Shown here: piece after piece, positions 1 to 25,932 of the stretch
Numbering within the stretch: the first letter of the stretch is position 1
Layout: every line of letters starts with the position of its first letter
Origin: a virus
IMG/VR virus record: IMGVR_UViG_3300021963_000582
Span: 1 to 25,932 of that record
Length of the DNA: 25,932 nucleotides
Strand: one strand, 5' to 3'
Notes under the pieces: generated by a model
Databases searched by the model: none
Told to the model about the DNA's origin: nothing
Seen by the model: the letters and a program-made list of their open reading frames with translations, nothing else
Translations under genes and position numbers: made by a program

Positions 1-1
1 A

Positions 2-1030
2 CAAAGGGGGTGGTTTGATGTCCTGGATGACTGGCTTAAACGAGATCGCTTTGTATTTGTGGGTTGGTCTGGACTATTACTTTTTCCCACTGCTTATCTT
101 GCCCTTGGTGGCTGGCTTACTGGCACAACGTTTGTTACAAGCTGGTACACCCACGGGTTGGCGTCTAGTTACCTTGAGGGGGCTAATTTCCTTACGGCAG
201 CTGTGTCAACGCCTGCAGATTCTATGGGTCATTCTCTTCTTCTACTTTGGGGTCCTGAGGCTCAAGGGGATATCGTCAGGTGGTTCCAACTTGGGGGACT
301 CTGGACTTTTGTGGCGCTCCACGGGGCTTTCAGCCTGATCGGATTTATGCTTCGCCAGTTTGAGATTGCTCGTCTGGTAGGTATCCGTCCTTATAACGCA
401 ATCGCTTTCTCTGGTCCTATCGCTGTGTTCGTCAGCGTGTTCCTGATGTATCCTCTGGGACAATCCAGTTGGTTCTTCGCACCTTCATTTGGTGTCGCTG
501 CAATCTTCAGGTTCCTTCTGTTCCTTCAGGGTTTCCACAACTGGACGCTTAACCCCTTCCATATGATGGGAGTTGCTGGTATACTAGGAGGAGCATTGCT
601 TTGTGCCATTCACGGAGCAACAGTAGAAAATACGTTGTACGAAGATGGCGAACAATCAAATACATTCAAAGCATTTGAACCAACTCAAGAAGAAGAGACC
701 TACTCGATGGTCACTGCTAATCGATTCTGGTCTCAGATTTTTGGTATTGCTTTCAGTAACAAGCGTTGGCTTCATTTCTTTATGTTGTTTGTGCCTGTTA
801 TGGGTCTCTGGACCTCCAGTATCGGTATTATTGGTCTTGCCCTTAACCTTCGTGCTTACGATTTTGTTTCTCAAGAGATTCGTGCAGCAGAGGATCCCGA
901 ATTTGAAACGTTCTATACAAAGAATATTCTATTGAATGAAGGACTTCGTGCTTGGATGGCACCAGTTGATCAACCTCACGAGAACTTTGTGTTCCCTGAA
1001 GAAGTGTTGCCACGAGGTAACGCACTCTAA
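2..1030 (+). CDS. psbD: Photosystem II D2 reaction-centre protein (5'-truncated)
   Basis: D2 pairs with D1 in the photosystem II core and carries the P680 chlorophyll, QA and non-haem iron sites; phage copies keep electron flow going during infection. The frame is open from base 2 with the D2 N-terminal sequence [16 protein letters not shown], so the true start lies upstream and only about 10 residues are missing. The GTG at 59 is an internal valine codon, not a start. Visible D2 hallmarks are the YD region ([11 protein letters not shown]), [13 protein letters not shown] with the chlorophyll-ligand histidine, [11 protein letters not shown] and [10 protein letters not shown] with the iron/QA histidines, and the conserved C-terminus [16 protein letters not shown]. 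Length after completion would match the usual ~352 aa. A terminator follows directly. Identification is essentially certain; psbA is often nearby in such phages but is not in this window. Confidence 0.98.
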
Positions 1031-1040
1031 AAAATAAATA

Positions 1041-1067
1041 AGAGGAGTTCTCTGAACTCCTTTTTTT
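1041..1067 (+). terminator. Rho-independent terminator after psbD
   Basis: Perfect stem AGGAGTTC/GAACTCCT with a TCT loop (arms 1043-1050 and 1054-1061), running into a seven-T tract (1061-1067). It begins 10 bases after the psbD stop and would end the psbD transcript. Confidence 0.9.
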
Positions 1068-1142
1068 ATGCTCCTCATTTTAATTCTTTTTCAACTCTTT
1101 GGAATCTTAATGTTTATATTGTCTATTATGCAAGACCTATGA
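1068..1142 (+). CDS. Possible 24-aa hydrophobic peptide
   Basis: A short ATG frame begins at the last bases of the psbD terminator T-tract and encodes a very hydrophobic peptide (MLLILILFQLFGILMFILSI, then MQDL). Its stop overlaps the ATG of the next small gene (ATGA at 1139-1142), the translational-coupling arrangement common in this genome. It has no Shine-Dalgarno and is short enough to be chance. If real it would be a one-helix membrane peptide. Confidence 0.25.
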   Translation: MLLILILFQLFGILMFILSIMQDL

Positions 1143-1258
1143 TTACTTCTACTACACCACATAAACTTGCAGAAATCATTAGAGATACTTGGCCTGGACT
1201 TTACAGACCGCCAGTAAAGACTTATAATAAATCAAAAGCACAAAAAAAGAATGTATGA
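1139..1258 (+). CDS. Small hypothetical protein (39 aa)
   Basis: An ATG frame encodes a 39-residue polar protein (starts MITSTTPHKLAEIIRDTW, ends KSKAQKKNV) with a lysine-rich tail. It overlaps the following gene by 8 bases and fills what would otherwise be an empty gap, and its composition (WPGLYRPP core, charged ends) looks like a real phage protein. No Shine-Dalgarno is visible. I do not recognise a family and infer no function. Confidence 0.5.
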   Translation: MITSTTPHKLAEIIRDTWPGLYRPPVKTYNKSKAQKKNV

Positions 1259-1535
1259 TTATTGGGTGGTGACAGACAAAACCACAGGTAGAGTAATCGC
1301 TCACTGTGGGGAAGAGAATGATGCATTGATGTTAGTTGGATTTGATAAAGATAAAAGAAGTTATCATAAGCAGAAGTTCATTCTGGATCAGGTCATCACT
1401 ATAACATCGACAACAGATAAACAACTTCCTGGTCAACAAGGTTTACCAGCAGCAAAAGAAGAACTACCTCCAATAGAACTTCAGCAACAAGTATGGTTAC
1501 CCGAAGGACAAGGAATTCCAGTTAACACTAAATAA
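1251..1535 (+). CDS. Conserved hypothetical cyanophage protein (94 aa)
   Basis: Small soluble protein beginning MYDYWVVTDKTTGRVIAHCG. The N-terminal ~50 residues look like a compact beta-rich domain (alternating strands, VITITST); the C-terminal ~40 are proline/glutamine-rich (LPGQQGLPAAKEELPPIEL) and probably disordered. The ATG at 1251 overlaps the preceding small gene by 8 bases. The stop lies inside a CTAAATAA sequence that may be a promoter for the glutaredoxin downstream. Function unknown. Confidence 0.8.
   Translation: MYDYWVVTDKTTGRVIAHCGEENDALMLVGFDKDKRSYHKQKFILDQVITITSTTDKQLPGQQGLPAAKEELPPIELQQQVWLPEGQGIPVNTK
1528..1534 (+). promoter_or_regulatory. Late-promoter-like CTAAATA before glutaredoxin
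   Basis: CTAAATA sits 21 bases upstream of the glutaredoxin ATG and overlaps the previous stop codon. It resembles the T4-type late promoter core (TATAAATA) with one mismatch. The same sequence recurs at 2144-2150 and before gp26 (13409-13415). Weak on its own; the recurrence is what makes it worth listing. Confidence 0.3.
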
Positions 1536-1555
1536 CTTTCAGTTTTATAACACCT

Positions 1556-1792
1556 ATGAAATTTACGGTTTATTCAAAAGACGGTTGCCCATATTGCACA
1601 AAAGTGGAACAAGTGCTACAGTTAGCAAAGTTACAGCACGTCATCTACAAACTGAATAATGATTTCACTCGCGACGAATTCTATGCAGAATTTGGAGAAG
1701 GTTCAACCTTTCCACAAGTTATTGTAAACGATCAACACATTGGTGGATGTTCTGATACTGTCCAATACCTTAAGGAGCAAAATCTAGTTTAA
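1556..1792 (+). CDS. nrdC: Glutaredoxin
   Basis: A 78-aa protein with the dithiol glutaredoxin active site CPYC (C11, C14), the cis-proline segment TFPQV (P53) and the GGCSD turn (63-67) that binds glutathione. Length matches phage and bacterial class I glutaredoxins. It would reduce protein disulfides; in T4-like phages the small redoxin NrdC donates electrons to ribonucleotide reductase, and that is the likely role here. The symbol follows T4 usage and could equally be grx. Its TAA stop (1790-1792) overlaps the next gene's ATG by one base, so the two are probably co-translated. Confidence 0.93.
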   Translation: MKFTVYSKDGCPYCTKVEQVLQLAKLQHVIYKLNNDFTRDEFYAEFGEGSTFPQVIVNDQHIGGCSDTVQYLKEQNLV

Positions 1793-2151
1793 TGGAAAAC
1801 ACAATTCACGAAGTTTATGGTGATGTTGAAAAGGCAATTGATTATGCCTTTAATGGTCAATTTGTTTTGAAGTTTTATGATTATCTAAAAGTTCGTGGAA
1901 CAAAAAAAGTAGAGGTTGAAGAGTTTATTGAAAGTAATACGGCCAATGAAATTAGCAATCTTGTAATGGATTTGGATGAATATCTTGAAGGTGGATCGGA
2001 TGAAATTCATAAACAACTTCGCGAAGGTTATGGACATATTCCTAAGCCACAAGCAAGAAAAATAAGAAATTACCTTTATGGTATTCTTGAGGATGCCTGG
2101 AGATATAGTTATGATAAACGACCAGGAAGGCGGAAGAAGAAAACTAAATAA
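1792..2151 (+). CDS. Conserved hypothetical cyanophage protein (119 aa)
   Basis: Acidic, mostly alpha-helical protein beginning MENTIHEVYGDVEKAIDYAF and ending in a very basic tail (RPGRRKKKTK) that could bind nucleic acid. The ATG overlaps the glutaredoxin stop by one base. No catalytic motif is recognised. The stop is embedded in ACTAAATAA, a late-promoter-like sequence. The 184 bases that follow carry only weak hairpins and short chance ORFs before the next gene. Confidence 0.8.
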   Translation: MENTIHEVYGDVEKAIDYAFNGQFVLKFYDYLKVRGTKKVEVEEFIESNTANEISNLVMDLDEYLEGGSDEIHKQLREGYGHIPKPQARKIRNYLYGILEDAWRYSYDKRPGRRKKKTK

Positions 2152-2335
2152 ATCAGAACCCCAAATTAATCGGGGTGTTGAGTTATTACTACGGAATAGG
2201 AGGAAGAGATTACCAACACCAAAGACTTTTCAAGTGAAGTTTGGTAAGATGATCTCTCTCTTCCGTAGAGAGTTTCATTTCTTTATAGAATTTCACTTTG
2301 ATGTTAGGAAAAAATAAACTCTCTGGAGAAAACAA

Positions 2336-2569
2336 ATGGAAACAGCATACGTAGTAACATTTGTCACAATGTTCACCTTGCTCTTTTTTATGGTAGGAGG
2401 TATAATAGGATGGTTAACTTATAGGCATCTTCTGGAATCAAGACCTCCATATTTGCATCCAGAGTTCTTTGATGAAAATGGGCAGGTTATTCCTGACGAA
2501 ATAGTATCTGTACGATTTGAAAACGATTACGATTATGACTACGACGAAGACGAAGAAGACAACGACTGA
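2336..2569 (+). CDS. Small single-span membrane protein with acidic tail
   Basis: A 77-aa protein with one clear transmembrane helix at roughly residues 5-28 (VVTFVTMFTLLFFMVGGIIG) and a cytoplasmic-type tail ending in a highly acidic aspartate/tyrosine/glutamate run. GGAG at 2325-2328 lies seven bases before the ATG. The last 35 bases overlap the next gene in another frame, so the D/Y/E-rich tail codons also encode the Thr/Lys-rich start of the following protein. Function unknown; membrane location is the only firm inference. Confidence 0.8.
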   Translation: METAYVVTFVTMFTLLFFMVGGIIGWLTYRHLLESRPPYLHPEFFDENGQVIPDEIVSVRFENDYDYDYDEDEEDND

Positions 2570-3104
2570 AAAAGCGATTGAAACTCTTCCAACTAATCCT
2601 TTTGTATTTGAAATTCTAGAACTTGCATCAAAGCAAAGAAGCAATGCAAAGAAAGTAGAAGTTCTTAAAACATACGAACACGATTCTCTAAAAGCAGTTT
2701 TTATTTGGAACTTTGATGAGAGTGTAATTTCTCTTCTCCCAGCAGGTGAGGTTCCTTACGGAAATGCTGATGAGCAATCTGTATATTCTGGAACTCTTTC
2801 TGAAAATCTAAGAAAAGAAGCATATGGTGGAGAATCCGCAACAGGCCAAGATTTAGATGGTAGAGGTAGAACATCTCTGAGGAGAGAATGGCAAAACCTT
2901 TATCACTATGTAAAGGGTGGTAATAATACTCTCACAACAATTCGTAGAGAGATGATGTTTATTAATCTTTTGGAAGGTCTTCATCCAAGAGAAGCAGAAG
3001 TATTAATTCTTACAAAAGATAAGAAACTTGCAGATAAATACAAAATATCTTTTGAAAATGTCAAAGAGGCATATCCCGACATTACTTGGGGTGGTCGTTC
3101 ATGA
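2535..3104 (+). CDS. DUF6433-like conserved phage protein (189 aa)
   Basis: The ATG at 2535 (MTTTKTKK) is preferred over an in-frame TTG at 2517. The order of conserved pieces matches a widespread phage family I know as DUF6433: an N-terminal helical region (PFVFEILELASK), a central SLLPAGEVPY segment, LYHYVKGGNNTLTTIRREMM around the middle, then LLEGLHPREAEVLILTKDKK and EAYPDITW at the C-terminus. An extra glycine-rich insertion (YGGESATGQDLDGRGR) splits the middle. No enzymatic residues are evident and the family's role is not known to me. The ATGA junction couples it to the next gene. Confidence 0.8.
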   Translation: MTTTKTKKTTTEKAIETLPTNPFVFEILELASKQRSNAKKVEVLKTYEHDSLKAVFIWNFDESVISLLPAGEVPYGNADEQSVYSGTLSENLRKEAYGGESATGQDLDGRGRTSLRREWQNLYHYVKGGNNTLTTIRREMMFINLLEGLHPREAEVLILTKDKKLADKYKISFENVKEAYPDITWGGRS

Positions 3105-3439
3105 CGGCAACAGTAGGAGCGAAGAAAAAAATGGCAGAAAATAAAATTAAAGTCAATAAAGTTCTGCCACATGAATATGGTTGTGAAATTATTTTAGAAA
3201 AAACAACACTTGAAAAAGCAAAAGACTCTTCACTTCCTAATGATGCATATTTAATTTGGTATATTTTAGATGGTGAAGAACATCTTGATTTAACTCGCTG
3301 TCCAAAAAGAGTTAATCTTTTTGATATGTACTATGATAAGTATGGTCCAGGTGCTGTTCAAAAGATTGATTTTGGATATGGTAGAGTTAATCCCAAACTT
3401 TGGGGATATAAACAACCTGAGAAAAAGAAAAGAAAATGA
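3101..3439 (+). CDS. Conserved hypothetical cyanophage protein (112 aa)
   Basis: Two starts are possible. The ATG at 3101 overlaps the preceding stop (ATGA). The ATG at 3131 (MAENKIKVNKV) has AGGAG at 3114-3118, twelve bases upstream, and begins closer to the conserved-looking domain. The body contains YGCEIILEKTTLEKAK, AYLIWYILDGEEHLDL and a C-terminal FGYGRVNPKLWGYK segment, ending in KKKRK. It looks like a small alpha/beta protein with a basic tail; no family is recognised. It overlaps the next gene through ATGA. Confidence 0.78.
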   Translation: MTATVGAKKKMAENKIKVNKVLPHEYGCEIILEKTTLEKAKDSSLPNDAYLIWYILDGEEHLDLTRCPKRVNLFDMYYDKYGPGAVQKIDFGYGRVNPKLWGYKQPEKKKRK

Positions 3440-3648
3440 GTGCAGGATTTGGTGGTGATCCTAATCAAGGCAGACTTGGTAAGGATGCAAAAATTACTAT
3501 TGATTTAGATAATATCGACAACGTTATCAGACAATATAAGAAAATTAAAAAATATCAAAAGTCATCTCTGTACGCTATTAAAACAATGGATGGCACAGAA
3601 GATATTGTGAGTTCATTGGTAAAGGAAGCGGAGGATAATCCACTGTAA
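3436..3648 (+). CDS. Small hypothetical protein (70 aa)
   Basis: ATGA overlap with the preceding gene gives the start at 3436. The N-terminus is glycine-rich (MSAGFGGDPNQGRLGKDAK), followed by a strand (ITIDLDNID) and a lysine/tyrosine-rich helix (IRQYKKIKKYQKS). No family recognised. It sits one base upstream of speD and is probably co-translated with it. Confidence 0.7.
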   Translation: MSAGFGGDPNQGRLGKDAKITIDLDNIDNVIRQYKKIKKYQKSSLYAIKTMDGTEDIVSSLVKEAEDNPL

Positions 3649-3649
3649 A

Positions 3650-3976
3650 ATGGGGAAGCATTATTTACTTAACTTGTATGGATGCTCGTTTGTCCTTTTG
3701 GACGACGAGCGTTGTCTTATAGACTTATTAGAAAATGCAGCAGTTGCAAGTGGCGCAACTGTGGTTCAAACTATCTCAAAGAAATTTGAACCACAGGGAG
3801 TTACTGTAATTTGTTTGTTATCTGAAAGTCATATTAGTATTCATACTTGGCCTGAGGAAGGTAAGGCAGCAGTGGATGTTTATACCTGTGGCGACTGTAA
3901 TCCAAAGATTGGATGTGATATTATCATTGAGCAGTTATATGCCCAGAACCATACGTTAAGTTATATTGAACGGTAA
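3650..3976 (+). CDS. speD: S-adenosylmethionine decarboxylase proenzyme
   Basis: Bacterial-type AdoMet decarboxylase, which makes decarboxylated SAM, the aminopropyl donor for spermidine. The 108-aa length fits the short prokaryotic class. The self-processing site is present as LLSESHISIHTWPEEG: cleavage between E59 and S60 would turn S60 into the pyruvoyl cofactor, with H65 and C80 (TCGDC) in the positions of the conserved processing and catalytic residues. No speE is seen nearby, so the product would feed host spermidine synthase. speD is a known auxiliary metabolic gene of T4-like cyanophages. A promoter begins 18 bases downstream, so speD probably ends its transcription unit. Confidence 0.95.
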   Translation: MGKHYLLNLYGCSFVLLDDERCLIDLLENAAVASGATVVQTISKKFEPQGVTVICLLSESHISIHTWPEEGKAAVDVYTCGDCNPKIGCDIIIEQLYAQNHTLSYIER

Positions 3977-3994
3977 CAAAAGTTACAAAAGTTC

Positions 3995-4024
3995 TTGTAT
4001 AGATAGTGTAACTAGAGGTATAAT
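3995..4024 (+). promoter_or_regulatory. Sigma70-like promoter upstream of the secreted-protein/riboswitch unit
   Basis: TTGTAT (3995-4000), an 18-base spacer and a perfect TATAAT (4019-4024), placed 20 bases before the 66-aa gene. It would also be the nearest promoter for the structured RNA and the two small peptides downstream. Confidence 0.6.
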
Positions 4025-4044
4025 AATCCTCTACCGTTCATCCT

Positions 4045-4245
4045 ATGACTAAAGCATTCTTGCTTTTAGCATGGGTTCCACTTCTTTCTTTTGCCACGCC
4101 ACAATTTAAATCACATCCTGTGAGTATCAGTTGTGACGCTGCGTGGGAACTAATGGACATCGTTAAAAACGACGATGTAGTTATTCAAAGAGTAGAAGAC
4201 CGATTGCTATTAGAACTCCGAAAGGATGTTGTAACAAGGTGCTAA
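4045..4245 (+). CDS. Small protein with predicted signal peptide (66 aa)
   Basis: The N-terminus has a short basic start (MTK), a hydrophobic core (AFLLLAWVPLLSF) and a small-residue cleavage-like site near A17-T18, typical of a Sec signal peptide. The remaining ~48 residues are polar and hold two cysteines (C30 and the C-terminal residue C66) that could form a disulfide in the periplasm. The final 40 residues look helical (WELMDIVKND, VEDRLLLELRK). Function unknown; a short membrane anchor is the alternative. It lies directly before the structured RNA leader. Confidence 0.65.
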   Translation: MTKAFLLLAWVPLLSFATPQFKSHPVSISCDAAWELMDIVKNDDVVIQRVEDRLLLELRKDVVTRC

Positions 4246-4252
4246 AATTGAA

Positions 4253-4330
4253 TAGGACGGAAGTAAGCCGACGCGGAACGGAACGTTCATCGGGAAACCG
4301 ACGCAAACGCCGACTGAAGGAACGCTCTTT
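4253..4330 (+). ncRNA. Structured leader RNA resembling glnA/Downstream-peptide glutamine riboswitches
   Basis: Sequence pieces of the cyanobacterial glutamine riboswitch family are present: GGACGGAAGTAAG (4255-4267), CGTTCATC (4284-4291) and CTGAAGGAACG (4314-4324). CGTTC (4284-4288) can pair with GAACG (4320-4324) as the closing helix, enclosing a CGG-GAAA-CCG tetraloop hairpin (4291-4300). The order is unusual: the GGACGGAAGTAAG box lies upstream of CGTTC instead of between the two hairpins, followed by a CCG-ACG-CGG mini-hairpin (4268-4276). Two imperfect copies are visible (4256-4285 and 4300-4324). CTCTTT (4325-4330) can pair, with one G-U, to the Shine-Dalgarno AAGGAG (4344-4349), offering a translational switch. 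A DUF4278-like peptide follows, as for the Downstream-peptide class. Family membership is by eye; ligand binding is inferred. Confidence 0.55.
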
Positions 4331-4356
4331 AACCTAAAAAACTAAGGAGAACCCTA

Positions 4357-4494
4357 ATGTCTAAAGTAGTTTATCGCGGTGTTGAGTATGATACTCAGAA
4401 GCGCCTGGAGTATCAACAACAAATGATGCAGCAACCCCAACAATACAACGAAACCTATCGTGGTGTTAAGTTTGTAAAGGAGGGGCACAAATGA
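4357..4494 (+). CDS. DUF4278-like small peptide (45 aa)
   Basis: The peptide begins MSKVVYRGVEYDTQKRLEYQ and contains the YRGV-x-[YF] motif twice (residues 6-11 and 34-39, YRGVEY and YRGVKF), separated by a glutamine/methionine-rich linker. The YRGVxY start is characteristic of cyanobacterial DUF4278 proteins. AAGGAG (4344-4349) lies seven bases before the ATG. Its position right behind a glutamine-riboswitch-like RNA is the arrangement described for the Downstream-peptide motif, suggesting a nitrogen-linked regulatory role, though that is inference. Its last codons contain the Shine-Dalgarno for the next peptide, and ATGA couples the two. Confidence 0.75.
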   Translation: MSKVVYRGVEYDTQKRLEYQQQMMQQPQQYNETYRGVKFVKEGHK

Positions 4495-4589
4495 AGAAAC
4501 TCAACGTACTTCAACTCATTAAAGAGCAGAAGCAAAAAGAAGAGAGGCGTCGTAAGGCATCTCTCGCTACGCTGGTAGCAGCAAAATGA
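4491..4589 (+). CDS. Small basic peptide (32 aa)
   Basis: ATGA overlap with the DUF4278-like gene and a full AGGAGG Shine-Dalgarno (4478-4483) seven bases upstream support translation. The sequence starts MKKLNVLQLIKEQKQKEERR and continues as a highly charged helix with an alanine-rich end. It terminates two bases before the terminator region, so it closes the riboswitch operon. No family recognised. Confidence 0.6.
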   Translation: MKKLNVLQLIKEQKQKEERRRKASLATLVAAK

Positions 4590-4592
4590 TTC

Positions 4593-4622
4593 AGAGGGAG
4601 ACTTGACTCTCCCTCTTTTTTT
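4593..4622 (+). terminator. Strong rho-independent terminator
   Basis: Stem AGAGGGAGA/TCTCCCTCT (4593-4601 and 4608-4616) with a six-base loop CTTGAC and a T-run to 4622. It ends the leader RNA/peptide operon. The loop and 3' arm contain the -35 box of the next promoter. Confidence 0.9.
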
Positions 4623-4631
4623 ATGTATAAT
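4603..4631 (+). promoter_or_regulatory. Sigma70 promoter nested in the terminator
   Basis: TTGACT (4603-4608), exactly 17 bases, then perfect TATAAT (4626-4631). Transcription would begin near 4638, about 17 bases before the ATG at 4655, driving the 57-aa gene and thyX. Confidence 0.7.
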
Positions 4632-4654
4632 TACCTTTGTCAGGGTTTATAAAA

Positions 4655-4828
4655 ATGGATAGAGAAAAACTTAAGTTGATTGTCAAAAACCTTGAGTCTT
4701 TAGTAGAATGTCTCAAGTCAGAAGTTTATTCTGATGTAGATTCATACAAAATGAACTACGAAGAAATTGCCCCACACCTTTCAGATTACGACGAAATTTT
4801 TTATGACGATGATGGATATCCCGACTGA
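4655..4828 (+). CDS. Small acidic hypothetical protein (57 aa)
   Basis: The ATG at 4655 is preferred over an in-frame TTG at 4637 because the nested promoter would start transcription around 4638. The first half is helical (MDREKLKLIVKNLESLVECL), the second half is strongly acidic and tyrosine-rich (YDEIFYDDDGYPD). No family recognised; such acidic small proteins often act as protein-protein inhibitors or mimics, but nothing here proves that. It lies 10 bases upstream of the chosen thyX start. Confidence 0.65.
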   Translation: MDREKLKLIVKNLESLVECLKSEVYSDVDSYKMNYEEIAPHLSDYDEIFYDDDGYPD

Positions 4829-4838
4829 GTTTGAGTTT

Positions 4839-5528
4839 ATGAAACCAGAAGTTAAACTAGTCAGTGTTACTCCCGATGCAGAACAGCATATGGCATATTG
4901 TGCCCGTGTGAGTAATCCTGCCAATCAGGACAATGAAAAGTTTTCTGGTCTTCTAAAGTATTGTATTCAGCATCAACACTGGAGCATCTTTGAGCAAGCA
5001 TCGATGACTGTAGAGATTAACACTACAAGAGGTATTGCAGCTCAAATTCTCCGGCACCGTTCGTTTACATATCAAGAATTTTCACAACGGTATGCAGATA
5101 CTAACCTTTTAAATAAGACTATTCCTCTTCCAGAACTTCGTAGGCAGGATACTAAGAATCGTCAGAATAGTATTGATGATATTCCTGATTATTTGAAACT
5201 AACTCTGACTGAAGACATTCGCGTTCATTTTGAGCAGTCTCTGCGCCTCTACAACCGCCTTCTAGAGAAAGGAGTGGCAAAGGAGTGTGCAAGGTTTGTG
5301 TTGCCCCTAGCAACGCCCACAAGACTCTATATGACCGGTTCTGTAAGGTCGTGGATTCATTATATTGATCTCCGCTCTGCACACGGTACGCAGAAGGAAC
5401 ATATGGAGATTGCAGAACTTGTTCGTTGCATTTTTACTTGCCAGTTCCCTGCAGTATCTGAAGCACTTGGATGGACTCGCGAAGGATGTTCTGAGTGTTC
5501 TGATGCACCATCTATTACTATTGAATAA
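4839..5528 (+). CDS. thyX: FAD-dependent thymidylate synthase
   Basis: ThyX makes dTMP from dUMP with methylene-tetrahydrofolate, FAD and NADPH. The signature RHR-x7-S is present as RHRSFTYQEFSQR (R72 to S82), followed by YADTNLL. Further family features are the N-terminal KLVSVTPDAEQHMAYCARVS, HQHWSIFEQASM and the C-terminal substrate-binding region RFVLPLATPTRLYMTGSVRS and RSAHGTQKEH. I chose the ATG at 4839 (MKPEVKLVS) because family members begin with this strand; ATGs at 4803-4812 would add residues overlapping the upstream gene. Length of 229 aa is normal. It supplies thymidine nucleotides for phage replication, alongside the glutaredoxin. Confidence 0.96.
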   Translation: MKPEVKLVSVTPDAEQHMAYCARVSNPANQDNEKFSGLLKYCIQHQHWSIFEQASMTVEINTTRGIAAQILRHRSFTYQEFSQRYADTNLLNKTIPLPELRRQDTKNRQNSIDDIPDYLKLTLTEDIRVHFEQSLRLYNRLLEKGVAKECARFVLPLATPTRLYMTGSVRSWIHYIDLRSAHGTQKEHMEIAELVRCIFTCQFPAVSEALGWTREGCSECSDAPSITIE

Positions 5529-5531
5529 ATA
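5524..5531 (+). promoter_or_regulatory. Late-promoter-like AATAAATA overlapping the thyX stop
   Basis: AATAAATA matches the cyanophage-type NATAAATA late core, 26 bases before the TTG start at 5558, and contains the thyX TAA stop. It could give late expression of the FmdB-like/phoH group. Confidence 0.4.
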
Positions 5532-5557
5532 TCCTTACATACAATGGAGGCATAAAC

Positions 5558-5806
5558 TTGGCAACGTATCCTGTGATTAATAAAGAAACTGGTGAACAAA
5601 AAGAAGTCTCAATGAGTATTCATGAATGGGACCAGTGGAAAAAAGACAACCCAGAATGGGATAGGGATTGGTCTGACCCATCTACTTGTCCTGCATCAGG
5701 GGAGGTTGGTGAGATTTATGACCGACTTATGAAATCTCATCCGGGATGGAATGATGTTTTACATAAAGCTTCAAAAGTTCCTGGTTCAAAAGTAAAACCA
5801 ATCTAA
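5558..5806 (+). CDS. FmdB-like small phage protein, TTG start (82 aa)
   Basis: The start is a TTG at 5558, decided by TGGAGG (5545-5550) seven bases upstream; no ATG fits. The first 40 residues (MATYPVINKETGEQKEVSMS, then IHEWDQWKKDNPEW) follow the pattern of a common T4-like phage protein related to FmdB zinc-ribbon regulators (MPTY..N..TGE.F...M...E...L..NP), but the zinc-binding cysteines are absent; only one Cys occurs, in STCPASGEVG. The C-terminal half (VGEIYDRLMKSHPGWNDVLHKASK) resembles the family's SG-x-G...P.GF.D.L tail. It lies six bases upstream of phoH. Role unknown. Confidence 0.8.
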   Translation: MATYPVINKETGEQKEVSMSIHEWDQWKKDNPEWDRDWSDPSTCPASGEVGEIYDRLMKSHPGWNDVLHKASKVPGSKVKPI

Positions 5807-5812
5807 TTTTAT

Positions 5813-6568
5813 ATGGCAAGAAGAAAAAGAACTGAAGACCAACCGATTGGTGTTGGTATGACTGCAAAGCAAATGAAGCGCAAAAAACCAATTGGCGCTG
5901 ATTTAATGAGGGATATTGAACCTCTTACTGATAATCAAAAAAAGTTGTATGAGTCTTACGATAAAAACCAAAACATTGTAGCTTATGGATGTGCAGGGAC
6001 AGGTAAAACTTTCATTACACTCTATAATGCTTTGCAGGATGTGCTAGATGAAAGGTCTCCTTTCGAAAAAATTTATATCGTTAGGTCTCTTGTTGCTACT
6101 CGTGAAATTGGTTTTCTTCCTGGCGATCATGAGGATAAGTCCTCACTATATCAAATTCCCTATAAGAATATGGTAAAGTATATGTTCCAAATGCCAGATG
6201 ATGCGTCATTTGAAATGCTTTATGGAAACCTCAAGACTCAGGGAACAATTAGTTTTTGGAGTACTTCTTTTATTCGCGGAACTACTTTGGATAATGCTAT
6301 CATTATTGTGGACGAATTCCAAAACCTGAACTTCCACGAACTTGATTCTATCATTACTCGCGTTGGAGAAAATAGTAAGATTTGTTTCTGTGGCGATGCC
6401 ACTCAAAGTGATCTTATTAAGACTAATGAAAAGAATGGTATTGTAGATTTTATGAAAATTCTACGTGTTATGCCATCTATTGATATCATTGAATTTGAAG
6501 TTGATGATATTGTTCGCTCTGGATTTGTGAAGGAGTATATTCTTGCTAAAATGGAAGTTGGTGTATGA
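5813..6568 (+). CDS. phoH: PhoH-like P-loop ATPase
   Basis: Walker A is GCAGTGKT (59-66), preceded by LTDNQKKLYESYDKNQNIV; Walker B is IIIVDEFQN (163-171), followed by the sensor region KICFCGDATQSD and the C-terminal DDIVRSGFVKEYI. This is the standard PhoH architecture, 251 aa, similar to other cyanophage PhoH proteins. The N-terminal 35 residues are basic and probably disordered. PhoH proteins are ATPases related to the helicase superfamily, with RNA-linked roles proposed; phosphate-stress regulation is known in E. coli, but cyanophage copies are not consistently phosphate-controlled. ATGA overlap with the following exonuclease suggests a shared nucleic-acid operon. Confidence 0.95.
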   Translation: MARRKRTEDQPIGVGMTAKQMKRKKPIGADLMRDIEPLTDNQKKLYESYDKNQNIVAYGCAGTGKTFITLYNALQDVLDERSPFEKIYIVRSLVATREIGFLPGDHEDKSSLYQIPYKNMVKYMFQMPDDASFEMLYGNLKTQGTISFWSTSFIRGTTLDNAIIIVDEFQNLNFHELDSIITRVGENSKICFCGDATQSDLIKTNEKNGIVDFMKILRVMPSIDIIEFEVDDIVRSGFVKEYILAKMEVGV

Positions 6569-7245
6569 GTTTTATTCATCATAATTACTTAGGTGATCTT
6601 GAATTAGAAAAGAAAGAAACGAATGGCATCCGTTTGTACAATCTTCCAGATGGTCAATGGGTGCCTTCGATTACTTCAGTTACCTCTTTTTACAATCGGG
6701 ATATCTTTATTAAATGGAGAAAAAGAGTAGGACTGGAAGAGGCAAATAGAATCACTAAAAAGGCAACAGCAAGAGGAACTGACTTTCACCAAGTCTGTCA
6801 AGACTATTTGGAAAACAAAGAATTGGATTGGAATGATTACCAACCACTGACAAAAATTATGTTTTCTTATGCGAAACCTTATCTGAATAAGATAAATAAT
6901 ATTCATGCTATTGAAAGGACTCTTTATTCTGAATACTTAGGACTTGCTGGAAGAGTTGATTGTATTGCAGAATATGATGGAGAACTTGCAGTAATAGATT
7001 TTAAAACATCAGAAAAAATCAAACCTGAAGAGTGGATTGAAAATTACTTTGTTCAGGAAACTTTTTACGCCGCTGCTTATTACGAACTAACTGGAAAAGT
7101 CGTCAAAAAACTTATCACTTTAATGGTAACACCTACTGGAGAGGTAAAAGTATTTGACAAAAGGAACAAAGGCGATTATATTAAGTTATTAGTTCGCTAC
7201 ATTAAAGAATTTGTACATCACAATACTAGGTCAGATGGAGAATGA
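6565..7245 (+). CDS. PD-(D/E)XK exonuclease (MGME1/RecB-like)
   Basis: A 226-aa nuclease with the PD-(D/E)XK core: E117 (AIERTLYS), D132 in GLAGRVD, D145-x-K147 in VIDFKTS, and a QETFYAAAYY motif (Q164, Y168) typical of the RecB/MGME1 branch. A conserved ARGTDFHQV segment near residue 70 is the upstream motif of the same family. The likely role is single-strand or end-processing exonuclease in recombination or host DNA recycling. It begins inside the phoH stop (ATGA) and overlaps the gp33 start by 11 bases, so the unit phoH-exo-gp33-gp59 is tightly coupled. Confidence 0.88.
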   Translation: MSFIHHNYLGDLELEKKETNGIRLYNLPDGQWVPSITSVTSFYNRDIFIKWRKRVGLEEANRITKKATARGTDFHQVCQDYLENKELDWNDYQPLTKIMFSYAKPYLNKINNIHAIERTLYSEYLGLAGRVDCIAEYDGELAVIDFKTSEKIKPEEWIENYFVQETFYAAAYYELTGKVVKKLITLMVTPTGEVKVFDKRNKGDYIKLLVRYIKEFVHHNTRSDGE

Positions 7246-7492
7246 ATTAGAGAAAGCATTAGAAAGTAAATTTTTCTGTCCCTCTAAATTCGCACAAGAA
7301 ATCGAAAATCTTGTACAAGTTAATGCTGAGATGAATTATATTGATGCTATTGTTCATTTCTGCGAACAAAATAATATTGATTTAGAGTCCGTTCCTAAAC
7401 TTATTTCAAAACCACTGAAAGAAAAGATTAAGTATGAGGCAATGGAACTTAATTTTCTTAAGAAAACATCCCGTGCTAAATTAGTTTTTTGA
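7235..7492 (+). CDS. 33: Late transcription coactivator gp33
   Basis: Short helical protein (85 aa) beginning MENELEKALESKFFCPSKFA, with NAEMNYIDAIVHFCEQNNID and ESVPKLISKPLKEKIKYEAM. This matches the T4 gp33 pattern (sequential helices, conserved SKPLKEK segment, clamp-binding-type hydrophobic C-terminus AKLVF). gp33 links RNA polymerase to the sliding clamp so that gp55-RNA polymerase can fire TATAAATA late promoters, which are present in this window. I chose ATG 7235 over an in-frame TTG at 7211. It precedes gp59, with a TGATG overlap. Confidence 0.85.
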   Translation: MENELEKALESKFFCPSKFAQEIENLVQVNAEMNYIDAIVHFCEQNNIDLESVPKLISKPLKEKIKYEAMELNFLKKTSRAKLVF

Positions 7493-8088
7493 TGATGCCA
7501 GTAGATGCTTATAAATGTTATCTTGCTCTAAAGAATCATTTTACAAAAGATAGTTACGACTATCATAAGTATTGTAAAAAGACTAGAGCAAGTATTCAAT
7601 CATTCTATAAACGTAAAGATAGAATGTGGTTTGAAAAAGTTTCAAGACAAAAATCAGATAAAGAAGTAGAAGAATTCTTTGTCGCAAATTTTGTATCTTG
7701 CCCAGATCCAGAAACACTTTGGATTGGTGAAATGATTAAAGAAGGGGAACAAAGATATCAAGAATGGCAGAAAAAAATTCAGTCTTTGTCCTATATCTTT
7801 AAAGAAGAAACACAAACTTTATTTGAAGAGAATAAGTTTGAAGAAGTTTTTGACTGTTCTAAAGGACATCCAGTTCTTCTAAAAAAATTTCTGAGTGGAA
7901 AGATTAGTCTTGAAACTTTAGTGATTTACGATAAAGTTTTTATGTATGGTAAAAACTTTGATAAAAAACTTCAAGACCCGGTGTGGCAAACCGTCAGTCG
8001 TAGGATTAAAAAATATAATCCATTTCTAAATATTGATGTATTTCGTTATCGTAAAATTTTGAAAGATGTTATTCTAGGAGAAAAATGA
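7492..8088 (+). CDS. 59: DNA helicase loader gp59
   Basis: A 198-aa protein with the gp59 order of motifs: AYKCYLALKNHFTKDSYDYH at the N-terminus, KRKDRMWFEKVSRQ, FFVANFVSCPDPETLWIGEM, a central variable region, then HPVLLKKFLSGKISLETLVI and the C-terminal DPVWQTVSRRIKKY and FRYRKIL. T4 gp59 loads the gp41 helicase onto gp32-coated forked DNA, and gp32 is encoded two genes downstream. Two adjacent ATGs (7492, 7495) are equally possible; 7492 overlaps the gp33 stop. Length is close to T4 gp59 (217 aa). Confidence 0.88.
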   Translation: MMPVDAYKCYLALKNHFTKDSYDYHKYCKKTRASIQSFYKRKDRMWFEKVSRQKSDKEVEEFFVANFVSCPDPETLWIGEMIKEGEQRYQEWQKKIQSLSYIFKEETQTLFEENKFEEVFDCSKGHPVLLKKFLSGKISLETLVIYDKVFMYGKNFDKKLQDPVWQTVSRRIKKYNPFLNIDVFRYRKILKDVILGEK

Positions 8089-8429
8089 GTTTCTTTGATT
8101 CCGAAGTCGTTCGCGCAGAAATGTCTGAAATTTCTGAACTTCAGGAAGAAATTTATGGAAGCGTTTTTAAGTTTCCATCAATGACAAAAGAAGATAAGAT
8201 TCAACACGTTGATCTTCTTGAAAAACTTCTGAACAAGCAACAGATTCTTTATACACGTTTGAGTCTTTCTGAAGACCCTGAAGCAAAGGAAATGAAACAA
8301 CGTATTGTAGAATCTGCTGCAATGATGGGTCTTCCTTCTAATGTTGATATGAATGTCATCTTTGGTAATATGACAAAGATGCTTGAGATAATGAGGAACC
8401 AGATTGACAAGGCAGGTTCCGACTTGTAG
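8085..8429 (+). CDS. DUF1825 family protein (114 aa)
   Basis: Begins MSFFDSEVVRAEMSEISELQ and continues as an all-helical protein (LYTRLSLSEDPEAKEMKQRI, then VDMNVIFGNMTKMLEIMRNQ). The FFDSE-V start and length fit DUF1825, a family shared by cyanobacteria and their phages whose function is unknown. It overlaps gp59 by ATGA. Its 3' end contains a near-consensus sigma70 promoter for gp32, so it is the last gene of the phoH-gp59 unit while gp32 is also separately transcribed. Confidence 0.85.
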   Translation: MSFFDSEVVRAEMSEISELQEEIYGSVFKFPSMTKEDKIQHVDLLEKLLNKQQILYTRLSLSEDPEAKEMKQRIVESAAMMGLPSNVDMNVIFGNMTKMLEIMRNQIDKAGSDL

Positions 8430-8432
8430 AAT
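8404..8432 (+). promoter_or_regulatory. Sigma70 promoter for gp32
   Basis: TTGACA (8404-8409), 17-base spacer, TAGAAT (8427-8432). It lies in the last codons of the DUF1825 gene; transcription would start near 8439, giving a ~38-base leader to gp32, suitable for strong early/middle expression of the ssDNA-binding protein. Confidence 0.65.
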
Positions 8433-8476
8433 AACGAAGTACACAAAGGCCAAATCCCAACAAATACGAGGTACAA

Positions 8477-9430
8477 ATGTCTAGTTTTGCAAATCTGAAA
8501 AAGCAATCTTCTCTTGGTTCACTGACTGAGAAACTGGTGAAGCAAGTGGAGAAGATGAATACCACAACTGGTGGTGCTGATGAACGTCTCTGGAAACCAG
8601 AGATGGATAAGACTGGTGTAGGTTCTGCAGTTGTTCGCTTCCTACCCGCTCCTGAAGGTGAAGATGTTCCTTGGGTAAAGATGTACACACATGCTTTTCA
8701 AGGTCCTGGTGGTTGGTACATTGAAAACAGTCTGACTACCGTTGGTCAAAAAGATCCAGTGAGTGAGTATAATCGTGGACTGTGGAACAGTGGTAGCGAA
8801 AAGGATAAGGACACTGTGCGTAAGCAAAAGCGTAAACTGTCTTACTACTCTAACATCTACGTTGTAAAGGATCCCGCTAATCCTTCCAACGAAGGTAAAG
8901 TGTTTCTCTTCAAGTATGGTAAGAAGATCTTTGATAAGATTCTGAATGCTATGCAACCTGAGTTTGATGATGAAGATCCAATCAATCCTTTTGACTTCTG
9001 GCAAGGTGCAAACTTCAAGATTAAAATCGTGAAGAAGGATGGTTATTGGAACTACGATAAGTCTGAGTTTGATCGTGTTGCTCCTCTACTGGATGACGAC
9101 GATGCACTTGAAGCAATCTGGAAGAAAGAGTATTCTCTCTCTGCAATCACTGCTCCAGATCAGTTCAAGTCTTATGAGGAACTTGAGAAGCGTATGAATT
9201 ATGTTCTTGGTGTTGGTGGAACTAACACTCCTACTCAGTCTCGTGCTGTAGCAGAACAAGAGGATGAATACGAATCTTACAGTGCTCCTGCAAGTCGTGA
9301 AACTAAAGTAATGGAAGAACTAGAAGAGTCCTATAATCGCAGTAAGTCTCCTTCTCTTCCTAAGATTGCACCACAGGATGATGATGAAGACGATGCTCTG
9401 AGTTACTTCCAGCGTCTTGCTGAAGATTGA
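8477..9430 (+). CDS. 32: Single-stranded DNA-binding protein gp32
   Basis: A 317-aa gp32 homologue that coats ssDNA and organises replication and recombination. The N-terminal SSFANLKKQSSLGSLTEK is the basic cooperativity region. The OB-fold core begins at RLWKPEMDKTGVGSAVVRFL and includes VKMYTHAFQGPGGWYIE, RKLSYYSNIYVVKDP and GKVFLFKYGKKIF; the C-terminal 50 residues are an acidic, disordered tail (QDDDEDDALSYFQRLAED) for partner binding. T4 gp32 binds zinc through H64, C77, C87 and C90; here the histidine is kept (H72) but the protein has no cysteine at all, so the zinc site is lost. It has its own sigma70 promoter and a terminator lying in the convergent gene. Confidence 0.96.
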   Translation: MSSFANLKKQSSLGSLTEKLVKQVEKMNTTTGGADERLWKPEMDKTGVGSAVVRFLPAPEGEDVPWVKMYTHAFQGPGGWYIENSLTTVGQKDPVSEYNRGLWNSGSEKDKDTVRKQKRKLSYYSNIYVVKDPANPSNEGKVFLFKYGKKIFDKILNAMQPEFDDEDPINPFDFWQGANFKIKIVKKDGYWNYDKSEFDRVAPLLDDDDALEAIWKKEYSLSAITAPDQFKSYEELEKRMNYVLGVGGTNTPTQSRAVAEQEDEYESYSAPASRETKVMEELEESYNRSKSPSLPKIAPQDDDEDDALSYFQRLAED

Positions 9431-10150
9431 TTACTCGTAGAGTCTAATATTATCTCCTTTCTTTAAGGTGGCATTCACATACTGATTGCCACCTTTTTTA
9501 TATGGCATAATATCATCTAGGTCATTAAAGACTACATTTAAGTAATCTGGTTTGAGAATAAAAATATTTCTTTTTGCTTCTTCTATTCCATTTTCATACT
9601 CATAATTAGTGACTTCTCTTAATAAGGAAGTTGATGGAACTTCTACAGTAGATTCAAGACCTGCATCCCAATATTCATAATAGTAAGATTCTCCACTTTT
9701 AACAAAACTTCCATTGCTGTTCCAAGTGGGAGACATTCTTAAACCACTTTCTATGACTATAATTCCTAGTGAATTTTTTATTTCATTTGTTTCATAGTGA
9801 TGAATTCCATTGTAAAAATTATCATAAGAACTATAACGTTGTAACATCACTTGGTCAAATGTTCTTTGAGTCATTGGCCATTCTGATTGAATATTCAGAA
9901 TGTTATTTGAAAGAAGAACAATCCAATCTAATGTTGAATCTCCATAAAATTTAGCAGCAACATTATCTGGTCGCTCATCTCCTACAATTGAATACTTTTC
10001 AAAGAATTGCAAATTACCAAAAATATCTTCACGCAATTTTCCACGCTTGAATAGATTCTTAACAGGAATGTATTCAGAGATATATTTGTCTCCTGGATTT
10101 CTAGAGACATAATCAAAATTGGGAACTTGTCTGAAATATGGTTTTGCCAT
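9431..10150 (-). CDS. 53: Baseplate wedge protein gp53
   Basis: A 239-aa gp53 homologue, the wedge subunit that closes the T4 baseplate ring. Typical features are the N-terminal MAKPYFRQVPNFDYVSRNPG, VKNLFKRGKLREDIF, FFEKYSIVGDERPDNVA, FYGDSTLDWIVLLSNNI and NGIHHYETNEIKNS, and a C-terminus with IFILKPDYLNVVFNDL. The last gene of the minus-strand late operon gp4, gp2-like, gp48, gp53. Its stop codon directly abuts the gp32 stop with no base between, and its final codons double as the gp32 terminator hairpin. Confidence 0.95.
   Translation of the reverse strand: MAKPYFRQVPNFDYVSRNPGDKYISEYIPVKNLFKRGKLREDIFGNLQFFEKYSIVGDERPDNVAAKFYGDSTLDWIVLLSNNILNIQSEWPMTQRTFDQVMLQRYSSYDNFYNGIHHYETNEIKNSLGIIVIESGLRMSPTWNSNGSFVKSGESYYYEYWDAGLESTVEVPSTSLLREVTNYEYENGIEEAKRNIFILKPDYLNVVFNDLDDIMPYKKGGNQYVNATLKKGDNIRLYE
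9465..9499 (+). terminator. gp32 terminator inside the convergent gp53 gene
   Basis: A perfect nine-base stem AAGGTGGCA/TGCCACCTT (9465-9473 and 9487-9495), 13-base loop, followed by a T-run to 9499. The T-run is on the plus strand only, so it should stop gp32 transcription. It sits wholly within the 3' coding part of gp53 on the other strand. Confidence 0.85.
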
Positions 10151-10152
10151 TT

Positions 10153-11457
10153 TTAGTAACCTATTGCGTGACCATTATAATCTTCATCATAAATTGGTTC
10201 TAGTTCTTGGAAAGATAATGACATAGTATAGGTAACCATCGTTCCATCTTCATATGTCATATAAGTTCCATTTGGGGTGTAATCAACAGAACAATCTACT
10301 AAAGCACACTCTTTAATTAAATTTATTCCAGGATGTGGTTTTGTCTTATCCTTTCCATATTGATATTCGATAAAAAATGTGTTGGGAGATCTTAAAAATA
10401 TTCCATCCGGAGTTTTCTTTGTTGCCATATTCAATTTAAAAAATTTGATAATATTTTTAATAGTCTTTGCTTCTTCTTCTTCTCTGGCAGAAAGTCTAAA
10501 ATTAAAACTAAAAGGTCTCAGTTGAGGTCCAGTAAAGAGAAGTTCTAGGTTTGGGTTTAGAACAGCACCAAATCTTCCAAGTAAATTTTGAACGCCTGCT
10601 GCCTCTCCCGCTAGAGCAACTCTTATTGCTCCTTCATTTACTCCAATATCACGCATAACTTGAGTAACTGCTTCAGAAAATTTTGAAGTAAGATCTTTAA
10701 CACCTCCCTCCATTGAATTAAGAGCAAGATTTGCAACTCTTCTATCAATTTCATTTAAGTTTCCACCTTGCCAATCAACCGAGTTTGAATCATTGATTCC
10801 AGATTGAATTGGTAGAAAAACTGTTGGACCTACTTGTTTTCTTGGATTTTTTCTATTTGGACCTTTCAAACCTGTAACACCAAGTTGACCAACTCCAGGA
10901 GCCAAATACTCTACAGCACTAAATTTAATTCTATCTTGTTGAGTATCTGCCATTTTGATTGGGTATGTTAATATAGAAATATTTGGAAATACCTTTTCAT
11001 TTTTATCATCAACCTTCGGTATAGGAAATCCTATGCTTCCTCCTGGAGTATTTCTTTGTTGGTCTGTTCCATTTCCTCCTTGTTGATCTGGACTTGATGA
11101 TGTTGTCGCAGTGTTTGTTACTCCTGGCATTCCAGAAAATAAAGTATTCTTTTGCTCTGGTGTAAAATTTTTGTTTATATATGCTGCTCTTTGATTATTT
11201 GCAGCAGGAGAAACATTATTCAGCAAAAATTGTTTATCTAGAGTTGATGGGGTGCCAACAAAGTCAGTTTTATATAATCTCTTTCCATCTACGGTAGCAG
11301 GATCACTTCTTAGAACTGCATCCTTTTGCAACAAATTGGTCGTATCATATACAACCATTGCACCATTTTGTTTGTTAACTTCTGCTTTATAAGTTTTGAT
11401 AACTCCAGGAGTTGTGGTATTAACTGGAAACGTTAAACTTTGAATATTATCTGCCAT
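10153..11457 (-). CDS. 48: Baseplate tail-tube cap gp48
   Basis: A 434-aa protein whose C-terminal half carries the tail-tube-like fold of gp48: VLNPNLELLFTGPQLRPFSF, FRLSAREEEEAKTIKNIIKF, FFIEYQYGK and CSVDYTPNGTYMTYEDGTMV, then TYTMSLSFQELEPIYDEDY. The T4 protein (364 aa) caps the baseplate and, with gp54, nucleates tube polymerisation. The N-terminal ~150 residues include a low-complexity Ser/Thr/Gln/Gly linker (SSSPDQQGGNGTDQQRNTPG), explaining the extra length. A GGGGAGGAG Shine-Dalgarno precedes the ATG on the minus strand, and a late-promoter-like AATAAATA lies ~78 bases upstream. gp54 versus gp48 assignment follows length and pairing with the gp54 candidate across the divergent junction. 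Confidence 0.85.
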   Translation of the reverse strand: MADNIQSLTFPVNTTTPGVIKTYKAEVNKQNGAMVVYDTTNLLQKDAVLRSDPATVDGKRLYKTDFVGTPSTLDKQFLLNNVSPAANNQRAAYINKNFTPEQKNTLFSGMPGVTNTATTSSSPDQQGGNGTDQQRNTPGGSIGFPIPKVDDKNEKVFPNISILTYPIKMADTQQDRIKFSAVEYLAPGVGQLGVTGLKGPNRKNPRKQVGPTVFLPIQSGINDSNSVDWQGGNLNEIDRRVANLALNSMEGGVKDLTSKFSEAVTQVMRDIGVNEGAIRVALAGEAAGVQNLLGRFGAVLNPNLELLFTGPQLRPFSFNFRLSAREEEEAKTIKNIIKFFKLNMATKKTPDGIFLRSPNTFFIEYQYGKDKTKPHPGINLIKECALVDCSVDYTPNGTYMTYEDGTMVTYTMSLSFQELEPIYDEDYNGHAIGY

Positions 11458-11533
11458 CAGAACTCCTCCCCATTTACAAGAGGATTAGTTATCTCAATTT
11501 TTTGTAGAGTATGAGACATTGATAAGGAGTTTT

Positions 11534-11929
11534 TTATTTATTTAGACGGAATTTTGCATAAGGTATAGATAACAGTTCATCAAGCTCATTGTATTTTACT
11601 ATGTGTAATTTTCCAGCAACTTCTTCCCACGTATATTGTCTTGGTTTTCTCCAATGAAAATTAAGACCTTTAAATCCCCATTTCTCTAATGATGTGCAGG
11701 CAATCAAAGGATGTTGATCGTATTCGATGTTTGGTGTCTTTGGATTGTATATAAAGGTATAAAATTTACCTGGTTCTGGATATAACACTTCTTCTTTTAA
11801 TGCTTCGATGATTACTATCATCAGATCTTCTGGATCTGTAATTTCTTCTTTATCAATTTTTTTAAGAAGTTCTTTAACTCTTGGAGTTGTTGTAGTTTTT
11901 TCTACGTACTGACCGAAACCTTGTGCCAT
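11534..11929 (-). CDS. gp2-like putative head-completion/DNA end protector protein
   Basis: A 131-aa protein with an N-terminal helical part (TPRVKELLKKIDKEEITDPE) and a core PGKFYTFIYNPKTPNIEYDQ followed by HPLIACTSLEKWGFKGLNFH. The pattern Y-F-Y-P-K...Y-D-x-x-P-L...G-F-x-G-L-N-x-H is shared with phage proteins often matched to the T4 gene 2 DNA end protector. In T4, gene 2 precedes gene 4 and both complete the filled head; here the gene directly follows gp4 with a one-base overlap, supporting the guess. It is shorter than T4 gp2 (274 aa). If not gp2, it is an unassigned virion or assembly protein. Confidence 0.5.
   Translation of the reverse strand: MAQGFGQYVEKTTTTPRVKELLKKIDKEEITDPEDLMIVIIEALKEEVLYPEPGKFYTFIYNPKTPNIEYDQHPLIACTSLEKWGFKGLNFHWRKPRQYTWEEVAGKLHIVKYNELDELLSIPYAKFRLNK
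11535..11542 (-). promoter_or_regulatory. Late-promoter-like AATAAATA before gp48
   Basis: On the minus strand AATAAATA overlaps the stop of the gp2-like gene, ~78 bases before the gp48 ATG, in the only sizeable gap of this operon. It may give gp48-gp53 an extra late start. Confidence 0.35.
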
Positions 11930-12369
11930 CAGTTGAACAATTCCTCTTCTGTGATAACCTTAAATTCTAACATTCTATCTGCACACCATTCTTGTGCTGC
12001 TTTCCATTTTGCTTGGTTGACTGCATAAGTTCTGCATTCGTGAAGATATGATTTAGTCACTCTTGATTTTTGTTTTGGTGGAATAGTTTGTTTCTTTGGT
12101 TTCACTTCAATTACATAAGTCTTGATTTTACCTGAAGACTCTTGAACTTTGATTAAGTAATCTGGAAAATAACGATGAACTCTACCATCAACGGGAGATA
12201 CATATCCAATACAAAATTCCTCTGATGCCCAAGAAATAATACTAGGATTATGGTCGCAATAGTAACAGAACTTACGTTCCCAACTACTCCTACAAATTAT
12301 ATTATTAGCATCGCCTTTATACTTTTCTGGATAGGATGGTTTGTAGATACTCTTAAGACTTTCTGCCAT
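11929..12369 (-). CDS. 4: Head completion protein gp4
   Basis: A 146-aa homologue of T4 gp4 (150 aa), needed to finish filled heads before tail joining. The start at 12369 (MAESLKSIYKPSYPEKYKGD) gives the usual length; a longer upstream reading would run through the divergent promoter. Conserved segments are NNIICRSSWERKFCYYCD, SWASEEFCIGY, DGRVHRYFPDYLIKV and KTYVIEVKPKKQT. Together E31, D70, E88 and K90 form a PD-(D/E)XK-type nuclease core, as noted for this family. It opens the minus-strand late operon, 30 bases behind an exact TATAAATA. Confidence 0.93.
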   Translation of the reverse strand: MAESLKSIYKPSYPEKYKGDANNIICRSSWERKFCYYCDHNPSIISWASEEFCIGYVSPVDGRVHRYFPDYLIKVQESSGKIKTYVIEVKPKKQTIPPKQKSRVTKSYLHECRTYAVNQAKWKAAQEWCADRMLEFKVITEEELFN

Positions 12370-12398
12370 TTCCAGTATACATAATATATCAGTAAAAG

Positions 12399-12406
12399 TA
12401 TTTATA
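12399..12406 (-). promoter_or_regulatory. T4-type late promoter TATAAATA
   Basis: Exact TATAAATA on the minus strand, 29 bases before the gp4 ATG at 12369, as expected for a gp55/gp33-dependent late promoter. It lies in the 38-base divergent gap and abuts the gp54 start codon. Confidence 0.75.
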
Positions 12407-12407
12407 G

Positions 12408-13394
12408 ATGGCAATTCCATTAGAGGTAATTCCATATAAACCTTCACCTGGAAATGAAAAACCTGGATATTATGGACCCCCAACTCCAGGTACAGAAACT
12501 GCACCATTTCCTGCTCCAGGAGTTCCTAAACCATCAACAACTACAACATCTGGAACTGGATCTAGTCCGGGAAATGGAACACCAACCCCCGAACAGTCTT
12601 CTCGTGGTCCAACTCCACAGGTAGTTGCAAATGATACAATAATATCAAGATTATTAAAACCAGCATTAACTAGCCATTTTCAGTGTATTTTTAATCCACC
12701 TGATGTTCCTGAGATAAGACAATATTATTTTGATGGGCAAAGTGGTAATGTAATTACTTTACTTTGTTCTGAAGCCTCTCTTCCAGGATCCTCAATATTG
12801 ACAAATGAAATCAATGATGACTATACTGGAATCACTGAAAGAATAGGATACCGCAGGCAATACGATGACCGTGCAGATTTTACTTTCTATGTCGATCACG
12901 GAACTGTAAATGGTGGATATAATGCGATTAAACTTTTTGAAGCGTGGATTAGATATGCTATGGGAGAAACTTCTTACGCTCCAGATGCTAATTATTCTTA
13001 TAGAGTAAGATTTCCAGATGGACCTAAGGAACAAACTGGTGGTCCTGGATATAGAAATGAAATATTCATTCAAAAATTTGAAAGAGATTTAAAATTTGGA
13101 GGAAATTATTTGGAATATGTTTTTGTAAAAGCATACCCAATAAGTATTACATCTATGCCAGTTTCTTATGAAACTTCTTCTCTGCTAAAATGCACAGTAT
13201 CATTTACATATAATCGATATATTTTAAGAGGTTTGGCAAATAAATTAGAATCAGAACCTGCGCCCCCTACACCGGCGCCAGGAATTCCTCAAGATACACA
13301 GTTTGGTGTAGATACTACTGGACAGTTTGGTCAAACTGGGTCTAATTTAAATCAAAATCCTTTTACACTTACTAGAACTGGACCATTCTTTTAG
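12408..13394 (+). CDS. 54: Baseplate tail-tube initiator gp54
   Basis: A 328-aa protein with a proline/threonine-rich, probably disordered first 70 residues and a similar C-terminal tail around a tail-tube-like domain (~75-275): SHFQCIFNPPDVPE, LCSEASLPGSSI, ERIGYRRQYDDRADFTFYVD, KLFEAWIRYAMG, then VKAYPISITSMPVSYETSSL and KCTVSFTYNRY. The I-S-x-x-P-V-S-Y...T-F-x-Y-x-R ending matches T4 gp54 (320 aa), which sits on the baseplate with gp48 and starts tube growth. Another tube-fold virion protein is the alternative. It is divergent from gp4, and no clear plus-strand late promoter is seen in the short gap. Confidence 0.75.
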   Translation: MAIPLEVIPYKPSPGNEKPGYYGPPTPGTETAPFPAPGVPKPSTTTTSGTGSSPGNGTPTPEQSSRGPTPQVVANDTIISRLLKPALTSHFQCIFNPPDVPEIRQYYFDGQSGNVITLLCSEASLPGSSILTNEINDDYTGITERIGYRRQYDDRADFTFYVDHGTVNGGYNAIKLFEAWIRYAMGETSYAPDANYSYRVRFPDGPKEQTGGPGYRNEIFIQKFERDLKFGGNYLEYVFVKAYPISITSMPVSYETSSLLKCTVSFTYNRYILRGLANKLESEPAPPTPAPGIPQDTQFGVDTTGQFGQTGSNLNQNPFTLTRTGPFF

Positions 13395-13407
13395 GTTAAA
13401 CAAACAT

Positions 13408-13415
13408 TCTAAATA
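13408..13415 (+). promoter_or_regulatory. Late-promoter-like TCTAAATA before gp26
   Basis: TCTAAATA differs from TATAAATA at one base and lies 27 bases before the gp26 ATG, in the 48-base gap after gp54. Confidence 0.4.
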
Positions 13416-13442
13416 ATCACACTGAAACTTCTATAGGACATT

Positions 13443-14162
13443 ATGCCTTTACCTAAAATAGCTACGCCAACTTATGAACTTGAGTTGCCTTCAACTGGAC
13501 AAACAATCAAGTATCGCCCTTTCCTTGTAAAGGAAGAAAAACTACTAGTTCTTGCTTTAGAATCCGAAGATACAAAACAAATTACTACTGCAATTAAAAC
13601 TGTTATCAAAAGTTGCATTGAAACAAAAGGAATTAAGGTAGAAACACTTCCTACCTTTGATATTGAATATTTGTTCCTCAACATTCGCGGCAAATCAGTT
13701 GGGGAAGAAATTGAAGTTAGTATTATTTGTCCGGATGATGAAGAAACTACAGTTCCAGTAAAAATTAATGTTGATGACATTAAGGTTCAGAAAAACGAGG
13801 AACATAATAAACAAATTAAACTTGATGATAATATTATGATGGAAATGAAGTATCCATCATTAGAGCAATTTATCAAGAGTAATTTTGATTTCTCTTCGGA
13901 TAATACAATGGAACAATCATTTGAATTGATTGCTTCTTGTGTGGATAAAATTTTCACTGAAGATGAAGTTTGGGCAGCTGCTGATGTGACTAAAAAAGAA
14001 TTGATTGAGTTCTTGGATCAAATGAATTCAATTCAATTTAAAGAAATTGAAAAGTTCTTTGAGACAATGCCTAAACTAGCTCATAACATTAAGGTTAAAA
14101 ATCCTGTAACTGGTGTTCAAAGTGAAGTAACGTTGGAGGGACTCTCAAGTTTTTTCGCATAG
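13443..14162 (+). CDS. 26: Baseplate hub assembly protein gp26 (T4 baseplate family)
   Basis: A 239-aa member of the T4 gp26 base-plate family. The N-terminal YELELPSTGQTIKYRPFLVK and EEKLLVLALESED, then IKTVIKSCIETKGIKVETLP and FDIEYLFLNIRGKSVGEEIE, are the characteristic blocks. The C-terminal third is helical (VWAAADVTKKELIEFLDQMN, IQFKEIEKFFETMPKLAHNI). In T4, gp26 acts with gp51 and gp28 in hub assembly. Here it lies immediately before two tape-measure-like genes, the place of tail assembly chaperones. Its last codons, AGT TTT TTC GCA TAG, hold a slippery T TTT TTC that would shift ribosomes into the next small ORF. Confidence 0.85.
   Translation: MPLPKIATPTYELELPSTGQTIKYRPFLVKEEKLLVLALESEDTKQITTAIKTVIKSCIETKGIKVETLPTFDIEYLFLNIRGKSVGEEIEVSIICPDDEETTVPVKINVDDIKVQKNEEHNKQIKLDDNIMMEMKYPSLEQFIKSNFDFSSDNTMEQSFELIASCVDKIFTEDEVWAAADVTKKELIEFLDQMNSIQFKEIEKFFETMPKLAHNIKVKNPVTGVQSEVTLEGLSSFFA
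14150..14156 (+). other. Candidate -1 frameshift site T TTT TTC
   Basis: The heptamer T TTT TTC is phased X-XXY-YYZ in the gp26 frame, one codon before the gp26 stop. After slipping back one base, reading continues CGC ATA GGA ATG without a stop into the ORF ending at 14341, giving a 299-aa fusion (238 gp26 residues plus 61). Confidence 0.55.
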
Positions 14163-14164
14163 GA

Positions 14165-14341
14165 ATGTCTCATATGGATTTGGAGAATTACTTCAAACTC
14201 AATTTTTCGTTGATGCAGTATCATAAATATTCATTAACAGAGATTGAAAATATGATTCCTTGGGAAAGGGATGTTTATGTTGGGTTATTGAAAAATCATC
14301 TGGAAGAAGAAGAACAAAAAGCACAACAACAAAGGCACTAA
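14165..14341 (+). CDS. Small C-terminal chaperone-type ORF, likely read by -1 frameshift
   Basis: The 58-codon ORF (MSHMDLENYFKLNFSLMQYH, then KYSLTEIENMIPWERDVYVG) lies in the -1 frame relative to gp26 and is open back through the gp26 stop to the slippery site. The motif MIPWERDVYVGLLKNHLEEE resembles the 'PWER..Y..LL' helix of short proteins found before phage tape measures and the T part of lambda GT-type chaperones. As a free gene it has poor signals: ATG 14165 has AGGA directly adjacent; ATG 14174 has the same AGGA nine bases upstream and could be used. By position it may replace T4 gp51 functionally, but no sequence match is claimed. It ends one base before the next ATG. Confidence 0.7.
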   Translation: MSHMDLENYFKLNFSLMQYHKYSLTEIENMIPWERDVYVGLLKNHLEEEEQKAQQQRH

Positions 14342-16567
14342 ATGAACCCAGTATCCGAAAAAATTGATGAAAGAATTTTAAGGCTACTGGGTCTTACCGA
14401 TGTTTTTGACTTAGATTATGATACTTATATGACGCTTCTGAAAGAAGCGTTAGTTTCTGGTTCTCGCAGATTGCCGCTGGAAGAATTGGCACTACTTGCA
14501 GATGAAAGAAAAAGAGTAAGAGGAAAAAAAGGAAGATTAAAACCAAAACCAAAAAAGATAACTGCGGGCAGTGTAGCGACTACTAAATTTTTAAAACCCT
14601 CAGTTCAACCAATATCAACTCCTTTACTTGCACCTGCGGGTGGAGTTCAGGCACCAGAAGTTCAACCTGTAAATTTAACACCACTTCAGGGTCCTTTAGA
14701 ATCAATTAAAAAAATCTTATCTTCCTTTTTAGATTTTAGAAAAGATGCAAGTGAAGATGAAAGAAAAAATTATGAAGAGAAGAGGAGACAGAAAAGAGAA
14801 GAAGGTCTTGAAAATGTAAAGAAAGGAATGTCCGCAGTATCTGATGCGGTAAAGAAATTTGTTTCTCCTTTCCAAAATATTATGGACCGAATAATGAGAT
14901 TTATTTTCTTTACCTTATTAGGTAGAGCATTCACTCAACTTATTGATTGGTTTAGAGATCCAAAAAATAAAAAAAAGGTTGAAAGTCTAAAGCGTTTTAT
15001 AAAAGATTGGTGGCCTTCTTTAGTTGGGGCTTTTGTATTATTCTTTACCCCATTCGGAAAATTTGTAAGGGGAATTTTAAGAATTGTTGGTGGTTTGACT
15101 GGAAAACTTATTAGTGCAATACCAAGAATTGCTGGTGCAGTTAAAGGTCTTAGTAGAGTCTTACTGAATCCTTGGGTTGCAGTACCTGCTGCGGCAGTTG
15201 GTTTAGCAGTAGCCGCTAATGAGATTACTGGTCAGAGAAAGGCAGCATCGGTTCAAGCAGAAAATAAAGCAAAAGCACAAACTGGACAAGGTTTAGGTGT
15301 TCAGGGAACTGATACTATGACTGACACTACTCCTAGTGTTGGTAGTATGGGTCCAACAACTCCATATGGAATGCTTCAAGGTGCTGCTCGTGGTGGTCCT
15401 GTGATGCACGGGTATGGTGGCATTGATCAAAATACGGGACAAAGAGTATCTGGTTTTGGTCCAGACACTCAATTGATTGCAGCAATGCCTGGAGAGGTTG
15501 TTATAAACAAACCAACTGTTGATGCACTTGGTGCAGATACTTTCCTTTCTCTTAACAAATATTACGGTGGTTCTGGTGCTAACCAACCTCGCGTTGGTAG
15601 ATTTGCTTTTAGGTCAGGTGGAATTGTTGGAATGCAAGGTGGCGGAAGCACCAAAGTAAGAGCAGAAAACCCAAGAATGAATCCGAGAGGAAATGAATTT
15701 TCTCACGGAAATCAAACAGTAAAAAATTCACTATTGCAATATATTCAAGGAGCTCAACAAAGATTAACTGACAAAGCAGGGCAGATTAATACTAATATTG
15801 GTGGATGGTTTAACGGACTTTTTCCAGCAAAGAAAGAAACTTTTGGATTTGAAAGCCCAGGATCTATTCCAGGAACTCCAATCGAAAATTATAAAATGCC
15901 TGGATTTGATTTAAAGCGATGGAATCAATTACGTCAATTTAGAGAAACTCCGCAAGAAGAATATAAATCAAATCCAAAAAGTCCAAAACTTAGATATGCT
16001 CCAGGAACGTATCATTTTAGACCTGGAATAGATAAACCATTGTCTTTACAAGGTGGTGGATTAGTTAGAAGACAAGGTGGTGGAAAAATATCTGGTTCAA
16101 TAACTCCAAAAGAAGTATGGGGTGCAAAGTATAGATCTGCATCTGGAGGCGGATTTGCTTTAAAGAAATATTATGGAGGAGGTTTGATTAGAGAAAATAC
16201 TGGAATGAATGTTAAAGGAGCAACTGCAGACAGACAAAGAGTTGATTTGCGACCAGGAGAGTATGTTCTTCCAGTCGATACAGTATCCCGTCTTGGAATT
16301 TCTTTGGTTGATAAACTTGTAGCACTAACGGATAGTAATTCGAATCCGGCAAAACTTGGAAAGAGGAACGTAAATAAACCAAAGATTACACCACTCTCTG
16401 GAAGACAAAGTGGTGTAATAACCTTACCCCCAATTGAAATGTCATCTGGAGGAGGAAAAACAGGGCCCATACCTATAGGGTCTAGAGTTGCATCTTTTTC
16501 TGCAACATCTCCAAGTGGTGATGAGGTAAGATCTATGAACGCTAGTATTTACGGGATTGTAGGGTAA
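14342..16567 (+). CDS. Tape-measure-like virion protein (741 aa)
   Basis: A large tail protein in the place of the T4 hub/tape-measure gene gp29. Residues 1-60 are a helical domain (MNPVSEKIDERILRLLG, then EALVSGSRRLPLEELALLAD), 60-110 are linker, 115-175 are charged coiled helix, and 180-295 hold several hydrophobic segments (DRIMRFIFFTLLGRAF 182-197, GAFVLFFTPFGKFV, an Ala/Val stretch near 275-292). The C-terminal half is Gly-rich with repeated GGG blocks and two PGE-[VY]-V segments (PGEVVIN 383-389, PGEYVLP 638-644), a motif common in C-terminal parts of tape measure proteins. It shares the hydrophobic module with the next protein. The stop overlaps the next ATG (TAATG). The exact role, tape measure or hub, is inference. 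Confidence 0.7.
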   Translation: MNPVSEKIDERILRLLGLTDVFDLDYDTYMTLLKEALVSGSRRLPLEELALLADERKRVRGKKGRLKPKPKKITAGSVATTKFLKPSVQPISTPLLAPAGGVQAPEVQPVNLTPLQGPLESIKKILSSFLDFRKDASEDERKNYEEKRRQKREEGLENVKKGMSAVSDAVKKFVSPFQNIMDRIMRFIFFTLLGRAFTQLIDWFRDPKNKKKVESLKRFIKDWWPSLVGAFVLFFTPFGKFVRGILRIVGGLTGKLISAIPRIAGAVKGLSRVLLNPWVAVPAAAVGLAVAANEITGQRKAASVQAENKAKAQTGQGLGVQGTDTMTDTTPSVGSMGPTTPYGMLQGAARGGPVMHGYGGIDQNTGQRVSGFGPDTQLIAAMPGEVVINKPTVDALGADTFLSLNKYYGGSGANQPRVGRFAFRSGGIVGMQGGGSTKVRAENPRMNPRGNEFSHGNQTVKNSLLQYIQGAQQRLTDKAGQINTNIGGWFNGLFPAKKETFGFESPGSIPGTPIENYKMPGFDLKRWNQLRQFRETPQEEYKSNPKSPKLRYAPGTYHFRPGIDKPLSLQGGGLVRRQGGGKISGSITPKEVWGAKYRSASGGGFALKKYYGGGLIRENTGMNVKGATADRQRVDLRPGEYVLPVDTVSRLGISLVDKLVALTDSNSNPAKLGKRNVNKPKITPLSGRQSGVITLPPIEMSSGGGKTGPIPIGSRVASFSATSPSGDEVRSMNASIYGIVG

Positions 16568-19500
16568 TGGCAATTAACACTCAAAAGTTATTACCATCTG
16601 CAAAAGGAGGCGCATTAGTTAAATTTAATGCGGGTGGAGCATCATCATCTCTTACTATCAAAAGAAAGTCCATTGATGCTAATAAGTTAGCGTTACTATC
16701 CCAAAAAAGAAATGAGCAAAATGTAAGCATCATTCAGAAGTCTTTAATTGATGTTGATAGTTTATTAAAATCAGTTCTTACAGAAGACCAACAAACTGAA
16801 AGAACAAAAAGACAAATACGTGATCAAGAAGAAGCAGAAAAGAGAGAAACCAAACTAGAAACACCAAAAGAAACAAAGAAGTTTAAACTTCCTGGTGTGT
16901 CTCTTCCTGGAATGGGTTTTCTTGATAGAATAAAGAGATTCTTATTCTTCACTGCTCTTGGTTGGTTGTTTAACACATTCCAGAAAGAACTTCCAAAGTT
17001 AGAAGGAATAGTAAAAGTTATTATGCCAATTTATGGTGTTGTTGAAAATATATTTAAGTTTATTTTAGAATCAACAGTTAACTTTATAGACCGTGCATAT
17101 GAAACTTATGACAAACTTCGTGGTCTTGTAAAGACTGTTGGGGGAGAAAATGCTCAAGCAGAATTTGATAAAATATCAGGGAAGTTAAACGAATATATTA
17201 ATTATGTTTTGATTGGCGGAATGGCACTTACTGGTGCTATTAATACCTTTGCACAGAATGCAAGAAATTATAAACCACCAAAACCACCAGCGCCAAAACC
17301 TCCAGTACCAAGAGGTCCTAGAGGTCCATTAGAAAGAACGATAACAAGACCCGCACAAGCTGCTGCTATAAGGGCATCTAGAAATATCATCGGCAAACAG
17401 GCAACTAAACAAATATTGAGAACGATAAAAGGACCTCTTTCCAGAGTTCCTCTTGTCGGTGGGTTGATTGAATTTGGTTTGTCTTGGGCACTTGGAGACT
17501 CTCCAGGTAAAGCAGCATTTAGAGGAGTTGGATCTACTTTATTGGGTGGCGTTGGAATGGCAATTGGTGCGTTCCCTCCACTATTACCTTTTGGTGGTCC
17601 ACTCATTGGTAGTTTTTTAGGTGGATGGGCAGGTGCAGAACTTGGGGGACTACTATATGATGTTCTCTTTACAAATAAAAAACCAGCAATACCCACACAA
17701 AAACAAAGAGGTGGTGGTAAAGTAATCAAACGCTATGCAACAGGTGGCCAAGTTGTTGGTGAGCGTGGAAGAACACTTACAATTAGATCAACAAAAAAAG
17801 TATTTTTACCTGAACAAAAATCACAACCAGGTAAAGATGTTGGTGGGAAAAATAAAATTAAACAATTATACCCAGACCCATCAACAAAACTTAGCGAAGC
17901 TGATTGGGAATTAGCTGGTTATCCCTTAGTACCAAAGCCCAAAGATAATGAGAAACCAAAATATCAGGATTATTTAAAAGAATGGGAATCTAGAAAAAAA
18001 GAACCAAATGGTTTTAGAGCACTTACTGGAGTTTCTGATGTCTTGAAGGATATTCCTTATGGACTTGGTGCATTGATGGGTGGGGCAGTTGATATTGCAC
18101 TTGGACAAAATCTAGCTCCGAATACTATTAAATCCTCTGTGAATGCATTAGTTTCGTTGTTTTCGCCAATAATTTCTTCAGCAAAGGAAATGTCTCAAGA
18201 AGTTTATGGTGCAAGAAATGGAATGCAAATAGGAAGGACAGGAGGAATATCTAAAACAGATGAATTGAATGAATCTCTTAAAAAAATGTTGTTTGATGGG
18301 ATACAGAAAAAAATTAATACTGCTTTATTAGAGGTTAAAAAACAGTTATCCTTAAAAAAAGAAGAAAAATATACTGCAGAAGAATATGCGAAAACTGGAG
18401 GCGGCGGTAGATATACTCCACCATCACAACAAGAAAGATTCCCAGAAGGTCCAACTGGCAAAAATGGAAGATACAAACCAGAAGAGTTAATGAAGGTTGG
18501 ACCTTTAGCAATTCCTGCGGATTATAAAGATTGGTATGGTAATAATGCATATCTAAGAAAGAGTGATGCTGGTCCAGCATTTATAAAAGCAAAACAGGCT
18601 GCTGCAAAAGAAAAAGTATCCTTTGTAATTAATAGTGCATATAGAAGTTATGAACACCAAGACTTTATGGTAAAAAGTGGAAAATATGCAGTTATTGCAC
18701 CAGCAGGGAAATCTAGTCACGGTGATGGAACTGCGGTAGACATTGAAGTTGGAACTCCTGGATGGCAATGGTTGAAAAAAAATGGACTAGATTACGGATG
18801 GAAATGGATGCAATATGAGGAAGATGAAGTCCATTTTGCATATGTTGGTGGTGGAAAGTTTGAAAAGACACAACAAATACCAAAACAAAAACCTACTACA
18901 ACTCCGACAAAACCACCACAGTCACCTTCATCACCAAATACAAAAACAGCAGAGGCATCTTGGTACGGTCCTGGTTTTTATGGGAATAGAACCGCAGATG
19001 GAACAAAGTTACAAAGAAATAGTATGTGGGTGGCACATAAAACCCTACCATTTGGAACCAAAGTTAAATTTACATATAGAGGAAAAACTGTAACACTACT
19101 TGTTAAAGATAGAGGACCATTTTATGGTAATAGAGAGTGGGACTTTACTGAAGCAGCTGCCGAAGCAATTGGATTAAAAACAGGTCCAAATAGTGGAACT
19201 GGTGTAGTTGAATATCAGATTCTTGAGCTTGGTAAAAGTGCATCAATAACACAAGAACAAGTTGACAAGATAGCAGGACTAAAACCTTTTGATATGGAAA
19301 GTATTTTACCGATGGGTGGTTTTTTTAGTGAACCTCTTAATCCAAGTAAAGTATTTTCATTACCATCAAAGGATACTAACATACCATTTTTAAGTGATGC
19401 GGAGTTGTCTCCTGAAAGTGAAAATTATATTCCTAAACAATCTAATGTAAAGGATACATCTTCTCTTAAAACATATCCTACTTATTCATATGAAGGAACG

Positions 19501-19632
19501 ATTGCAATTCAACCAATAATTTATACGATTACCAAAACAGTTCCTGTTCCAACTAGCGGTAATAAATCAACTACATTTACTGTTTCTGGTGGTGTAAATA
19601 ATAGTAATATGCAAAGTCTAAGCAGAGGATAA
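16567..19632 (+). CDS. Tail protein with M15 peptidase and RlpA-like cell-wall domains (1021 aa)
   Basis: The N-terminal half is tape-measure-like: charged coiled region (~75-105), hydrophobic module DRIKRFLFFTALGWLF (120-135), Pro-rich linker (236-253), Gly-rich membrane-active-looking segments (~296-368). At ~645-765 lies an M15/VanY-type zinc peptidase: INSAYRSYEHQ, SSHGDGTAVDIEVG (zinc H718, D725) and DEVHF (H756), with D753 three residues before the last histidine, the position of the catalytic Asp in phage T5 endolysin. At ~795-890 is an RlpA/expansin-type double-psi barrel: ASWYGPGFYGNRTADGTKL and VKDRGPFYGN (D848). The Glu used by RlpA glycosidases in TA-x-G-E is Thr here. It probably opens the host peptidoglycan at DNA entry, replacing the lysozyme of T4 gp5. 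Domain calls are firm; function is inferred. Confidence 0.85.
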   Translation: MAINTQKLLPSAKGGALVKFNAGGASSSLTIKRKSIDANKLALLSQKRNEQNVSIIQKSLIDVDSLLKSVLTEDQQTERTKRQIRDQEEAEKRETKLETPKETKKFKLPGVSLPGMGFLDRIKRFLFFTALGWLFNTFQKELPKLEGIVKVIMPIYGVVENIFKFILESTVNFIDRAYETYDKLRGLVKTVGGENAQAEFDKISGKLNEYINYVLIGGMALTGAINTFAQNARNYKPPKPPAPKPPVPRGPRGPLERTITRPAQAAAIRASRNIIGKQATKQILRTIKGPLSRVPLVGGLIEFGLSWALGDSPGKAAFRGVGSTLLGGVGMAIGAFPPLLPFGGPLIGSFLGGWAGAELGGLLYDVLFTNKKPAIPTQKQRGGGKVIKRYATGGQVVGERGRTLTIRSTKKVFLPEQKSQPGKDVGGKNKIKQLYPDPSTKLSEADWELAGYPLVPKPKDNEKPKYQDYLKEWESRKKEPNGFRALTGVSDVLKDIPYGLGALMGGAVDIALGQNLAPNTIKSSVNALVSLFSPIISSAKEMSQEVYGARNGMQIGRTGGISKTDELNESLKKMLFDGIQKKINTALLEVKKQLSLKKEEKYTAEEYAKTGGGGRYTPPSQQERFPEGPTGKNGRYKPEELMKVGPLAIPADYKDWYGNNAYLRKSDAGPAFIKAKQAAAKEKVSFVINSAYRSYEHQDFMVKSGKYAVIAPAGKSSHGDGTAVDIEVGTPGWQWLKKNGLDYGWKWMQYEEDEVHFAYVGGGKFEKTQQIPKQKPTTTPTKPPQSPSSPNTKTAEASWYGPGFYGNRTADGTKLQRNSMWVAHKTLPFGTKVKFTYRGKTVTLLVKDRGPFYGNREWDFTEAAAEAIGLKTGPNSGTGVVEYQILELGKSASITQEQVDKIAGLKPFDMESILPMGGFFSEPLNPSKVFSLPSKDTNIPFLSDAELSPESENYIPKQSNVKDTSSLKTYPTYSYEGTIAIQPIIYTITKTVPVPTSGNKSTTFTVSGGVNNSNMQSLSRG

Positions 19633-19633
19633 G

Positions 19634-20965
19634 ATGTCCGCAGCAAACCGCCAGGCGCAGGCAGGTGAAGCCCAGATAAAACTATTTGAGTTTTATTCAA
19701 ATTACAATGAAAATAAACCACTTGATGTTTCTAGTAGTTGTATTGAGTTGAATTATTATGAAAGTATTTTAGATAATACAATAAGAGCAACTGCAACTTT
19801 TGCTGATACTGGATACAGAAACTCCGGAGAAGGGTCTGCTATTGTTGAAGAGAATGATTTGAATTTGACTGTTGGGGAGAAAGTAAATTTAAAGGTTACT
19901 GATGGTAATCAATTTACATTAGATTTAACGGGGACAAAACATTTAAGAATAAAAGAAACAAGAAACGTTGATGAAAGCACAAATAAACTAACATTCACTG
20001 TTGATTTGTTTTCAAAAGAATCTATTGATAATGAATTGGAGCAATATCGTATCAAACAAAGGTTTGATGGTAAGGTGTCAGATTCCGTAGAAAAAATTTT
20101 AAAAGAAGTTTTAAAAACAGAAAAAGAAATTGACATTGACACTACGCTTAACCAATTAAGCTTTATTGGAAATGTAGAAAAACCTTTTTACAAAACTACT
20201 TGGTTGGGACCAAGATCTATTCCAGATGTAAAAGATGCAAAGGGAAACCTTGCTGGATTTTTCTTTTATGAAACTTATGATGGATTTAAATTTAAATCGA
20301 TTGATAAGTTGTTCAAACAAGACCCAAAAAGAAAACTAATATTTAATAACGTCATTGAGTCATCTCCACCAGAGGGTTATGATGGAAAAATTCTTGATTA
20401 TTATTTTGATAGTTCATTTGACTTAAAAAAATCTCTTGTCACTGGAGATTTATTTAATACAAAATTAAAGGCAGTCAATGCGTATGAGAGTGGATATAGA
20501 GAGAATGGATTTGACTATAAAAGTCAGGAGTTGGTAGATAATCTTGGAGGAAAAGAATTTCCTTTAGTTGCTTCAGACTTAAAAGCACAAGAACAGATTA
20601 CAAGAATATCTTATAAGTGGGATGATCCAGGATTTCTTGTTCCTGGAAAAGACTTACTATCTCAACTTCCAAAATCAACTTACATTAATTACAGTAATGA
20701 TGAAATTCTAAGACAGTCATACGTCAGATATAATAATCTTTTTAATATTAAACTTTCAATCGCAATCGCTGGTGATATGAGTTTAAGAGCTGGAGATTTG
20801 CTTCATTGTGATTTCCCTGAGGTTACATCAAATACAACAAAATCTTATAGTAAGAAGAAAAGTGGTATATATATGATAACAGATGTATGTCATCGTGTAA
20901 CTAAAAATAGTTGTTACACAAGACTAAATTTGGTAAGAGAATCAATTGGAAGAAAGTCATCCTAA
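19634..20965 (+). CDS. gp27-like baseplate hub protein
   Basis: A 443-aa protein with hub (gp27/gpD-type) features: an N-terminal barrel segment LDVSSSCIELNYYESILDNT, a second-domain stretch LTFTVDLFSKESIDNELEQY, the central GFFFYETYDGFKFKSIDKLF, and a final barrel DMSLRAGDLLHCDFPEV with SGIYMITDVCHRV and YTRLNLVRES. Such proteins form the trimeric-hexameric ring at the tail tip that joins the tube to the spike. T4 gp27 is 391 aa. It lies two bases after the cell-wall protein and three genes before the spike parts. Similarity to gp27 is at the level of pattern and position. Confidence 0.78.
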   Translation: MSAANRQAQAGEAQIKLFEFYSNYNENKPLDVSSSCIELNYYESILDNTIRATATFADTGYRNSGEGSAIVEENDLNLTVGEKVNLKVTDGNQFTLDLTGTKHLRIKETRNVDESTNKLTFTVDLFSKESIDNELEQYRIKQRFDGKVSDSVEKILKEVLKTEKEIDIDTTLNQLSFIGNVEKPFYKTTWLGPRSIPDVKDAKGNLAGFFFYETYDGFKFKSIDKLFKQDPKRKLIFNNVIESSPPEGYDGKILDYYFDSSFDLKKSLVTGDLFNTKLKAVNAYESGYRENGFDYKSQELVDNLGGKEFPLVASDLKAQEQITRISYKWDDPGFLVPGKDLLSQLPKSTYINYSNDEILRQSYVRYNNLFNIKLSIAIAGDMSLRAGDLLHCDFPEVTSNTTKSYSKKKSGIYMITDVCHRVTKNSCYTRLNLVRESIGRKSS

Positions 20966-20966
20966 A

Positions 20967-21182
20967 ATGGAAAAGTCACTTCAACAACACATTAATGATG
21001 ATCGTGATGAGTTAGATAATCCTAACACGGGTAGTCAGCGTCGCCGCCATCTAGAAGATGAGCTTGATGCTCTAGAGGCATATCAAGCAAATCATCCAGA
21101 TGAGGAGCACGATCCAACTCCATTAGAACTTTACTGCGATACTCATCCTGATGCTCTTGAATGTAGAGTTTATGAGGATTGA
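20967..21182 (+). CDS. cp12: CP12-like Calvin cycle inhibitor
   Basis: CP12 bridges GAPDH and phosphoribulokinase and shuts down the Calvin cycle; cyanophage copies are thought to divert carbon toward the pentose phosphate pathway for nucleotides. The 71-aa protein ends with the CP12 signature PLELYCDTHPDALECRVYED, with C57 and C66 as the C-x8-C redox pair. The N-terminal half keeps the helix (EDELDALEAYQ) but lacks the N-terminal cysteine pair of host CP12. ATG 20967 is one base after the hub gene stop and the gene overlaps the gp5-like ATG, so this metabolic gene is embedded in the baseplate operon and would be expressed late. An in-frame TTG at 20946 is less likely. Confidence 0.9.
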   Translation: MEKSLQQHINDDRDELDNPNTGSQRRRHLEDELDALEAYQANHPDEEHDPTPLELYCDTHPDALECRVYED

Positions 21183-21868
21183 TGAACGCATACTCAGGAA
21201 ACTTTGATCTTTCAACAGTATCTGCTCTACCAAGATGGTTTGGTAGAGTAGTTTCTAGCGTTTCTTGGCAGGATAATATTGAAGCAGCACATTTTGATCC
21301 TAAAGATCAAAAGGGATGGGGTTATCGATACCGCATAAGATATTTTGGATTGCATTCTGGAAACACGCAGGAACTTCCAGATGAACAATTGCCGATGGCA
21401 AATGTAATTATGCCAGTGACTGCAGGTTCTGGTCTTGGTGGATTTATTGATACGCCCACAATTTCTGCAGGAACAATAGTGACTGGAATTTTTCTTGATG
21501 GGATGGCAGGACAAGAACCTTACATTGATGGTATTTTAATTAACTCAAATAATTCAGTTCAAAAGTCTCAACCAAAAGATCAGACTGGAGGACTTCAACT
21601 TTTTAATGATACATATAAAGGAAGTAATCCACAAACCGGAGCATTTGTTCCTGATTTTCTTCAAGCAATCAAACCAATTGAAAGACCTGCAGGTGCAAGT
21701 ACTCAATATCGAATTGCACAATCAACTCCATTAACAATAGATGAACTAAGAGCAAGAACAGCAGCAAGAGAAAAAGCAGACCTTAAAGTTGGTGATAAAG
21801 TAACAGATCCAGAAACTTTAAAACTTCTAGAACAGGAAAGAAAAATTGGAGAAACCGGAACTTTGTAA
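21182..21868 (+). CDS. gp5-type OB-fold baseplate hub protein without lysozyme
   Basis: A 228-aa protein whose residues ~18-120 match the N-terminal OB domain of T4 gp5: PRWFGRVVSSV, GYRYRIRYFGLHSGNTQELP, then DEQLPMANVIMPVTAGSGLG and SAGTIVTGIFLDGMAGQEPY. This domain sits under the gp27 ring and carries the central spike. There is no lysozyme domain and no beta-helix; the C-terminal 100 residues are linker and charged helix (LTIDELRARTAAREKADLKV). The beta-helix appears to be a separate gene at 24044. ATG 21182 overlaps the cp12 stop and is preferred over a TTG three bases earlier. Confidence 0.85.
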   Translation: MNAYSGNFDLSTVSALPRWFGRVVSSVSWQDNIEAAHFDPKDQKGWGYRYRIRYFGLHSGNTQELPDEQLPMANVIMPVTAGSGLGGFIDTPTISAGTIVTGIFLDGMAGQEPYIDGILINSNNSVQKSQPKDQTGGLQLFNDTYKGSNPQTGAFVPDFLQAIKPIERPAGASTQYRIAQSTPLTIDELRARTAAREKADLKVGDKVTDPETLKLLEQERKIGETGTL

Positions 21869-21880
21869 GGAGATAGTACA

Positions 21881-22930
21881 ATGTCAGTAATCACAGCAGG
21901 GTCAGAACCATCTAAAGCAGTCGTTCAGGCAGCAGTTGATAAAGCAAGAACTGTTGATTTCAGTGAAATTACAAAAGCAGCGTGGGAACAAAAATTAGAT
22001 TTTGAAAAAGTTTTAGATATTCAAAGTCCTTGTAAGTCTGATAATAGCGACATGAAGGGAATCCAACGTGTCATTAAAAATCTTCAAAACGATCTTGAAA
22101 GAATTAAAAGATTCTCAAATGTTAACTCTGCATTCGATGCACTTACAAATGAGAATGTTGAACCTTGGAAGTCTATTAAAAAAGTTATAAACTTCTCTGC
22201 TACGGACATCGCTGGTTATGTGAAGAACATAATGGGTCGTGTTCGTGGGTGGGTTATGAATACAATTCAAAATCAAGTTAAAAAAGTATTGCCATTTTTA
22301 TTTCCTGGGGAGATGCCATCTTTTCTAGATAAACTTGGAAAAGGTGTGAATGGTCTTTCTTGTGCTTTTGCTAAGATTATTCGTGGACTTGCTAAAACGG
22401 TGGGCAATCTTTTATTACAGATGCTTGATAAGTTTATTAATGGTCCTATGTGTCTAGCAGAAAACTTCATTAATAATCTTTTAAATCAAATTCTTGGTCC
22501 TATTGAAGCAGCAATTTCAACTGTTGTTGGTATAATTAATGGTTTTTTATCTGGTGCTTTATCTGTTATTGAAAATCTTGCTACCAGTTTGTTTAACGCT
22601 TTAGACTTTATTACTGGTATTCTTAACTTCTTTAAGTGTGATGATGATAAGGCGTGTCCTTCAGTTGGTGAAATAACTCTCTCTGGAGCAGGTCAAAATA
22701 ATCCTCAAGGTGGAGATCCTGTTGGTCCTAATTCAGCAACTCAAAGTTCATCTCCTTCCGACGAAGGAGGTACTAAGTCTGGAGAATATGCTGCTGGAGT
22801 TTCTCAAGGAAGTGCTCCTGCTGCTCAAGATGTTAGAGTTTCTGCTGCAGACAATACTGGTATTGATCAAGCATTGGCAGATTCTAAAGCGAAAATTCCA
22901 CCTGGAAAAGATGATTTAACCCTATACTAA
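21881..22930 (+). CDS. Putative virion structural protein, helical (349 aa)
   Basis: Not assigned to a T4 gene. Residues ~55-130 are helical and charged (GIQRVIKNLQNDLERIKRFS); ~130-255 form a chain of long amphipathic or hydrophobic helices (LNQILGPIEAAISTVVGIIN, SGALSVIENLATSLFNALDF). Five cysteines are scattered (SPCK, LSCAF, GPMCLA, FKCDDDKACP). The C-terminal 90 residues are Gly/Ser/Pro/Ala-rich and probably disordered. AAGGAG lies upstream of the ATG. The hub-cluster position between spike parts suggests a tail-tip or hub component; a membrane-active role in DNA entry is possible given the hydrophobic helices, but unproven. Confidence 0.7.
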   Translation: MSVITAGSEPSKAVVQAAVDKARTVDFSEITKAAWEQKLDFEKVLDIQSPCKSDNSDMKGIQRVIKNLQNDLERIKRFSNVNSAFDALTNENVEPWKSIKKVINFSATDIAGYVKNIMGRVRGWVMNTIQNQVKKVLPFLFPGEMPSFLDKLGKGVNGLSCAFAKIIRGLAKTVGNLLLQMLDKFINGPMCLAENFINNLLNQILGPIEAAISTVVGIINGFLSGALSVIENLATSLFNALDFITGILNFFKCDDDKACPSVGEITLSGAGQNNPQGGDPVGPNSATQSSSPSDEGGTKSGEYAAGVSQGSAPAAQDVRVSAADNTGIDQALADSKAKIPPGKDDLTLY

Positions 22931-22931
22931 T

Positions 22932-24047
22932 ATGGCAGATCAATTTAGAGATTCCTGTGTAGACAGGCAAAATAAAAATAGAAAATCATTTAGAGGAAAT
23001 CCAGTCGATCAAATTCGTCTATCTTTTTATGATAAAGATGGAACACGAATTAATGATGTGACTCGTAGCGAGGCAAATTGTATTGCTGGAATTAAAACTG
23101 ATCAAATCTTTTATTATCAAGATGGAAATGGATATCAGAGAGAACTCTATATTAAGGAAGTAAATGAACTTACAATTCTGGATGCGTTACCAGATGCTCC
23201 AGCGTGCCCAACAAATCCTCAACTTTGTGGTCCTCCAAGAGTTCAATTCTTTGGTGGAATGGGAATGGGAGCGATGGCAAATGCAGTCATCAGCCCAAAC
23301 TCAAAATCAGTTATCGGATTTGATATTGTAAATCCTGGATTTAATTATCTTACGCCACCATTTGCAAACCTTGTAGATGAGTGTGGGTATGGAGCGGGTG
23401 GAACTTTAAAAGTACAATCTCGACCTTATAGTGGCAGTGATCCTCAGAAAGGTGGATTGGAAATTAAAAATATTGTCATCACTGCTCCTGGAGATGGATA
23501 TCTTCCAGCACCCAATGGTGCTTTAGGTGGCAATGGTAGAATCTGGAAAGACGTTGGAGAAGGATATGTTGAGAGAGGGGATGGTAGTTATTATGTTGTT
23601 CCTAGTGGACGACAACCACCAGACCTTCCTCCACAAGATAAATTTATCCCACCACAACCACAACCAGATCCACAATCACCAACCTATCCAGTAGTAACAG
23701 AAATCGAAGAGGTATTTGTAGATAATCCCGGATTTGGTTATGAACCTGGAGACACTCTTGAGGTTGTCCCTAACAATGGAGCAGTTCTTGAACCTGTTAT
23801 AAATGATAGAGGAGAGATTGCACAGGTAAAAGTTATCAGTCCAGGTATTGGATTTGTAGATCTTCCAGAGATTGTCATAAATTCACCTAGAGGTTATAAT
23901 GCTAAATTAATTCCTGTTCTTAGAGTTATACCTATTGCAGAAATTCCTGATCCTACAATTATTCCTGCTGGAACTCAATTAATTTCGGTGGTTGATTGTG
24001 TAGGAAAAATTCTTCCCAAAACAACGTTTGATATAATACCACGATGA
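22932..24047 (+). CDS. Virion protein with PG-x-GY repeats (371 aa)
   Basis: The N-terminal ~85 residues form a mixed domain (DQIRLSFYDKDGTRINDVTR, QIFYYQDGNGYQRELYIKEV). Four related segments follow: VNPGFNYLTPP (133-143), ITAPGDGYLPAP (183-194), VDNPGFGYEPGD (263-274) and ISPGIGFVDLP (302-312), a repeat seen in phage tail or fiber structural proteins and likely to form beta modules. A proline/glutamine linker (PPQPQPDPQSP, ~240-250) splits them. It is one base after the previous gene and overlaps the next by ATGA. Probably a tail/baseplate component; the specific role is unknown. Confidence 0.72.
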   Translation: MADQFRDSCVDRQNKNRKSFRGNPVDQIRLSFYDKDGTRINDVTRSEANCIAGIKTDQIFYYQDGNGYQRELYIKEVNELTILDALPDAPACPTNPQLCGPPRVQFFGGMGMGAMANAVISPNSKSVIGFDIVNPGFNYLTPPFANLVDECGYGAGGTLKVQSRPYSGSDPQKGGLEIKNIVITAPGDGYLPAPNGALGGNGRIWKDVGEGYVERGDGSYYVVPSGRQPPDLPPQDKFIPPQPQPDPQSPTYPVVTEIEEVFVDNPGFGYEPGDTLEVVPNNGAVLEPVINDRGEIAQVKVISPGIGFVDLPEIVINSPRGYNAKLIPVLRVIPIAEIPDPTIIPAGTQLISVVDCVGKILPKTTFDIIPR

Positions 24048-24622
24048 GTAAATCTAAAAACTACGAAACAAAAAGAACAGGAACAAAAGATGGTCAAATA
24101 TCTTTTGGACACATTCACGGCGACCAAGTAAAATCTTCAATAATGCTTCAGGGGCAAGAGTCTCTTGAGTATATTACTATCGACCAAACTGAACCAAGAA
24201 AAAGATGGATGACATCTAGATGTCGTGGTAGATATCAAGTCAAGTGCGGAGATGATATTCCAAAAGACCAAATTGGAATGTGGTTTAATGCAGACCGTAG
24301 TGATATTCTAATTCAAACAAAGGGTAGATTGCGATTAGAAGCAGAAAACATTGATTTGATTGCTCGTGGTCCTGATGCTACTAAAGGTGTTATTAATATC
24401 ATTTCAAATGAAAGTGTAAATGTTGAGACAAAAAAGTTTACTGCAAATGCTAATGAATCTATTAGTCTATATACTGATGGTGAAATGCAACAAGCAGCAG
24501 TAAATATTATGAAAATCTTTGGCGGCAGCATTCAGAAGATGACTTCGATGAGTGCATTAAAGCCACCATCACTACCGATTTTAGAAAACTTAGCCCAATT
24601 AGCAAAACAATTTCCATTATAA
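24044..24622 (+). CDS. Beta-helix-like central spike candidate (192 aa)
   Basis: After an N-terminal glycine-rich region (TKDGQISFGHIHGDQVKSSI), residues ~86-162 show short alternating strands: SDILIQTKGRLRLEAENIDL, GVINIISNESVNVETKKFTA, NANESISLYTDGEMQQAAVN. This resembles the repetitive 'I-x-I-x-A/S...V-x-I' pattern of T4 gp5C and VgrG spikes. Since the OB protein at 21182 lacks a spike domain, this gene may supply it as a separate chain. The last 30 residues (SALKPPSLPILENLAQLAKQ) could bind a tip protein. No zinc or PAAR tip motif is visible. Another beta-rich virion protein is the alternative. Confidence 0.65.
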   Translation: MSKSKNYETKRTGTKDGQISFGHIHGDQVKSSIMLQGQESLEYITIDQTEPRKRWMTSRCRGRYQVKCGDDIPKDQIGMWFNADRSDILIQTKGRLRLEAENIDLIARGPDATKGVINIISNESVNVETKKFTANANESISLYTDGEMQQAAVNIMKIFGGSIQKMTSMSALKPPSLPILENLAQLAKQFPL

Positions 24623-24625
24623 TCT

Positions 24626-25411
24626 ATGTCAAGTTCAAGTGATTTTGAGTTGATTCACGGTCAACTTCACGTAACAAAAGATTCATCAAAACCAGAAAAT
24701 CTTGGTAGAGGTCCAGCAGCAATTCACGGAGCAACGTATCTTCAAGGTCCTGCTGTAGTTGGGAACGATAGTTCTCATAAAGGAATTACCGCAACTTTAA
24801 TGGTTGCTCCTTTAAATAATGATGACTCACCAACTCCAAGTGTTACGGGAACTGTTTGTGGATCTTCTCCAAATCAGTTATCTTTGTATACGATTGGAAA
24901 TTCTGCAGTCAAAGGAAATTTCTACACAAGTTCTGATATTCTTGCAAGAGGTAACATCACTGCAAAAGGAGAAGTTAAATCTAATTGTGGATCTCACGTA
25001 TTATCCGCAAAGAAGAACTTTGATATTCCTCACCCAACGAAAGATGGATGGAGACTTACTCATACCTGTGTGGAAGGTCCAGAAGCATCAGTTTATATTC
25101 GTGGAAGAATTAAAAATAGAAGCGAAATTCATCTTCCAGAATACTGGAAAGGACTTGTAGATATCAACACGATTACCATTAATTTAACCCCAGTTGGATC
25201 TCATCAAGATGTAATTGTAAAAAGATGGGATGACTCTAAAGTTTATCTTCAATCCAAAGGAGGTATTCCCATTGATTGTTTTTATTATATTATGGCAGAG
25301 AGAAAAGATACTGAAAAACTAATTCCAGAATATTCGGGAACTATTGAAGATTATCCAGGAGATAATTCTCAAAGATCTATTGCTGGATATCACTATGATG
25401 TAAAGGAGTAA
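24626..25411 (+). CDS. Fiber-like structural protein (261 aa)
   Basis: The first 120 residues look like a beta-rich shaft (LGRGPAAIHGATYLQGPAVV, NSAVKGNFYTSSDILARGNI). Residues ~128-237 form a recognisable domain found at the ends of phage and large-virus fiber proteins: KNFDIPHPTKDGWRLTHTCV, EGPEASVYIRGRI, EIHLPEYWKGLVDINTITIN. It may be a folding or trimerisation domain. The gene sits at the end of the hub cluster, three bases after the spike candidate. Likely a tail or baseplate fiber; receptor binding is not established. Confidence 0.72.
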   Translation: MSSSSDFELIHGQLHVTKDSSKPENLGRGPAAIHGATYLQGPAVVGNDSSHKGITATLMVAPLNNDDSPTPSVTGTVCGSSPNQLSLYTIGNSAVKGNFYTSSDILARGNITAKGEVKSNCGSHVLSAKKNFDIPHPTKDGWRLTHTCVEGPEASVYIRGRIKNRSEIHLPEYWKGLVDINTITINLTPVGSHQDVIVKRWDDSKVYLQSKGGIPIDCFYYIMAERKDTEKLIPEYSGTIEDYPGDNSQRSIAGYHYDVKE

Positions 25412-25415
25412 TAAA

Positions 25416-25700
25416 ATGGCAGATGAATTTGTATTGTTTCCAGAGGAAGAAACACAATCTACGCAAGATCCAAACTCTGGAAATTTTAACATTTCTGGTC
25501 AAGGGTCTTTTGGTTCTTTAGTTGTAAGTGGAATATCAACATTATCTGTTGTGTCTGCTGGTATTACCATTGGTCTTGGAACAACTTCATCACCATCAAA
25601 CTCCCAACTTACTTTTGAACTTACTAGTAATACAAACTTAAGAATTAAAGTGAGGGGAACGGATGGTGTGCTGAGATCTGCAAACATTACCCTCGCATAA
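25416..25700 (+). CDS. Small fiber-type structural protein (94 aa)
   Basis: The acidic start MADEFVLFPEEETQS is followed by Ser/Gly/Ile-rich beta pattern (SGNFNISGQGSFGSLVVSGI, STLSVVSAGITIGLG) like the shaft repeats of cyanophage fiber proteins, and a short strand-rich end (LRIKVRGTDGVLRSANITLA). AAAGGAG lies upstream of the ATG, overlapping the previous gene's last codons. Probably a short fiber or baseplate accessory; the last gene of the late block before an early promoter. Confidence 0.68.
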   Translation: MADEFVLFPEEETQSTQDPNSGNFNISGQGSFGSLVVSGISTLSVVSAGITIGLGTTSSPSNSQLTFELTSNTNLRIKVRGTDGVLRSANITLA

Positions 25701-25703
25701 CCC

Positions 25704-25732
25704 TTGACACCTGACCCAAAAGGTCCTATAGT
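25704..25732 (+). promoter_or_regulatory. Near-consensus sigma70 promoter
   Basis: TTGACA (25704-25709), exactly 17 bases, TATAGT (25727-25732), ending 25 bases before the ATG at 25758. The spacer contains an inverted repeat GACC-CAAAA-GGTC (25713-25725). This marks the change from the late block to an early region. Confidence 0.75.
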
Positions 25733-25757
25733 ACCTAAGTAATCAACGGACGACCCA

Positions 25758-25932
25758 ATGCAAGAAGAGCACCTCTCACGCTGCGTGGTGGACCCTATCA
25801 AGCGTACAGTGTACCTGTATTCCAGTGAAGGTTCAGAAAAGCAAGTGACCTGTGATACAGTAGATGAATTTATGAATGTGCTAGAGTTCGTTCGTGCTAC
25901 AGTGGATGAAGAGACCCTCTCATACGCAACTC
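25758..25932 (+). CDS. Small conserved hypothetical protein (3'-truncated)
   Basis: The open frame starts at ATG 25758 (MQEEHLSRCVVDPIKRTVYL) and runs off the window after 58 codons without a stop. A strand-rich N-terminal half (YLYSSEGSEKQVTCD) is followed by a helix (VDEFMNVLEFVRATVDEETL). The strong promoter directly upstream indicates early host-polymerase transcription. Function unknown. Confidence 0.75.
   Translation, partial: MQEEHLSRCVVDPIKRTVYLYSSEGSEKQVTCDTVDEFMNVLEFVRATVDEETLSYAT

Follow-up and report, generated by a model that had tools for sequence, protein, structure and literature searches.

Small two-cysteine protein genes nested in the P2 hairpins of tandem glutamine-class aptamers of cyanophages

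Glutamine riboswitches are described in two types, type 1 (glnA motif, RF01739) and type 2 (Downstream-peptide or Glutamine-II, RF01704), and the phage RNA leader analysed here shares with them the conserved core, the helices P1 and P2, the leader position and a DUF4278-like downstream gene. Such riboswitches, tandem arrangements of them and their occurrence in cyanophages have all been described before: tandem glnA RNAs have been noted (PMC2864571), a review counts 157 doublets and 4 triplets (PMC9481103), and the same element, in compact form, is annotated as glnA, a single cis-regulatory RNA, in phage S-CREM1, with nested ORFs not mentioned for it in the available portion of that paper (PMC9964418). 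Distinct from RF01739 and RF01704, the phage arrays carry a protein-coding insert of 143-230 nt in P2. They differ also from the tandems of the review, which by its available text were accepted only without an intervening ORF (PMC9481103), in that the phage ORF is placed inside an aptamer and the spacing between aptamers is mostly 3-6 nt. The closest precedent is a short upstream ORF in the B12 aptamer of Mycobacterium tuberculosis metE: according to the accessible part of the report, uMetE2 (+123 to +170, UUG start, one system) is a translated ORF that lies in an extension of the aptamer and acts on the downstream gene (PMC11260477). The phage nested ORFs resemble it in that respect, but they encode conserved proteins of 49-69 amino acids, place their start codon in a core helix, reside in tandem aptamers and recur in many phages. 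The Mbox of M. tuberculosis likewise links a riboswitch to a conserved small upstream ORF which, judged by the title of the paper, is the controlled gene and not an aptamer insert (PMC12810186). Among the open-licence papers searched, none that we found describes a protein gene inside a glutamine aptamer. One likely reason is that Rfam models miss doubly nested arrays while matching compact relatives: the arrays of P-SSM4, P-HM1 and Syn9 (L008, L341, L342) gave no glutamine match at an Rfam E-value of 0.05. Such riboswitches are therefore probably undercounted.

The window, that is, the whole analysed stretch of 25,932 nt from IMG/VR record IMGVR_UViG_3300021963_000582, stems from a T4-like cyanophage with psbD-, speD-, thyX- and phoH-like genes (named in part after similar records). 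Read alongside relatives, positions 3960-4620 constitute one small transcription unit, with all its features on the plus strand. It starts with a putative NtcA-type box, GTAACAAAAGTTAC (GTA-N8-TAC, 3973-3986), recognised by its sequence 48 nt 5' of the first aptamer, and a -10-like TATAAT (4019-4024) flanked by the inverted repeat TAGAGG/CCTCTA (4013-4033). Aptamer 1 spans 4035-4280. Its 5' half, CGTTCATCCTAT (4035-4046), comprises the P1 strand CGTTC (4035-4039) and the P2 strand TCCTAT (4041-4046), its 3' half (4252-4280) the P2 strand ATAGGA (4252-4257), the conserved core and the P1 strand GAACG (4276-4280). The P2 loop in between is occupied by an ORF of 66 codons (4045-4245), whose ATG falls within the P2 strand and whose product has two cysteines and a hydrophobic N-terminus. 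After a linker of 3 nt, GAA (4281-4283), which holds no ORF, the compact aptamer 2 follows (4284-4324; P2 TCGG-GAAA-CCGA); an alternative hairpin between the two aptamers, GAACG-GAA-CGTTC (4276-4288), is predicted. A putative expression platform (4325-4349), in which CTCTTT is able to pair with the Shine-Dalgarno sequence AAGGAG (4344-4349), leads to the gene of a DUF4278-like peptide of 45 amino acids with two YRGV motifs (4357-4494). A second small ORF of 32 codons (4491-4589) overlaps the stop of the YRGV gene by ATGA, and the unit closes with an intrinsic-terminator-like hairpin (4593-4616) followed by a T run. A near-consensus promoter (TTGACT, 17 nt, TATAAT) at 4603-4631 overlaps this hairpin.

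The assignment to the glutamine class is based on both covariance-model matches and conserved elements. In a search of 3960-4500, RF01739 picks out aptamer 2 (4282-4328; 30.9 bits, E 9e-5), which falls short of the gathering score of 35, and the whole window gave no Rfam match at the gathering threshold. For aptamer 1 there is no Rfam match up to E 10 in the same region, as expected from its insert of about 205 nt; its compact counterpart in the relative L002 does match RF01739. Compact relatives reach the RF01739 cut-off with 37.8 (L009), 35.6 (L002) and 35.4 bits (L004). The earlier note on this DNA had named both Rfam models: RF01739 gives the sub-threshold match to aptamer 2, and RF01704 none in 3960-4500 at E-values up to 10. 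Matches to RF01704 occur in the compact relatives L009, L004 and L007, that of L009 at 33.0 bits for a cut-off of 33. The conserved P1 strands (CGTTC/GAACG) and core nucleotides are present in both window aptamers. From 4253-4494 alone, the earlier note had described a tandem, glutamine-riboswitch-like leader of a DUF4278-like peptide in a phage, and this part of it is supported, with the two aptamers 3 nt apart. The boxes it listed, GGACGGAAGTAAG (4255-4267), CGTTCATC (4284-4291) and CTGAAGGAACG (4314-4324), are present, and their occurrence is beyond chance by the RF01739 match; the Shine-Dalgarno sequence and the 45-residue peptide with its two YRGV motifs are equally real. What has to be revised is the pairing of the parts. 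The GGAAGTA box, thought to precede its partner CGTTC, belongs to aptamer 1, whose 5' half lies about 210 nt upstream of the 3' half, outside 4253-4494 and with the ORF in between; GGACGGAAGTAAG...GGAACG (4255-4280) is the 3' half of this first aptamer. The segments 4256-4285 and 4300-4324, taken for two imperfect copies of one unit, correspond to the 3' half of one aptamer and that of the next.

A survey of related loci places the window in a broad family. The set was made up of two IMG/VR pattern scans (at least 120 stretches each), 10 phage records out of 21 brought in by BLAST, and the window itself. Its 191 sequences (190 related loci plus the window) contain 349 aptamer 3' cores, of which 9 have no 5' half on the contig, leaving 340 aptamers with both halves; all counts, from which a copy of the window (L001) was excluded, describe a sample of loci related by descent that is neither independent nor a census. 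The P2 length, from CGTTC to the core, is bimodal, with 15-37 nt in 192 aptamers, 143-230 nt in 148 and none between. Each of the 148 long P2s contains an ATG ORF that starts 9-12 nt past the first base of CGTTC, compared to 8 of 192 compact P2s with an ATG at the equivalent position; when the interiors of long P2s were shuffled with the ATG kept, the frame stayed open in only 238 of 7400 trials. Neighbouring aptamers are 3-6 nt apart in 156 of 158 cases. Among 152 tandem pairs (excluding L003, whose first core reads GTACG, and L068, whose pair lies 549 nt apart), at least one nested gene is found in 108: 64 have it in the second aptamer only, 17 in the first only, which is the class of the window, and 27 in both, while 44 are compact in both. 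Clustering at 90% identity retains all four classes (102 clusters: 10 both compact, 56 second only, 17 first only, 19 both). All of 11 further isolates have tandem aptamers with nested genes, 9 in both and 2 in the second only; they were fetched via homologues of the P-SSM4 and L036 nested proteins and give no estimate of frequency. Isolates with nested genes include Syn9 (gp196, gp197), P-SSM4, P-HM1, P-SSM7, P-RSM4 and S-CAM1. Judging from these genomes, many viruses of ocean cyanobacteria appear to carry a glutamine-sensing RNA pair with a small protein gene inside one or both hairpins. Shortened cores (GTAAGTCGCGGAACG or similar; ACGCAAACGACTGAAGGAACG or similar), outside the patterns used in the scans, were seen in Syn9-like and several other isolates (L342, L344, L345, L346, L348, L349, L350, L351), and a manA RNA (184 bits, L008:1019-1204) lies directly 5' of the doubly nested array of P-SSM4.

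Despite the insert, P2 and the core are retained. Comparison of homologous leaders, proposed in the earlier note, reveals covariation of the P2 arms in long and compact aptamers alike. In long second aptamers the arms form on average 5.91 contiguous base pairs (45 distinct arm pairs) as compared to 3.95 with partners swapped (maximum 4.58 in 500 swaps of 3' arms among sequences), and in long first aptamers 5.48 (21 arm pairs) as compared to 3.94 (maximum 4.86, 500 swaps), all of these values being inflated by shared descent. With one arm slid by 1-3 nt, a fraction of at most 0.54 remains paired, compared to 0.90-0.92 in register. P2 pairing is predicted to be stronger with the native than with a codon-shuffled interior in 35 of 45 and 90 of 97 cases. 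The core is as conserved in long aptamers as it is in compact ones and near invariant over the 340 aptamers with both halves; most cores were fetched by core patterns, and the same holds for subsets whose own core did not serve to fetch them. Taken at face value, this pattern would show that an aptamer with a nested gene is still kept under selection as an aptamer.

The nested proteins, 49-69 amino acids long, fall into several sequence families, and every one of 142 distinct proteins has exactly two cysteines, 31-41 residues apart. Median dN/dS is 0.33 in the family of the window (19 sequences) and 0.23, 0.28 and 0.44 in three others (21, 41 and 27 sequences); by this measure the nested ORFs are under purifying selection, and coding selection in turn supports their translation. 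The aptamer core would itself be coding sequence: ORFs in aptamer 2 extend into it and end at its TGA/TAA in 98 of 101 cases (mostly ..DAKAD-stop), and those in aptamer 1 use the core TAA in 21 of 47 (..GRK-stop), the others ending in or before the 3' arm of P2. Since the same TGA/TAA is found in 63 of the 65 compact aptamers whose core has 24 nt, the stop triplet is understood as an aptamer feature of which the ORF makes use, and was dropped as evidence for coding. In S-SRM01 (L003:1366-1533) the core TGA has become GGA, and the annotated nested ORF continues past the P1 strand to a later stop.

Six of seven nested proteins tested match phrog_504 or phrog_6471 (one of them only at E 0.015), phage families whose library entries carry neither a function nor a link to riboswitches; the nested protein of the window matched no PHROGs family at E 0.1. 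In the 10 phage records, phrog_504 has six matches, all to nested ORFs, and the four records without a match have compact aptamers. AlphaFold2 gave a mean pLDDT of 68.8 for the nested protein of the window and of 85.2 for its relative in L046, predicted as a two-helix hairpin. Foldseek against the PDB gave no match below E 3.5, and we therefore claim no function for the nested protein. When relatives were sought with the window-type protein, hence independently of the aptamer, 264 came up; 80 were kept, and the ORF was recognised in 79 of them (all except L261). It is nested in 74 of these, 69 by the strict rule and 5, having a GTACG core, by eye. The remaining five comprise one cut by the contig end, three without an aptamer core (L243, L244, L247) and one without the 3' half (L265); with part or all of the aptamer thus lost in 4 of 79, the protein can exist without the aptamer. 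In L243, L244 and L247 the gene outlives the core, with GTTCATCCT still on its 5' side and a terminator-like hairpin after it. L265:1490-1780 lacks the 3' half of aptamer 1, and an ORF of the aptamer-2 nested type appears shortly after the first nested gene.

Upstream of the arrays, an exact GTAN8TAC occurs within 100 nt in 133 of 165 unique arrays, where mononucleotide shuffles lead one to expect 5.0. It ends mostly 44-48 nt before CGTTC, with 116 arrays having one that ends 40-60 nt before, and in 22 arrays the counted match ends 5 nt before CGTTC and overlaps the -10 inverted repeat. An NtcA-type promoter thus likely drives the unit. NtcA sites are known in cyanophages, at 1-16 per genome in the part of the source at hand (PMC3037559). 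Together with the glutamine class of the aptamers, the box makes it plausible that the phage leader senses the nitrogen status of the host, as the earlier note had surmised. The inverted repeat that surrounds the -10-like box and immediately precedes aptamer 1 is seen in the window, in L004, L007, L009 and others; its arms covary from one phage to the next (the best arm averages 5.91 nt over 156 unique arrays, compared to 4.20 in mononucleotide shuffles). With a transcription start just past the -10 box, the repeat would not lie wholly within the RNA.

Downstream, the encoded peptide begins with a YRG motif in 156 of the 161 cases with a called downstream ORF. That of the window matches phrog_5049 (E 1e-10) and PF14105 (DUF4278) with 19.1 bits (E 0.0017), short of the curated cut-off of 25.3 bits, so that membership in DUF4278 was rejected and 'DUF4278-like' is the name we use; its median dN/dS among 24 relatives is 0.053. 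In some relatives (L135, L136, L144, L342) the 32-residue ORF (LNVLQLIKEQ.., 4491-4589) and the YRG domain form a single fusion, with the order reversed in Syn9-like phages, and these fusions suggest that the two peptides may work together. The pairing of CTCTTT with AAGGAG, already noticed in the earlier note, is a hairpin that folding predicts also for the relatives sharing this leader. In that clade, which includes the window, the Shine-Dalgarno sequence is predicted to be unpaired at 0.01 when folded freely and at 0.22 with the aptamers forced (15 arrays); the corresponding values for the other clade, where the CTCTTT pairing is not conserved, are 0.39 and 0.43 (26 arrays). With clear masking in one clade only, an ON logic for the downstream gene is weakly supported by folding. 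The P1-P1 hairpin between the aptamers comes at no energy cost relative to the unconstrained minimum in 38 of 41 folded compact tandems (the 41 include L068, a mis-joined pair), and may possibly represent the ligand-free state.

The reading that we favour, with somewhat better than even confidence, builds on four observations: the architecture itself, how widely it occurs, covariation of the P2 helix in which the nested gene starts, and purifying selection on the nested protein. In it, tandem glutamine-class aptamers carry a two-cysteine gene in the P2 loop, closed aptamer and nested translation are mutually exclusive, and glutamine turns the downstream gene on. The ATG of each nested ORF overlaps P2 or directly adjoins it, with CGTTC at roughly -12 to -5, and a Shine-Dalgarno tetramer at -14 to -5 is absent in 147 of 148 nested ORFs. 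The stretch that ribosomes bind to start the nested gene (about -12 to +3) would thus be the P1/P2 strand of the aptamer, used without a Shine-Dalgarno sequence, so that nested initiation and the folded aptamer should exclude each other, with glutamine presumably deciding between them. The closed, glutamine-bound aptamer would block nested translation and, conversely, a ribosome on the nested gene would open the aptamer. At low glutamine and with NtcA active, the nested protein would be made; at high glutamine, the aptamers would close, the nested gene would be shut and the YRGV peptide favoured. Glutamine riboswitches of both types in cyanobacteria are ON switches, according to the available part of PMC6316151. 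Whether the whole amounts to a two-way switch, in which P2 serves as scaffold for the ligand and as ribosome site of the nested gene, glutamine picks the nested protein (low) or the YRGV peptide (high) and the ribosome competes with the ligand, we regard as evenly balanced.

Of the other explanations, the one that fares best, albeit rather unlikely in our judgement, has a small phage gene family settle in a permissive P2 loop, comparable to endonuclease genes in intron loops, and be translated regardless of glutamine in an otherwise normal riboswitch. Such genes do come and go: the compact L017 and L131, which has a gene in aptamer 1, are 98.2% identical over 600 nt downstream. The same two-cysteine protein type fills both aptamers. 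A mere lodger would not, however, be expected to have all 148 of its start codons within or next to the pairing strand, never deeper in the loop, and to lack a Shine-Dalgarno sequence of its own, an arrangement in which initiation and P2 can hardly coexist; the preference of native over codon-shuffled interiors for P2 pairing speaks against it, too. Clearly less probable is a regulatory upstream ORF whose translation, not its product, matters, with ribosomes unfolding the aptamer and thereby setting the YRGV output. It has a model in Mycobacterium, where by the accessible text the ORF inside the metE B12 aptamer suppresses the downstream gene (PMC11260477), and ribosomes terminating within the core of aptamer 2, as its ORFs nearly always do, would cover the P1 strand; but the length of the proteins, the selection on them, their invariant cysteines and their division into several families indicate a product with a function of its own, and the tandem arrays without any nested ORF (44 of 152) do without such control. 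That the aptamers are decayed or repurposed, their boxes persisting without glutamine being bound any longer, is highly improbable: the sub-threshold Rfam score of the window and the loss of core or 3' half in L243, L244, L247 and L265 would fit, yet the near-invariant core in long and compact aptamers, the covarying P2 and the relatives L009, L002 and L004 that reach the RF01739 cut-off do not. The permuted or reordered aptamer of the earlier note, suggested by the box order within 4253-4494 alone, is ruled out for practical purposes by the 5' half at 4035-4046 and by the unbroken compact tandems of S-PM2, S-CREM1, P-TIM68 and AG-345-P14 (one or both aptamers are split by a long insert in the other six of the 10 phage records), each aptamer having the ordinary order CGTTC - P2 - CGnAA core - GAACG.

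A host origin of the nested ORFs was also considered and rejected on the host loci covered here. RF01739 matches were found in 54 of 151 genomes of the host family; the 30 loci read are all compact, without a tandem of the phage kind, except L195, which is a phage-type array. All 37 host 3' halves identified by the strict pattern lie inside compact RF01739 matches, as compared by eye. The phage core pattern occurs in three contigs of the genome collection (L192, L193, L194), two of which bear the title Prochlorococcus, the third being a Dehalococcoidia MAG; at least one of these contigs (189,106 bases) probably represents phage DNA within a single-cell genome.

Lastly, the tandem arrays with nested genes have importance beyond the single locus. 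If our reading of them is true, selection can keep an aptamer as an aptamer even when a complete conserved protein gene interrupts it, and a single helix can serve both the binding of the ligand and the start of translation, in opposite senses. The presence of the element in the well-used isolates Syn9, P-SSM4 and P-HM1 makes this directly testable. By the look of its sequence, the same stretch of RNA is built both as a nutrient sensor and as a gene, which bears on how cyanophages may read the nitrogen status of their hosts.

Follow-up and report, generated by a model that had tools for sequence, protein, structure and literature searches.

The heptamer of phage lambda is G GGA AAG, and the -1 frameshift of E. 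coli dnaX uses A_AAA_AAG, preceded at about 10 nt by an SD-like sequence and followed by a strong hairpin. Among T4-like phages, frameshifting is reportedly conserved in several groups, and T4 is said to use genes 26 and 51. In lambda G/GT, coating of the tape measure falls to the short form and recruitment of the tube protein to the long one (PMC5009743). The chaperone genes of T4-like phages were identified by Vladimirov, Gautam & Davidson 2022 (Virology 566:9-15); the system, as cited from that report, belongs to the same gene family as the one treated here and follows the same logic, with a short chaperone and a long one carrying an added C-terminal domain. In the passages that cite this work, the phage Adele paper (PMC12846349) mentions poly-T slippery sites in TAC-N genes of T4-like phages, and the PRFect paper (PMC10885494) mentions that some T4-like phages do without frameshifting and have two chaperone genes, a short one and a long, fused one. 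The original prediction for our locus considered a gp26/gp26-fusion pair in T4-like cyanophages to be a strategy not yet described. This claim has to be withdrawn, since both papers refer, in those passages, to the 2022 report on T4-like phages: the strategy is already reported for some of them, and the present locus extends and documents it for cyanophages.

The window, that is, the whole stretch of DNA analysed, comprises 25,932 nucleotides of the IMG/VR virus record IMGVR_UViG_3300021963_000582. On its plus strand, gp26 (239 aa, 13443-14162) matches PF12322 (E 9e-77) and phrog_150, and profile matches place it between a tail tube gene (12408-13394; phrog_45, PF23849) and a tape-measure-like gene (14342-16567, plus strand; phrog_35029, E 1e-52, with weaker matches to tape measure profiles). 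The 3' end of gene 26, read directly from the sequence, is GAG GGA CTC TCA AGT TTT TTC GCA TAG. It contains the slippery heptamer T_TTT_TTC (14150-14156, plus strand) in exact phase with the gp26 frame, and the zero-frame stop TAG (14160-14162) lies one codon past it. As had been anticipated, the -1 frame is open across this stop and continues without interruption through a small ORF up to the TAA at 14339-14341, immediately followed by the ATG of the next gene at 14342. After the slip, the -1 frame reads F F R I G M S H M D L E N Y F and onwards, an extension of 62 residues (FRIGMSHMDLENYF...; 14153-14341, plus strand) which we read as a TAC-C domain made up of the small ORF, or 'gp51', and the -1-frame codons upstream of it. 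Two profiles match the small ORF: phrog_634 (E 3e-28), whose annotation derives from T4 gp51, and phrog_150, the gp26 profile, over its 40 C-terminal positions (240-280); in named phages the extension was recognized by tblastn starting from the first F. From its first ATG it is called as an ORF of 58 codons (14165-14341, plus strand), although on our reading the true start of the gene is elsewhere. Further along, the window contains a gene of 1021 aa (16567-19632) with VanY-like peptidase and lytic transglycosylase (DPBB_1) domains, apparently a tail protein carrying two cell-wall enzymes.

We consider it very probable that -1 slippage on T_TTT_TTC, probably assisted by an SD-like sequence, produces a TAC-NC fusion and provides this T4-like cyanophage with a short and a long tail chaperone. 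Gene 26 would encode the short chaperone, TAC-N; at its end, a minority of ribosomes in the cell would slip back one base on the heptamer, bypass the TAG and read the small ORF, giving the gp26-gp51 fusion. By analogy with lambda G/GT, we infer that the tape measure protein, whose gene comes next, is coated by the short form, and that the less abundant long form uses its TAC-C tail to recruit the tube protein. The two loci share an in-phase -1 heptamer at the end of the chaperone gene, a short downstream fusion domain and a tape measure gene in the next position. However, their heptamers differ, and the gp26 of the window is larger, its chaperone-like N-terminal domain being followed by a further region. 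The lambda-like -1 frameshift ahead of the tape-measure genes that had been proposed from the window is well supported by comparative evidence.

The original prediction had suggested an alignment of the junctions between gp26 and the small ORF in many relatives. We assembled 255 sequences, namely the window, IMG/VR loci and named phages, and found T_TTT_TTC or T_TTT_TTT 0-3 codons ahead of the gp26 stop in 243 of them; in six others the heptamer lies 8 codons ahead of the stop, and in five the contig ends before the end of the gp26 gene. Of the approximately 250 relatives in which the end of the gene can be read, all but one keep the heptamer, its phase and a -1 frame that stays open into this small domain. 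The sole exception (L169, 1501-2199), an HTVC008M-like contig with a gp26 that is 99% identical, presents a stop within gp26, perhaps a sequencing error. The 80 closest IMG/VR loci show no variation in the heptamer, and in all of them a single codon separates it from the stop and the -1 frame is open. This spacing of one codon is also found in 147 of the 166 relatives of a non-redundant set, reduced from the relatives and used for the codon, start and motif counts below. Nearly all the named T4-like phages examined have an in-phase heptamer and an open -1 frame: T_TTT_TTC or T_TTT_TTT is kept in S-PM2, Syn9, P-HM1, P-TIM68, S-CRM01, Pelagibacter HTVC008M and Sinorhizobium phiM7, as well as in Stenotrophomonas DLP6, Vibrio D482, Aeromonas CC2 and 65, Acidovorax ACP17 and Pseudomonas Milchi, and Rhizobium I34 has the variant T_TTT_TTG. 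A search of IMG/VR with the gp26 of Vibrio D482 found no relatives. In two Vibrio Ackermannviridae relatives there is no X_XXY_YYZ at the end of gp26, and GTT TTT CGC or CTT TTT CGC is present instead. In these two homologues (L275, 1054-1946; L279, 1066-1994) the TAC-C domain is still in the -1 frame, behind an overlapping TAATG, an arrangement that might allow a P-site slip on T_TTT or reinitiation at the TAATG.

It should be noted that the heptamer is weak evidence when a single genome is considered, because, over 7101 codon positions, the genes of the window have X_XXY_YYZ in phase 59 times; TTTTTTC is found among these sites once. Conservation across the relatives is decisive on this point, and a chance occurrence of the heptamer was rejected. 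Codon choice gives the same direction in the non-redundant set, where expected counts were taken from the codon use of each gene. The codon before the two phenylalanines ends in T in 166 of 166 relatives (97 expected), TTT encodes the first Phe in all 166 (114 expected) and TTC the second in 156 (52 expected); kinship was ignored in these counts, so their significance is overstated, but the direction of the skew is not in doubt. Of the 168 Phe-Phe pairs that these genes contain away from the slip site, just 3 share its form.

As six consecutive T are in principle able to cause slippage of RNA polymerase, and T_TTT_TTT is present in some relatives, the run could act at transcription rather than on the ribosome. 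Nevertheless, the run has just six T in 156 of the 166 relatives, and two features point to ribosomes: the constraint on codon choice at T_TTT_TTC, which is specific to one phase, and an SD-like element spaced as in dnaX; we regard transcriptional slippage as very unlikely. The element in question is GGAGGG (14135-14140, plus strand), located 9 nt 5' of the heptamer, in frame and within conserved Glu-Gly codons of gp26. SD-like motifs are present in the 14 nt upstream of the heptamer in 143 of the 166 relatives, compared with 8.8% of control windows. The conserved Glu is encoded by GAG in 104 of 140 cases (42 expected), and where GAA is used instead, the following Gly codon is in most cases GGG or GGA, so that AGGG or AGGA is preserved. 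Glu-Gly codons are SD-like in 96% of cases at the site versus 64% elsewhere in gp26 (p 1e-9, a value uncorrected for relatedness). From this enrichment and codon skew, the element probably helps ribosomal frameshifting as a dnaX-like stimulator, and its conservation is possibly a new detail. The window shares with dnaX the SD-like sequence on the upstream side of a slippery heptamer, but it differs in the heptamer and in its downstream RNA, which is unremarkable.

As regards this downstream RNA, in the group as a whole it folds on average better than shuffled sequences (mean z -1.9), which stretches upstream (0.04) and further downstream (-0.44) do not or hardly do, whereas the RNA of the window past the site folds no better than its shuffles (z 0.21). 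No consensus structure was found downstream of the site with RNAalifold. In a hairpin drawn by hand for the clade of the window, both partners vary at 7 of the 8 pairs, but only 73% of the cells are paired, and the window copy does not fit it. A hairpin would be lineage-specific at best, and for the window itself it was dropped on account of the z of 0.21 and the lack of fit. Some relatives (L029, L033 and L042) have, centred on a CATATG palindrome just past the slip site, long hairpins of up to 13 base pairs, and the corresponding stretch of the window (14156-14190) lacks this hairpin.

Another aspect to consider is whether the small ORF could stand as a gene of its own, translated by reinitiation at ATG 14165 or 14174 after the gp26 stop, with the heptamer being incidental. 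Public records do annotate it as a separate gp51, and the gp26 stop and the start of the small ORF are close together. Its start signals had been described as weak; there is no SD for ATG 14165, and ATG 14174 is preceded by AGGA at 9 nt. AGGA or AGGG is located 9 nt before the second ATG in nine close relatives as well. Because of this AGGA, a separately started product of 55 aa from ATG 14174 is possible in the window in addition to the fusion. However, in 56 of the 166 relatives ATG is absent from the first 12 codons of the -1 frame and first appears 17-35 codons in, within the conserved domain, and an SD-like sequence for any early start is present in only 13 of the 166, the window included, which argues that separate initiation is not the general mechanism. 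Furthermore, conserved -1-frame residues (FFRIALSHDSLENHY and similar) begin ahead of any start codon, and a separate start leaves the invariant in-phase heptamer unexplained, so that we hold this explanation to be very unlikely. In the cyanophage records inspected, gp51 is annotated separately as 'baseplate hub assembly catalyst', and in some cases its start is placed within the domain. Among the named phages, HTVC008M, Syn9 and Milchi have their annotated gp51 start well inside the -1-frame domain. Under the frameshift reading, the annotated cyanophage gp51 would usually be the tail end of the gene 26 frameshift product, and the corrected reading would fix the annotation in several hundred phage records.

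The structure of gp26 was modelled with AlphaFold2 (pLDDT 87), and its N-terminal domain was compared with the PDB using VIA-align. The three best matches, with moderate Z values, were 3fgx (Z 7.9), 2ob9 (Z 7.8) and 3klu (Z 7.4), and the next one had a Z of 5.0. The entry 2ob9 is the HK97 tail assembly chaperone and 3klu is YqbN; 3fgx and 3klu are also counted among the chaperone relatives. Foldseek against the PDB gave no significant match for gp26 (E 0.58) or gp51. The model suggests a putative function of gp26 as a tail assembly chaperone.

In T4, gp26 and gp51 both match PF12322 over the entire length of that domain, and gp51 in addition spans positions 13-280 of the 282 of phrog_150 and matches phrog_634. 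The gp26 profile aligns to residues 14-200 of T4-type gp51 (E 2e-8), ending at the Phe-Phe junction. Judged by their sequences, T4 gp26 and gp51 are paralogues, gp26 corresponding to the short product and gp51 to the fusion of gp26 with the small ORF, the latter because of its full-length PF12322 match together with phrog_634 and the end of the profile at the Phe-Phe junction. The original prediction had T4 with separate gp26 and gp51; however, gp51 is not unrelated to gp26, as it consists of PF12322 and the small-ORF domain in frame. T4 gp26 is thus homologous to TAC-N and T4 gp51 to the whole cyanophage fusion, but genes 26 and 51 are separate and divergently transcribed, and no frameshift is needed. 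Cyanophages would make by frameshifting what T4 makes from two genes.

We propose tentatively, giving it slightly less than an even chance, that the frameshift is ancestral to most T4-like groups, with a conserved in-frame anti-SD stimulator and lineage-specific hairpins adjusting chaperone dosage in the manner of dnaX, and that the T4 lineage later split the products into the paralogues 26 and 51. With the corrected annotation of gp51, the long-unexplained gp26 and gp51 of T4 would both be given the function of chaperones of the tape measure, and these phages would offer a natural series for studying the passage from a recoded gene pair to two genes, or the reverse. In Pectobacterium phage POP12 (L083, 928-2203) one strand carries both genes, a full-length gp51 first and gp26 after it, with an overlap of 14 bases, unlike the divergent pair of T4.
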